Of a DNA stretch of 64,000 nucleotides, positions 1-64,000 are shown one piece after another. Under the pieces are notes generated by a model. The model did no database searches and was not told the origin of the DNA. It worked only from the letters and a program-made list of their open reading frames with translations. This DNA is from Tribonema minus (taxonomy: Eukaryota > Sar > Xanthophyceae > Tribonematales > Tribonemataceae). Location of the stretch: the NCBI GenBank assembly GCA_017506865.1, contig JAFCMP010000196.1, positions 1-64,000 of the forward strand. The letters are read 5' to 3'. Position numbers and translations under genes: made by a program. How positions within the stretch are numbered: position 1 is the first letter of the stretch; each line of letters begins with the position of its first letter.

Positions 1-70
1 GAGCACGCTAGTGCACTGGCGCAGATGGAGTGGCCCCACCATCGCAGGCGGTGCAGCATCACAGCGCGAC

Positions 71-413
71 ATGGACGCGCTGGTACAGGATGTGATTCCT
101 GTCATACAAGGAGACATGGCGGCCATCGCGGGGAGCATCGCGGAGGTCGGTGAGAGGGTTTGCGACTGCGGAGTTGCGGCTGATCCACATGGGTGAGCGC
201 CTGTCAGGAGTGGCAGCGGAGGTTGCGCAGGGGCAAAAGCGCATGGAGGAGGTGATCGCGCGGCAAGAGGATCTGCTGCGGCGGCACAACAACGCTGCAG
301 AGGGCGTGGGGGACATGCGGCGCCAGCTACTGAGGTGGGCACTAAAGTTGCGATGCTTGATGCGCAGCGTCGTACCACAACGGCGTATGAGACATCCTTC
401 CACTCTGTGGTAG
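71..413 (+). pseudogene. gag N-terminal region, frame-broken
   Basis: Two overlapping short frames (71-196 and 150-413) together encode a hydrophilic helical segment with coiled-coil-like heptads rich in E, Q, R, A and V. The N-terminal part starts at the ATG at 71. A frame change near 150-196 is needed to join the two. The minus-strand relic at 58500-58745 matches this stretch at protein and DNA level (shared segment around MEEVIAR), so it is a real conserved part of the element and not a chance ORF. It is probably the start of gag, now separated from the main gag frame by stops. Confidence 0.55.
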
Positions 414-538
414 CAACTTTGGCAGCGCAGCACCCAGTGTGGCTCCCGAGGACAGCGTGTCAGTAGCAGACTTCAGCACCAGCGGCCCGGCAGTGCCGCT
501 TAGTACGATCCGCAGCAGCAGCGTGGCACGACCGCCTA

Positions 539-2448
539 TTGCGCCATACGCTGCACCATTGGCTGGGCCTGGAAAGCACGTGTCGCCGAGCGATCGGCGG
601 CGCCGACCATCCTGCTGGCGGCGCTGACGCCCGGCCACTGCGTCAACAACTGGAACGTGTAACAAGCAGCTACGCTGCTGACTCGTCGGATGCGACTTTG
701 GCACCCACAGCGCAGCCTACTATGAAGCCCGACGCTCAGCTGCAGCTGCAGCATGCAGCAGATCAGAGCTACTTCCATCAGGCTCTGATGACACTTACTA
801 TGCAGCGCGATGCAGCTACGGCAGAGGCTCAGCAGCTACGGAGGGCCAACGCTGGCCTATCGGCGGCGCCAACGGCCGCAATGGCGGCCGCCCCAGGTAC
901 TATGCAAGCAGCGGCTACCCAGCAGAGGCCATCGACGACTGCTGCGCCAACTGCCTTGCCTGCTGCCACCTCGCGGACAGCGGCAGCAGCGACTTTGGCG
1001 CCGCAGCCCGCGGCGCCGCAGCAGCGGCGGCGCCGGCAGCAGCGGCGGCGCTGCAGGCAGCGGCGGCGCCGGAGGCGGCGGCGGCGGCGATGGCGGGCGG
1101 CGGCGGCGGCGGAGGCGGCAGCGGCCCCTCTAGATCGCCCCGGGCAGTGTACGGTTGGCGCAGCCTCTGGCGGCGGCAGCGGTGGCGGCAAGTGGGAGGC
1201 AGGCAGCCGCGACGACAACTTTGATCGTGATGGCTGGGCTCTGCGCCGTGTACCGGCAGACTTGGACAAGCTGTTCCATGGCCTCACGCCTGTAAACCGC
1301 GGCGACGAGTATGTCGTGTGGCAGATTGGCAGTCAACTGCTGGTGCACCTGCGCCACGCCTGCTCACTCGCGCGCCAGAAGGCCAAGCTGCCGCAGGTGC
1401 TCAACAGGGAGGACGACTTTGGTTGCGAATGGCTGGCCCCCTTCACCATGGGCCTGTGCGTCGCCTTACGGGGCTCGCACCCTGCAGCAGCAACGGTGCG
1501 CGAGCAGGCAGAACAATGGATCGCGGAGGGAGCACGGGGGTGGCAGCTGGCACGAGAGACCTGCAGCTCTACAAGTGGCTCATGGAACAACTGGGGGAGC
1601 ACTTCCAGCAAGGTCAGCCTTCTCGCATTGCGGCGGACCTGTTACGCGTGGCGGTGCGCAAAGACACGCCATTCCGTGATGCGCTCAACTACATGCAGTC
1701 CAAGTGCAACCTGTCCGCAATGATCGACCCGACAGACGACAACCTACGCGTCCAAGCTCTTACGGGCTTGGTGAACAGGCAATACCCAACCATTGCCGCG
1801 CAGGACAACATTCGGGACATCATCAACCGCCACACACGCTACAGCATGCACCAGGCGCTTGAGGCGCTCAAGGCGCACCGCTCCGTGCAGCATCTCGCCA
1901 GCGGCGCACCCGCCGGCTACTCTATATACCCGGAGACACTCAGCACGGGCTCAGGCGGAGGCGCCAGCGGTCTAAGTGGCGGCAGTGGTGGTGGTGGCAC
2001 CAATGATTACGCGCTGGGCGACAGGAGGCGCAGGCAGCAGCGTGAATCAGTGACACTGAACTCTATGGCTCTGTTGGCAGTGGTGGAGGAGAAATTCACC
2101 AGCTCGGAGCGGGCGCGGGGTAACGCGCTGGGGTGCTACAACTGCGGCGGTGATCACCTGTTCAGCGCATGCTCGGAGGCATTCAACCACGCAGGTTGGG
2201 CAGCGGCAGCAGTACAACGCCCACAGGTGCAGAAATTTGCGCCTACGAACCAGACGACGTGGCAGGCACTCCGGTCGCGCGTACGTGCTTTCAACAGCGG
2301 CGATGCCTCCTCGCTTCAGGGCCCGCGCGGCAGAGATTCTGCAGATGGTGGAAGCGGAAGTGGCGCTGGCGGTGGCAGGAGCTACAACCGCTACGGGGGC
2401 GGCTACGGCCGCGGCGGCCGTGGCAACAGTGGCAACAGGGGCACCTAG
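539..2448 (+). CDS. gag: Gag polyprotein with CCHC zinc knuckle (one frame change near 1555)
   Basis: Gag is the structural nucleocapsid precursor of the retrotransposon. The first part (539 to about 1555) has an Ala/Gln-rich helical region, a very basic Arg-rich stretch (about 1020-1110) and a capsid-like helical region starting near 1200. The reading then moves to the next frame at about 1555, where the capsid-like region continues (RDLQLYKWLMEQL onward). It ends in a Gly-rich tail containing a zinc knuckle (C-Y-N-C-G-G-D-H-x4-C, near 2137-2172) and RGG-like repeats. The frame change is at a GAGAGA-type stretch; it is either an indel or a -1 shift site. The frame ends at a single TAG (2446-2448), after which the same frame stays open into pol. 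Confidence 0.75.
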
Positions 2449-5400
2449 GGGTGCGACCCCCAGCCCACTCCTGGCTGGGGGGGAGCACTTGGAGCCTCTA
2501 GTGTCACTGGGGGGGGGAGTGACGCCCTCCCCCCGACGACAGTCAGAGACGCTGCGGCAGCAGCGGCGCCTGCGGGCGTCGCGCAAGCTGCAGTGCGCGC
2601 GACGTCTGCGGGGGCGACGGCGAGCGCCGCCCAAGCAGCTGACGCGCAGCGGAGCGCTGCGATGGCAGCGGCGCCCTCGGGCGCCGCGCCAGTCGCAGCG
2701 CGTACTTCTGGTGTGGCGGCGCCGCGGCGCGCCGCGCACGCACCAGAGGCACTACGGAGTGCTGTGGCAGCAGCGGCGCCTACTGACGTCGCGCAAGCTG
2801 CAGCACGCGCGGCTTCTGCGGGGGTGCTGGTGAGCGCCGCCCAAACGGCCGACGCGCAACGAAGCGCTGCGATGGCAGCGGCGCCCTCGGGCACCGCGCC
2901 GGTCGCGGCGCGTGCTGCTGGTTTGGCGGTGCCTGCGCGCGCCGCGCACGCACCAACAGCACCACGGAGGGCTGCGGCAGCAGCGGTGTCTATGGACGTC
3001 GCGCAAGCTGCGGCGCGCGCAGCTTCTTCAGTGGCGCCGTCGAGCGCCGCCCAAGAGGATGACGCGCAGCGGGGCGTTGCGATGGCAGCAGCGCCCTCGG
3101 GCGCCGCGCCAGTCGCGGCGCGTGCTTCTGGTGTGGCGGCGCCGCGACGCGCCGCGCTCGCACCAGCAGCACCACGGAACGCTGCGGCAGCAGCGGCACC
3201 TTTGGGCGCTGCGCTGTCTGCAGTGCATGCAGCTTCTGCAGCAGCGGCGAGCGCCGCCCACGCAGCAGCTGCGCAGCAGAGCGTTACGACGGCGCAGCTT
3301 CCGTTGAGCGCTGCTGCTGAGGAGGCGCCCACGAACGCTGCTCAAGTCGCAACGGCGCGATGGAGACCGGCGGCGTTGGCGGCGCCTGATGGTGCTGCAC
3401 AGTCGCCGGCGACAACAACTACGACTGTACAGCGGTGGCCTATTTTGGGGCGACGTAAGTCCAGCGGCGCGCGGCTACGGCGCGCGCGCGCGGAGCGCCT
3501 GCAGCAGGAGCAGCGCGCTCGACAGCCGGTAGCACCCCTCAGCCCTATTCAGGAGCGTGGTACTCCAGCACGGAGACCCGTGCATGCTGCGGCGGGTCAT
3601 GGAGTTGGCGCGCACGCGTCATCGCAAGGGGGGGTGAGGATACCACCAGCACCAGCAGTGAGTAGCTGCAGCACGGCTACAACTGCAACTTCTGCGCCGG
3701 CAACGGCGCCACATTTGGCGACTGCAGCAGCTGCTGCGACGCGACACACGACAACTCCATCTTCTACACCAACTTCAACTCTGACATCAACTGCGACTCC
3801 CACACATTCCTCAAGACCGCCTTCAGCACCACTCAGCGGCGGCGACGCTGCTGCGGCGGCGCACGCCGCCGACGACGCCGCCTTTGCAGCGGAGCAGCAG
3901 CGCAGGCTGATAGCTCTGCAGCGGCTTCATGCTTTCAAGGTGGATGGCACGGCTCAACCTGAGCCGCAGCGGCGGATGCGCAGCTGGGCGCCGGCGGCAG
4001 AGACCCTTGGCGCCATCGACGAGGTGCTGGACGGCGAGGCGGGCCTGACAGCGGTGGAGATAGCCATGGCAGAGGAGGCGCGCACTGTTGAGCGCTGCTT
4101 CGAGATACTGGCGATGTGGGCGCCGGAGGACGGAGCTGATGACGGGGCGGTCTTGGCATACTACGCTGAGGTGGCAGCGATGGAGGCCGCAGTACTACCT
4201 GTACCACAGCAGGCAAGCATGCCCAACGTAAGGGGCAAACTCTATACTGACGTGCACTCTAGGTTCAAGGCCCGTTTACGCTCTGCGCGCGCACTACGTT
4301 GCAAGTTTTCTAGGGACATTCTCTGGGACACTGGGGCCTCAGTTACTGCCATCAGGGAGCAAGCATTCCGCAAATTAGTTGCATCAGGAGCCATAGAGCA
4401 ACGGGATGTTCACCAACTCAGCAAACCTAGGGCAGTAGCCGGTGTTGACACATCCAAGAAGCCACAGCTCGTCACCCACGCTGTAGCGCTTCACTTTGAG
4501 GCTGATGGCCCAGACGGGGTAGCTTTCACTCAGCTGGCGCTCATTGTACCACATCTGCCACACGACATCATCATTGGGCGTGACCACATCAGCAGACATA
4601 AGTGGCATGCAAGTCATAGTGGCAGTGGGCCCACATACGTGTATGGCGAGCCATCAGCAGAGTCCACCCCCAGCTTCAGTCCCAAAGTCCCAGTGTACAC
4701 CTACGGAGAGGAACGCGATTGGGTGGCAGTAGTGCGCGTCGCAACAGAGCTAGATGGCCTTGAACATGGTGTGCAGACAGTTTGGGTTCAAGTGATGGAG
4801 TCTGATGGGATCACACCTGTCGTCTCCTGCCCGGGAGAACTGGACACAGCACATCTGACCATTGCGGAGGAATTCCTGAATCACATGTACACACGCGAGC
4901 TGACGGTTGGGCTGCATGCCAAGCCGGTCAAGCTCGAGCAGCGGGGGGAGCCCCTCTCGCTGCCACGTGGCACCGTGCTGGGCAAGGCGCGGCCGCTACG
5001 TGAGGTACCTGACAGCGTGCTGGAACGGGACCCGAACGCGCGCGCCACGGCGGTAGAGGTTTACTGCGGCGCTGGCGGCCTGGCGGAGGGGCTCCAGCCC
5101 TACTTGAACGTCAAGCTAGCCGTTGACTCTGAGGAGCGCGCTCTTCGGATATACAAGGAGAATCACCCTCATACGGACGTCCGCCGCCGGGATATGGCGG
5201 ACCCATCTACGCGCGCAGAGCTCATTGCAGATATGTGGCGGCTGCGCGCCGAGGTCTTTTTAGGGGGCCCCCCCTGCCAGAAATTCTCAACAGCAGGGGA
5301 GGGGGAGACGGCTTTGGGCATGGAGCACCTCTACTACATGCTGGAGGTAGCAATGGGCGCAGAGACCTGCCGACTACTGCAGATTGAAAATGTTCCGGGC

Positions 5401-8400
5401 CTTGGGGCGGCACCGGAGCTGGCGGAGTTTCTGCGCTGCGCAGCACACGGCGGCTTCACGGTGCAGCAGGAGCTAGTGATCACTGGTGCAGACAGCCGCA
5501 TTGCTCAGACGCGCACGCGTGTGTTTTGGCTGCTGGGGCGACCTGGCACTGGCGAGCACGACAGCGCGCGCATGCAGGCGTCTATGCACCAGGCAGTGCA
5601 GTTGCTGACATATGCCAAGCAGCACGCTGAGTACGACACCGTGCGCAACGTCACCAGCGACGTGCTTGACTCCAACGGTCAGCGGCGCGACTTCTTTGCA
5701 ACAGTTGGCCGCAACACTAAGGCCAAACAGGTGCACTCTATGGACGGCCCGGCGCCGACCATTCGCGGCTGCACGTACCGCCGAAACCTGCAGCCTAACA
5801 TCGACGTGCGACCACAGGATGCTACGCAGGACCCGGCTGAGCACGCGCGCGCGGAGTACCTACCCTGGCATGCGCTGCGCGCCATTCACAGCTTTCCCAC
5901 CTCGTACAAGTGGGATGCTCCAGAGCCGCCTGACGTCACTGCCTACTCACAGATGCTGGCGAACGCGGTGTGCCCGCAAATGGCGGACCTACTGGGGGGG
6001 ATCCTGCTGCAGAGCGGATTGCTGCATGATGTCGTGGACCAGGCGGCGGCATCGTCGCTGCCAGATCCAGTACAAACCCTCATCAATTCTGGCACCCACC
6101 ACGCTTTCGGCAAGTATGGAGTGGCTCTTGCACAGGAGGCGCGCAGACGTGTGGCGCGCGGAGCGCGCGCCCCTCAAGCACAGGCTGCTGCAGCTGCGGC
6201 GGCGCCGGCGAGCGCTGCGACGGCGGCGCCGGCGAGCGCTGCTGCAGCAGCGCCGGTGAGCGCTGCTGCAGCGGCGCCGGCGAGCGCTGCTGCGGCGGCA
6301 GCATATACAGGCATTGCGCGCAGTGCGCCGCGGGTTGCTGCCGCGGCGCCGCAGGGTGCCGCGCAGTCAGCGGCCGCGCCGCGGAGCTCTGCGACAAAAG
6401 AGACGTCTTCTGGCCCCGTACACGGCGACACTGCTGCTGCTGCGCAGGCAGCGGCTGCACGCCGGGACGCTGCGGCGGCATCGGTGCCGGCTGGCACCGT
6501 GCGCGCTGCAGCCCAAGCTGCCTCAGGGGCGGCTCATAAGGAGGTCGCGCAGGCAACAGTTGCGCGACAAAGCGCTGCGACGGCAGCGGCGCCCGAGGGC
6601 GCCGCGCCAGTCGCGGCGCGTGCTGCTGGTGTAGCGGCTGCGTCGGCGCGCGCCTCGCAAGCACCAGTGACACCAGGGAGTGCTGCAGCAGCAGCAGCGC
6701 CTGTGGGCGCCGCGCCAGCTGCAGCGCGCGCAGCCTCTTCGGTGGCGCCGACGAGCGCCGCCCAAGCGGCGGACGCGCAGCGGAGCGCTGCGGTGGCAGC
6801 GGCGCCTACGGGCGCCGCGCCGGCATACGCTGATTCTGCCGCGGCGCCGACCAGCGCCGTGCATGGAGTGGCAACACAACAGAGCACTGCGGCAGCAGCG
6901 GCGCATGCTGGCGCTGAACCAGTCGCAGTGCACATGACCACCGCAGTGGAGTGGGCGAGCTCCGCACAGGCGGCAGCGGCGCAGCAGCGCTCTGCAGCGG
7001 CAGCGGCGTCTGAGGACGCCGCGCATGCGGCAGCGGCTAGTGGGAGCAATGCTGCAGCGGCAGCATCAGTGACAAGCGATACAGCGGCGCAGCCCGCGCA
7101 CGCGGCAGGCGCCGCCGCGGCGGCGCCAGCGCGCGCTGGGAGGGAGGAGCACATCTTTGTGCTGGACCTGCGCACTGACATTATGCGCTGCGAGGCGGAG
7201 CCGGAGGGTGACGCCGGCAGCAGCGCTGACGCGACTAATGCGAAGGGCGCAGCAGCCGTGCGAGAGGCGCTGCAGCAACACCTCGGTGAGGCCGTTGACT
7301 TTGAGCCTAGTGGGAGCGTAAAAGTACACATTCCTGACAGCGGCGGCTTAAGTTTGGGGTCATACGTTCACGAAGACCCTAAGGTTAATGCTGCTTTGGC
7401 TGAGGCACGCAAGCACTTGCCAGACTACATGCTGGCAGTGCGCGTTGACCTGCAGGGATGGGACGTTGATCAGGTGGCGTGTTTGTGCCTGCTGCTCGCT
7501 CAGTATAGCAGCAAAATGTTCTCAAAAGACAAGTGGGACATAGGGCATTGTAACACATTGCCCTTCCGCTTTGATCTCAAAGAGGGCAGCACACCGCACC
7601 ATGACCGTCCATATAGGTACTCTCCTGCAATGACGGCTCTAGTCAAGGTCGAAATCGACAAGCTGCTGGCTGCTGGCATCATCCGCCCTTCCAACTCTGA
7701 GTGGGCATCCCCAGTGGTGGCAGTGCTCAAGCCTAATGGCACTGCCCGAATCACGGTCAACTACAAGAAGCTGAACGCCCAGACCAAGATCCCCCAGATC
7801 CCCATTCCCAACATAGAGGATCTTCTCAATAGTTTGGGGGGCTCAAAGGTCTTCACCACCATGGACATCACCAGTGGGTACTTCACTAGTGCCATAGATG
7901 CAGACAGCATCCCTCTCACTGCCATGGTCACGTCGTTTGGCTTGTATGAGTGGCTACGGTGCCCACAGGGGGCAGCGGGGGCGCCAGGGCACTTTACACG
8001 CCTCATGCAGATGGTGCTTTCCGGCCTAGAGCGCGTCCAGCCCTACATTGACGACGTCATTGTGCACTCTACATCCATGGCTCAGCACCTCGACGACCTC
8101 AAAGCCCTTTTTCAACGCCTAGAGCATCATGGGATGAAGCTAGCCCCCAGCAAGCTGCACATAGGGTGTAAGCACATCAAGTTCCTGGGGCACATTGTGG
8201 GCGTTGATGGCATCAGGCCAGATCCATTTAAAGTTCAAGCCCTACTTGAGATGCCCATCCCCTGCAACATCTCTCAGCTGCGTGCGTGGCTTGGCCTCGC
8301 AAACTACTACCGGCGATTCATTCAGAACATGGCCAAGCTGGTAGCACCGCTCACCCATCTGATGGCCAAGGGGGTGGACTTCGTAGTTGGCAGTGCTCAA

Positions 8401-9738
8401 CAGCAAGCCATCCGCGAGGTCAACGAAGCCCTGGCGCTTCACACTTGCATGCAGTACCCCGACTACGCGCGCGCCAGCACCGGCGAGCGCCCCTTTGTCC
8501 TTGCCACAGACGCATGCAAGGAGGGCTTTGGCGCAGTGCTCTCGCAGCCCAACAACGACGGCGCGGAGCATTCGATCGCCTTCACATCTCGCGCGACTCT
8601 ACCCAATGAGCGCAACTGGTCTACTACCGACCTTGAAGCCGGCGCCATCGTCTTCGGCATCAAGAAGTTCAAACACATCCTGTGGGGGACGCCGTTTGTC
8701 CTCCACACCGACCACCGCGCTCTTCAGTACATCGACAGCCTTCGCGAGCGCACCGCGCGCGGCGCGCGCTGGAGCGAGTTCCTCAGCGCCTTCAACATCA
8801 CCATTCGCTACAAGAAGGGCGCGTCACACGGCAATGCCGACGGGCCAAGCCGCAATCCTGTCCCTGCCACACCACAAGATGCAAAGGAGAGCGAGCGCGA
8901 GCGGCTGCTCGAGGCGTACTGCCTGCAGGCCCACGAGTGGGAGCGGCTGGAGGCATTTGCAACAGCAGAGTACATCAACATCTGCACAGAGGTGGTAGCA
9001 GCGCTTCAAGGAGGGGGAGAGGAGCAGATTTCAGCGCTTGCTGACGCGGCAGACGCTGAGGCGGGTGCATGGGAGTGCTTCGCTGAGCATCCTCAACTGG
9101 GCGTCATGACGCCTGGTGACTGGCAGCGAGAGCAGCGCGCAGATGCTCAGCTGGGGCCAATTTGCAACATGCTGCTTGGAGCAGGACTGCCAGCAGACGC
9201 GGCGCTTGCAGCCCAGGTACAGAAATGGGCCTTGCAGTGCAGCCTTGTCGTCTGCGGCAACGCTCAGCTCTTGGTGCACAACACCCCCGAATCCCCGCTT
9301 CCACAGCTTGCCATTCCCCGGTCCATTAGGGATCAAGTTCTTGAGGCGATGCACGGCTCAGCTTGGGCAGGTCACCAGGGCATTAAACGCACATTGGAGC
9401 GCACCCGCGCGCACTGCTGGTGGCCCTCTTGGACCCTAGACGTCAACTACTGGGTTAATCATTGCTGGCCCTGCCAAGCGTTCAAGCACACCGGTAAGCT
9501 GTCTCGCTGGCCCACTATATGGCGCGAGAGGCCCCCCTACGCCTTTCATAGCCTAGCGCTTGGACCACTTCGGCCCCCTACCCCTCAGTGCTGGCGGCTT
9601 CATGTACATACTGGTGGTGATGTGCCTGTTTTCGGGCTGGGTGTGGTGCTATCCCATCAAGCCTGGGGACTACAGTGCTGCTGGCACAGCCGAAGTTTTA
9701 GTCAACCAGCACAGCACTCGTCACGGTCCCCCTTCTAA
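2449..9738 (+). CDS. pol: Pol polyprotein: protease, DNA methyltransferase, RT, RNase H, integrase zinc finger
   Basis: The frame is open from the codon after the gag TAG; the first ATG is at 2593 (residue 1 here). Order: an Ala-rich repeat linker (to about residue 270); an aspartic protease with DTGAS at residue 579 (4327) and a later IIGRD; a C5-cytosine methyltransferase (about residues 818-1140); a second Ala-rich linker (about 1195-1515); reverse transcriptase with YIDDV at residue 1818 (8044); RNase H starting near ATDACKEGFG (about residue 1973); and an integrase HHCC zinc finger (HGSAWAGHQG to CWPCQAF, about 9352-9483). After about 9556 this frame no longer encodes integrase, which continues one frame over from 9560, so residues beyond about 2320 are a read-through tail. 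Expression is probably by suppression of the gag UAG, since no frame change is needed. It lies between gag and the integrase/chromodomain frame. Confidence 0.85.
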   Translation, partial: GCDPQPTPGWGGALGASSVTGGGSDALPPTTVRDAAAAAAPAGVAQAAVRATSAGATASAAQAADAQRSAAMAAAPSGAAPVAARTSGVAAPRRAAHAPEALRSAVAAAAPTDVAQAAARAASAGVLVSAAQTADAQRSAAMAAAPSGTAPVAARAAGLAVPARAAHAPTAPRRAAAAAVSMDVAQAAARAASSVAPSSAAQEDDAQRGVAMAAAPSGAAPVAARASGVAAPRRAALAPAAPRNAAAAAAPLGAALSAVHAASAAAASAAHAAAAQQSVTTAQLPLSAAAEEAPTNAAQVATARWRPAALAAPDGAAQSPATTTTTVQRWPILGRRKSSGARLRRARAERLQQEQRARQPVAPLSPIQERGTPARRPVHAAAGHGVGAHASSQGGVRIPPAPAVSSCSTATTATSAPATAPHLATAAAAATRHTTTPSSTPTSTLTSTATPTHSSRPPSAPLSGGDAAAAAHAADDAAFAAEQQRRLIALQRLHAFKVDGTAQPEPQRRMRSWAPAAETLGAIDEVLDGEAGLTAVEIAMAEEARTVERCFEILAMWAPEDGADDGAVLAYYAEVAAMEAAVLPVPQQASMPNVRGKLYTDVHSRFKARLRSARALRCKFSRDILWDTGASVTAIREQAFRKLVASGAIEQRDVHQLSKPRAVAGVDTSKKPQLVTHAVALHFEADGPDGVAFTQLALIVPHLPHDIIIGRDHISRHKWHASHSGSGPTYVYGEPSAESTPSFSPKVPVYTYGEERDWVAVVRVATELDGLEHGVQTVWVQVMESDGITPVVSCPGELDTAHLTIAEEFLNHMYTRELTVGLHAKPVKLEQRGEPLSLPRGTVLGKARPLREVPDSVLERDPNARATAVEVYCGAGGLAEGLQPYLNVKLAVDSEERALRIYKENHPHTDVRRRDMADPSTRAELIADMWRLRAEVFLGGPPCQKFSTAGEGETALGMEHLYYMLEVAMGAETCRLLQIENVPGLGAAPELAEFLRCAAHGGFTVQQELVITGADSRIAQTRTRVFWLLGRPGTGEHDSARMQASMHQAVQLLTYAKQHAEYDTVRNVTSDVLDSNGQRRDFFATVGRNTKAKQVHSMDGPAPTIRGCTYRRNLQPNIDVRPQDATQDPAEHARAEYLPWHALRAIHSFPTSYKWDAPEPPDVTAYSQMLANAVCPQMADLLGGILLQSGLLHDVVDQAAASSLPDPVQTLINSGTHHAFGKYGVALAQEARRRVARGARAPQAQAAAAAAAPASAATAAPASAAAAAPVSAAAAAPASAAAAAAYTGIARSAPRVAAAAPQGAAQSAAAPRSSATKETSSGPVHGDTAAAAQAAAARRDAAAASVPAGTVRAAAQAASGAAHKEVAQATVARQSAATAAAPEGAAPVAARAAGVAAASARASQAPVTPGSAAAAAAPVGAAPAAARAASSVAPTSAAQAADAQRSAAVAAAPTGAAPAYADSAAAPTSAVHGVATQQSTAAAAAHAGAEPVAVHMTTAVEWASSAQAAAAQQRSAAAAASEDAAHAAAASGSNAAAAASVTSDTAAQPAHAAGAAAAAPARAGREEHIFVLDLRTDIMRCEAEPEGDAGSSADATNAKGAAAVREALQQHLGEAVDFEPSGSVKVHIPDSGGLSLGSYVHEDPKVNAALAEARKHLPDYMLAVRVDLQGWDVDQVACLCLLLAQYSSKMFSKDKWDIGHCNTLPFRFDLKEGSTPHHDRPYRYSPAMTALVKVEIDKLLAAGIIRPSNSEWASPVVAVLKPNGTARITVNYKKLNAQTKIPQIPIPNIEDLLNSLGGSKVFTTMDITSGYFTSAIDADSIPLTAMVTSFGLYEWLRCPQGAAGAPGHFTRLMQMVLSGLERVQPYIDDVIVHSTSMAQHLDDLKALFQRLEHHGMKLAPSKLHIGCKHIKFLGHIVGVDGIRPDPFKVQALLEMPIPCNISQLRAWLGLANYYRRFIQNMAKLVAPLTHLMAKGVDFVVGSAQQQAIREVNEALALHTCMQYPDYARASTGERPFVLATDACKEGFGAVLSQPNNDGAEHSIAFTSRATLPNERNWSTTDLEAGAIVFGIKKFKHILWGTPFVLHTDHRALQYIDSLRERTARGARWSEFLSAFNITIRYKKGASHGNADGPSRNPVPATPQDAKESERERLLEAYCLQAHEWERLEAFATAEYINICTEVVAALQGGGEEQISALADAADAEAGAWECFAEHPQLGVMTPGDWQREQRADAQLGPICNMLLGAGLPADAALAAQVQKWALQCSLVVCGNAQLLVHNTPESPLPQLAIPRSIRDQVLEAMHGSAWAGHQGIKRTLERTRAHCWWPSWTLDVNYWVNHCWPCQAFKHTGKLSRWPTIWRERPPYAFHSLALGPLRPPTPQCWRLHVHTGGDVPVFGLGVVLSHQAWGLQCCWHSRSFSQPAQHSSRSPF
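2481..3375 (+). repeat. Ala-rich linker repeats, upstream of the methyltransferase
   Basis: An in-frame minisatellite with a unit of about 210 bp (about 70 codons) is seen by matching points near 2640, 2850 and 3060 (DAQRSAAMAAAP-like core). Each unit encodes Ala/Pro/Arg/Ser-rich low-complexity protein. The same unit type recurs downstream of the methyltransferase (6175-7140) and in the relic at 57300-58330. It is probably a flexible linker. Confidence 0.8.
5044..6030 (+). other. C5-cytosine DNA methyltransferase domain inside pol
   Basis: This domain would transfer a methyl group from S-adenosylmethionine to cytosine C5. All core motifs are visible in order: motif I VYCGAGGLAEG (SAM binding, about 5059), an acidic VDSEERAL after the second strand, motif IV GGPPCQKFS with the catalytic Cys at pol residue 895 (5275), motif VI ENVPG (about 5386), motif VIII QTRTRVFW (about 5506), a target-recognition-like region with DGPAPTIRG (about 5740), and motif X ANAVCPQMADLLGG (about 5959). 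No internal stop or frameshift interrupts it, so it looks catalytically competent. The fold is certain to family level. It could be a maintenance, de novo or bacterial/viral-type enzyme; a phylogeny is needed to say which. Confidence 0.9.
6175..7140 (+). repeat. Ala-rich linker repeats, downstream of the methyltransferase
   Basis: This is in-frame Ala-rich repetitive coding sequence. The first part consists of short AAPASAA-type repeats (6190-6300). The rest repeats the approximately 210-bp unit of the upstream linker, with matching points near 6558 and 6773. The methyltransferase is therefore bracketed by two arrays of the same repeat. Confidence 0.75.
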
Positions 9739-11281
9739 GCTCCTCAGCGACCGCGGCAGCCTCTTCATGGCAGAGCTTTCTCAAGCTGTCTACAAGCAGA
9801 TGGGCGTCAAGAAGCTTTCCACTACCGCATACCACCCTGAGTGCAACGGCAAGTGTGAGCGTTTCATGCAGGAGCTGGCCCAGATGCTCGCCATGTTAGT
9901 TGATAGTGCCAAGAACAATTGGGCGGACTGGCTACCTCATATCAGTTTTGCCCACAACACTGCCTACAACCGCGCCACCGGCGCAACCCCCTTCCTTCTG
10001 GCTACTGGTCGCGACGCCGCCGTCGCACTACACCTCATACTGGGCAAGCTTCAACAGCCCTTGGTCAAGCCTGGCACACATCCTTCAGTGTCACAGCTAG
10101 TGTTCGACATCCTTGAGCGGCAGCGCTCAGCCAACACCATTGCCAACCAACGTCATGCGCTGCGACGGGCTAAGGTTCTCCGCGAGAACACCGAGATCGC
10201 GGAGGCATTTGGGCTACGTCAGTCGTTCAGCGCTGGTGAGCGAGTGTGGTACTACCATGTGCCGCGCACGCATACAGCATCTGCAGACACGGAGCCGGCA
10301 CCAGTGGCGGGGGAGTCCAACAAGGCGAAGCGCACACTCTTTAGCAAGAAGCTCTTGGATAGATGGCATGGGCCCTATACCATAATATTAGCGGGCCCGG
10401 CGGAGAGCGGCGGGGAGTGTGTGCAGGCCGGGTGTCTTCTGGTGGACATCAACGGACGGCCTACGCGCATATCGATGCGCCTCACCAAGAAGTGTCGCGA
10501 CCCTAGCGACATGTGGCAGCAGCCGGAGACGTTGCCTGCGGGCTTCTCTCGCTACCTGCTGGCGAAGCACTGGAGCGGGCATTCACCTGGCTCACTCTCT
10601 ACTGACGACGTTGCTGCTCACAACTTCCAGCGGCACGGTGTAGAGGCAATACTTCAACATCGTGTAGCGGCGGCAGCGCGCGGGCGGGGGCACCGCCTAC
10701 AGTACCTAATTCGCTGGGAGGGTGCAACCAGTGGGGGGATAGTTGACTCGTGGGAGGACTCCGAGCAGCTAGATGAGTGCCCCCAAGTACTCGAGGAGTA
10801 CTGGTCTACATTAAACAAGGCCATTGCCTGTCGCGACATTACAGTGGCGGGCTCAAACACTCAGGTGGTCAAGCGTCAGCTGCGACGCGCCGTCAAGGCG
10901 CGGGGCGTTGGCGGCGTTCTGGCCCAATGTGGTGCGGGCTCGTATGAGCTTGCGCCTCTGGCGGAGGCGTTACTCCAGCCACCTGCGACATCGGTGTTGC
11001 AGAGTGCAGCTATCAGCGGACTGCAGCTTATGGCTGTTTTCAAGTTCACGGAGCCAAGCGGCGAAGAGCACCTTACTTGGTGTGAGGGCGAGCTCACGGG
11101 CGTAGTCTCAAAGGGGAAGACAAGGCATACACAGATAGCTCATAGGGTGTTCTGGATTGTTGAAGGGGTGTATCAGACCCTAGTACTGGACCCTAGCTTG
11201 TACAACACGCGCCCAGATGCATCGAATGGTTCTTGGTTCCTAGTTGGCACACAAGCCCAGCTGGAATCATTGCATGTGTAG
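9560..11281 (+). CDS. pol: Integrase catalytic core, chromodomain and C-terminal extra module (pol continuation)
   Basis: This is the continuation of pol in the next frame, overlapping the tail of the previous frame. The integrase core has D at residue 2 (DHFG), D at residue 64 (LLSDRGSLF) and E at residue 100 (NGKCERF), giving the D,D-35-E spacing of retroviral-type integrases. A chromodomain follows at about residues 361-421 (YLIRWEGA, DSWED, LEEYW), expected to bind methylated histone tails or other chromatin and to guide insertion. A further module of about 130 residues follows, with HLTWCEGELTGV and a late LDPSLYN. It resembles small Tudor-like barrels but I cannot assign it. The ATG at 9560 is probably not a real start; the frame is most likely entered from upstream, and a one-base indel near 9556 is the simplest explanation. 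The stop at 11279-11281 lies just before the 3' untranslated region. Confidence 0.85.
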   Translation: MDHFGPLPLSAGGFMYILVVMCLFSGWVWCYPIKPGDYSAAGTAEVLVNQHSTRHGPPSKLLSDRGSLFMAELSQAVYKQMGVKKLSTTAYHPECNGKCERFMQELAQMLAMLVDSAKNNWADWLPHISFAHNTAYNRATGATPFLLATGRDAAVALHLILGKLQQPLVKPGTHPSVSQLVFDILERQRSANTIANQRHALRRAKVLRENTEIAEAFGLRQSFSAGERVWYYHVPRTHTASADTEPAPVAGESNKAKRTLFSKKLLDRWHGPYTIILAGPAESGGECVQAGCLLVDINGRPTRISMRLTKKCRDPSDMWQQPETLPAGFSRYLLAKHWSGHSPGSLSTDDVAAHNFQRHGVEAILQHRVAAAARGRGHRLQYLIRWEGATSGGIVDSWEDSEQLDECPQVLEEYWSTLNKAIACRDITVAGSNTQVVKRQLRRAVKARGVGGVLAQCGAGSYELAPLAEALLQPPATSVLQSAAISGLQLMAVFKFTEPSGEEHLTWCEGELTGVVSKGKTRHTQIAHRVFWIVEGVYQTLVLDPSLYNTRPDASNGSWFLVGTQAQLESLHV

Positions 11282-11449
11282 TCACACGGTCATGTGCTTG
11301 GTAGAGACCCCGGCGTGTGAGAGGCGTCTTGTGCGGCATGCCTTTGCATATTGACTGCGTTTGCACAGGAGTCATTGCAATGTGTAGCATTGGCTTGCGA
11401 GTCATGTTGCATATGTGTAGTGGGTCCCCCTTGCAGTACCCTTTCCAAT

Positions 11450-11675
11450 CTAGGGGGGGTGACTGTGGTGACACTGGATGTTGGGGTGTCACCTGTAACT
11501 GTTACGGTTGGCAGTTACGAGTTGTTCGTTGTTGTTTGTTTGGCTCAGACAAGAGCAGCAGCCCCAGAATACACATAGCACAGTTCGGTCAGCTGTGTTG
11601 TGTGTGGTTGTCTTCTCTGCATTGTTCCCTGCACTTGCTGAAGTGTAGTACGGAGACTAGTTGTTTCATCAACAC
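11450..11675 (+). repeat. Polypurine tract and 3' LTR of the chromovirus
   Basis: A G-rich purine tract (CTAGGGGGGG) ends at 11459 and is followed by TG at 11460, as expected for the start of an LTR. The following 200 bases (with TGTAA near 11490, GCAGCCCCAGAATACACA near 11560) match the minus-strand relic at 53890-54130, which also has a purine run before GTGACTGTG. The right end near 11675 is inferred from where the two stop matching. The 5' LTR is not in the window, so the length cannot be confirmed. Confidence 0.55.
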
Positions 11676-12413
11676 ATGGTAGCTTCTGCTATCATGGTTG
11701 CAGCAGGACCGTTGCGGCAGTCACTAGCGCGCATACCACCGCCACCCTCCTGGCGTGCATGTCGCTGCCTCCTGCCGAGACCGCACTTGCCACTGCCTAT
11801 TCAAATGTAACACCCCCATGCGCAGAGCACAGCGACCACCCCGATGATGGGGGGCTGGGCAAGCTTGCAGGTATCACACCTGCAATCATTGCGCCATCAC
11901 ACTCTACAATGCCATAGAGTCGAGAAGCATCTCATGCCTCAATTTGTGGACAACAGGGTATCTGCCGTATACACTTGCTGTATGAGGTTGCCGTCTCATT
12001 GCAGCAAACGCACAAAGACACAGGTAACTTGAAGGTGCGACGCCCGCTCGCCTGTGCAACGAGGTCAGCTGTGTAATCAGATACATCAACGCTGCAGGCA
12101 CTACGCTGTAGAGGCGCCAATCACAATATATGTTGTTATAGGAATAATATGTGCTGTGCGCCTCATGTCACAACTTTGCCTGTGTGACAAGCTGCGCTCG
12201 GCACACACTGCACTACTCCTATAGCAACGCCAAGGCCTGCAGGCACCACCCCACCACTCACACACTTATATGTTGCTATGGACTCGAGTGCCCATCATGT
12301 CACAATTGCTAACTTGTGCCCGCTCGGCAAGCTGTGCTCGCGCCAGTTGTCGAGCGGAGACGCCAACGATGGCGACGTGATCTGTTGCGCAGCCTGGTCC
12401 GCATTGACCGCCT
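11676..12413. other. Intergenic stretch, no gene seen
   Basis: There is no ORF with recognisable content on either strand. It contains short AT-rich motifs that recur twice (TATATGTTG near 12127 and 12266) and lies between the chromovirus 3' LTR and the 3' end of the nuclease-like gene. Confidence 0.5.
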
Positions 12414-14582
12414 TCAACTTGGCACCCTTCTTCGTCGGTGCGGGGGCGGCAACTTGGACCCCACTTCTGGGTCCGACAGCAACTGCTGCTGCAGCGCCAG
12501 ATCGTTGCTCAGCGCTATCACGTCGCGCACAAAATGCTGGAGCCCGGGCCGCAGAACTGCGCTCTCCCAGTCTGCCTCGCGTTGCACCATCTCAGTGCGC
12601 CTCTTGCCTCTGAAGTCCTGCGTGTGCTGGCACTGCTCCGTGTCGGTGAGCCACATGTAGCACTGCAGCTGCACAACGGACAAGACGCGGCAGCAATGGC
12701 GGAAGTCATTTCAACATTAGTGACTGAGGAGCTCATGTAAAAAGTTAACTGGCTCCGCATCGAACGCACGTGCTCGCGCTGGCGCTGCTTGCTGCGTGTC
12801 GGTGAGCCTCATTGAGCACTGCAGCTGCACGAAGGGCTGGGGGAGGCAGCGATGGCGGAACTTATTGTGACATCAATGACTGAGGGGCTCATCATGAGCC
12901 GCTCATGTAAAGTGTTGTTTGCATTTGCTTCAAGGGCACCTGCGCCTGCCGGCGCTGCTCCTTATTGGTGAGCCACATGTATCACTGCAGCTGCATGACG
13001 CGGCAACAGTGGCGGATCACGTCGATGACCTATGTGAACCACACTGCAGTTGCATGATGAAAGAGTCTGAGCAGCGAGCATGGCAGCAATCGGAAGGTCA
13101 CTGTTGCATGATAGCAAGCCCGCACGCCTCATCGAAGCTAGACCTCTGTGCCGCAAGTCACACCCTCACCTGCACCAGCTCGTACTTCGGAATCTTCGGG
13201 AACAGGCGCCTCTGCCGTTTCTTCACTTCCACTATGACCCGCACATTCGCGCGCCACGCATCCACCCTCCCCTTTATCAGCACCGTCACCGGCACCGGCG
13301 CCACGCTCAGCTCCTTGTAGTACACACGGTTGTCCCGGACAACCTCGCCGCCCGCGTCCCTCGCCGCCCGGTCCAGCGCCGCGGGCTCGTTCATGGTGCC
13401 GTGCAGCTTGTTGACGTCGCCAAGCACAGTGCTGTCCAAAGCGCGCTGCGAGCTCTGGGACTGCGCGGAAGACACGTCCTGTGCGGTCGCGCGCAGCTCG
13501 CGCTCCGCGTTGCGCACGCGTGCGGCGCCACGGCGCTTGCGCCACGACAGCGCGAGCGGAACGCCCACCGCGGCGAATGCGGCCGCTGCCGCGGCTGCCA
13601 ACAGCGCCGGAGGCTGTGATGCGAGGCTGCCGCCGACGTCTGCAGCAGCTGATGCTGCTGCTGCTGCAGCGGCTGGCGCTGCTGCTGCCGCAGAAGCGGC
13701 CGTTGTCGTGGGCTCGGACGCTGAGCTCAGAGCGTCGGGCGCCGCCGCGCCGTTCACAGCAGCGCTTGCAGCAGCTGCTTCGTACGCCTCATAGAGGACG
13801 CCGCCGGTGTCAGCGACGCACTCTGCGCCGCCGCTGAGGTACAGGATTGCAAGCGCCGCTGCCGCGACCGCTGCTGAGCAAGCCGCGGCGGCCTGCCAGT
13901 GCGCCGCCGTGCGCTCTTCCCGCTCCATCCGCGCCGCCAGCTTCGAGCAGCCGTCGTCAAGGACCTGTTGACGCTGCTGTGCGTCCTTCGCCTGCCGCAC
14001 TTCATGCGCTGTGGCGGTAAGCAGCTCGCCGGCCGGCCCGGCCTCCGCGGCGATGGCACCCAAGGCTGTTTGCAACGTCTGTGCCGCGCCCTCTTCGAGC
14101 TTGGCCCTTGCGGCCATTGCGGCGGCTTCCTCCTTCGCCCTGCGCTTGGCGGGATCGCGCTCAGCGGCGGCGGCACGGACGTCTGGGGCAGCCGCGGCGC
14201 GCGCCGCAGCCAACCGCTCTCTCATGGGCGACGCTGCTTCCATGGGGCTGGCCTGCTTGATGCGCTCGACGGCTTCTGCGTAAGCCTGTGGATAGAGCTT
14301 TGTCCACGCTTTGGCGACAGCTATTTCGCGGGGCTGAAATTTGTTTTGCCCCAGCGCAGCAGCCACCTCGGAGGCGTCAATATGGAGTGTAGGCAGGGGT
14401 TCAGACGCTTTCATTTCTGGGGCTGCTGCTGCCGCTGTAGAATTCGCCACGGTTGCTGATGAGGCTGCTTGAGATCTGCAGTGACTGAGTTGAAACTTAA
14501 CATGCAGCAGCGACCATCGTGCTCGTGGCATGAGCCTCGGCCGCCCTGCTGCTGTTGCTGCCGTCACTGCGCCTCTGATCAT
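12414..14582 (-). CDS. Predicted organelle-targeted PD-(D/E)XK nuclease-like protein, 2 exons, with an inserted membrane segment
   Basis: Model: complement of 13170-14582 joined to 12414-12668, 555 residues, phase-0 GT-AG intron (donor CAG|GTGAGG, acceptor TTGTGCAG). The first 50 residues are rich in A, R and S with no acidic residues, like a chloroplast or mitochondrial transit peptide. Residues 67-100 (HIDASEVAAALGQNKFQPRE) resemble the N-terminal part of a YqaJ-like/viral-type nuclease family. The catalytic part (GRVDAW, D441; VEVKKRQRRLF, E452 and K454; KYELVQ|LQCYMWL) gives the D-x(n)-E-x-K signature and the Q-x-x-Y helix. Between these halves lie about 290 Ala-rich residues with two likely membrane helices (about 229-249 and 324-346), which is unusual for this family. 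A role in organelle DNA repair or recombination is inference. The splice junction is duplicated in the intron. Confidence 0.65.
12632..13075 (-). repeat. Tandem copies of the exon-2 acceptor region in the nuclease intron
   Basis: A unit of roughly 160 bp is repeated about three times, with copies near 12632, 12786 and 12952 and a short fragment near 13030. On the minus strand each begins with an acceptor-like TGCAG followed by CTGCAGTG. Only the first copy leads into the open exon 2. The second changes the codons and the third has a stop (LQ*) directly after the acceptor. Confidence 0.7.
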
Positions 14583-15094
14583 GATGCTATAGTCAGCCCT
14601 GCTAGCGGAAACCCGAAATCACATGAGCTGCACGCAACAAGTGTTGCGATGCTGATGATGCAGTCGTTGTGATGTGGTGGTGATGCTGCTGCTTGCTGCA
14701 GCTGTTGCTGCTGTTGCAGGGGCCGCTGCTGCTGCTGCCGCGTCTGCTGCTGCAAAAGATACCAACCGAGGTCATGAACTTCAACTTTTTCATGTCCGTA
14801 ACTTCAACTTCAATGCATGTGGAGGAAATATGTTCGCATGATTTGTCTACTTAGTGTGGCAGATTGTCCAAAGTTCGCAATGCGGCAGCATCGACTCGGC
14901 CGAAGCTTGCATGGATGTGCAGAAGCAGGTGTCACAGCATTGCACTGCTACGCGCGGAATAAAAGGTTTGCTGATGCGCCCAGTTTAGGGGTAGCAGAAG
15001 CTGCAAATCATAAATGTGTCAGGGGTGCTGCTTTCAGCTGCCTGTCCGTTTTGCAGCTAATTAGATCCTGTCACAGACGGTCCAGATGCTGCTG
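14583..15094. other. Promoter-side spacer with CTG/CAG low complexity
   Basis: This spacer lies upstream of the minus-strand nuclease gene. It has a run of CTG/TTG triplets at about 14651-14756 that could form a CAG hairpin on the minus strand. No supported coding exon is seen. Confidence 0.5.
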
Positions 15095-15569
15095 TTACTT
15101 CTTGGAAGCTGGCAGGAGCTGCACCAGCGCCTGCAGCAGCTGCCGGTTGGTGCGTTTAAGCCCTAGGTGCTCCACCTGCGGTAACACGGGCGGCAAAGCA
15201 CAGGCAATCATCAACAGATGCATACAGCCACTGGCACGTTGTGGCACAAGCGACGTTGAAGCAGCTAGACAATGATGAGGAGACAAGTGGCCTGCACCGT
15301 GTGACTGTCACATGAGTCATCCGTGTGCCAAGTCGAGTAAAGCTGAAAACTCACGTAGCCTGATGAGGGCACCCTCGTAATAATCAGCCACAGTAGTTCG
15401 CAGTGCGTGCTGTGACCTGGGCGAGCGTGATGATGGCCCTTGTTTGCGCGACAACGGCGACGAGCACAGCCTCTGCATGCATGCTGCTCGCAAGCTTCAT
15501 CTCATTGAGCTTGTCCGTGACGGCCGCTTTCGCCGTGTCCACAATTGTCTGCATCAGCGCTGTGTCCAT
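15095..15569 (-). CDS. Small helical protein, family member A (2 exons)
   Basis: Model: complement of 15417-15569 joined to 15095-15175, 77 residues. Exon 1 starts MDTALMQTIVDTAK and ends TLAQ before a GTCACAG donor; exon 2 begins after TTACCGCAG and ends PASKK. The phases agree (0/0). The product is a short amphipathic helix with no motif I recognise. The evidence that it is real is a second copy at 17319-17753 with the same start (MDxAxxxxIVD), the same length of exon 1 within four codons and the same splice point (LAQ|GTCA). The function is unknown. A middle exon may have been missed. Confidence 0.45.
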
Positions 15570-17318
15570 GGCTGCAGGTGGTCAAGGAGTGCGCGGACGG
15601 CAAAAGGACCATGTAGAAAAGTTTGGAACTTGACTTAGTGACTTGCCAGGTGATCGCCACGCCTCACCGTAAACATGTCAGTCATAGGAGCGGCGCCACG
15701 GTGCGGTCCACCGTGTGACGCAATTCCTGAAGCAGTTGTCAACGAAGTGGCTCAGCTGATGAGTGTCAAGCAATAATGGTGCAGACATCGTTGTGATGTC
15801 ATGATGCAACATACCACGCTGAGCCGAGCCGCGCGGGGTTTGGACATATTCACTGTTATCATGCATTATCACATGCATTTATTTTGGTGCTTTGACAGCC
15901 TCGAGAGCTACAGCTTCGTGTAACTGCAATGCGCTCATGCTTGGCAAAACGTGCTGTTGCGGGACTCCTTAGTTGGCCACATCTCGCAACAACCCTTTGC
16001 AATTCAATATCTCTCACATAAATTGCCATGTCCAAGTGCAAGGCTGCATTGTTTCGGCAGTGAATGTGCAAGGTATTGACGATACAACGCATATCGGTAC
16101 CTGTACGACACTATGGTGCATGCGGAACCTGGGGCGCGCTTGTCACTGGATGTGTGTGTGTTAACAATTGTGTAGCTGCTACCAGTTGCTGTCGACTACC
16201 TGTCCCGCTCACACCTCGATCTAGCAATTGCCTTTGTGGCGCTGTGAGACATGATTTTCTCCCTGCCTCCCACACTGGCACAAGTAGGCCACCATCATTG
16301 GCAAATACTTGACTTCCGCTTGAGGGGGGGGAACCCTATTCCGCGTCATGTCGTATAGTACGTAGTTCTTATGGCGTTCATCTACAGGCTGTATTCGCGG
16401 CCACCTGCGTTTCCTGCAGCGTGTCCTGCTGCCCGCTTGCACGCGCGTTCCACGGCCCCGTTGCGAGCCACAAAAGCAACCCTGGATTGAGCACTGATCT
16501 GGGGGGGGGGAGTCTGGTGCAGTGCGCAAACATTCATAATCTGCATGCTGAGAAGCTTAAAAGTTGTCACACCCACTGCAAGTCGCCACGGCAAGTCGCA
16601 CAGTAGGTCGCCAAGAATTTGAAGGCTAGGTCGCCAAGAACTTGAAGGCAAAAGCAGCTGCAAGCACGTAGTTGTCATACGCTACAGCCGGTGGCATCGC
16701 TGTTTGCCATGCATCCAATCCTCAAAGCTAGTGACCTGAATAGATCTGTGGCATAAACTTCATTGGAACAGTTCATGGCGGACACGCAGGAGTGGGAGCG
16801 TCTTTGAATGCTGGGGCTGTGTAGTACTTACCAGTCGGAAATTCATTTATTGTAGCCAAGCCATTGGAGTGCATTTTGGATTGAGTTGTTGCACACAATT
16901 TGACTGCAAGCGCACATCAGACATCCAGATTCTCAAAAGCCATGGCAATTCATGCACGAGCGCGCAACGGGCCTGAAGTGCTGCTGCAGCAAGGCACACA
17001 ACGAACGGAAGAAGATGGTGCAGTGCCTGCACTGTGAAGGTCCATGATAACAGTCTTGAAAGAGAAGTGCCGTTGTGCTCGGTGTGTCAGTGCATCTGTG
17101 GATGCATGCATACGCATATGCATATGTTGCGTCTGTGGCAGACTTTTCCCCACATGCTGTTCACATTGCTACAAAAGGAAATGCATACCAGAGCTGGGAA
17201 GCCGCTGGGCCATAAACACATTTAATCAGTACTCGCAGATGCAGAACTGTACATGCCCATACACCTGAGCGTGCTATGCGTGTCGCACACTTGCCACAAA
17301 GCGTGCCGAAGCTGGACA
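15570..17318. other. Spacer between two small paralogues, no gene seen
   Basis: No supported gene lies here. A 33-bp motif near 16070-16105 (with GGTACCGATATGCG on the minus strand) is a diverged copy of a motif found at about 47638, 48810 and 49893 in the LTR-type element, so some of this spacer is repeat-derived. A G run is present at 16501-16509. Confidence 0.45.
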
Positions 17319-17753
17319 TCACTCGCACAGGAAGCGCGCCAGTGCCCGTGCCATTGCGCGCAGAGCCTCCACATTAGATGAAGCAGAACTAGACCAGCGG
17401 TTCACTGCAGGACCACGGTAGTGGAGCCCATAAAAGGCCAGCAGCTCCTCAAGCCGGTACAGTGTGAGCGGCGTCTCATCGGCACTCCAAGGGGTATCGG
17501 AGGATGTCAGCCCCGCTTTCGTAAGTCCAGAAGCAGGCCAATGCTGTTGGGTAGCCTGATTAGCATACCTCCGTGATAGTCGGCAGCAGCGTGCGCCGTG
17601 CGTTGCCATGACCTGGGCCAGGCTAATGTTGATCTTCGTTTGCGCCTCCACGGCGGTGCAGACATAGTCTGTGGCGTCCCTTATATCATCGAGCTTCTTC
17701 GTTATGGCCACCTGGACCTCATCCACAATGGCATGTATCTCCGCCTTATCCAT
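17319..17753 (-). CDS. Small helical protein, family member B
   Basis: The start is placed at the ATG at 17753 (MDKAEIHAIVDEV) because it aligns with member A; an upstream in-frame ATG at 17789 exists. Exon 1 probably ends at 17613 (SLAQ|GTCATGG), as in member A. The frame also stays open without splicing to a stop at 17319, giving 145 residues and a C-terminal helix (VEALRAMARALARFL) that resembles the exon-2 helix of member A. The downstream acceptor could not be fixed. Function unknown. Confidence 0.4.
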   Translation of the reverse strand: MDKAEIHAIVDEVQVAITKKLDDIRDATDYVCTAVEAQTKINISLAQVMATHGARCCRLSRRYANQATQQHWPASGLTKAGLTSSDTPWSADETPLTLYRLEELLAFYGLHYRGPAVNRWSSSASSNVEALRAMARALARFLCE

Positions 17754-17982
17754 AGTCAGAGCTCGGAAGGAAAGCCGTGGGGAGCCCAAAAAATAAAAAG
17801 ATCAGTGACTCGCCACAGTCGCTGTGTCGGAGCTCGACACACCAGAATGCAGTACCTGACGCACAGGGATGGTGGTGGACATGCCATGGTGAACATGCAA
17901 TGCAATGCCATATGGGCAAGCAGTAAGAGTTCGGAACAAAATGTCATGACAGGTGCAGTCGGAAATCAAGCGCCAACTGCAT

Positions 17983-18000
17983 AACCCTAACCCTAACCCT
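17983..18000. repeat. Interstitial telomere-like repeat (CCCTAA)3
   Basis: Three consecutive AACCCT units, just left of the third small-gene remnant. Same orientation as the other arrays in the window. Confidence 0.8.
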
Positions 18001-18004
18001 GAGT

Positions 18005-18085
18005 TGCCACGCACAACACACTCTTCATCTCATTCAGCTTGTCTGCACCATGGTCTGCACCAGCGCGTGTCCATGGTTGCAGCTC
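18005..18085 (-). pseudogene. Remnant of a third copy of the small gene family
   Basis: On the plus strand CATCTCATTCAGCTTGTC, CATCAG-like and GTGTCCATGGTTGCAG segments follow the same order as the region around 15495-15575 but with an internal deletion. The reading frame is lost. It marks a third tandem copy. Confidence 0.45.
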
Positions 18086-18551
18086 GTCAAGGGGGGCTGG
18101 ACCGGAACAGGAAATGAGGAACGCTGTGTCCAGCTTTCCATGCCTTCAGCGTCCGGTCTTGGCAAATGTGAGCACGTGACACCGTTGGTTGCAACGTTGA
18201 CGTTGTCTAAAGCTTACTGTCTACGCTCCAACCGCCACAGCGCCTCATGATGCATTCATTGGCACAGAGGCACGCCCGGTCATGAGCGTTCATGCAGCTG
18301 CAGCGCGATGGCGCTGCTGGCAGTGCTATGTGCGTCAGCATTCAACGGTGCATCACTGCATCAATATCGCGGGAATCAAACAACAAAAATGCCATCCTCA
18401 AATATGCACATGCATGAGGTGCAGGGGGCATCGCAAGGAAACACACGACAAACATCTCTTAAAGTTCATTTACGGCACTGTCCCAGGCTTCTCGTCTGCA
18501 TGAAGGCACACTGCTTGCACTACTGTTGCACTACTGTTGGTCTGCGTCTTC

Positions 18552-21500
18552 TCAATTCTTCCAGATCTTGATGGTGCGATCTTTGCTCCCAGAGGCCAGC
18601 TGCTGGCCGTTGGGAGACCAATCCAATGCGTACACCTGTTGACAGAAAACGGTGAACACCAGCGCGTTTTTGAAAGTCGATAGTTCGCACATCGGACGCA
18701 GAGAGGCACTTCATGAGTACAGCGTCGCATCAACATGTGAGCAAAACACTCAACAAATGCTTTTTGCTTCTACTTGTGGGGTTGTGCTGCCAGAGGCAAG
18801 CACGTGGCTGCCTTTTGTGAACAAGCAACACGCGTTGTTTCGGACCTAGAGGAGCGCGACAGGAGTGTTGGTTTCAGTATACAGCGAAGCGTCTCTTGAA
18901 TTAAAGTGGAAGCTATTCGACACCCACCTCATCTGCGTGTCCCGGAAGCGTAGCTTTAGCACGCTTGAGGCTGATCATTTCCCACAGCTTGACAGTGGAG
19001 TCCTTGCTGGCACTGACCAGCAGCCTGCTGTCAGCACTCCTGTGAGATGCAACAGCGTCATTGCACGTCAGAGTGCAAGCATGACATGATACGTTCATTC
19101 AAAGTCACACTCTGTACAAAGAACAAGCACAAGCACGTGCAGTGTCATGCGCACATACCTATATATATGCATAGTCAATGCGCAGGTCACTTCAAGCCTG
19201 GAGTGCTTGCACCATCTGAACTGGTCAAGAGATAAGTAGGGGCCGTTGAGGCCCTCAGAAGCTTAAGAGGTGAGGTAAGAATAGCAAGTGTGCACTGAAA
19301 ACCCATCTCGTACAGGGCAGTAGTGCAGTCTAAGCACTTGATATTTAGATTGTATATCGATTGGGCACTGGCCAGATGGCCTCCGTTAAACTACTTCATT
19401 CCCATGGATACTTAAACGTACTTGCAAGAACTCAGTGCAACATGGTGCGCACAATGATAGACTTGCCTTCGATTGGCATTTGGCAAGCAAACAGGCTGGT
19501 GGCTGCAACGACACCAGTGCTGCCAGGAGCTGTCAATATACATGCTCATGACATACTTCAAAGTTGCAGTACTGACTTACCATGCGACCTGATAAACAGC
19601 CCCCACGTGGCCAGTGAGTGTGGCCAGGAACTTGCCAGTGCGGCCATCCCACACCTTGACCTTCTTGTCAAAAGATGCACTCGCAAATCGACGTCCATCG
19701 GGACTGCGATACACCGGCACAACAGAAAACAACAGATGCAGAATGGTCATCCACATATCCTGATGGTTGCCTATGGGTAAGAAACAGGACAGGGCAGTTT
19801 GAGTTGAAACTGCAAAACTGTTGCCAGTGCCATCATGACGACAATACTTGACTATGATTGCACATGTGATTGATGGGAGCTCAGCTTGACCCTCCGGCCG
19901 CTGAGACCATGCTTGCTGACAGAAAGCGCACTTGCAATAAGACGTGCATGTCGGAACATGCAGCAGGCGCCTCAAAGAAGGCCATCAAAGACAATATGTG
20001 TGCGGACGAATGGCAGAAACTGAGTTTGATGTCTGCAGCCTCTGCATCAGAGCTGAGTGACGTGCCCCAAACTCCAAGTACCTGAATGCAATGTTGTTGA
20101 CAACACTGTGTTTGCATTAGGCACTTGCTGATGCGCCTTCACAGTCAAGTAGTTCACATTTTCTGTAGTGTTGTGAGGCACAGTCATGTAGCCCACCTGA
20201 ATGCAATGTGATTGACGGCCTGCTGGTGACCTGTCAAGCGCGCCAGAGGCTTCTTGTCTTCCACTGGGTTCCACAAGAACAGCGTGAAGTCATCCGAGCC
20301 TGTACGCCACAAAGCGGCAGCAACGGCCGTTGGTAGGGTTAGGGCTGCAGCTGTGTGGCAACTTGCAATGAGTTGTTGTAACGCAATTGATAGATGCACA
20401 AGATTGCACGCTACATTCGGTGCTTCAGTACCGGTCCCTCGTACATTTATACACTTCTGTTCGGTTTACCTGTCATATTTGATCCACAGCAGGTTAGAGA
20501 GAGGAAGGCAGGGAATCCTTGGCCATAAACATCCATGTGCAAGCAGGGCTGAGGTAACGAAAAAGGAATGTTAAGACATCGTGGCAAGAGGCATGTGGGG
20601 CTTCTTTACTACCTAACTAAGTCTTCTGAGTGCTCTAGCAGAGGATTGAGAGAAGATCATCAATGCTCAGCACCAGCTTTGGCCATACGCAGAACAAACG
20701 CTACAGCTAGCACAACATCACATTTGAACTTTTATGACCATTCATGAAGCGTGCCCTTTATGCTGCTTGGAGCCAATGTGGAAACAGAACGAACTAGGGC
20801 TCGTTTGTGTACAGATGTAAGGCTAGCTTTTGGCTTACCTGACACCAGCCGCTCCGGATCTGTCCCCTTTGCCTCTTGATATCGAGCAAGGGCCTGCGTG
20901 ATGTGATGTGATGTTGGCAGTGCGCAGGGCGGCAAGACTGTCAGCTCATGTGAACTATGTAGCAAGCCTTCCATGAACATGCACCTGAATCTTGAGGATG
21001 CCGCATTCAAGCGCCTTGAGATCACTTCCAGAGTACATTCCAAACATGCTAAAACAAGATGTGTACTGCAGGTCGCAAGAGCCTGCAAGTCACTCAACCC
21101 TAACCCAAAGTGCACATCATCATGTGAAAAGTGATGCACATAAGTTTCACCATATGGCTTGCTACCAAGCGCACAGGTTCAAGCCACAAGGCCAGTGCCT
21201 CTATTTTACTACACATCTGCCATCGCAACATGCTAGAACGTTTCCGCAGGGACTGGAGGTACATTTCACACACTCACAGCTGCCTGAGCCTCCTCAGGAG
21301 TGGCAAACGTCACGGGCTTATGTCCAAATGGCCCTGTGCGTAGCACATACTCGCAGCTCAGGGCCAGCGTATTGACGCGGTGTCCATGGCCTGCCAGCGT
21401 TCTCACCAGAATGCCAAACTTGCGCCCTGCAGACAGCATGAGATTGTGAGGATATGTTAGTGGCTGCTCCAGCTGCGACGTTTCCTTCAAGCCTGACCAC

Positions 21501-24500
21501 AGACGCTATGAACAGCCACAGCATAGCACGACACTGTGTGCGCACGATACAATCTTTACGCTTGCGGTGCTCAACATGGGCGCGCCCCTCCAGCTAAATA
21601 CACGCATGCCTGCGCTTCATACGCAGGCTGATTGTTGGGAAAGCAATGTGCGCATATGAGCTCATGGCACCTGACCATTGTCCTTCGCCCTAACCCTAAG
21701 TCACACCCTTTCGAAACTGCCTACTGTCTCATCTGTGCCACCTGATGATCTGGCACAATCCGTTGTTGGTGTTGACTAACCCTGACCCGAACCCGACATG
21801 CAGACAACAGCCACCGGCACTTTGTGCACTGCTGTCGCAATCCCAAACATGGCTGTTATGCCCCATGCCTGTTGTTTTCAAAAGCGTGGGGGGCGATGTA
21901 GACTCCCGTGCCAGGACATGCTGCAAGTGCTTGATGTGCCAAATTGTGATGTGACGCTCCACACTTCTCTTGGCCTCAAGTCGGTAAACAAGGAGAGAGG
22001 CAGCAAGCGCGCTGCAGCAAAGTACTCAAAGTGCCCATGTATCCACCTTGCAAGCTTGAGTTGCGCAATCAAGTCGCCTCTTCACAGGTAAAGTGCAAGT
22101 GTCAAGAACAAGATTTGAAGTACTCTGACCTTCCCCATCCATGCTCCAGACCATAATGTTCCGGTCCCTGCTGGCAGAGTACAGCAGGCCCTCGCCGCCC
22201 CATTTCACGCACTCCACGGAGTCCGCGTGACCTGACACATTTTTAGGGTTGCGGTTGAGAGTGGAGTCGAGTCGAGTCGAGTCCAGGTCAGGTCAGGCCA
22301 GCGGAGATCACGGACTCAGAAAGCTGGTAGGCCTTGACAGACGAACTCCTCAAGAAGCACGGAATAGAAAGCCAACTGCTTCAGGTGTACGCAATCCGAT
22401 AGCTGGTTGTGCAGCTGCGCGAGCTGAGGTCTGGAAGGGCCCCTGCAGAAAGTGGTGAAGGAGCGTAGGTGCTGACACATATACCTACATGTTCGAACAA
22501 AAGCACGGCATCATGGCAGCGATCGCAAGGCCCATACACCCTAACTTGACCCTAAACCTAATTCTGAGTGTGGCAGGACTGACATGACCCTCATGTGAAC
22601 TGCAGCCCTAACAATTCTCTAGATGACGTTAACAGCGTATGCTTCAAATGGCTTTGCTGAAACGTCAACAAATACAGTAGCGACAGTATGCTGCACGCGA
22701 TCAGCGAAGGAGACTGTCGCGTAGTGTTGTGGCAGAGCACCATCAAGTACTTGAAAGTCCAGCAAGGTAGTACCATCAAGTACTTGAAATCCAGCAAGGT
22801 ACGCTGATGCTAGTTCTGACGGCTTGATACGTGGTAACCCCTGACAGCTTACAGGTATGCAAGCATACCTGAGAGCGTCAGCAGCTGTGCTGCTCGACTG
22901 TACTGTCACTATGAACATGTCATGGCAGCTCATGTACCATATAAATAAATAAAACAGCCTCGCAGGTATGCTGCAAACCCAGCTCAATTTGTATTGAGCT
23001 GTTAGGCGCACCTGAAGCCCCGAGCCCTAGAAACATTGATGCTAACCCTAGCCCTAGCTCTAAACCTAGTTATGGCATACCTGAGAGTGTGACCAGGCAC
23101 CTGCCCGTTCGCACATTCCACACTTTGACGAGCCCATCCTTAGACGAACTAGCAAGGCGCTCACATGCTGTAACAAAGTTGAACAGGGAGAGGGGAAACA
23201 TGTTGGATAAACCTGGACTCATGAGTGACTTCAGCATTTGGCACACACAAAATGATGCATGGTAGCAACTGTAGTTTTAGTGTTACACTGTGGTCAGAGC
23301 AGCAAGCAAGCTTTCCAAATCGGAGTTCTGTGCTTGACCTCAGTCAGAAGCTATTTTGCCAAACAGCCAAATGCCACAAGAGCGCCATGCCAGCCCCTGA
23401 CTTGTCTAGCAGTTAGGATCACATTGTGTACGTCTGATCAGGTACATGCAGCAGTATTCAGCACATGTGCATGCGCATGCTGGCGGTTGCAGCCGTGCTG
23501 CACGCAGTACATTTTTGCCTGAGCACACGAGATAAGCAATCAGGCTTGGAATGAGCAGAGCAAGCTCCCACAACTTAGCAAAAGCCACTTGATGTGGGGG
23601 GGCGTACCCTGCATACCTGCGTTTTTATGCATGGGCTCCCAACTGAGGCTCGTAACCCACTGCTTGTGGCTGACCTGCACGGCGGTATGGTATAGAGTGA
23701 TGCAGTAGTGCATGTTAGTGTCAAGGTGCGCAATGCTCAGCAGTATGAGCGCATTGTTATCAATTTCTACTCAATTTGTATCATGAGAAGTGAAGACTGG
23801 TGCTGTAATGGATGATCGACAGGCATGCTGAATGCTTAGATGAACCAGTGCGCTCTCAAACACTTCTACCCGCAATCACAGAAAGCAAGCGGGTGCCAAA
23901 TGGGCTTGCAGCTCGGACTTCAAAGACAAGCTTCTGTCAGTGCCGTGTGCGAAAACACAAATGCGTGTTCAATACATGTGATTGTTGGGCAAGTCTGCTA
24001 CAGCTAAGACCCCAATACATATTCCTGCTTATAGATACCCCCTCTCGACATCGTTGTGACCTTTCGGGCAAACATGTGCTGTGACATGTACAGGGTCCTT
24101 ACCAGTGTTAATGCAGCATTGTCATTGTGCAGTAGCATATTGCCAAAAGCAACTCCGTGGACATCTAGGCATGACCCCAACCCTAACCCTAACCCTAAGA
24201 GCACCTGCACCAGCATTGTGCACTATCACAGAGTGTACCTAGTGTGTAAGGAAGACGGTACATAGGGGTGATATCATGAAGTAGTTCAGCGTTTTCACCA
24301 TGTGATCCCCTTACCAAAGGCGACCCAATCGGCTGCCCTGTTGCGGGGTCCCACAGCCTGATCTCCCCCTTCCTGTCGGCGCTAGCAAACCGCTTGCCAT
24401 CGGGGCTCCAAGCAGTGCACAGCACATGGTGTCTGTGACAAACACGTGCACACCATGCTCCATTAGCATTACGCATTACATAAAGCAGACACAGATTGAG

Positions 24501-27500
24501 TTGGAATCGGGCAAGACGCCACCTCATAAAGCACATGCAGCTGGGACTTCAGGTTGCACAAACACTGGTACCCGTAACACGAGTCAAAGTCAATCCTCAT
24601 TGTGATTGTAAGCCTAAGAAGATCGAACTCATCCTCTAAGATATGCTGCACGCGGCTTGTAGCACTCCATACTGCATCTAAGCCATGTTGTGCATGGAAG
24701 CACTGCCACCAGGCTTCGTCAGCATTAAGCAACACTTCAGGGAACTTCAAGTTTCCACTGGTAAAGTGAAGGCACCAAACATGGCCCGCAGGATTGAAGC
24801 TGACACGTTGACCCTAGACACAGTTTGAAAATGACGCGCCTGCTGACAAGTGCAAGCTCGCACGCACAATGTGTTGAGCGTTGGCAGCCACAATCGTGCA
24901 ATGGGCCTTCAATGTAGTCCCAAGTGCACGCACTGCAGTGACATCAACGTCACCTCGCATTGTCAAGCAGCGCTAGTCTCACCAAAGGGGCGCTATACAG
25001 GCCACGCACCCCACCGCTCAGCCAACGGAGCACTGCCGCATGCAAGGTGCGGCATGCGCCGTATTTGTAACTAGTACATGACACAAGCACCAGACCATGA
25101 GTGCAGGGTGATGTACATAGCACAGTCTCACTCTTGCACTGACTGACAGTAGATGACAACAGCCACTTGTGACTTGCGAAAATGAGTACAAGTCAGTGAG
25201 TCAGCAAGTACCCGTCACTCTCACTACAAATAACAAAATACTCTTGCTAACGCACAGAGGATGAGTCCATGAGTCCAAGTCTCACTTGTGCCCTCTGCAG
25301 GTGAACCTGGGTGTGCATGTGTTGACGTCCCAAAAGCGCACGGTCATGTCACCGCCGCCGCTAGCCAGCTGAGAACCATCGGGGCTGCGCAAAAAAACGG
25401 TAGGCAAGCGCGAATCGTCAGTGTTTGACAGCTGCACTGTAGACTACCCAGCGTGCAGCAGCCTGACATGCATACATGCAGTGTTACGTGGGCTGTGGAA
25501 TGAGTGAGGTTCAACGCAAACCAGTTGCACGTGGGCCGCTTGGTGATGTTGGCAACAAGCCTAAAATAAGCTGGGATGCACCGGAGCACTGCAGTGTGTG
25601 ACACTTGTGGTGCAGTGCTAGCTCGCTTGTTATGCACCACAGCACAAGGCAGTGCCAAAATCACATTCACTAAATTGTATGCCTGACGGATGTTGCATCC
25701 AGTACCTGTATGACACGTGCAGCACCGCTTCTGTGTGGCCAGGCATGGTGTCCGTGCAGCGCGTGACAGGACGCACTCTGAAAACTGCAGGCCAACAAGA
25801 ACACAGCAGGACACCAAGTAACCGATCAGCACGCAGTCATCACGACAAGCTGCCAATCACAGGATGCACACAGGTGAATTATGAGCTGCAGTAGCACTGG
25901 TGTGCACGATGGGTGGCACGTTGGAGAAGCAGCAGCTGCCCCCACAATCGTGCAGTACAAAGTTTAGCACTCGTGAACACACTTCAATACGGCAGTGCAC
26001 ACTAGTGACTGTTCCGCCGTGCGAATGCAGCAATGTGGGAAGGCACATCATCTAAAGCGCGTGAGCGTCACTACTGCCGCCCACCCTTGACTGCTGATCC
26101 TCAGCTAATGCCAATGCAGTGACAGTTCATTCAGGGCTAGGTAAGCACCAGCAGATTGCGGTAGTCGCTGACATGCACAACCAGAGGTTCGTCAGAACCA
26201 ACATTGGATCAGAATGAATCCCACAAGCATTATAAGCAAAACCTCAACATGCACTGCAGCGGTCATCATGTTGAGTAACTGTACCAGTCTGCAGTCAATT
26301 ACAGTTGAACAACTTGAAGTTGCTGAAGGTGTCCAGCTCAGGATGATGTAATCCAAAGTGTACGTGTCACTTGTGTACACGGTCGACATACTTTTTTCGC
26401 ATTGCACTGTCTCACTCAGCCAAATCAAGAACTCCTTGAGAGGAAAGACTCACTTGCTAAGGGCTGGTAGAGCACTGTAAGAACGTTCTCGGTGGATGTC
26501 CCTAGCTCTTGAACAGTCCCCCCCAGGCTGTCTGTGATTTCGGTGTCTCCAATGTAGAAGCAGTAGGGCATGTCCTCAGCGTTGCCAAGCAGCTTGTTCA
26601 CAACCTGCACTTCAACAAAACCACGACAAAACTTACACACAGATTCCTGAATTCAAAATGCGATTACTGCGAGTGGAGAGTGCTTGTCACACGGCGTACA
26701 TACATACACAACTCAGTGCGTCATCCGTTTATATTATAATCCAAAACTCTTACCCTGAGCTTAATGCTACCTGTGCATGATCCCGTGTGTCATGTCCACA
26801 GGCAGGACGAGTACGAGTGAGAAAGAGTAACTAGAGTAGAGTAGTAGAGTGAGTAACCATCAAGGAGTGGATTACTCCTACTTTACACAAATTTGCCTAG
26901 CCTGAACGAGTGCACACTTGTTACTCCCTAAAAAATCCAGCGGCGATTAGAGTGGCTACTCATACTCTATCACAAAAATACACTTTGATGTCGAGTTAGA
27001 GTGAGAAAGAGTGATTATTACTTGTTGGGTATGCAAGTGGAGTAATCCACTCTGTCACTCTATCAGCAAGAGTACTTACTGGCCAAACTACGTCTCACCC
27101 GACCTCCTCGCATCAACTTCAACTGTTGCATACTTCAAGTTGGCGTGCGTGAGGTTGGCAACTGCACGACAGGACAGTAGAGAACCCAGCGCTAGCACTG
27201 ACGACGCGGACGCCGAATAGGCTTCTGCGCTCAGTCTGGAACCTTTGGCTGTGCCGAAGGCTGCATCGATCGTGGCGGAACCTGTCTAGGAACCTAGTGA
27301 TTTGCAGTAGAAGCAGGCGCAGTGCGTATCCCGCTGGGCGGCGTATGTCGAGCCGGTTGCTCTAGATAACGTCAGAGTGGAGAAGCGGCAGCAGCTGGAG
27401 AAGGAGTCCGGTGCAACTCTACTCTCGTCGCAGTGTCCAAGCCCCCTCTGCAAATCGTGCCTTGCGTTGAGTCTGTGAAGGCATCGTGACTGACTAGTCC

Positions 27501-30500
27501 AAAGGAAAGCAACGCTATTGCCAGGCGGTGGTTGTTTGCAGCTGTTTGGCACTGTGTTGAGCCTCTGCAGCGATGACGGGCTCTGTCTATATATCTCTTG
27601 CATAGTTTAAGAATGCTGAAATTGTCACTGGCTCGCGATCTAATGACGTTCACAGCAATCTATGTAGCAGCTGCACATATGCATCTGTCACCATTTGCTG
27701 AGAACAGGGTAGCAAATGTGCGTTTTTTTTAGTGCACACCCTGCACTCCACTGTAGTACATAACGTTCAGGACTCCTTTGTCTGCGCAGTGGACTACGTG
27801 CTTGCAAGAATGCAAGAATATGCTCTCAACATGTATAATGTACTCTAATCTGTAGAGTATGTACTCTAATATGTAGAGTATACTCTAGTGTACTAGAGTA
27901 CTAGAGTGAACACTAGAGTAAAGTACTCGAACTCTACACAAAAAAGGCAGCTCAGAAGGAGTAATTACTCGTACTCGATTCAAAAAGTGCCTGCCAACTA
28001 GAGTGCTACTCTACCACTCTACACAAAAATGTCACTCTCAATAGAGTACTACTCCACGACTCAATTTCAAAAAGTAGAGTAGCACTCGTACTCTAGTTAC
28101 TCTACTCGTCCCGCCTGTGGTCATGTCCTAGTGATGCTTGATTTAAGTTGCAGTGATACTGACATTGCACCAATTGTGTCGTGACAACATGGCATATCCT
28201 CAGTACTAAACAGCAGCCTATCGACAACCTGCAATTAGACAAGTGGGAGGATGAAGTTGCATGGCACAACCCCCCTGTAAGAAGTGATGGCGGGTGAAGC
28301 ACTTAATGTGCCGATGAGATTTGTCAACCTTCCCATGAGGTTTGAATCCAATAGAAGTGAGCAACTCCATGTCGCCAAACCAGTGTCGACCTGTGTAGTG
28401 CTTCATCAATATTGAAGACGCCCCGGTATTCTTAGTTGCATTGCCACAACATGTAGTGCACTTCAACTTCAACCTGACCCCCCCCACCGCTTGGCCCCAT
28501 CCTTTGACGGTGGAGCTTCCAATATCACAAGACCGCAGTAGTAGTAGTAGTAGTTTAGCAGCTGGTCCAATTCGGCTGAACTTAGCGCTGTCACCTTGGC
28601 ACAACAAGTTAACCTGCAATGCAATTTTGCCTTTCAAGAGAAAAGAGGGGGCGATTACTCATATTTATAAAGTCCGAAAACATCAACGCGGCCAGGCGTT
28701 TGAAGACGGTCAGGAGGTACGGTTTGTGGCTGCCAGATGCATTCATGTTGCTGCAGCGCCATGCAGAGTCTCGGTGTAACGATAGAGTATCCCGCATTTA
28801 CAGTCACCTTGGGACACTGGAGTCCACAAGCTTTGCGTGGGCATCGCCATGACAATGATCAGCGGTGTCTAACCCTAAATGTTACACACACGCTGGTGGA
28901 TGCTAGTGCAACCCTAAGAGAATGTTGCTATTCAGCATCCGCGTTGCATTTTGCCACTTGCAACATGCGACACTTGCAGTCATCGTGAAGCATGCAAATT
29001 GAAAGAAAATGCTATGTGCACGCACCTGCTCCATCTGCTCCACGGTCGATCCCAGGGGTATGTCGATCTGCACAGTACAGAGGAGACACATACCCAGAAT
29101 ATGTTGAGAGCACTGACAATGCTCTGCACAGCATTAGCTGAGCATCATGGCCACAAACAACTTGGTCATGTATGAAGGAGTGCAGGGCGCCTGTTGATTG
29201 AGTGAGCGCTGGCTGTGCCACAAAAGTCAGCACTGCTTAGAGCAGCAGTGGTCAGTGTACAGCTGCATGCCGCAAAGTGTGGTTTTACACGAGACATCAG
29301 AGCAGGCGCAGGGGCAGTATGTTTGCGTCACGTCAGCACCACGACTGTACAGTGCGAGTACAGTTTCAGTCCAACAATGGGTAGGGTGCCATACTATCCC
29401 ATTTCACATGCATTGTGCGCAGTTTTGAGCCATCAGAGGTGCTGCTGCAAAAGGTCGTTGATACACTCTCAGTCATATTAGTGTATGCATCTACAAAAGC
29501 ATCGGTATATACAAAAGCAGCGTGCTGCAGTGCTTCCAAGCCTGCGGCAGCGTTGAAAATTACGTGATGCTTTGGCAGTGTCTCCATGTACGGCTGCCAA
29601 GCTGCGTAGGTACACCTAACCCTAACGCTAGGCCTAGGTCTACTGGTGCGTTACCAGCTTACCAGACCTAGTCGCTGGTTCGTTTGAATTGCCAACAGTG
29701 CAACTTGACGATACCGTATGCATGATTCCACGCCAAAACATGCAGCGTGACATGTGCCTGAGCGCATCCAATCCCTGTCAAACACGTGCCGTTTACTGCG
29801 ACTCCTTTGTGCTAAAGTACGGATGTATGCATGGTGCAGGACATGGCAAACCTGCGGCACCTTGTCTCCCCTGCCCATGCCAGTGAAGCTATGTGATAGG
29901 ATTGACGGGAAAGCAGACTCATAACCAACCTGGGGGCCCTTGCCTATTTCTCTCCATGCCAATCATCGAGGGAGCCTTGAGCATGTACTTTTTGAAATTG
30001 GAACAGAAAATAGCAAACACATTGGCAACTGACCTGTGGCCCCTTGCCCTCCCCCTCCATGCTAGTAAACTGGACAATCATAGAGGGGCCTTTGGACACA
30101 TCCTCCTCCTCTCCATCAGACTCTGCCCCAAAGTCTGGCACCTGCGCGGCACACGATGCGGCTCTGCTTGTCAACAAGTGCGCGCGCTGACATTGTTGAA
30201 GGCACAGAGCTTCCACAACGCAGTGTGTTGTCAGTCTTACAATTGGCATGCTCACATAGCGGCTTGATGTACAGGTTGCATGAACCGCCAAACGCCCTTG
30301 AGCGCATCGTTCCTCTAACCCTAACCCTAACCCTAAACCTGAATGACGTTGGTCTCAGAGCAAGTAATGCGAGCACAAGTGTTCAAGCGCAAGTCTTCAA
30401 GAAGCACAGCACCATGCTGTGTTGAATAAACTATGCTGTTGGGCATCTCGGAAGTGTGCACAACCAGTGCTGAGTCAGCTTCAACCATGAAGTATTGGAG

Positions 30501-31730
30501 ATGATGCATTGTAGGCATTGGTTTTGAGCTCTCAAGCATTAAGGACACACCCTGAATGCCACATGTCTATGAGAACAAACAAGGCTTATGCATATGGTGA
30601 GCACACGCACATGCCCAGAGGTACATAACACACTGATGCCAACTTTGTCTACCACCCAGTGCTCATAAAAGGTGATGCCATACCAGCGGTAAGTACTGTG
30701 CAACTTCGCGAGTTGAACACTTCAATTGCAGCTTTCACATGGTGGACTGACATGAAGCTGCTGCTGTTGAAAAACATATAAAGCTGTTACTGGTAATACA
30801 TACACACATCCACCTACGACTGTGAACCATGGTGCTTTGCATATGGCATGAATGACAGGCTCTCTGACCTGTGTGCTGGTCTTTGTTGACCATGGTGTGA
30901 CGACATGAAGTTGGTGTGTATAATTAAACTAGATGCAAACACATGATGTCATCACAGCACGTGCACGCAGCAGCCACATGTTGGTGGCGCTGCATGGTAA
31001 TGCAACCCTGCCAGGCATGACATTGATTCAGATAGTACATTTATGGCCCCATGCAGCCTGTGAATATACGGGCGTTACAGGCATGGGATGATGTACCTGA
31101 ATGAAGTCAGTCTTTCATAATACATACTTGCATATTGATGGTGATGTTTCGCTGCGGCACGCTTCAAACCACTTGGCTTGGCTTGCAGCCAGATCATGCA
31201 GCGAGTTTCTCACACCAGTAAGGAACCAGATGAGCACACTGTGAGCTGCATGCATCAGCTCCGGTGTCACCGACACATATACAGTATGTGCCTGGTCTGA
31301 GGCAATGACAGGCGTTGATGAAAACAACCAACTGAGTATGAGTGTGAACGTCGGTAACCTTACAGAGGGTGAAAGCAGACGCCTGCAGCAGTCTGATCTG
31401 GCTTGACACCGACCGCCAGAGTTTCGAATGACGGATGCTATATATCTTGCTCCAGGCCTATATTTCCTGCTGCACACCATAAAAAACGTCGCACTCCATA
31501 AACTTGTTTTCATGCTGCAAGCGAGTGCTTGATGAATGAGGAAGCACAAGCACTGCAGCTTCTTCCGGCATGTTCGTGCTGTTCCGCGGTGCGTCACAGC
31601 AAGCAACTACTGTTGATCAGCCACATGCGACAAAGTTCACCTCTGGTTCGGCCTGGTTCAGCTTTGCTTTTTTGGCGCCTCTCCCGCCTGCGGCTGCCGC
31701 ACCATCTCCACCAGCTGCGAATTCCGCCAT
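18552..31730 (-). CDS. NLE1: Notchless homologue (NLE1/Rsa4-type WD40 ribosome-biogenesis protein), 16 exons
   Basis: Exons (complement, 3' to 5'): 18552-18635, 18928-19039, 19581-19703, 20197-20299, 20839-20893, 21278-21426, 22130-22231, 23081-23167, 23617-23674, 24315-24432, 25286-25384, 25706-25784, 26454-26604, 29026-29067, 30034-30141, 31641-31730. They join in phase to 519 residues; all introns are GT-AG. Residues about 50-130 form the N-terminal NLE (ubiquitin-like) domain, ending VLYQPLAIFRVRPVTRC, then WD40 repeats follow (DMTVRFWDV, GEIRLWDP, GLVKVWNV, RNIMVWSM, DDFTLFLWNP, KKVKVWDG, STVKLWEM, RTIKIWKN). The order and the linker GTDPERLVSGSDDF match Notchless/Rsa4, which binds the AAA-ATPase Rea1/Mdn1 in pre-60S maturation in the nucleus. 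Exon 1 (MAEFAAGG) is short and low-complexity, so it is the least certain. Introns hold a TIR element and telomere-like repeats. Confidence 0.92.
24181..24198. repeat. Interstitial telomere-like repeat (CCCTAA)3
   Basis: Three CCCTAA units in an NLE1 intron, close to exon 24315-24432. Confidence 0.8.
26790..28128. mobile_element. Non-autonomous TIR DNA element (MITE-like, hAT-like target duplication)
   Basis: The element body at 26798-28120 (about 1.32 kb) is flanked by the 8-bp direct repeat TCATGTCC (26790-26797 and 28121-28128). The ends are inverted: the left reads (CC)ACAGGCAGGACGAGTA, and the right, read inward, CCACAGGCGGGACGAGTA. Sub-terminal stretches at both ends are dense in ACTC/GAGT-type short repeats (about 26810-27070 and 27830-28110). 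There is no transposase ORF. An 8-bp duplication suggests hAT-type mobilisation; if the CC belongs to the TIR, the duplication is 6 bp. It lies in the NLE1 intron between exons 26454-26604 and 29026-29067. Confidence 0.7.
29850..30070 (-). repeat. Three tandem copies of the NLE1 exon-2 donor side
   Basis: On the minus strand, the 3' end of exon 2 (FTSMEGEGKGPQ then GTCAGT) is followed inside the intron by two diverged copies of the same exon edge and donor, near 29930 (ending GGGCCCCCAG|GTTGGT) and 29860 (FTGMGRGDKVPQ then GTTTGC). The first copy is used in the model because it continues an uninterrupted exon. Confidence 0.65.
30316..30338. repeat. Interstitial telomere-like repeat (CCCTAA)3
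   Basis: Three CCCTAA units plus a variant in the first intron of NLE1. Confidence 0.8.
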
Positions 31731-31958
31731 CTGTCAGCCGAACTTCGCTATTTCTTGCCCTCACGCGGATCAGTCAGCGCCAAAACGCACCTCGCTGCTG
31801 AGGGAACCAGAGAAACTCAACATCAACAGCGACTTGAAGTGCAAGTTCGCAAATTTTTAAAAAAGACACACGAATTGCTGCGTGGCAGTGCGTGCTGTGC
31901 TACATCGCTGGAACCATAGCTGGGCGCTGAAAGGAGCGGTGGAAAACCTATTTACGCC
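31731..31958. promoter_or_regulatory. Shared bidirectional promoter of NLE1 and the thioredoxin gene
   Basis: Only 228 bp separate the NLE1 start codon (minus, ATG at 31728-31730) from the thioredoxin start codon (plus, ATG at 31959). Both promoters and 5' leaders must lie here. An AT-rich stretch (AATTTTTAAAAAAG, about 31852-31865) near the middle is the only core-promoter-like feature visible. Confidence 0.55.
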
Positions 31959-34900
31959 ATGTACCGCGTCTGCAGTCGCGCGCTGTCCTTGAGCAACCGG
32001 AGTGGAATACTGACAGCATCAGGAGGGAGAGCTGCGACAGCCAATACGTATGACAGGTACGACTTGCAAACACATATGTGATTATGACGCCGCTCTCATG
32101 AAATTTTACTCGGGCAGTTGTCTGTGCGCGCCGTACATCCGATAATTGCCAGCCGAGGAAGCATTTCACTGAGCAATCAACGACTTCAGCAGATCATGGC
32201 GTTGAAGCTTTTTTGAGCAGTGGACCGCATGTAAAGCACAACAGAGTTGCCTACTGTGCAGTTAATAGTAATGCTGGCACGCAACAGCGGGACTCGAGGC
32301 TTACTTCGTTAGAACGGCGTGGGGCCCTGGTTGGCGCTTTAAAATGCGTGGCACTACAGCTGCAAAGCACGATCAAAACTTCATGGCCACGAGACCTGGA
32401 ACGAGCACAACCCTCTGTGTCGTGCATCAAAGGAAGTAAGCAGGTGCTGTTGAAGCCTACACTTCAACCTGCCACTTCTCCGTGCACGCTGCGAACACTC
32501 TTGCAAGCCAGCACACATGTTGTACCCAACAAAAGTGACGCCAACAAGTATTTCATTGAAACTGGCAACCCATACTTCATTTTGAACACGTGCATGGAGG
32601 AAGAGAATGGACGACGGCTGAGGTAGCAGAACAGAACCAATTTGAAGTATGAAAGTGCAATGCGTTCACACGTGCGCAACAAAGTGCACACATGGCATGA
32701 GTCAGCAGGGGGAATCCATTCAGCCATCCACCACCATCATAATAAGTTATGGGAAGTGCTTCATGAACTGATGCGGCATGCGATGATCGGCACGGTTGCT
32801 GATACTACCCTCTTTGAGTACTCCAAAATCCATGAACGGCTGTAAGGTGGGCGGTGGGCAAGGTACACGGCCGGGACTGTGCCTGTTCAACTCCTTACTG
32901 TTCCAAACTGCGCCTGCAATGCGACACGAGTCCAGCTCTTGACATAGACAATCCGCTCACTTGGATATTTGCAAATTTGCGCAGGCCTGTTGTGCTTGTA
33001 AAGCATCTCAGCGGAGCTGCAGGTGGCAGTGGCGGCACTGTCAAGGAGCTGGCGAGTATGGATGACTACCAGTCATCTAGTAAAGACAAGGCGGTGAGTG
33101 ATTCATGAATCTGATCAGCAAGGCAAACGAGTCACGGTCCGAGTCCTTGCATTGCAAATGCGGTGCACAGCTTAGCTGAGCCCGCCCGTGCCTGTTTGAG
33201 GTTATTCTGAGCCCTCTGCATTTCTTTAGTTTGAATGTTGTTTTGTGTGCCCACTCATCTTTGTGCGCTGCCCTGGTTGATGCCATCGTTGCTGTTGCAT
33301 CCATGCTTATTATTGGGGTCATGATTCCTATGTTTATTCTGCATGCCTGCACCACTGCTCAGGTCCTGTACTTCACGGCCAAGTGTTGGACAATGCTTAT
33401 CTTTGGGGTTATCATTCGTATGTTTATTTCTGCCTGCATCGCTACTCAGGTCCTGTACTTCACGGCCAAGTGGTGCCCGCCGTGCCGGAGAATAGCGCCC
33501 ATGTACCAGGACCTTGCTGCGGAAAAATCTGACGTGCACTTCTACAAGGCAAGCTTCGTCAGCCCCGCTTCTAGGGCATAACCCTGAGCACAACGCCACC
33601 TTGGACTCTATTGGTGACAAGTGCTCTCATCAGATCATCCCATGCTCGCGCTATGAAAGGGCATCCATCAAGCACTGTATGATGTGGCCTGCGCTGGGAT
33701 CACCGTGCAGACACGCCTTACTGCGCGTGTGGTTCAACATGGGGTAAGGAACAGCCGGGCGCTTTTGTAGAGTTCGAGTTAGCTGAAGCCGGCGCAGCAA
33801 GATGACATTGCATTTCTACGCGCATGCTGGAACCGAGGTGTGTCTTGCCAATTCTGCACTTAACTGACCCCTCCTCGCACGGCATGCACAAATACGTGTT
33901 GCGTACTACCACTCGCACCTAATTTGCAGTAGTTTCTGCTTGTGAAAGACTTTAGGGCAATGACTCACGCTTGCCAACGGGATAGAGTGCAATGCATTTG
34001 CTGAGCTGTCATGCACCAATTTGCCTGCTGCGCCCTGCTCTGCGCGCCAACAGGTGGATATCGATGTCAACAAAGCAGCAGCCAAAGATGCTGGTATCAT
34101 GTCAGTGCCCACTTTCATATTCTACAAAAACGGGCACATGGTATCTAAGGTGCGCACACAGGCTCAAGTAGCAGTTTTGAACAAGTTTTGAGACCTTGCG
34201 ATGGTTTGTACACTGTCTGCACGCAAGGGAGGTTTTGCCATGTTGCGCATTGTTGTGCACTGCAAATCATGAGGGCCCCAATGACACTCCAGGGGCACAT
34301 TCGTAATGTACGGTATGGGCGAAGCGCAAGTGCAGCGCACACTAGTTTTACAAGAGTATGCTGATGAACACTTAGATGGCACCCCAAGGTTCAAGCTAAT
34401 GGTTCGCTCGGGATGAGGCGATCGCCAGCATTAATGAAGTTGCGACTGCAGCGTTGTCACAGCCATGCAACTCCTGTGCATGTGGTAGATGCACACATTT
34501 TGGCAAATGCATGATGGGTTTCGGGCGTACATAGCGGAGTTGCAAACCGAGCATGTCATGCGTCAGATGTTGTGACAGTAGGACATTACAATAAATCACG
34601 GCATGAGAGCTTAGTTTAGGAGCTCACACAAGCGCCACAACCTTTCTAGTATGTGTACGTTGAGTTGAGTGCACTCCAAGTCATTCACTTCGTTGTGCTG
34701 ATACCAGTCAGTCGAGGATGCAGTGGAGTTGATGGTGATTATCGCATATGCCAGTTCACATGCCCGACCATGTATGCAAAGTGTCAAGTAGTTGGAAAGT
34801 ATGACAAGAGCTTGCGAACAGCACGCTGTTTGTGCACCGTCAGACCCTGGCTCATTAGGCCAATGTCTGCTTTGAAGTATGGAAATCCAGTTTTACTGAT

Positions 34901-35126
34901 ACTTCTTCTCACACAATGGTGCTAGCCTCCCAAAGACTCATTGGCTCGATTTCTTATGCCTATGCCCAAGAGCCCACCTTGATGCAGCAGATGTTGCAGT
35001 GACACATCACTGTATTTCATGAGTTCATTTGCTGCTGCTGTCATTGATTTTGTGATGTTGCAGTTTGCCGGCGCCGACTACGAGCTGCTGGAAGAAAACG
35101 TCGACAAGCTGCTAGCGGAGGACTGA
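31959..35126 (+). CDS. Mitochondrial-type thioredoxin (TRX o-like), 5 exons
   Basis: Exons 31959-32056, 32985-33093, 33450-33548, 34054-34149 and 35064-35126 join in phase to 154 residues. Residues 1 to about 33 (MYRVCSRALSLSNRSG) form an Arg/Ser-rich presequence typical of mitochondrial import. The thioredoxin fold follows with the redox site WCPPC (residues 77-81; the usual form is WCGPC), the VDIDVNK strand and the cis-proline loop SVPTF (Pro121). It would reduce disulfides on organelle proteins using thioredoxin reductase. The TRX o assignment rests on the presequence and length and is moderate; a TRX h-type with a presequence is possible. Intron 3 has a GC donor (AAG|GCAAGC). A TGTAA 3'-end signal lies near 35449. 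Intron 2 holds a duplicated acceptor. Confidence 0.9.
33302..33470 (+). repeat. Tandem duplication of the thioredoxin intron-2 acceptor and exon-3 start
   Basis: An approximately 85-bp segment is present twice (about 33302-33383 and 33389-33470). Each copy ends with CAG followed by GTCCTGTACTTCACGGCCAAG. The second copy leads into the full exon. The two acceptors are 87 bases apart, so use of the first would add 29 codons in frame. Confidence 0.85.
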
Positions 35127-36266
35127 TTTGGCCAATCCTGCATGGACCTCACCATAGCTCTGATGACTTGCCCACATGTGATGGGGAGTTCAGCTATCAC
35201 CACCTCAGCCTGATAACTTCAACTTCAAGCTATCCAGCATTCAGCACCCTCCCTTGAGATCCTGAATGACATGCCGGCATCACAGTAGCCGTAGGTCACG
35301 CCTTAAACCATACTGCCACAGTATGGTTCAACGCTGGTGGGCTTGCAGCTGGTGCGTATTGGCAGGTGCTGAGCACTGATGCTGCAGTCACAAGCACCGG
35401 CAACGAGCACTGCTGAGGTCGAGGTCGCAGGACATAGGCACTGCGCCATGTAAATTCAAAGCTGCCACACATGTAGCATGTGTTCGCTCCTCTCTGCTGA
35501 TGAATGCTGATGCTTTCTGAAGTATGTGCAAGTTGATTATACCTAAGATACATAGCAGTAAATAGTTGATGCCGAGCACCATTCAAGGTGACCCTGCGAC
35601 TCTCATTGAACTTGCGCCCCTTGAGTCCTAACCTCAATCACGTCTGATAGAGCTCGATGGTGAACTAGTTCAAGATTTCTTCCAACTCTTGCTCCGCCTG
35701 TTGCACACACCACACCACACACACACCAATGCCCTCAGAATAGATTGCTACTGTTGTCAGATTGCTACTGTTGTATCAGGTCGACAGGGCAGCCGTTGAA
35801 TCATGCCGCAGGACAAAACATGATGCAATGTTCGTTGATATAATTCAAGCATTAGTTAGATTTGGATTTTGAGGTTGCAGCACTATTAGTGTTTAAAAAG
35901 TTGGATCACGAGGTGCACCAATTAGCATGTTCATATATATACATGAGGTTGAATATGATGCACAGTCAGCCATGATGATCGTGTACCATTTCGTAAGTGC
36001 TGCGACGGACGGTTCTAATGCAATCACAGATATGTGCAACATTTTGTTGAAGCAGCGCACCGTGCCACAAGGTCAGTTTTGGTGTTGAAAGAAGTGCGCT
36101 GAGCTCGTCCCAATAGGATGTCTCCGCAACTCTTGCAAGACGTACGCAGCACCCTGAGCTGCAAGCCAAGCCTTCACGGCTCCAGCATGCAATGTGTCAC
36201 TGTCAAACGTGCGAATGAAAAATCCAGTTGCGCATACCATAGCAATTTAACGCGTGGAAGAAACAC
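35127..36266. other. Intergenic stretch, no gene seen
   Basis: It contains the thioredoxin 3' UTR and a CA-rich run (about 35702-35728). No supported coding exon was found. Confidence 0.4.
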
Positions 36267-36908
36267 TTGCGGGACGCAAGTGTTGCATTCATGAGCGCAC
36301 TGCATAGTGCCATAATTAATGCGCACTTCCACCCCCCTCTGCCACCCCCCTTATGCACTGTGAAGGACGCATTCTCCTACTTCAGTCTTCTGCGGCAGAC
36401 CAGCGAATTCTTGCTGGCCCAGTCTGAGAACCGTCGCATCGCGCTGGCATCGCAGCTTGAGGAGCTCTGTGTTGGCAGCAACGAGCAGCGCGGCACACCC
36501 CCCACGCTGCTCATGGCGGTCGTGCCTATTCTGCATGCCACCAACGAGCTAAACATCGTGGTTCTGGGAGACGTGGTGTCGCTGCTCGTACAGCGTCACG
36601 ACGCGCAGTACCCGGGGCCGGAGCCCGCGATGGCACTGCTCACAAGCGCGGACTTACTGCAAATCCCACTGCTGCCGCTGGCGTTGCCCATGGGTCTGCG
36701 CTACCGCACCGGGCGCACCGAGGCAGACACGTTCCACCTTTGCGGGTTCGAGTACACGTCGGACGTGCTACGCCAGCTCACCCTCAGCGGCGCGCTCTGC
36801 AGGGAGGTTGACGGCGGTATCCGGGCCTGGTGGCCCAGGGGTCGCTACGCAGTTTCAAGCAACCATCAGAGGAGTTGCAGTTTGTGCGGCCAAAGCTGGA
36901 AGCGGTAA
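36267..36908 (+). CDS. Unknown protein, inverted paralogue pair, copy 1
   Basis: An open frame of 213 codons. The core (about 36510-36810: LLMAVVPILHATNELN, VSLLVQRHDAQY, LLPLALPMGLRYRTGRTEA, FEYTSDVLRQLTL) is strongly matched by the minus-strand frame at 37050-37745, which shows it is or was a real coding sequence. I recognise no family; the core is Leu-rich and mostly helical with one long uncharged run, possibly membrane-associated. The ATG at 36267 is only the first in frame; a splice acceptor near 36366 (GTGAAG) is possible. The frame after about 36830 looks like non-coding read-through. Confidence 0.45.
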   Translation: MRDASVAFMSALHSAIINAHFHPPLPPPLCTVKDAFSYFSLLRQTSEFLLAQSENRRIALASQLEELCVGSNEQRGTPPTLLMAVVPILHATNELNIVVLGDVVSLLVQRHDAQYPGPEPAMALLTSADLLQIPLLPLALPMGLRYRTGRTEADTFHLCGFEYTSDVLRQLTLSGALCREVDGGIRAWWPRGRYAVSSNHQRSCSLCGQSWKR

Positions 36909-37049
36909 TACTGGGCAGGTATGACCGCACGGCAGCAAGTAGCATGCGCCACTGCAATTGTGGCACAAGCTCAGAAGCAGTATCACGTACGCAGTGCTGC
37001 GAGGTCACAATGATATATCCTGGAATACCGCATACGCAGCGCTGCAAGA

Positions 37050-37745
37050 TTATCTTGGCATAAAGTATGCATATACCCTCAGGCACTGCGTACGTGGTAC
37101 TTCAAGCTCGCCTGGGTCCGTGTCGCAATTGCAGTGGTGCATGACAGTTGCCCAGCATGGCAGCTCGCAGCTGCAGCACATGTGCCTGCGCAAACTGCAC
37201 CTTCTCCGAATATTCCCTTCAAACTGTGTAGCGACTCCACTACTTAGTAGGCCCGAATAACACCTGTTGATCTCCCTGTCAAGCGTGCCGTTGAGGGTGA
37301 GCTGGCGTGGCACGTCCGACGCATACTCGAAATGGCAAATGCGGAATGTGACACTCTCCGCCTCGGTGCGCTTGGTGCGGTAGCGCAGACCCATGGGCAC
37401 CGCCAGCGGCAGCAGTGGGATCCGCGGTAGGTCCGTGCTCGTGAGCAGCGCCGTCCCAAGCTCCGCGTACTGCGTGTCGTGACGCTGTACGAGCAGCGAC
37501 ATGACGTCTTCGAGCACCACGGTGTTGATCTCATTGATGGCATGGAGAAGGGGCACACCCACCACGAGCACATTGGGGAACGGTCGTGCCTCGTTGTTTG
37601 TCCGACACAGCCCATACGAAGATTCCCAAGCTGCGAGGCCAGCGCGGTGCGGCAGCGCCGCCCAGACTACGCCAGCGAGAATTAGTTGCTCTGCTGCAGA
37701 AGACTGAGGTGGGGGAAATGTCACAGTGTGTCCTGCACGGGGCAT
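37050..37745 (-). CDS. Unknown protein, inverted paralogue pair, copy 2
   Basis: An open frame of 231 codons on the minus strand. Residues about 60-165 align with copy 1 (LLVQRHDTQY, LLPLAVPMGLRYRTKRTEA, FEYASDVPRQLTLNGTL) with mostly conservative changes, so selection may have acted on both. The homology continues past the core (CNCDT...RTQC near 37090-37130 matches CNCGT...RTQC near 36955-36995), so the pair forms a large imperfect palindrome centred near 37075. Family and function unknown. Confidence 0.45.
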   Translation of the reverse strand: MPRAGHTVTFPPPQSSAAEQLILAGVVWAALPHRAGLAAWESSYGLCRTNNEARPFPNVLVVGVPLLHAINEINTVVLEDVMSLLVQRHDTQYAELGTALLTSTDLPRIPLLPLAVPMGLRYRTKRTEAESVTFRICHFEYASDVPRQLTLNGTLDREINRCYSGLLSSGVATQFEGNIRRRCSLRRHMCCSCELPCWATVMHHCNCDTDPGELEVPRTQCLRVYAYFMPR

Positions 37746-37763
37746 GAGGGGGGTGGGGTGGGG

Positions 37764-37961
37764 CGAGGGTGTGTGGGGGGGGGAGGCAAGACTGAGTGCG
37801 CATTAGGTTTTGTGGCTGCCTAGGCTGTGAGTGCAATCATGGCATTGCGCGAGTCACTTTCACGAGGGTGTGTGGGGGGGGGAGGCAAGACTGAGTGCGC
37901 ATTAGGTTTTGTGGCTGCCTAGGCTGTGAGTGCAATCATGGCATTGCGCCAGTCACTTTCA
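37764..37961 (+). repeat. 99-bp perfect or near-perfect tandem duplication
   Basis: The segment beginning CGAGGGTGTGTGGGGGGG at 37764 is repeated from 37863 with identical G run, TAGGTTTTGTGG and GGCATTGCGC landmarks. The only visible difference is at the far end (GCGCG versus GCGCC). Confidence 0.9.
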
Positions 37962-38599
37962 CTTGTGAAACTGCTGATGGTGATATGCGCTTCCAGAGCC
38001 CAAATTTGTCAACTCCACGGTTGACAGTGCCAGTGGCATGTACATTGCAAGACACTGCAGATGCAGGAGCCGTGAAGCTTGGGCACTGTCACACAGTAAT
38101 CAAGTTGAAGACGCACAGACACTTACACGTAGCTCCATGCAAATTCCTGGACCGGAGTGGCTGCGGCTCCTCCGCCTCTGAGTCTGGCTGCGTCGAAGCC
38201 TCAGCACCAGCTGCCGCAACTTCCTACCGCGGTAAGTGACCTTGTCTCCTTCACAAGAGAACTTGGTCTCGCAGAAGTCCGCTCGAAGTGCTCACGAGCA
38301 GGGTCCTTGTAGATGAGTTCTCGGGAGTCAGGTTTCGTGGCGTTTGCAGCAGCTTAGTGTGCCGTTGATGTTGATCCTGTGCGGAAGGCTCCAGCTGCGT
38401 GATAGGTGTGTTGCCAAGCCTGCTTAAGCAGCCCCCAGCTGATCAATCGCGTGTAGACAGGTGACTGGCGCCGCCGCCCCTTCAAATGGAGGACGCATGC
38501 TCCTGGGAAGGTGCAGCAGCATCAAATCAAATCAGCACAGAGCCACGCCTATGTAGCTTTCAGTTTGAACTTGAACCTGGGGGGGTGACGTTCTGAGAG

Positions 38600-39150
38600 A
38601 GGCAGGCAGTGTTACTGCCGGCAGCATGTCAAACGTTGGAGAAGTACTACCAGCAGGAAGGGAGGGTCATTGTTTGACTCCTGGAGACATCTAATCCGGC
38701 AACTGCACGAGAGCTTAGCTTTCTGTAGTACTCAAGGAGCACACTGTGGTACTCGGCCTTTTCTGAGTGTGGCCATAGCTTGTTGCAATACTTGAGCGGT
38801 GGACTCAAACACTCCGAGTCATTGACACGTGCTACCAGCAGTTAAGCGTCAGCGACGTTGCGGCGGGAAGGTGCAAGTCATTGGCGGCGTCCTGATCTCA
38901 TGTGGTGCAGGCTTGCAATTACGCTTGTACCCTTCGCAGAGATCTCACTCCAGCCTGAGCCAGCCTGAGCCACCTGCGGCAGCGGTGTCGCATATAGCTT
39001 GTTTGAGTCCATGGAGCCAAGCCGCGAAGAGCATCTTACTTGGTGTCAGCCTCAGGGCGAGCTCATGGGCATAGACTCTGGAGGGACACACACACAGAGC
39101 GTGCACACATACTATCAGTTTGCAAGGTGTCTGCTTTGTACAACATTCGC
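38600..39150 (+). mobile_element. Chromovirus relic (C-terminal pol region)
   Basis: It matches the chromovirus around 10860-11130: VKRQ...GGVLISCGAGLQ corresponds to VKRQL...GGVLAQCGAG, and GAGCCAAGC-GCGAAGAGCA is shared with 11050-11070. The whole stretch recurs in inverted orientation at 54400-54925. The frames are broken. Confidence 0.7.
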
Positions 39151-40025
39151 GACACCAGCCGCCGCCGCCAACAGGCTAGCGCGCGGGTCCTGGCGCAGCT
39201 GCGCAGCCAGCATGCGTCCGGGGCAATGGCGTGGATGAGCGTGCCACCAACTGCCAATGACCGCCGCACCCGCCCGGGTGCGGCGCCCATGTCCAGTATG
39301 GCAGCAGCCACGATGATTTTGGTTGCGATCTTCATAGACGGGTGGGGCATACAGGGCGAGGTGTGCCCATGGCGGTGCAGTGACATGAGCCCCACCTCCA
39401 CGCATGCAATCAGCTGCCCCAGCCAGCACATACGGGGGCACAGCGCGACACACACTGCCCAAAAGCGGTGCCTGCAGCGCATCTTGAGACAGCACCATGT
39501 CTCTATTGTCCGCAATGAGGACGCTAGCGTCTTCAAGGTACCGGGGTATTGGGCGGACACAGTCATTGACCCAGGGTGTCTGCACTTTAGCAGTGCATAC
39601 CGTAACAAGGGAATAGTGCTAGACACAAGTGTGCGCGCGCCCACAGCGAGCTCGTACCTGACAGGCAAAAAAATGCCTCGATCACGGACGGCTATGCTGC
39701 TGGGGTAGGGGAGGAGGCGAAGGTCAAGCACCACACCGGCACCTTGACGTCATCTTGGGCCTTTGTGCCATGCGTGCAGAAGCCGTACGGACGGCTGGGC
39801 AAGCAGACAAGACTTTTTGTCAAGGAGTTGGCGATGCACTCAGCTCTGTGCTCAGGGGGGGGGAAGGCAGATGCCACAGTGTGTTGCGCAAGGCCGGGCT
39901 AGCTAAGCGTCAGATCTCATTGAGCCGAGCATGTCCTTGGCGCGGGAGTTGGCAGAGCGCATCATGGCGTACACACGCGGCTCGAGCTCAAATGCTGGGC
40001 TGTGTTGCAGCGCCGGTATCCAAGC
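39150..40025 (+). mobile_element. LINE fragment: C-terminal end of the RT polyprotein, frame-broken
   Basis: The conceptual protein reads LRSQHASGAMAWMSVPP, then a C-x2-C/H-like stretch (CPSQHIRGH), then DPGCLHFSS, GIVLDTSVRAPTASSYL and, in other frames, YGRLGKQTRLFVKELA and MSLARELAERIMAY. This order is typical of the region after the thumb in algal L1-type LINE ORF2 proteins. At least two frameshifts are present. A near-identical shorter copy is at 43020-43601. Confidence 0.65.
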
Positions 40026-40336
40026 TGAAGTACACACACGTGATAGGGCCAGTAACAGTCTACTTCGAAGTATATGCTTTGACTCTGAGTCATTCAAGTT
40101 GCATCATATAACAACCCCTCAGCTACTCGTACAGCTACTAGTAGCCGTGACCCTGCAGTTCATACCATTGCGCATCTGCAGGCACGCAGGAGAGCGCAGG
40201 TCGAATAACGATTTCATCAAAGGGCAACTTTCCACAGCCCCAATTTAGTGCAGACACAGCGCAGCCGTAAGGGGGGGGGGGGAGCCCTCCACTTTTGAGG
40301 ACGCGGCCGGCGCGTGAAGCCACTGGCAATTGAAGT

Positions 40337-40565
40337 ATGGCTCAGCGCTTGGCGACAGAGCAGGCGCAGCGGAGGCCCCGGGAGGTCACGGGCAGGGCGA
40401 TGTGGAGGCCATTATCATGCTGTCGCACTCAGTCTGGCAGGGGGTGCAACACTAGCAGCAGCGCTGTGACAAATTGTAGAAAAAAAAGCCAACTGAGTGT
40501 GCCTTCAGCACACTCAGCACAATCACCTGGGCTTCTGGTAAAAGAGCTCGAGCCCTACGGAGCGC
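40337..40565 (+). repeat. Segment repeated in inverted orientation at 53410-53610
   Basis: The landmarks GCAACACTA, AAAAGCC, ACTGAGTGTGCCTTCAGCAC, CACCTGGGCTTC and GAGCTCGAGCC are shared in order with the reverse complement of 53410-53610. Together with the chromovirus relic pair (38600-39150 and 54400-54925) this makes a broken, co-linear inverted duplication of the neighbourhood. Confidence 0.6.
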
Positions 40566-40577
40566 TGAGGATACTTT

Positions 40578-40981
40578 GTGTACATATGTGGGGTGTGGTG
40601 GGTAGTGTGGGTAGTAATGCCACTGTGCTCTGCTTGTCAGGGTTCGGAGGTGGTGTGTGGAGCACAGCAGGGGTTGTTTCTATTGATCGGTGTAAGTATT
40701 TGCAGGGTCACTACATACAACCTTGGTGTATTGAGCGTGCTGAAAGACTTGTTTTGTTACATTTCAAAGGCCCCTTTTGGGGGGGAACACAGCATATGGT
40801 CATGGCAAGCTCAGACAAGACTCAAACGCAATCACGGTAGTTTAAAGAGCGACAGCATACACTCATGGATTGGACAATCATAAAGGCCAAGGCACAATGT
40901 GTGTGGCTACTTGTGTTGTTCACAGCTTTAGTATACTAGCGTCAGCCGAAGCAGCATTGAGCACAGGGCCAGCCACCAGCT
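40578..40981 (+). repeat. Left arm of an inverted repeat of about 410 bp
   Basis: The reverse complement is found at 44112-44525. Shared landmarks are ACATATG, GTGGTGGGTAGTGTGG, TTGATCGGTGT, GCATATGGTC, CTCAGACAA and GGGCCAGCCACCAGCTT. The arms are diverged with small indels and enclose the tRNA-Leu cassette and a LINE fragment. Confidence 0.7.
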
Positions 40982-41353
40982 TCAAGCGGCTTGCAGATGC
41001 ACTGGCTGGACAGCTGTCCTAGGAGGCATGCAGCCTGAGTGCCGTCCTCTGAATCAAAACGATTTCATTCCTGAAGCAGGACTTGCAATGTTATGTGAGC
41101 GTTGAGCATACCACTGCAGTGAAATGTGGTGCAGTGAGCACCTAAACACATTGATTCATGGCAATGCCACCCCTACAACATGGGTCAGGCTGCTCTCTAA
41201 CATAGACATATGAACCCAGACTGTAGTGAAAATGCAGCGGTATCTCGTATATGCATATACTGTAGTAGTTCTCTGACTAGAACCCCGTGCAGATACTGGC
41301 ATGCATGGCGTGGCTCACTAGGGCCAGCATTCCGGCCTTGTTAAAGTCCAATG

Positions 41354-42463
41354 GACTTGAAGTTACAGGGGTTATCTCAGGCTGCGAAAGCGGCGCCGCT
41401 GCGTGCTGCCCTCGTGCCCTGCACATGCCTTGCCGTGCTGCTGGTGCCTGTCATGACTGCAGCAATCATGTACTACCTTATGGAGGCTGCAGCTGACGGT
41501 TGTGCGGACTAAGTAGCTTACTACTAGTAGTACTACTAGTGGTGTGCGTAAGGCTGACAGGGTTAGGGGCACTACCCATGTGACGCGCACTTTGCGGTGC
41601 TGCAGCATGCTGATGCCTGTCAGCTGACTAGTAATCATGTACGGCCTCGAGTTAATTATAGGTGCTGCGAATGACGTTCGTGCTTAGCTCAGCCTGAATG
41701 GGCGTACCGTACAGTTGAGAGCGCCGCCACTGCCGCTGCCGGCACTGACAGCGCTCATTCTTTTAAGTGCAGATGGCTCTCACTCAGGCTGACAAGTGCG
41801 CTGATCATGGCTGCTAGTAGTCCAGTGGCCCCATACGCGCTGCCGCCGCACGAGCACTTCAGGTTTTTGGGGCTGGAGGCGCTGCCGCTCAGAGTCACAC
41901 AATGCCGCAGCGGCTGAAGTGCCCGCCGCTGCCATGTGCGTCCTCAGGCTGGTCGACGGTCGTGCACGGTGCCGCAGCTGCAGCTTCCAAACCACGGTGC
42001 CGCAAAGTGGTCGCTGGCTGACACCAGTGGTGACCATCTCGAATGGCACAGGTGAAGCCAAGGCCATCACACAATGTCATGCGCCCAGTCAGTGTACTAC
42101 AATGAACTCACAACTCAGACGTAAACCGTCATTGTGATCATGATGCTACTAGCTGCAAGGGGGGGGGGGGGGGGGGGGTGAGTCAGACATGCACTAGTCA
42201 GCTGAGTCTTTGTCATCGTGCCTGCCAGATGTCTGGGATGGTAACCGGTAGGTCTTGAATCCAGATGATTGAACAGCATGAAAATGATTGCAACCAGCAC
42301 CATACTAGTCGGCTTAGTCTCACTGCCCTGGCACTGCACTAGTCGGCTGAGTATCCGTTGTGGTGTCTGCCAGATCATCATAATGCTGGCGATGGTCACC
42401 TGCAGGCCTTGAATCCATGTAGATGTTTGAACATCAGGAAAATGATTACAAACAGGATCATTA
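41354..42463 (+). repeat. Cassette left copy (tandem sub-repeats and poly-G) upstream of the tRNA array
   Basis: The whole stretch is present in inverted orientation at 59638-60690 with high identity. It contains two sub-repeats of about 170 bp (about 41400-41490 and 41570-41650, both with GCCTGTCA and AATCATGTAC) and a run of about 22 G at about 42159-42179. I see no gene in it. Confidence 0.7.
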
Positions 42464-42845
42464 GGTCTCGTGGCAGAGTGGTCTAATGCGTTTCAGCTGG
42501 ACCCAAAGAACACATTATTCAATTCAGATTGATGTCACACACTTGCAGCAGACTGCCAGTGCTGTAGCATAGCAGCTGGCGGTGTCACTCAAAACTGCAA
42601 TGCAAATCTCTCAAGATCCAGGTGGTGCTGCCAGTAGCCTAGCATATATACGCTTCAGTAATTCAGAATGATGGAACTGTGTGTGCATGTGGCGCCACAC
42701 CACGAGACAGGATGTAAGAAAACATGAAAACCTCCTGATGCTCAATTGAGCTAAATCATGTGCCGCAAGCAATGCAATTGTCGCTGAGATGAAGGATTGG
42801 CCTACTAGATGCTACAGAACACCACAATGACAGTCAAAATAATTA
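42464..42845 (+). repeat. 382-bp unit headed by a truncated tRNA-Leu
   Basis: The unit begins with the first 27 bases of tRNA-Leu, including the box A region (GGTCTCGTGGCAGAGTGG), then switches to unrelated sequence. It ends where the intact tRNA begins, exactly 382 bases later. Two more units with the same 382-bp period lie on the minus strand at 58873-59637. Confidence 0.85.
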
Positions 42846-42927
42846 GGTCTCGTGGCAGAGTGGTCTAATGCGTTGGATTCAAGACCCAATATCGAAAGAT
42901 GCGTGGGTTCGAACCCCACCGAGATCA
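42846..42927 (+). tRNA. trnL(CAA): tRNA-Leu (anticodon CAA)
   Basis: An 82-nt intronless class-II tRNA. The acceptor stem GGTCTCG pairs with CGAGATC (one G-U pair) and discriminator A at 42927. The D arm includes GGCAGAGTGGTCTAATGC. The anticodon loop TTCAAGA gives anticodon CAA; its stem TTGGA/CCCAA has one A-C mismatch next to the loop. The long variable arm is ATC-GAAA-GAT, and the T arm GTGGG-TTCGAAC-CCCAC contains a perfect box B. A six-T stretch follows at once. It should be transcribed by Pol III. The stem mismatch and the repeat context leave open that it is a repeat-borne copy. Confidence 0.9.
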
Positions 42928-42929
42928 AG

Positions 42930-42935
42930 TTTTTT
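42930..42935 (+). terminator. Pol III terminator of tRNA-Leu
   Basis: Six T residues begin three bases after the tRNA, the standard RNA polymerase III stop. Confidence 0.85.
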
Positions 42936-43019
42936 CAAATTTCCGGTCGCACCCTTGATGTTGTCTGGTTTTGTGTGCATGCATCACTTGCTGTGTTTTT
43001 TATTTTTTGATAAAAAAAA

Positions 43020-43601
43020 GGCCTTGGTTGAAACAGTCCAGCGCATCTTGAGACAGCACCATGTCTCTATTGTCCGCAATGAGGATGCTAGCGTCTTCAA
43101 GGTAACGGGGTATCGGGCGGACACAGTCATTGACCCAGGGTGTCTGCACTTTAGCAGTGCATGCCGTAACAAGGGAATAGTGCTAGACACAAGCGTGCGC
43201 GCGTCCACAGCGAGCTCGTACCTGACAGGCAAAAAAATGCCTCGATCACGGACGGCTATGCTGCTGGGGTGGGGGAGGACGCGAAGGTCAAGCACCACAC
43301 CGGCACCTTGACGTCATCTTGGGCCTTTGTGCCATGCGTGCAGAAGTCGTACGGACGGCTGGGCAAGCAGACAAGACTTTTTGTCAAGGAGTTGGCAATG
43401 CATTCAGCACTGTGCTCAGGGGGGGGAAGACAGATGTGTTACGCAAGGCCGAGTTAGCTAAGCGTCAGATCCTCATTGAGCTGAGCATGTCGCTGGCGCG
43501 GGAGTTGGCGGAAAGCGTCATGGCGTACACACGCGGAGCGCGAATGCTGGGCTGTGTTGCAGCGCCGGTATCCAAGCTCCTAGGGCACAGCGCAGACTAG
43601 G
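43020..43601 (+). mobile_element. LINE fragment, second copy of the C-terminal RT-polyprotein end
   Basis: Nearly identical to 39475-39900 (QRILRQHHVSIVRNEDAS, DPGCLHFSS) and continuing in shifted frames with YGRLGKQTRLFVKELA and ELSMSLARELAE. It is 5'-truncated, beginning soon after the tRNA-Leu terminator and an AT-rich stretch. It stops at a TAG near 43600. Confidence 0.7.
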
Positions 43602-43604
43602 CTG

Positions 43605-44110
43605 CTGCGTTGACGCAAGCTTTTCGATTGCATAGGCAACCCGGCCTCCCTTGGGCCTTTATAAATACCAGTCCATACGTCCAATGTGCATCACCACCAC
43701 ACCACGCACCACCGCGCGCTGCGCGTGCGCTAACCCTAATGTCAAGTAAAAAAAGGGATGTGCGTTTTTTGGCAGCGCAGCGAGAGATAAATGCAGCTGC
43801 ACTAGTGTTTTGGACCCAAGAATGGGGCAACCGGTTTTAGGAGGGTCTCCCGCAGGAGTAAGGTGCTAGGTGCATCCTCATACTTTCTGCGGCCATGCAC
43901 GGCAACGTTAGGCATACAGCTTCGAGATAAATACAACAAAATACTGTTACAGTAGTATAACAAAAAACCACGCACCACCGCGCGCGCTGCGCGCGTGCGC
44001 GTGCGCGCTAACCCTAACCTCAAGTAAAAAAGCGCTACGCGTGCGTTAACCCTGACACCGTCAGATAATATTAGACGGTCAAAGATGGCCTCCTGTTCAA
44101 TGAGTGTATC
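43605..44110. other. Low-complexity spacer with CCCTAA and GCGCGC motifs
   Basis: No gene seen. A short GC-rich motif plus TAACCCTAA-type sequence and AAGTAAAAAA occurs at about 43712-43752 and again at about 43975-44030, a local repeat. Confidence 0.5.
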
Positions 44111-44111
44111 G

Positions 44112-44525
44112 CCAAGCTGGTGGCTGGCCCTGTGCTCAATGCTGCTTTGGCTGACACTAGTAATACTATGCTATAGCTGTGCATGCCACAAGTAGCTACA
44201 TGTGCACACACTGGGCCTCGGCCATCGTCTAACCCTCAAGTATATGCTGTTGCTCAGCTGTACGAACTGCCATGATTGCGTTTGAGTATTGTCTGAGCTT
44301 GCGGCGACCATATGCTGTGTTATCCCAGAAATGGGCCTTAAAGGCGTCACACAAAACGCCTTGCAGCCACCACAATACATCAAGGCTGTAGGAGCCCTGC
44401 ATGCACTTCCACACACCGATCAATCGAAACAACCCCTACTGTCCGCCACCCACCACTTGCGTACCCTGACAAACACAGCATAGTGGCAATGCCACACTAC
44501 CCACCACACACAACATATGTACCAC
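44112..44525 (-). repeat. Right arm of the inverted repeat of about 410 bp
   Basis: Partner of 40578-40981 in opposite orientation. The homology stops sharply at AAGCTGGTGG on the inner side and near GTACATATG/CATATGTAC on the outer side. Confidence 0.7.
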
Positions 44526-44532
44526 CTGCAGA

Positions 44533-44911
44533 ATGCGCTTATGCACAAGCTGGGGACGGCATGAGTTTGCTGCCGTCCTCACACGGTGGCTTCAGACCGT
44601 TATGCGGGAGCCTCAGGCTAGCAGTGCGCGGCTGCCGGATGCCTCCTGGCAGTTGCATCATGATGGCGCGGGGCGCCTGACGCCACTTGCAGAACAGCAG
44701 GAAGATGGTACAGCCGCTGAGCCGCGGCCCATCGTTTGCGGCGAGGCGCTGCAGCGACTATGCACTAGACTAAGTGAAGCTTCAGTGTACGTGGCAGACC
44801 GCAAAGACTTCCTGGCGGAGCTCATTGAGCCAGATGGTCAGTATGGGGTAGCTGTCTCCGAGTCAGCAGGAGCGGAGAAAGCGGCCATGGCCGGCAAACT
44901 CGCGTATGAGC
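44533..44911 (+). mobile_element. LINE reverse transcriptase, part 1 (N-terminal RT motifs)
   Basis: The open frame contains TRWLQTVM and RPIVCGEALQRLCTR, then a QYGVAVSESAGAEKAA segment. These are the motif order and wording of the region just before RT motif A in L1-type LINEs (RPIxxGExLxRL, then QxGVGxxxGxE). The frame ends at the border of the inserted LTR-type element. The continuation with motif A lies 5 kb away at 49933. Confidence 0.65.
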
Positions 44912-45241
44912 TGTTGTGAGGCGACCCTAGGGTTAGAGGGGGCTATTTAGCCATATTCTGCCACACTGGCTTCATGCCGTATTCTGCCATTGCAGATGCT
45001 TCATGCTAATCACTACGACACCTGCAAAACCATGCTATAAGCCTTAGCGCCTTGCTCTGCTTGTACTTGCCAACCATGGTGGCCTACCTGGGTTATTATG
45101 GGAGTTAGGGGCACACCCTTTCTCACGGCACACGGGTCATTGCTGGGTCGAGGTAGGAGCGGGTGAGGTAGTCAACAGCGGCTGGTAGTAGCTACACACA
45201 CGACACACACACACAGGAGACTGGCGCACCCCAGTTCCACA
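44912..45241 (+). repeat. Direct terminal repeat (LTR-like), left copy
   Basis: About 330 bp, almost identical to 47994-48324. It begins TGTTGTGAGG and ends CCACA, giving the TG...CA form of LTRs, and is followed by TTGGCACTCGAAGC, which could be a primer-binding site beginning TGG. A TGTAA signal lies in the middle. Confidence 0.75.
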
Positions 45242-45671
45242 TTGGCACTCGAAGCAGGACAGGTGCTAGAGCCTGTTCCAGCTTCCGCCTGTACGAGCAG
45301 GGGCGGAGGAGCGTCCGAGGTTTTCGGCTTATCTTGGAAAGCAGATTCCGCTTTGCCACAGCTCGCTGGATGAGGACCTTGTGCTGGTAAAGCGCAGTTG
45401 CCTCGCTCATCGAGCTTCCATAGTCGGCCTGGAGCTCTCCTGGTTGGCTCAGCTTCTCGTGGAGCTTCGCATTTTCAAAACAAGGGGCGTGCTTCTTCAA
45501 GTTCCCTTGCTCACAGCAGCACGAAGGAGTTCGGCTTCCCTCTGGCGGTCGCTGCTTTTCATTAGGAGTAGAGCCTTGCCGCTCATCTCTTGTTAGCAGC
45601 AGGTCGTCCTGCTCTCTTCGTTACCTACAGCAGCAGCACAACAGCAACAGCACTGCTAACTCAGTGGCAGC

Positions 45672-47456
45672 ATGGACGCCACCACCCTCAAGCTGCGCTC
45701 GAGAATGGAGGCGGGGGGGGAGAGTCTACCCTACCACTGTCACCTCCACGGCATGTTTCAACACAAGCGGCACGAGCATGTCGCTAAGCGTGCTCTGATC
45801 GAGTCACAACTTTGGGCGTGGGGAGAGCCGATGCTCGACGTACTGGATCTGGCCGGCTGCAGTGGCGTTTCTGTTACGGAGGTGCTGGGCATGCACGACT
45901 TCGAGCTGCACAGCAAGTGGCGCGAGGCAGCCACAGCTTTCAGGGAGACAAAGTATAGAGCAATACGGCTCGAGGCAGCTCTGGAAGCAGCATATAGCAA
46001 AAAAAAGCTGCTTCAGGCGCGGATTGCAGAGTTGGAGAGCAAGCTTCAGCAGGTTCAGCAGCTGCCGCAGCGGGAGTTGGCGACGGTTTCAACGCAGGTT
46101 GAGCTGGCTCCGGTGTGCTCAGCGTCCACGCAGGTCGAGCTTGCGCCGGTTTGCTCGGTGTCGACGCAGGTACAGCTGCATGAGGCGCTCACCGCAGCAC
46201 CAGCGGCGGCGCCTTCATCTACGCGCGCTGGCGACAAGGGCGCGCGCGGCGGCGGCGACATGTCAGCTGCACTCCCAGCGCCAGAAGCAGCGGCGCATCC
46301 ATCTATGTGCGCATGCGACAGGCGCGTGCACGGCAGCGGCGACATGTCAGCCGCGGTTTCAGCGCCGACAGCAGCGGCGTTTCCATCTGTGCGCGTTTGC
46401 GACATGCGCGCACACGGCAGCAGCGGCAGCTCAGCCGCGCTTTCAACGCCAGCAGCAGCAGCGCTTTCATCTACGTGCGCTGGCGACGGGGGCGCGCAGG
46501 ACAGCAGCACTGCAGCTGCGCTCTCGGCACCAGCAGCGGCGGCAGTTTCAGCAGTGCGCGTGCGCGATGGGGGCGCGCACGACAGCCGTCGCACTTTAGC
46601 TGTGCGCACCACGCGCGCTTGCAGGAAGGACGCGCACGGCAACGGCGGCATGTCAGCAGCTGCGCTTTCGGCGGCAGAAGCAGCGGCACCTTCATCTGCG
46701 CGCGCTTGCGGCAGGGGCGCGCATAGCGGTGACATGCCAGCGCGTTCAGCTACAAGCGCTTGCGGCAAGGGCGTGCATGACATCGGTGACGTGTCAGCTG
46801 CGCTTTCAGCGCCAGCAGCAGCGGCACTTCCATCTGTGCGCGCTTGCAACAGGGGCGCGCACGACAGCAGCGGCGATTCAGCCGCATGTTCAGCGCCAGC
46901 AGCGGCGGCGCTTCCATTCAGGCGCGCGCGCGATGGAGGCGCGCACACCCGTTTCACTTCGGCTGCGCGCACTGCGCGGTCTACAGCGCTTACATCAGCA
47001 CGCAGCGGCAGTAGCGACGCATGCTACAAGGGCGGCGGAGCTGGTGCGGCGAGCTCGGCGACTGCGGCGGCAGCGGCGCCTGCGCGACCGCGCGCCGGCA
47101 TTAGCGCTGCACGGCGCAGCATGCGCGCCGCAGGCCGCAGCTTTGGGCGACCGCTCTCTCGCCGGCAGCAGAAGAGGCGGGGTTACTGGGCGGCGCACAC
47201 GCCCAAGGAGCAGCAGCGCCTCCGCGACTGGCAGGCGCGGCATAAGGCGCTGCACAGGCGGCGCTCAAGCAAGGAGAGGCGTGGCGATGGTGCGCAGCCG
47301 CCGGACGCAGCGGAGATGCGCGGTGGTGCTTACACTAGCACAGCACTGTCTCCCACCAGCAATCAAGCTGTGCTTAGCGCATATTGCGCTGACATTTGTG
47401 AGACACAGACGGCAGCAGCTCCCTTATGCGCCATGTGTCTCACCAGCGCAGCTTGA
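45672..47456 (+). CDS. Gag-like coiled-coil and Ala-rich repeat protein of the LTR-type element
   Basis: 594 codons between the two direct repeats. Residues 1-90 form a compact, non-repetitive domain (HGMFQHKRHEHVAKRALIE, DLAGCSGVSVTEVLGMHDF). Residues about 85-130 form a coiled coil (LEAALEAAYSKKKLLQARIAELESKLQQ). Residues about 170-440 are imperfect repeats of about 30-35 residues around RACxxGAHxSGDMSAALSAPAAAA. The C-terminal part is basic (FGRPLSRRQQKRR). There is no zinc knuckle, protease or RT. I read it as the only protein of a gag-only LTR element; the alternative is a host gene between duplicated segments. The C-terminal two thirds recur inverted at 49014-49890. Confidence 0.55.
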   Translation: MDATTLKLRSRMEAGGESLPYHCHLHGMFQHKRHEHVAKRALIESQLWAWGEPMLDVLDLAGCSGVSVTEVLGMHDFELHSKWREAATAFRETKYRAIRLEAALEAAYSKKKLLQARIAELESKLQQVQQLPQRELATVSTQVELAPVCSASTQVELAPVCSVSTQVQLHEALTAAPAAAPSSTRAGDKGARGGGDMSAALPAPEAAAHPSMCACDRRVHGSGDMSAAVSAPTAAAFPSVRVCDMRAHGSSGSSAALSTPAAAALSSTCAGDGGAQDSSTAAALSAPAAAAVSAVRVRDGGAHDSRRTLAVRTTRACRKDAHGNGGMSAAALSAAEAAAPSSARACGRGAHSGDMPARSATSACGKGVHDIGDVSAALSAPAAAALPSVRACNRGAHDSSGDSAACSAPAAAALPFRRARDGGAHTRFTSAARTARSTALTSARSGSSDACYKGGGAGAASSATAAAAAPARPRAGISAARRSMRAAGRSFGRPLSRRQQKRRGYWAAHTPKEQQRLRDWQARHKALHRRRSSKERRGDGAQPPDAAEMRGGAYTSTALSPTSNQAVLSAYCADICETQTAAAPLCAMCLTSAA

Positions 47457-47993
47457 GTAGCTTCGCTCATGGGGGCGCTTTCAGCTGTGTCTATTGCACA
47501 TGGCAGCGCTCAGCCCATTGTTGTATTGGGCTGTGCACAGTAGCGTGTTTGCAGGTTCATTGTTGGGCCTGACGCTTTAGACACCACACTGCTTGGATAG
47601 CATCAGCAGTGTAGTGTCTGGGGGCGAATGTCGTACAGGTACCGAGATGCGTTGCATCGACAACACCTGGGCGCACAAACCCACCCGCCCACCCTATTGC
47701 AATGTCATGCGCAATTTTTCAGCACGTGTGACACAAGCGCTGGGGGGGGGGAGACAAATTGCGCAGTGCCATCATGTCGGGGGCGCATACAACGGAGATG
47801 CTGCGCAGCACCATGATGTTGGGGGCGCATACATATGTACTGTAGCGGTAGCTGCATAGCGCCATCATGTCGGGTGTGCAGCCAGCACGTATTCAAGTTC
47901 TTTGCAGCCACAGTGTAGCTGATAGATGCCAGGGCGCCTCAAACTTGTACATGGCTTACCACTTGTGCGTGGATGCGCCATGTAGGGGGCGTG
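47457..47993 (+). other. 3' region of the LTR-type element
   Basis: Non-coding, with two short repeats containing CATGATG/TTGGGGGCGCATAC (about 47770-47870). It ends TAGGGGGCGTG right before the second terminal repeat, a weak polypurine tract. It is fully mirrored at 48480-49013. Confidence 0.6.
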
Positions 47994-48324
47994 TGTTGTG
48001 AGGCGACCCTAGGGTTAGAGGGGGCTATTTAGCCATATTCTGCCACAATGGCTTCATGCCGTATTCTGCCATTGCAGATGCTGCATGCTAATCACTTCGA
48101 CACCTGTAAAACCATGCTATAAGCCTTAGCGCCTTGCTCTGCTTGTACTTGCCAACCATGGTGGCCTACCTGGTTATTATGGGAGTTAGGGGGCACACCC
48201 TTTCTCACGGCACACGGGTCATTGCTGGGTCGAGGTAGGAGCGGGTGAGGTAGTCAACAGCGGCTGGTAGTAGCTACACACACGACACACACACACAGGA
48301 GACTGGCGCACCCCAGTTCCCACA
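47994..48324 (+). repeat. Direct terminal repeat (LTR-like), right copy
   Basis: About 331 bp; it matches 44912-45241 from TGTTGTGAGG to CCCACA. It is followed by TTGG and then a T run that belongs to the inverted copy. Confidence 0.75.
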
Positions 48325-48328
48325 TTGG

Positions 48329-49892
48329 TTTTTTTTTGTTTTTTTGTTTTTTGTTTTTTTTTTATACGGGTGTCGAAGTGATTAGCATGAAGCATCTGCA
48401 ATGGCAGAATACGGCATGAAGCCAGTGTAGCAGAATATGGCTAAATAGCCCCCACTAACCCTAGGGTCGCCTCACAACACACGCCCCCTGCATGGCGCAT
48501 GCACGCACAAGTGGTAAGCCATGTACAAGTTTGAGGCGCCCTGGCATCTATCAGCTACACTGTGGCTGCAAAGAACTTGAATACGTGCTGGCTGCACACC
48601 CGACATGATGGCGCTATGCAGCTACCGCTACAGTACATATGTATGCGCCCCCAACATCATGGTGCTGCGCAGCATCTCCGTTGTATGCGCCCCCGACATG
48701 ACGGCACTGCGCAATTTGTCTCCCCCCCCCCAGCGCTTGTGTCACACGTGCTGAAAAATTGCGCATGACATTGCAATAGGGTGGGCGGGTGGGTTTGTGC
48801 GCCCAGGTGTTGTCGATGCAACGCATCTCGGTACCTGTACGACATTCGCCCCCAGACACTACACTGGTGATGCTATCCAAGCAGTGTGGTGTCTAAAGCG
48901 TACAGGCCCAACAATGAACCTGCAAACACGCTACTGTGCACAGCCCACTACAACAATGGGCTGAGCGCTGCCATGTGCAATAGACACAGCTGAAAGCGCC
49001 CTCATGAGCGAAGCTACTCAAGCTGCGCTGGTGAGACACATGGCGCGTAAGAGAGCTGCTGCCGTCTGTGTCTCACAAATGTCAGCGCAATATGCGCTAA
49101 GCACAGCCTGATTGCTGGTGGGAGACAGTGCTGTGCTAGTGTAAGCACCGCCGCGCATCTCCGCTGCGTCCGGCGGCTACGCACCATCGCCACGCCTCTC
49201 CTTGCTTGAGCGCCGCCTGTGCAGCGCCTTATGCCGCGCCTGCCAGTCGCGGAGGCGCTGCTGCTCCTCGGGCGTGTGCGCCGCCCAGTACTCCCGCCTC
49301 TTCTGCTGCCGCCGCGAGAGCGGCCGCCCAAAGCTGCGGCCTGCGGCGCGCATGCTGCGCCGTGCAGCGCTAAAGCCGGCGCGCGGTCGCGCAGGCGCCG
49401 CTGCCGCCGCAGTCGCCGAGCTCGCCGCACCAGCGCCGCCGCCCTTGTAGCATGCGTCGCTACTGCCGCTGCGTGCTGATGTAAGCGCTGTAGACCGCGC
49501 AGTGCGCGCAGCCGAAGTGAAACGGTTGTGCGCGCCTCCGCCGCGCGCGCGACTGAGTGGTAGCGCCGCCGCTGCGGGCGCTGAACATGCGGCTGGACCG
49601 CTGCTGCTAACATGTGCGCGCCTGTCGCAAGCGCGCACAGATGGAAGCGCCGCTGCTGCTGGCGCGGAAAGTGCAGCTGATACGTCACCGCTGCCATGCA
49701 CGCCCTTGCCGCAAGCGCTTGTAGCTGAACGCGCTGGCATGTCACCGCTACCATGCGCGCCTTTGCCGCAAGCGCGCGCAGATGAAGGCGCCGCTGCTTC
49801 CGCCGCCGAAAGCGCAGCTGCTGACATGCCGCCGTTGCCGTGCGCGTCCTTCCTGCAAGCGCGCGTGGTGCGCACAGCTGAAGTGCGACGGC
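48329..49892 (-). mobile_element. Inverted, 5'-truncated copy of the LTR-type element with an A-rich tail
   Basis: Read on the minus strand, it starts inside the coding region (about 49892), runs through the C-terminal coding part, the 3' region and the first roughly 110 bases of the LTR (48371-48478). It then ends in an A-rich tail of about 35 bases broken by single C residues (48329-48363). Ending inside the LTR near the TGTAA signal and having an A tail are what a reverse-transcribed polyadenylated RNA would give. The partial coding frame (stop at 49014-49016) is open to about 49890. Confidence 0.65.
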
Positions 49893-49932
49893 TGGTACCG
49901 AGATGCGTTGCATCGACAACACCTGGGTGCAC

Positions 49933-52900
49933 AGAGCTTGCCAGTGGTCACTGCCAGTGGCAGTTCACTGAAGTTCATGCTGGACCTCAAAAATGCCTTC
50001 AACATGGTGTTCGTCCTGCCAGTGGCGGCAGCGAAATGGGTAGCAGCACAGCGGCCGGACTTCCTCGACTACTTCATCGGCACATACGTGCGCGCTCGGC
50101 CACCTGCTGTTCCAGCACGTCAACGGCTCCACGCGCGTCATCATGTCTCAGCGCGGTTTTCAGCAGGGGACCCCGCGACACCGATGCTCTTCTGAAGCGC
50201 CAGTGCTCACGACTGCAGTGCTTGAAACGGTTCAATGAGGCGGCGGCCGCGCAGCGCGCGCGCAGGCGGACTACGGATGAGCGCCTACATGGACGATGCC
50301 AACGTCCGAACAGCCTGAGGCACCTGCGCGCTGACTCATGATGACATACAGGCGGTGGCGCAGCTCAAACAACACTTTGCGGAGGTGGGGCTGGAGCTAA
50401 ACCTCACCAAGTCACGGGCGCTGCCTACCAGTGGCAGGGGGCATGTGCCAGTGGTGACAGACGACGAGCGGCAACTGCTGCTGCTGGCTGCCAGTCACCA
50501 CGGTGGGCGTTCAGCTAGTGGGGGATACCTACTAGTACAAATGAAAATCAGAACCGCGGACTCCTTGGAGCTGTACACGTGTTGCTGGGGGTGCCGGTGG
50601 GCCACAGCAGCTTTGTGGAGGCATGGCTGCGCAGGGAAGCCGGTGCAGGCGGGGCAGGGGCTCGATTTGCAGAGCGATTCGCACGCCTGACACTGTGGCA
50701 TCTCCGAGGGCTACTATGTTCAGGTTACTGCGCTACTGCGTGGTGCCTCGCATGACTCACGTTCTGCCTGGCACTGAGTGCACACCATTTCCCACTACAC
50801 AGACAGCGCCAGCCGCCAAGGAGTGGGATCGGGTCACGCAGTCACGGTGCCACTGGGTGCTCAAACACTCAATGGGTCTGTAGCCACCAGGCCAGACCTG
50901 GCGCCAGTTTGAGCAAAGTGGTGCCCACTTCCATCTGCCAGACTGAGTGGCAGCGAACGGCACAGCTTTACAGCAAGAAGGCTTGAAGCGCGACTCCCAA
51001 CACGGCACGGCAGCCATGGCACTACCCGGCGCCTGCGACATCGCTGATGCTGCGTATGTGGCGGGCACGCTGCAAGCGCTGCAACCAGCACTCTCTGGAT
51101 GGGCGGGGTGCTGAAGCAGGCGACTCCTCAAGCCGCAGACAACGCTGCAGCAGCTGAGGATGCGGCAACGCAAGCGGCACCAGCTGCTGCCGCTGCGGCA
51201 GCAGCACCAGCACCAGCAGCACCAGCAGCGGCAACTGTTACTGTAACAGCGGCAGCAGCCATGGCTGCGGTTGCCAGTGGAGGCGCGACCACTCCGGCAG
51301 CGGCAACTGCATTAGCGGCAACTTGAAGCCGCGCTGCGGCGGCAACGGCCGTGGCAACCGTTACAGAACTACTAGCAGTGGCTGCAGGCGGCACTCCCGC
51401 TTCAGTCCCGGCCGCTGATGGCGCAGCCATTCCGGCGATACACAGCGCAGCTGCCGCTGGACCAGTGGCCGCGGCGGCGGCAGCACAGGCAGCACCAGCA
51501 GCAGCAGCAGCGGTAGCGCACGGCGCAACTACTCCGGTGGCAGCAGAAGCGGCGGCAGCAGCAGCTGCTCCAGCATCAGCCTGAGAGGCACCAGCAGCGG
51601 CAGCACATTTTGCACCTCTGAGTCAAGCTGCCTCAACGGCACCACTAGCTGCAGCATCAACAGCAGCAGCTGCTGCGGGCATAGACAACACAGCTGCAAG
51701 TGCTCCAGGCCTTAGGGCTGCTGCAGTGGCACCTGCAACAGCAGCAGCGGCAGCAGGCGGCGCTGCAACCGTGCCGGCTGCGACAGCGGCAAAGGCGGTG
51801 GCAGCGGCTGCGGCAGGAGCTGCACCTGCTGTCAGTGAGCACCTGGGGCAGCAGCAACTTGAACCTCACTGACAGCAGCAGCAACGGCAGGTGGCGCAGC
51901 TGCTCCAGCTGAGCGCACACAGCAGCGGCAGCCGTCAATGCAGGCGCTGCGCGTTCCACACCAGTAATGCTACAAGGTGCAGCAGCATGCTGCAGCAGAC
52001 TCTGAGAGGTGCCAGTGGCGCGCCTGCCCCTCAGGTTCGTGTGGACGATCGCCACACTGTGGCAGCTGCCGCCTTTCTGCGTGCAGCAACAGGCCCTCAG
52101 GCTGGTGACAAGCTGCAACATATGCTGCCACCGGCTGAGCGCTAATGCCACTGCAGCAGCAGCCAAACATGCAGCAGCCGCAGCCGCCAGCAGGTGGTGA
52201 CATCCGATTCGGTGCGGATGCTCACGGTGTACTTGACGTCAGTGCTCTGCAGTAACTGTTGCAGTGTAGCCTGAGGCGCTTCAATTAGAGTGCGCTTGCA
52301 GATGCTGTGGCTACCGAGCTTGTAGATAAATTGAAGGCGGACCTGCAACAGCTGCCGCAGGGCACGCAACGCACGCAAGCACTTGCTCGATTCCGGTCGC
52401 AGCGCCACATGCACTCAATCGGCATGGCATTCCTCAGACTCAACGTGCCCATGATGTGATACTCCACAACGGCTTCGTTCGATGGCCTATCCTGGCAGCT
52501 GGCCGTCAAACGCGCCATCGGAGGAGAGGAGCAGACGACAGGCCGCAAGCTGTGCGGGAAGTCGCCAGGCGGCACCCTGCATGCACAGCTGTGTCAAGCG
52601 CCACGCGTCAAGGCGCACGACACCATCGTCCACAATAACGTCAAGAGGGCCATGGCACGCAGCGCATCCTGCGGCAATACCTCAAAACGGGACTGGTTGA
52701 TGAGGACTACACGCCGTTAAACTTTCTGGGATCCGCCGGGCCGCCAGGGAGTCGCAGGATGGCATCGTGCTGCCTGCCGACGCCTTCTCGGTGACCGCTA
52801 CGACGACCCAACACGTCAACTACCGCTCATGGTGGACGTCACCTGCTTCGAGGCACAGGTGGCGTCGCGGGCGCAGAAGACTGCAGCAGACCCCGAGCGT

Positions 52901-53270
52901 TGCTGCCGCGACCAAGAGGCTGCCAACACTACCCACTATTCTGGCCCAGGTCGTTATGATCAGAATTGCTACAAACTTGCCACTTTGGCAATCGGGTCAT
53001 TTGGCAGCATTGGGGAGCAGACCCGGGGGCTGAAGCTGCTGGAGGCTGTGGCGACGGAGTATGCCAGCAGGATGTCAGTGCCCGGAGGAGCGCGCCCTAA
53101 AGCTCTTGAGGGCTCCGCCCTGGCGCGCTTGAGCGGCTCGTCACTGTCGGCAGCGCTCCACATGGCGTACTCTGGCCGTGTCATGACGCACATGGCCGAA
53201 TCCAGGGGGGGGGGCACATGGAGGAGGACGTAGGGGAGGATCCCAAGATGCCATTTGGCGGCGGCGGCGT
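49933..53270 (+). mobile_element. LINE reverse transcriptase, part 2 and C-terminal region, frame-broken
   Basis: In order on the plus strand: RT motif A LDLKNAFN (about 49982), a QGTP motif (about 50158), the catalytic YMDDANV (about 50288), the thumb-like VGLELNLTKSRAL (about 50382), LLRYCVVPRMTHVLPGT (about 50720), LPGACDIADAAYVA (about 51025), an Ala-rich stretch (51090-51590), and the C-terminal end (VDVTCFEAQVASR, YKLATLAIGSFGSIGEQTRGLKLLE, about 52830-53060). The order fits L1-type algal LINE ORF2. Several frameshifts and stops show it is dead. It continues part 1 at 44533-44911. Confidence 0.7.
51600..52440. repeat. CAG/GCA-rich low-complexity tract within the LINE relic
   Basis: Dense CAG, GCA and GCC triplets make long chance frames in several phases. 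It is probably the degraded Ala/Gln-rich spacer of the LINE or chromovirus protein. No independent gene can be supported. Confidence 0.5.
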
Positions 53271-53409
53271 TTGAGTGGTTCTTGTTGAGACACTTTCAAA
53301 CTGTCACACGACACGTAGATTCCGTACAGCAAGCTTCAAGTTAGATGCCATTCATCTGGGCTTTTTCGCGCCCTGGGCGAGAATCAATAATAATACACAA
53401 ATGTATCCT

Positions 53410-53814
53410 CAGCGCCCCCTAGGGGAGGCTCGAGCTCCCTTTAAAATTACCGGAAGCCCAGGTGAGTGTGCTGAGTGACACTGTGCTGAAGGCACACTCA
53501 GTCGGCTTTTCTTTTTCCAATTCGTCACCGCGCTGCTGCTACTAGTAGTGTTGCGCCCCCTGCCAGACCAAGTGCGACAGCATGATAATGGCCTCCTGTG
53601 TCGCCTTGCCCACGGCACCAGCCGAGGCAGCCTCTGGGTCCTTCACCAGGCAATCTTTGTATTGATGTCGGAGAACATTTGAGAGGCCGGCCTGTAGCCC
53701 ATGCGTGAAGTGACCGCGCTGGCGGCGGGACACTACCTTCCTGCAGATCTTGTCAGCACAGGCCTCCCAGTCGTCGTTGTCGTCGACTTCCTGACCGCCG
53801 CTGCAGTTCAACAA
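53410..53814 (-). mobile_element. Repeat fragment with a short open frame
   Basis: The minus-strand frame (53542-53814) ends QEAIIMLSHLVWQGAQHY. Its 3' half is the inverted partner of 40337-40565. The family is not recognised; it lies between LINE and chromovirus relics, so it is probably element-derived. Confidence 0.45.
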
Positions 53815-53889
53815 GTTGCTTTCTTGCGAGCTTGAGTACTTAGAGCACCAGTGCCAGACTGAGTGGTGTGCGACCAGCTGCCGTCACGG

Positions 53890-54925
53890 TGCTGATGGAG
53901 GTAACCTTACAGGACACAACTACTGTAACACTTGAACAAGTGCAGGGAGCAATCATGATGCACTGCAGTCAAGAGACCCACACACAACACAGCTGACCGC
54001 CGTACTGTGGTGTGTGTATTATCGGGGCTGCTCCTTGATAAAATTGTCTGACTCAGCAACCAATAAACGACGGCGGCGTTGTGGCTGTCACAATCTGTAA
54101 CAGTCAGGTGACACTCCGTCATCCGTCAACACAGTCACCCGGGTCCCCCTCAATCTGAAAATGTACTGCAAAGGGGGGCGAACTACACGTTCGCAACATG
54201 ACTTACGATGCAATTCTACACACTGTGATGATTCTGGGCACACACAGTCAACATGCACTGCAGGGCATGCCACAAGATGCCATTCACAAGCCGAGGTCTC
54301 TACCAAGCACACTACTGCACAAGCAGTGCCATCAAACGATGCCAGATGGGCTTGTGTGCCAGCTGGGAACCATCAATCTTGCTGAGCGCGTGTTGTACAA
54401 AGCAGACACCTTGCAAACTGATAGTACTACGTGTGGCACGCTCTAATAGTATGCACATGTGTGTGTCCCTCCAGAGTCTATGCCCATGAGCTCGCCCTGA
54501 CACCCGGTGGGCCAAGTAAGATGCTCTTTGCTGCTTGGCTCCGTGGACTCAAAAAAAGCTTTATGCGACAACGCTGCCGCAGGTGGCTGGAGTGAGATCT
54601 CCGCGAAGGGTTCAAGCTAAATTGCAAGCCCGCACCACATGAGATCAGGACGCCGCCAATGACTTGCACCTTCCCGCCGCAACGTCGCTGACGCTTAACT
54701 GCTGGTTGCGCGTGTCAATGACTCGGAGTGTTTGAGTCCACCGCTGAAGTATTGCAACAAGCTATGGCCACACTCAGAAAAGGCCGAGTACCACAGTGCT
54801 CCTTGAGTACAGAAAGCTCTCGTGTAGTTGCCGGATTAGATGTCTCCGGAAGTCAAACAATGACCCTCCCTTCCGGCTGGTAGTACTTCTCCAACGTTTG
54901 ACATGCTGCCGGCAGTAACACCTGC
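53890..54925 (-). mobile_element. Chromovirus relic: C-terminal pol, 3' UTR and LTR
   Basis: Read on the minus strand it follows the chromovirus from about 10850 to 11670: VKRQ...GGVLISCGAG, then GTACAACACGCGC, GGCACACAAGCCCA, GTGCTTGGTAGAGACC, then a purine run and GTGACTGTG at the LTR start and CAGCTGTGTTGTGTGTG inside the LTR. It is diverged with many small changes, so it is older than the copy at 1-11675. Part of it (54400-54925) recurs at 38600-39150. Confidence 0.75.
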
Positions 54926-57299
54926 CTAATGTAGTGAGTGAGCCAGGCAAGTGCCTGCTCAGATGCTTTGTTGAAGCGTGATGATGGAAGCCCGCAGGAA
55001 ACATTGCCAGCAGCTGCAGCGGCGCCGCATGTCGCCAAGGCTGCAACACCAGATCTTCTTCAAGTTGCTGAGAGACTATGCGCGTAAGCTGTCACCCAGC
55101 CTGCACATACTCCGAGTCCCCGCTGCTCTCTGCCGAGCCTGCAAATACAATACAGTAACTACAGGGCTCATGACAAATGTAGAGCTTCATGTTGCTGATG
55201 AGTGTGTACTCTGCCTTGGAGTGCTGTGTTGGTCATCTATGACGGCCGCATCATAGGAGCCAGATTTATTGGGATAGCACAACATCCAACTCCAAAAGAG
55301 TTGTTCAATTCCTGCAATGCACACATAGCGTGACCGCCAGTGCTACTAGTATAGTAGTCCCAGATGGCTGACCACTGAAATGCAGAACTTGAAGGCATGC
55401 CCACCAGTCATGATCCCCAATGGACCACGAATGGCAACTTGAAGCTGCCAGTGTGAGAGACCGAAGATCTGTGAAAGGCAGCTGATCGCTGTTGCACACG
55501 GCAAGGCTGATTTGAAATTGCAAAGCCCACTATTGTACCTGACCTGCAAGTTTGTTGTCCGCCGCTGACCCTGCTCCATGCAGCATGCTGTGCATCTGCT
55601 CAAGCTCTTCATTTGCAGCTGCCTAGGCTGCTGCCGCTGCCAGTTGCTAGTCCGCATAATGCCCAGCTGGCACTCCAGCGCGCAGGCCCTAGCAAGCGCT
55701 GAGCTGTTGTCCTGTTCCTGCTAAATGGCTACTTTCCCTCCTCGAGAGCGCTGCTGCCTCCATGGAGTAGATGGTGATGTTGAACTTGCTCAGGGACTCG
55801 CCACTGGTGCCGCTCACGCTGATACGCCAAAGTGCCGTTGAGCAACATGTTGTTGTGGAGGACCTGGTGTTACAGTAGCTGCCTCACCGGAAGTACTTGA
55901 AGTTGAACTTTAATGGCCCGGGGGATGACGACGCCCGCAGATGCGCTTGCTTGATGGACTTGCGCAGCATGTGAAGGGTGTTGGCTGCTTCACGCCAGGG
56001 GCACGGCGCTCAAGCCCTCCATGCGGGTATCTGTGGTGAGGGACAAGAGGCACTTGTCAGTACGAGGTAGTGCTGCAGCCCATGTTGCACTGCTGTGGCC
56101 CCTCGTCATGATGGTTGCGTTGGTCACGATGCTGCTGTTGGCAATGCCGCCTCAAGCCAGCTCCCCCATGCAGCACAATGTTGTTTACGCGCACATCTGC
56201 AAATATGCCTCATCCCTCCGCGTGCCTCCCTGCTGCCGCGGCAACAGCTGCGCATGGCGGGCATGACGCCACCGTAATATTGAGCTTTGCTTTGCTGCTG
56301 CTGGTGCAGCACTCTCAAGCGCTGCGTCCATCGCTCAACTGCCATTCGCTGCTGCAGTATGTGCAGCGCCCGCCCATTTGCTGCCGCTGCCAAAGCAGCA
56401 GGACTTACCGTTGAAGTGAAACGCAGGCGTATGCAAACAAGCCCACCGCCTCCCAAAAAAAAGCGCAGCCTAACCCTAACCCTAACCCTAACCCTAACCC
56501 TGGCACGTGCCCGCTGCCGTGTTGCTGGTGCCGCCACAGCAGCACTGGTAGCCACTGCCTGTGCAGCGTCCGCCGCTGTCCTCTTCTGTTGCACATACGG
56601 CGCTTGCATGTGCCGCTGTTACACCAGCTTTGTGCAGTCCGCGCAACGCCCTAGGAGCTGCTGTTATCGCTGCTTCTGGTGCATGGGGTGCAGCGCATGG
56701 GCGCGCCCTCACCGCCGCCGTGCTCCGATGCATCGCTGCTCTGCGCGCTGCACCGCTATCTTTCGCCATCGCCGCCGCCACGGCCGCATTTGCTGCATTA
56801 AGACTTGCCAAGACTAGCGCCGTCGCCGGCGAAGTTGCTGTTACAGTTGCAGTGCTGCATGAGCAGCATTTGCTGCTGCCCCTGATGCAGCAGCGCTAAC
56901 AGATGCTGCACAGCGCCCGCTGGTGCCGCAGCCGGCATGCCGACGTAGCGCTTCGCCGCGCGGCTGTTGCGTGGGCGGCGGTTGCTGCCGACGCCGCAGA
57001 AGATGCGTGCGCCGCAGCCAGCACAGCGCTCAAAGGTGCCATCGCCGCTGCAACGTTCTGTGGTGCTGCTGCTGCAACACGCGCGGCGTTCAATGGCGTG
57101 ATAGCTGGACAGCTGCAAGAGCGCAATCTCAACAGGTAGAAGTACAAACCATTGCGCCCGCAAAGCAATTGCTGAAGCAGCCGGGCATTCAATCCAGTCA
57201 CTCATGTGCGCCCTTAACAGTATCGACATCTCCGTGAAGCAGGGTCAGCATATGGCAGAAACTCCGCGCATGGTGGCGATGGCAGCGGTTTCAAAAGTT
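54926..57299. other. Repeat-rich spacer, no gene supported
   Basis: Several frames of 60-170 codons exist but none shows a known domain, and they alternate with Ala-rich low-complexity sequence (about 56500-57100). It may contain degraded chromovirus or LINE spacer. A telomere-like array lies inside it. Confidence 0.45.
56471..56501. repeat. Interstitial telomere-like repeat (CCCTAA)5
   Basis: Five uninterrupted TAACCC units, the longest telomere-like array in the window. Confidence 0.85.
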
Positions 57300-58330
57300 T
57301 TTCACTTATGGCCCGGGGGCTGGCTACAGCCACACCCACAGCAACAGGGGCACGCCGCTCTGCAATTCCCAGCCTACTCCTGGCTGGGGGGGTCGCTTGG
57401 AACCCCTACAGTAGTATCACTGGGGGGGGAGCGATGTCCTCCCCTCGGCGACAGTCAGAGACAGTGCGACAGCGGCGGCGCCTGCTGCGCGCCAGCTCCA
57501 GCGTGCGCAGCTACTGCGGCGGCGCTGGTGCGGCGCCTGGGCAGCAGCTGCGCAGCTGTGCATTGCAGTGGCAGTGGCGCCCGGGGGTGCTGTGCCAGCT
57601 GCAGCATGTGCTGCTGGTGTAGCGAAGCCGGCGCACATCGCGCACGGACCAGCGGCACAATGGAGCGCTGCAGCAGCAACGGCGCCATCAGATAAGGCGC
57701 CTACTGTGGCGTGCGCAGTGAGCAATGCCCATTTAACAGGAGCGCAATAAATCGGTGCGACGTCCGCAGCGCACGACGGCGGCGCGCAGCTTGCGGCACG
57801 ACTGATTGCTCGGCGCCTGCTGGCGCCACTGCAGTAGCCGCATGCGCCACACATGGCGTGGCTTCTGCACTGGCAGGTGCCGCTGCTATCACATCTTCAT
57901 GGTGCTGCTGCTACTAATAGTATATGCCCGGCGCTTGCTGGGGTTTCCACGCACCTGCGCATGCCGCGAGCCTCAGGGCTGCAGGGCCCAGGCGCCATTG
58001 CCAACGCAGCACTGTGTTGCGCAACTGCTGCTTGGGCGGCGCTCATAGGCGCCACTGCAAAAGCTGCGCGCGCTACGTCTGGCGCAGCGCCTGCAGCCGC
58101 CACTGCTGCAGCAGAGTTTGTGGCACTAGCGGTACGGCACTGCTGCCGCAGTGTTTTGTGCCACAAGAGGTCCGGCACACGAAACCGCCGTTGTCATTTC
58201 AGCTGCAAGCTGTTGCGCAGCTGTTGCTCCCGGCAGCACTCTGGGCGCCCCCGCAGAAGCCGCGTGCGCTACCGCTGGCGCGTCGTCTGCAGATGCTGCT
58301 GACATTGCAGCGCTGGTGCTGGAGCTGATC
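57300..58330 (+). mobile_element. Chromovirus relic: gag-pol junction and Ala-rich linker
   Basis: It matches the chromovirus at about 2425-3000: GCAACAGGGGCAC, CCTGGCTGGGGGG, a TCACTGGGGGGG run and CGACAGTCAGAGAC occur in the same order, followed by Ala-rich linker repeats. The gag stop context is not preserved exactly. The frames are broken. Confidence 0.7.
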
Positions 58331-58499
58331 ACTGATACGTGGTCGTGTGCAGAAACACTGAGGGCTGCACTGCCGAAGTTGCTGGTGACTGTTTTCCCAC
58401 ACGGCTGGGCAGCGCTGCTTCTGGGGGAGCGGATCCGCAGCGCTCATCTTGCACATCTGGCACTGCATCTTTCTCAGGCACTGCAGTGGTTTTTTGTCA

Positions 58500-58745
58500 C
58501 TGCATCAGGCTCGTGCCGTGCGATGACCTCCTCCATGCGCACGTGCGCCTCAGCAATCTTCGTCAATATCCCCGTGAGGCGCTCTCCCTACGCTGACATG
58601 TTGAGCAGCTGCATTTCTGCAATCGTAATCATTTCACTGACCTCCATGACGCTATCGCCGATGGCCACAATACCCCCCCCGCATGACAGGGATCACCTCT
58701 TGCATCAAGAGGTCCACATCATCCTGTGATGCTGCACCGCCGACA
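58500..58745 (-). mobile_element. Chromovirus relic: gag N-terminal region
   Basis: On the minus strand it matches 46-280 of the window: GGCGGTGCAGCATCACAG, then GTGAT-CCTGTCAT and CGCATGGAGGAGGT. It lies head to head with the gag-pol relic at 57300-58330, so the relic is internally inverted. Confidence 0.7.
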
Positions 58746-59637
58746 TCACTTGGAGATATTTGCATTGCAGGTTTGTTGCAGGCCTCTGCTGCAAGTGTGT
58801 GACATCAATGGCTATTGAATGAACTACACACTGGGTACAGCTGAAACGCATTAGACCACTCTGCCACGAGACCTATCATATTTTGACTGTCATTGTGTTG
58901 TTCTGTAGCATCTAGTAGGCCAATCCTTCATCTCAGCGACAATTGCATTGCTTGCGGCACATGATTTAGCTCAATTGAGCATCAGCAGGTTTTCATGTTT
59001 TCTTCATCCTGTCTCGTTGTGTGGCGCCACATGCACACACAGTTCCATCATTCTGAATTACTGAAGCGTATATATGCTAGGCTACTGGCAGCACCACCTG
59101 GATCTTGAGAGATTTGCATTGCAGTTTTGAGTGACACTGCCAGCTGCTATGCTACAGCACTGGCAGTCTGCTGCAAGTGTGTGACATCAATCTGAATTGA
59201 ATAATGTGTTCTTTGGGTCCAGCTGAAACGTATTAGACCACTCTGCCACGAGACCTAATTATTTTGACTGTCATTGTGTTGTTCTGTAGCATCTAGTAGG
59301 CCAATCCTTCATCTCAGCAACAATTGCATTGCTTGCGGCACATGATTTAGCTCAATTGAGCATCAGGAGGTTTTCATGTTTTCTTACATCCTGTCTCGTG
59401 GTGTGGCGCCACATGCACACACAGTTCCATCATTCTGAATTACTGAAGCGTATATATGCTAGGCTACTGGCAGCACCACCTGGATCTTGAGAGATTTGCA
59501 TTGCAGTTTTGAGTGACACCGCCAGCTGCTATGCTACAGCACTGGCAGTCTGCTGCAAGTGTGTGACATCAATCTGAATTGAATAATGTGTTCTTTGGGT
59601 CCAGCTGAAACGCATTAGACCACTCTGCCACGAGATC
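58746..59637 (-). repeat. Array of 382-bp units headed by truncated tRNA-Leu (two units plus a partial)
   Basis: Read on the minus strand, unit starts (GGTCTCG or a variant) lie at 59637, 59255 and 58873, exactly 382 apart. Each starts with the 5' 27 bases of tRNA-Leu and continues TTTCAGCTG. The third is cut by the chromovirus gag relic. No unit here has the tRNA 3' half or box B. Confidence 0.85.
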
Positions 59638-60690
59638 TAATGATCCTGTTTGTAATCATTTTCCTGATGTTCAAACATCTACGTGGATTCAAGGCCTGCA
59701 GGTGACCATCGCCAGCATTATGATGATCTGGCAGACACCACAACGGATACTCAGCCGACTAGTGCAGTGCCAGGGCAGTGAGACTAAGCCGACTAGTATG
59801 GTCCTGGTTGCAATCATTTTCATGCTGTTCAATCATCTAGATTCAAGACCTGCAGGTTATCCCAGACATCTGGCAGGCACGATGACAAAGACTCAGCTGA
59901 CTAGTGCATGTCTGACTCACCCCCCCCCCCCCCCCCCCCTTGCAGCTAGTAGCACCATGATCACGATGACGGTTTACGTCTGAGTTGTGAGTTCATTGTA
60001 GTACACTGACTGGGCGCATGACATTGTGTGATGGCCTTGGCTTCACCTGTGCCATTCGAGATGGTCACCACTGGTGTCAGCCAGCGACCACTTTGCGGCA
60101 CCGTGGTTTGGATGCTGCAGCTGCGGCACCGTGCACGACCGTCGACCAGCCTGAGGACGCACATGGCAGCGGCGGGCACTTGAGCCGTTGCGGCATTGTG
60201 TGACTCTGAGCGGCGGCGCCTCCAGCCCCAAAAACCTGAAGTGCTCGTGCGGCGGCAGCGCGTATGGGGCCACTGGACAACTAGCAGCCATGATCATGGC
60301 ACTTGTCAGCCTGAGTGAGAGCCATCTGCACTTCAAAGAATGAGCGCTGTCAGTGCCGGCAGCGGCAGTGGCGGCGCTCTCAACTGTACGGCACGCCCAT
60401 TCAGGCTGAGCTAAGCACGAACGTCATTCGCAGCACCTACAACGTAGTACACGATGGCTGAAAAGCATCAGCATCATGCGGCACTGCAAGGAGCGTGGCA
60501 CGTGTGTAGTGCGTGCGGCGCTCACTGGCAGCTGTCACCCGTACGCCAACTACTAGTAAGCTAAGCACAGCTGGCATCTGTAGCCTCTATAAGCTAGTAC
60601 ACGATGGCTGACAGCCTAGGCATCAGCAGCACCGCAAGGTGCGCGCACAATGGTGCCACTGCAGCAGCCTGGGCGTTGTAACTTCAGGGA
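59638..60690 (-). repeat. Cassette right copy (inverted partner of 41354-42463)
   Basis: The reverse complement matches 41354-42463 with high identity, including the poly-G run (here about 20 C, 59920-59939) and both sub-repeats (GTAGTACACGATGGCTG near 60443 and a variant near 60595). No gene. Confidence 0.75.
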
Positions 60691-61290
60691 CACTGAACAT
60701 GAGGTTCAAGTCTAAACCATTACTCCTGCTGCCACCTCCTCTCCGCACCCCACGGGGGCGCGCTGCAGCACCTTGCGACAGTATGTATAACAGTAAGCGA
60801 TGGTGTTGCCAACTCAAGTGGGGCTGCGCTGCTCGCATCACAGAAGAGCGTAGAAGTGCGGTTGTCAGCCAGGGCATACGTTCAGGAGAGTTGTTGTTAC
60901 CTTCAGCAAGTGAAGGAATAAGCCAATGTCTACAAAATTCACATGTAGCAATACAAAAACATCAAGGAATAAGCCGACATGTAGAATTCGTTACAATAAC
61001 AGAAACATGATATAAATATCATGTTATATAAGTGGCAATATTCACACCAAGGCGCCATGGGCAAATGCGTCATGGCGAGCTTGGCTCACACTCGGTCACC
61101 GCAACTATTCATCTTGCTGTGCTGGTTTGAGCACCTTCAACAGGCGACTTCCTTAATCAGGCTGCCACAGCATGCCTCGCAGACTGTGTTCAAGACAAAG
61201 TGTGTTCAGTGAAGCTCGGTGAGCAATCGGACAATGAGCAAAAGCAGCAAACGCGTCTATGACAGAGAGCAAAAACTTCGCTTTACTCAG
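60691..61290. other. Spacer, no gene seen
   Basis: It contains AT-rich short repeats (about 60940-61030). The region from about 61290 to 61497 is probably the 3' UTR of the neighbouring minus-strand gene. Confidence 0.45.
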
Positions 61291-61313
61291 TTGACTTGTC
61301 AGCAATCATGTAT

Positions 61314-61318
61314 TTACA
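61314..61318 (-). terminator. Probable polyadenylation signal TGTAA of the right-edge gene
   Basis: TGTAA on the minus strand, about 180 bases after the stop codon at 61498. TGTAA is the usual polyadenylation signal of chlorophycean algae. Confidence 0.5.
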
Positions 61319-61497
61319 TGTAATCACAGGTCTGCCGTGTGTCCGTACAGCATGACCGGGCTCGCTCGTTTGCTTTCGAACATGTGGTGCAGTCTGACAG
61401 GGCGCTACACAACGCAACAGCACTAGCGTATTTGCCTTGCGAGCAGCACTGCAAGACAACCTATATACGTGATGAGAAACTATTGGCCATGCTGCCA

Positions 61498-63934
61498 TCA
61501 TACGCCCTTGGCAATGCGATACACAACGCCATCGATGGTCACACCGTTTGCAGAGCTGAGATCGTCGAGAGTGACCTTGTCGCCATGCAGCGCTTCAGGA
61601 AAGTTCACCTCTCGCAGCTGCTTCATGGCGCGTTGCATCTTGAAGAACGTTGTTCGGCCAAAACCTGCTGCCCTGTGCCTGTTGACCACACCCAAGGTGC
61701 CAAAAACGCTGAGGTGAGTGTGGTCATCATGTGCTCATAACTTTTTCTTGTTGACTTCTGGAGTTTGGTGCTCTGCAAACAAAGTGCATGCGGCTGCTTA
61801 CACTGCTGCACCATGACCCAGTGGTGCCTGGACGCTTGATGCATGTACAGCAACTGATGCATGCACAGCAAGTGCTGATCACGCTATCCACAGACACCGT
61901 AGATGAACCCGCAAAAACTCCCGCAGCACTCTAGGCCATGACCATCCCCGCAGGTATGCTCCTGCAGTCCGCAATAAAACCACTGATGCACATACTTTGA
62001 ACAGCCAGTTGTACATACTATTGCTTTTAATTCTGGCTGATGGCGCAACAAGCTTATATAGCTTATAGGATAGGTATATGTGGTGTTGACAACAAGCTGG
62101 CCAATGTCTGGTCAGCAAATCACACAATGCGCAAGCGCAGTCACCAACAGTTGTGTACATGCCAAGGTTGACTTGCCTGTACTGGCTGGTATAGGCGTCT
62201 TCCAGAAGGCGCAGTGCATTTGCGGTCCCAAGCCCCCTGGACTTGCGGACTTTGACGACGGTGTTGATGCATGCAGCGGCTGTGGCTACCGTGCACTGGT
62301 GATTGTGATTGTACAGCAGGCGCAGCTCATCATTGGTGATGATGCCTGCAGTGACAGAAGTTTTAAATAAAAAAAAAGTGGCATGTGCTATGGGGTTAGG
62401 ATGCAGTTATCGTGTCAGCCCCATCCAATGACAGTTGCTGTGGAAACGCATATTTTTTCAAAAATTACTCCGTCGTCAATGTTGTGACAGGGTAGAGCCC
62501 AGCAGCCATTCACAACGAACACTCATGTGCTACCACTTGTCAATGAACACGCTGTGCACTGGGTGGTAAATCATTTTCGACAATCAACCAAAATGTGCAG
62601 CCTCACTGCCACATCTCGCTGCTTTTACGACCAACCATACGCACAGTCATTGTGGGCAAAAAGTACTGCTCTAGAATGAAAGTATCCACGGGTGCGTGAA
62701 CCTGATCTAACTGAGTAATGAGTCAAGACACTCTGCTAACTGTGAAAGAAATGCTTGTTGCCGCACTGGCAATCCCACAAAACTCCTGACTCTAACGTAA
62801 CATCGCTTTGAAAGCAATACACACATACGACTGGACAAACCATGTTGTGCTCCACAGCTACAGCTACAGGCCCTTCAGATAGAATCTCAAACTGCCCTTG
62901 TTCCAATCATAACCATGCTATTTGCTCCACAATGCTCTTCTCACGTCTCTCAAAGATTCGGCATGGAAGTTCTTACCGTTTGACACCAGGCTGTGCTCCA
63001 CTCCCAGGGGCACAGTGGAGAACAGTTCTGGGCGCACCCCTTCCAACACCTCCCCCTGAACTTCATCCCCTGCTGCCTTCCCCTTCTTTTTCTTTGCAGG
63101 CGGTGGCGGCAGTGGCTGCTGTTGAGCGATGCTGCTGGCCACGTCCTTCAACTTCAACTTCTGCACTAGTGTCAGGCCCATGTCATCCATGATCCTGCAC
63201 TCGCACCAGAATAAAGATAAAACAGCAGCAGTATATTATTAGCGTGCGGGTGCTCAGTAGCTGCTATGTAGCACTGTTACTGCATGAACACACACCAAGC
63301 ACCAGGCTGGTGATGTCCCTTGTATACTCCAAGTACAAAACACCAGGAGCCGCAAAGCCTGCGGCAAGTATATATTCAGAGTAAAGCAGAATTACAGAGC
63401 TGCGTAGGTTGGATACGTCAACCTCAGCTGGCGCGTTACCTATCAATTACGTGTTTCAGTAATTGCTGAGTACATGCCCGCAGCAGCTGATGGACACCAG
63501 CAACTCCTGACATGCTCATCAGTGCCCTGCAAAATTTGTGAGATTCAATTGAGATGGCAATCACGCCGGTTTTAGCCAGCGCGCGCGGAACAGAACGAGT
63601 CAAATGTGCACTGTGCAAACACTACTGACAGTGGATGGTAGTTTGATACTTCTCACGACAGCCACAATGGCATCACAGGCACACTGGCAAGCAACAACAC
63701 GCGCACCCTGATGCAAGTGCAGCAGATGCCAAAACACCTCGAGGTGGTGTCACAGAGGGTATGCAACCACATGCGCGAGGGCATTGAAGTATCCTCAATG
63801 TAAGTAACTCAGGAGTGACTCATCATGACTCACCGGGGTATGTATGCAAGGTCGCGCATGGTCACCACGCCGGCTTCACCCAGCGCAGACAGAATAGGGG
63901 CCCCCAGCTCCCACCGATTCAGGTAGTCCACCAC
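61498..63934 (-). CDS. C-terminal part of an unrecognised multi-exon gene (SAM-like helical domain)
   Basis: Four exons, complement of 63834-63934, 62977-63194, 62177-62345 and 61498-61708, join in phase; the gene continues beyond the right edge. The last intron uses a GC donor (CAG|GCAAGT). The first two exons encode a helical segment (YLNRWELGAPILSALGEAG, MRDLAYI, MDDMGLTLVQKLKL) that looks like a SAM-type domain. A Lys-rich linker (AKKKKGK) follows, then a helical region (IITNDELRLLYNHNHQ) and a C-terminal stretch (GFGRTTFFKMQRAMKQLRE, ANGVTIDGVVYRIAKGV). I do not recognise the whole protein. The consistent phases and conserved-looking sequence make it a real gene. Confidence 0.65.
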
Positions 63935-64000
63935 CTGTCACAGTCATGTACAAGAGTTGTGAGTTAAAACTGATCGTTCATTGTTGCATAGCAATGGGAA

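Follow-up and report, generated by a model that had tools for sequence, protein, structure and literature searches.

Probable carriage of a bacterial-type C5-cytosine methyltransferase by a recently active Ty3/Gypsy chromodomain retrotransposon in Tribonema minus

Retrotransposon-borne DNA methyltransferases (DNMTs) are already known (de Mendoza 2018), and the precedents that a first-pass annotation of the present locus had named, in dinoflagellates and a charophyte, are borne out by PMC5890265. As described there, KnitGypsy-Dnmt3 of the charophyte alga Klebsormidium nitens, a Gypsy-type element, has its DNMT within the Pol frame, with catalytic residues retained and under purifying selection, and SymbioDIRS-Dnmt3 and SymbioLINE-Dnmt of Symbiodinium are DNMT-bearing retroelements with many copies, for which congruent DNMT and reverse transcriptase (RT) trees were reported in the case of the DIRS. 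Two Dnmt3 domains of SymbioDIRS-Dnmt3 methylated CG in yeast, a precedent for the activity proposed below, and what the DNMT is for is left as an open question in the same paper. The window analysed here, a stretch of 64,000 nt from Tribonema minus, contains a Gypsy element whose Pol frame likewise includes a DNMT. However, KnitGypsy-Dnmt3 bears a Dnmt3-class enzyme and, according to a figure legend in PMC5890265, a DIRS-like repeat structure, and the Symbiodinium cases are DIRS and LINE elements with Dnmt3 or orphan DNMTs, whereas the window element has a predicted bacterial/phage-type DNMT, ordinary LTRs, a chromodomain and a DNMT domain that recurs across ten families. Thus the annotated view of a further, perhaps independent, case like the published ones holds with regard to precedent, but the enzyme is of another class and is common to the ten Gypsy families opened in this genome. 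Enzyme class, deep co-divergence and catalytic losses are what is new compared with the published cases.

We consider it probable that the element is a chromodomain retrotransposon of the Ty3/Gypsy type with recent activity, and that its Gag-Pol includes a C5-cytosine methyltransferase of bacterial type in the order protease-DNMT-RT. The features of the window copy are as follows.

1231..2448, + strand: gag frame, 3′ part, up to its TAG stop at 2446-2448; CCHC-like knuckle CYNCGGDHLFSAC (by eye)
2449..9738, + strand: pol frame, open over 2429 aa between stop codons (ORF list)
4249..5028, + strand: protease region, with LWDTGAS at 4321-4341 (motif by eye)
5050..5988, + strand: C5-cytosine DNA methyltransferase domain (PF00145, E 8.8e-17; motifs; AlphaFold2 model)
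7726..8199, + strand: reverse transcriptase, RVT_1 (Pfam, E 3.2e-24)
8485..8793, + strand: RNase H, RT_RNaseH (Pfam, E 5.4e-32)
9313..9489, + strand: integrase zinc-binding domain, H2C2 (Pfam, E 3.7e-17)
9557..11281, + strand: second frame, 574 aa, with the remaining integrase and the chromodomain (ORF list, Pfam)
9581..9838, + strand: integrase core, rve (Pfam, E 6.7e-8)
10640..10807, + strand: chromodomain (Pfam, E 1.4e-7)
11464..11671, + strand: 3′ LTR, 208 bp, TGTGGTGACACTGG...TTTCATCA (from the LTR pairs of two sister copies; boundaries by eye)

The gag frame had no match in Pfam, and neither had the protease within the window itself, although at the equivalent place in sister family L015 a gag-asp_proteas match was found (E 0.0023, below the curated cut-off). 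The Ty3/Gypsy assignment is based on an LTR pair, a short target-site duplication at two sister copies and the order protease-RT-RNase H-integrase, with protease placed by motif. The C-terminal chromodomain downstream of integrase completes the order found in chromoviruses, to which the window element adds a DNMT between protease and RT; the likeness is one of layout. The window starts at the first base of the contig, which leaves the 5′ LTR of this copy out of view. In the sister copies C551 and C35 the two LTRs are identical at 210/210 aligned bases and at 99.0% of 208, respectively, and 4-bp target-site duplications, GTAA and AACA, were read by eye at two sister copies, suggesting that the family was active recently. 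Two sister copies are bounded on either side by ordinary direct LTRs, not by repeats in a DIRS-like arrangement. A Pfam scan of six host-region frames gave no match, and a search with PF00016 found two fragments with one stop in each, compatible with nuclear plastid DNA.

The methyltransferase shares one open frame (2449-9738, 2429 aa) with RT, RNase H and the integrase zinc domain. The Pfam DNA_methylase match covers pol residues 868-1180 (5050-5988; E 8.8e-17; score 61.9 bits, cut-off 22), and the conserved motifs, including the PC nucleophile of motif IV, ENV and RxR, follow in the canonical order of C5-cytosine methyltransferases:

5053-5079, + strand: DNMT motif I, VEVYCGAGG
5263-5289, + strand: DNMT motif IV, GGPPCQKFS
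5383-5400, + strand: DNMT motif VI, IENVPG
5506-5526, + strand: DNMT motif VIII, QTRTRVF
5956-5970, + strand: DNMT motif X, LANAV

These coordinates and the Pfam match agree with the first-pass annotation, which had placed motifs I, IV (PCQ), VI (ENV), VIII and X uninterrupted between protease and RT. An AlphaFold2 model of 5020-6036 has a mean pLDDT of 83.2 and a pTM of 0.85, with values below 50 at model residues 224-236 and 250-279, and from its sequence the domain looks able to methylate DNA. The pol frame assigned to the DNMT is indeed open around the domain, but in the window copy it breaks later, inside integrase, and the rve and chromodomain matches fall in the next frame, 9557-11281. 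The frame is uninterrupted across this point in L009-L011 (domains scanned in L009).

The broken frame would fit a chance chimera, a misassembly or a decayed passenger. Sister copies, which the annotation had proposed to search for, are however numerous: the DNMT stretch of the window is present at 40 places in the genome (window included) with 96-100% nt identity, the 339-aa domain is full length and stop-free at 27 places (window included), and an uninterrupted 2936-aa pol frame surrounds it at six. Moreover, when nine further Gypsy families were opened in the genome, each contained the same domain, making ten of ten with the window's family. Sister families are at about 64% and 37% identity, relatives of the DNMT also occur in a protein database, and the domain is under purifying selection (see below). 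A chimera or passenger is thus refuted and we regard it as extremely improbable, and the copies, the sister families and the chromodomain uphold the annotated capture by a retrotransposon of chromovirus-type layout. The DNMT is split between frames at one shared spot in five places of family A and is likewise split at two C6 places, with more split or partial copies listed, indicating that an intact domain is not required in cis by each copy. L028 was tried as a separate element class on account of a divergent RVT_1 at frame residue 2432, but the next stretch, L053, is Gypsy-type protease and RT, and L028 is likelier a nested insertion.

A phylogeny of the domain with bacterial, viral and retrotransposon rows, also proposed in the annotation, placed all retrotransposon DNMTs in one clade (support 98/92) sister to a bacterial/phage subfamily that includes P0008, P0012 and P0016, in a tree composed without DNMT1, CMT or DNMT5 rows. 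Support for the two together against other DNMTs was 100/100, and for the subfamily alone 95/86. This tree included 40 of 156 usable bacterial and viral DNMTs (15 of 80 bacterial and 25 of 76 viral, hand-picked for spread) and 15 of 75 database proteins; three of its 20 ‘retro’ rows are database proteins, namely P0001, a whole pol, and P0003 and P0014, DNMT-bearing fragments in which RT was not seen. Reference rows were supplied by a bacterial alignment, and in alignment A1 no segment was sufficiently conserved for scanning. Members of the subfamily (P0008, P0012, P0016; L064-L143) share the motif order and a block PSPTIRGVNRP after the target-recognition region, but they are free-standing proteins of bacteria and viral contigs with 23-28% identity to the window domain, and neither viral_contigs nor bacterial genome_contigs contained a close relative of the DNMT in the window. 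A retro-only profile matched 80 bacterial subfamily loci at 119-169 bits, compared with at most 95 for DNMT2 and at most 67 for DNMT1; DNMT3A was absent from its 58 matches (E<=10) and reached E 0.004 with a profile holding two bacterial rows. Hence, by profile searches, the tree having contained no Dnmt3 row, the enzyme does not appear to be Dnmt3-type, and among the sampled relatives the bacterial/phage subfamily is nearest.

DNMT and RT trees have 6/10 splits in common (permutation mean 0.33, maximum 4 in 10000), which together with the single retro clade points to a probably ancient acquisition of the domain, followed by inheritance with pol. Within D-I the trees conflict, as the DNMT unites D1, E, H and I (95/95) and RT unites H and I (97/96). 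An alternative, which we judge rather doubtful, is that related bacterial-type DNMTs were captured twice, once in A/B/C and once in the D-I lineage: an AU test does not reject a grouping of A/B/C with the bacterial subfamily (p-AU 0.20), and the DNMT lies upstream of protease in D1, H, I and (motif only) D2 and downstream of it in A/B/C. However, the best tree is the one with a single retro clade, and in group G, which belongs to the D-I side, protease comes first as in A/B/C, so that domain order crosses the divide. A single capture before the examined Gypsy families diverged is most likely.

Following capture, the domain appears to have been long maintained by selection. dN/dS was 0.07-0.25 in 13/16 DNMT pairs (A/B, 0.07-0.24; C, 0.11 in one pair; D1, 0.15-0.16; D2, 0.21; F, 0.25; G, 0.16-0.21), with bootstrap upper limits of <=0.32 in the 8 pairs resampled, and the higher ratios of C_L019/L020 (0.71) and E_L006/L034 (0.60) are as expected for decaying copies. 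The DNMT was under weaker constraint than RT in the majority of the pairs for which both were compared (A-B, 0.24 versus 0.09). Across 26 retro rows, the motif IV cysteine is present in 24/26, the motif VI glutamate in 26/26 and the motif VIII RxR in 25/26. Nevertheless, two lineages, group G and P0001, retain the domain without its catalytic cysteine: motif IV reads STRCE in two subfamilies of group G and is deleted in a third, which has 27 places, four with frames of 3452-3455 aa, and in P0001 an open pol of 2106 aa has Cys replaced by Thr, with motifs VI and VIII altered. Catalysis is thus not needed by every lineage. It is conceivable, albeit unlikely, that the domain is retained not for methylation but as a module with a DNA-binding, base-flipping or architectural function (spacer, RT partner or part of the integration complex) in which catalysis is optional; selection on group G despite its altered or deleted motif IV and the open pol of P0001 agree with this. 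In contrast, PC, ENV and RxR are intact over deep divergence, in families A, B, C, D1, E, F and H, which a structural role would not require, and L056, of group G, could have lost motif IV recently, in which case selection averaged over the whole branch may predate the loss. Tentatively, and at less than even probability, the Gypsy radiation may have been built on a captured bacterial DNMT that became indispensable to Pol. In some lineages it would have turned into a pseudo-enzyme, its catalytic loop gone while selection still acts on the remainder and the elements go on multiplying, with a second, non-catalytic job during retrotransposition in DNA recognition or integration-complex assembly.

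Expression of an active enzyme would begin with read-through of the gag stop codon, yielding a Gag-Pol that includes the methyltransferase. The candidate signal is:

2446..2490, + strand: candidate stop read-through signal, the gag stop TAG in frame with pol and then a hairpin of two helices (folding, covariation)

Its helices pair 2449-2454 with 2485-2490 and 2457-2465 with 2473-2481. Folding of 70 nt gave an MFE of -39 kcal/mol (z -1.9), with 11/200 shuffles equally stable; 15 pairs are conserved in 4/4 distinct sequences, with two pairs changed on both sides, with 33/500 shuffles scoring as high; and family C has a comparable stop and hairpin (by eye). The methyltransferase may then be packaged in the particle with RT and integrase and, prior to or upon integration, methylate either the double-stranded cDNA of the element or the chromatin of the target site. 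Such self-marking would be comparable to the action of a restriction-modification methylase on its own DNA, and the mark may keep the cDNA from being recognised or attacked as foreign, or fix in advance the chromatin state that a new copy takes on. CpG depletion, considered as a trace of self-methylation, is not seen in the element (0.92, versus 0.73 in window 16001-64000), so that lasting CG self-methylation finds no support here. A quite improbable alternative is that the enzyme acts mainly on the host, methylating chromatin near insertions with the help of the chromodomain, damping the element's own expression and lowering its cost. The chromodomain lies within the same polyprotein in families A and B, and slowed retrotransposition benefiting the host is named as a possible role in PMC5890265; against this, no chromodomain was found in L024-L027 of D1 and D2, whose frames run beyond the fetched stretch.

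These comparisons suggest that LTR retrotransposons can capture a DNMT from a source other than host Dnmt3, here a bacterial-type enzyme that joined a Gypsy lineage in the distant past and persisted through deep divergence. One genome in which the catalytic motifs of sister families are variously intact, altered or deleted is a natural experiment on the role of the domain, and the question of DNMT purpose, as posed in PMC5890265, becomes testable inside one organism.

The retrotransposon DNA methyltransferase (DNMT) domain that the first-pass annotation had observed in the window is indeed present, with all the motifs that it named found in canonical order. The element has the following features.

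2449-9738, + strand: pol open frame, 2429 aa
5050-5988, + strand: PF00145 DNA_methylase domain, pol residues 868-1180 (E 8.8e-17)
9557-11281, + strand: following frame, with integrase core and chromodomain
11464-11671, + strand: 3' LTR, placed by comparison with two sister copies (on contigs C551 and C35)

The pol frame also carries Pfam matches to RVT_1, RNase H and the integrase zinc domain; it is broken within the integrase in the window copy, and uninterrupted copies are present elsewhere in the genome. With the window starting where contig C196 itself starts, the 5' LTR is outside view. The LTR pairs of the sister copies are identical across 210 aligned bases (C551, element length ∼12.7 kb) and 99.0% identical across 208 bases (C35), and their target-site duplications, by eye from the flanks, are 4 bp (GTAA and AACA). 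Mutually related Ala-rich repeats of 105 nt (35 aa) at 2551-3398 and 6176-7041 flank the protease-DNMT block on both sides, as if it lay between copies of a single repeat array. Outside the element, a 62-nt repeat occurs three times in imperfect form at 12617-13000, at spacings of 156 and 166 nt.

The first-pass annotation had left to a genome search whether this DNMT has sister copies, and these are numerous. A DNA search with 4850-6150 found at least 40 places at 96-100% identity, the window's included (41 matches, one place being split into two rows; a lower bound, as only the best candidates were scored), querying with the domain's protein sequence produced 124 matches and revealed sister families B (∼64% identity to the window domain) and C (∼37%), and a PF00145 search gave 123 scored matches among 378 candidates. 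The window's own Ty3/Gypsy family, A, has 27 full-length stop-free DNMT domains by protein search, the window's among them; for six, the surrounding frame runs to 2936 aa. Five whole fetched copies differ from the window's DNMT by 3-14 nt and 3-6 residues and contain no stops, and in one of the five the motif I C is changed to R. In five places of family A the DNMT is split between frames at an identical spot, and two places on contig C6 are split too.

The domain is not confined to these families. Families D1, D2, E and F came from DNMT searches and are thus biased towards having it; groups G (L056-L058), H (L059) and I (L060) were chosen from RT searches in which DNMT was not used, and all three carry it, so that the domain occurs in 10/10 Gypsy families opened in the genome, a count which leaves out several RT-search rows (such as C62, C27 and C47) and other superfamilies. 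Among the families compared for domain order (all except E and F), the protease lies upstream of the DNMT in A, B, C, G and the database protein P0001, and downstream in D1, H, I and, from the motif alone, D2. In family E (L006, L034, L054) the DNMT occupies a frame of 930 aa whose start looks, by eye, like a zinc finger, and RT and integrase follow in later frames (L054). The long D1 frame of L028 holds a divergent RVT_1 at residue 2432, between the DNMT and the later Gypsy RT (L053); this RVT_1 is probably a nested insertion.

In a DNMT tree of 75 rows, built without eukaryotic DNMT1, DNMT3, CMT or DNMT5 sequences, all 20 rows entered as retro (17 of this genome, P0001, P0003 and P0014) formed one clade (98/92). 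The sister of this clade is a bacterial/phage subfamily (95/86; P0008, P0012, P0016 and loci L064-L143), and the two together are separated from other DNMTs at 100/100. The free-standing L001 and L002 and the DNMT2-like (by eye) L004 of this genome fall outside this grouping. The tree carried warnings that the long F and G branches meet and that the bootstrap was not fully settled, and forcing A, B and C together with the bacterial subfamily cost 10.1 log units and was not rejected (p-AU 0.20). L001-L003 are all free-standing DNMTs, L001 and L002 both being on contig C223; L001, the one scanned, strongly matched phage DNMT families.

A retro profile built from nine retro DNMTs (eight of this genome and P0014) scored 119-169 bits against 80 bacterial loci and 62-304 bits against 76 viral-contig DNMTs, the top two apparently being tandem domains. 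Summed scores of viral contigs L160 and L165 are about twice those of other loci, which suggests two DNMT domains in tandem. Database proteins beyond the bacterial subfamily and retro-like proteins scored at most 109 bits, except P0015 (two matches, 197 bits in total). Among solved structures, DNMT2 reached at most 95 bits, M.HhaI 74, M.HaeIII 70 and DNMT1 67, and DNMT3A was absent from the 58 matches at E≤10.

RT and DNMT trees of 13 rows have 6 of 10 splits in common, against an average of 0.33 in 10000 label shuffles, none of which exceeded 4; the two trees conflict within D-I, where DNMT unites D1, E, H and I (95/95) and RT unites H and I (97/96). The simplest reading is that the domain was captured once, long ago, and then descended together with Pol while the domain order changed.

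Nei-Gojobori dN/dS of the DNMT domain in 16 pairs, rough because synonymous changes approach saturation when families are compared with each other, was 0.19-0.24 for A-B, 0.22 within A, 0.07-0.22 within B, 0.11 for C_L021/L022, 0.15-0.16 in D1, 0.21 in D2, 0.25 in F and 0.16-0.21 in G, with C_L019/L020 at 0.71, E_L006/L034 at 0.60 and C_L019/L022 saturated (pN/pS 0.31); bootstrap intervals of eight pairs were all <0.33. RT values for eight of the same pairs were mostly lower (A-B 0.08-0.09, within A 0.18, within B 0.03, C_L019/L022 0.06, D1 0.08), except C_L019/L020 (1.6, from very few changes), and the D2 pair was saturated (pN/pS 0.08).

The motif table has 26 retro rows (24 from this genome plus P0001 and P0014) beside three bacterial ones. 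The nucleophile Cys is present in 24 of the 26; it is missing from P0001, which has Thr instead, and from G_L056, which carries an in-frame deletion of the motif IV stretch. Motif IV reads STRCE in G_L057 and G_L058, STLCT in I_L060, TSSCV in D2_L027 and TAPCV in D2_L026, and motif I of C_L020 is damaged. All three group G loci retain a DNMT-like domain despite the change or loss of motif IV, and these elements have long open frames and numerous copies. The L056 type occupies 27 places at 98-100% identity (residues 1-298 covered in 11, 21-298 in 16), four of them in 3452-3455-aa frames; in the 16, residues 1-27 match as a separate row, frame-shifted where spacing was checked. L056-type elements have multiplied without the catalytic loop. 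Together with the split A and C6 copies, these losses mean that DNMT activity is not a strict requirement in cis, although it could be supplied by helper copies.

What is established is the sequence, frame, selection and descent of the domain, and its mode of action is inferred. An in-frame TAG (2446-2448) lies between gag and pol and is followed by a two-helix hairpin, stop and hairpin together spanning 2446-2490. Between A and B, two base pairs of the hairpin's longer helix are compensated (33/500 shuffles reach as much), and its fold energy is only moderately below shuffles (z -1.9, 11/200 as good); a comparable stop and hairpin are seen by eye in family C. This is a candidate programmed stop read-through signal of the Gypsy element. 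Read-through of the TAG would join gag and pol, Pol including the DNMT would be packaged, and the enzyme's target would be the cDNA or the integration site. The element has a CpG observed/expected ratio of 0.92, vs 0.73 for 16001-64000 and 0.72-1.12 across ten retrieved loci; a mutational trace of CG methylation is therefore absent, which would fit methylation in a different sequence context, copies that are young, or marking that is short-lived.

PMC5890265 describes DNMTs in LINE and DIRS elements of Symbiodinium and in Gypsy elements of Klebsormidium, with two SymbioDIRS-Dnmt3 domains methylating CG in yeast and a negative KnitGypsy result there that its authors termed inconclusive. The section of PMC12344493 examined mentions retrotransposon-borne DNMT3, LINE orphans and the ChloroDNMTs of green algae, but no Gypsy element with a bacterial-type DNMT, and PMC9998398 states that DNMT3 was not found among the MMETSP green algae. 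The open-licence literature searched yielded no description of a Gypsy element with a chlorophyte or bacterial-type DNMT. Among database proteins, P0001 is a whole pol with chromodomain (38% identity), and P0002-P0007 and P0014 are 49-69% identical across aligned parts. DNMT-bearing retrotransposons are an already known kind of element; as far as we searched, what is new is the class of enzyme, how deep the co-divergence runs and the loss of catalytic motifs in some lineages.
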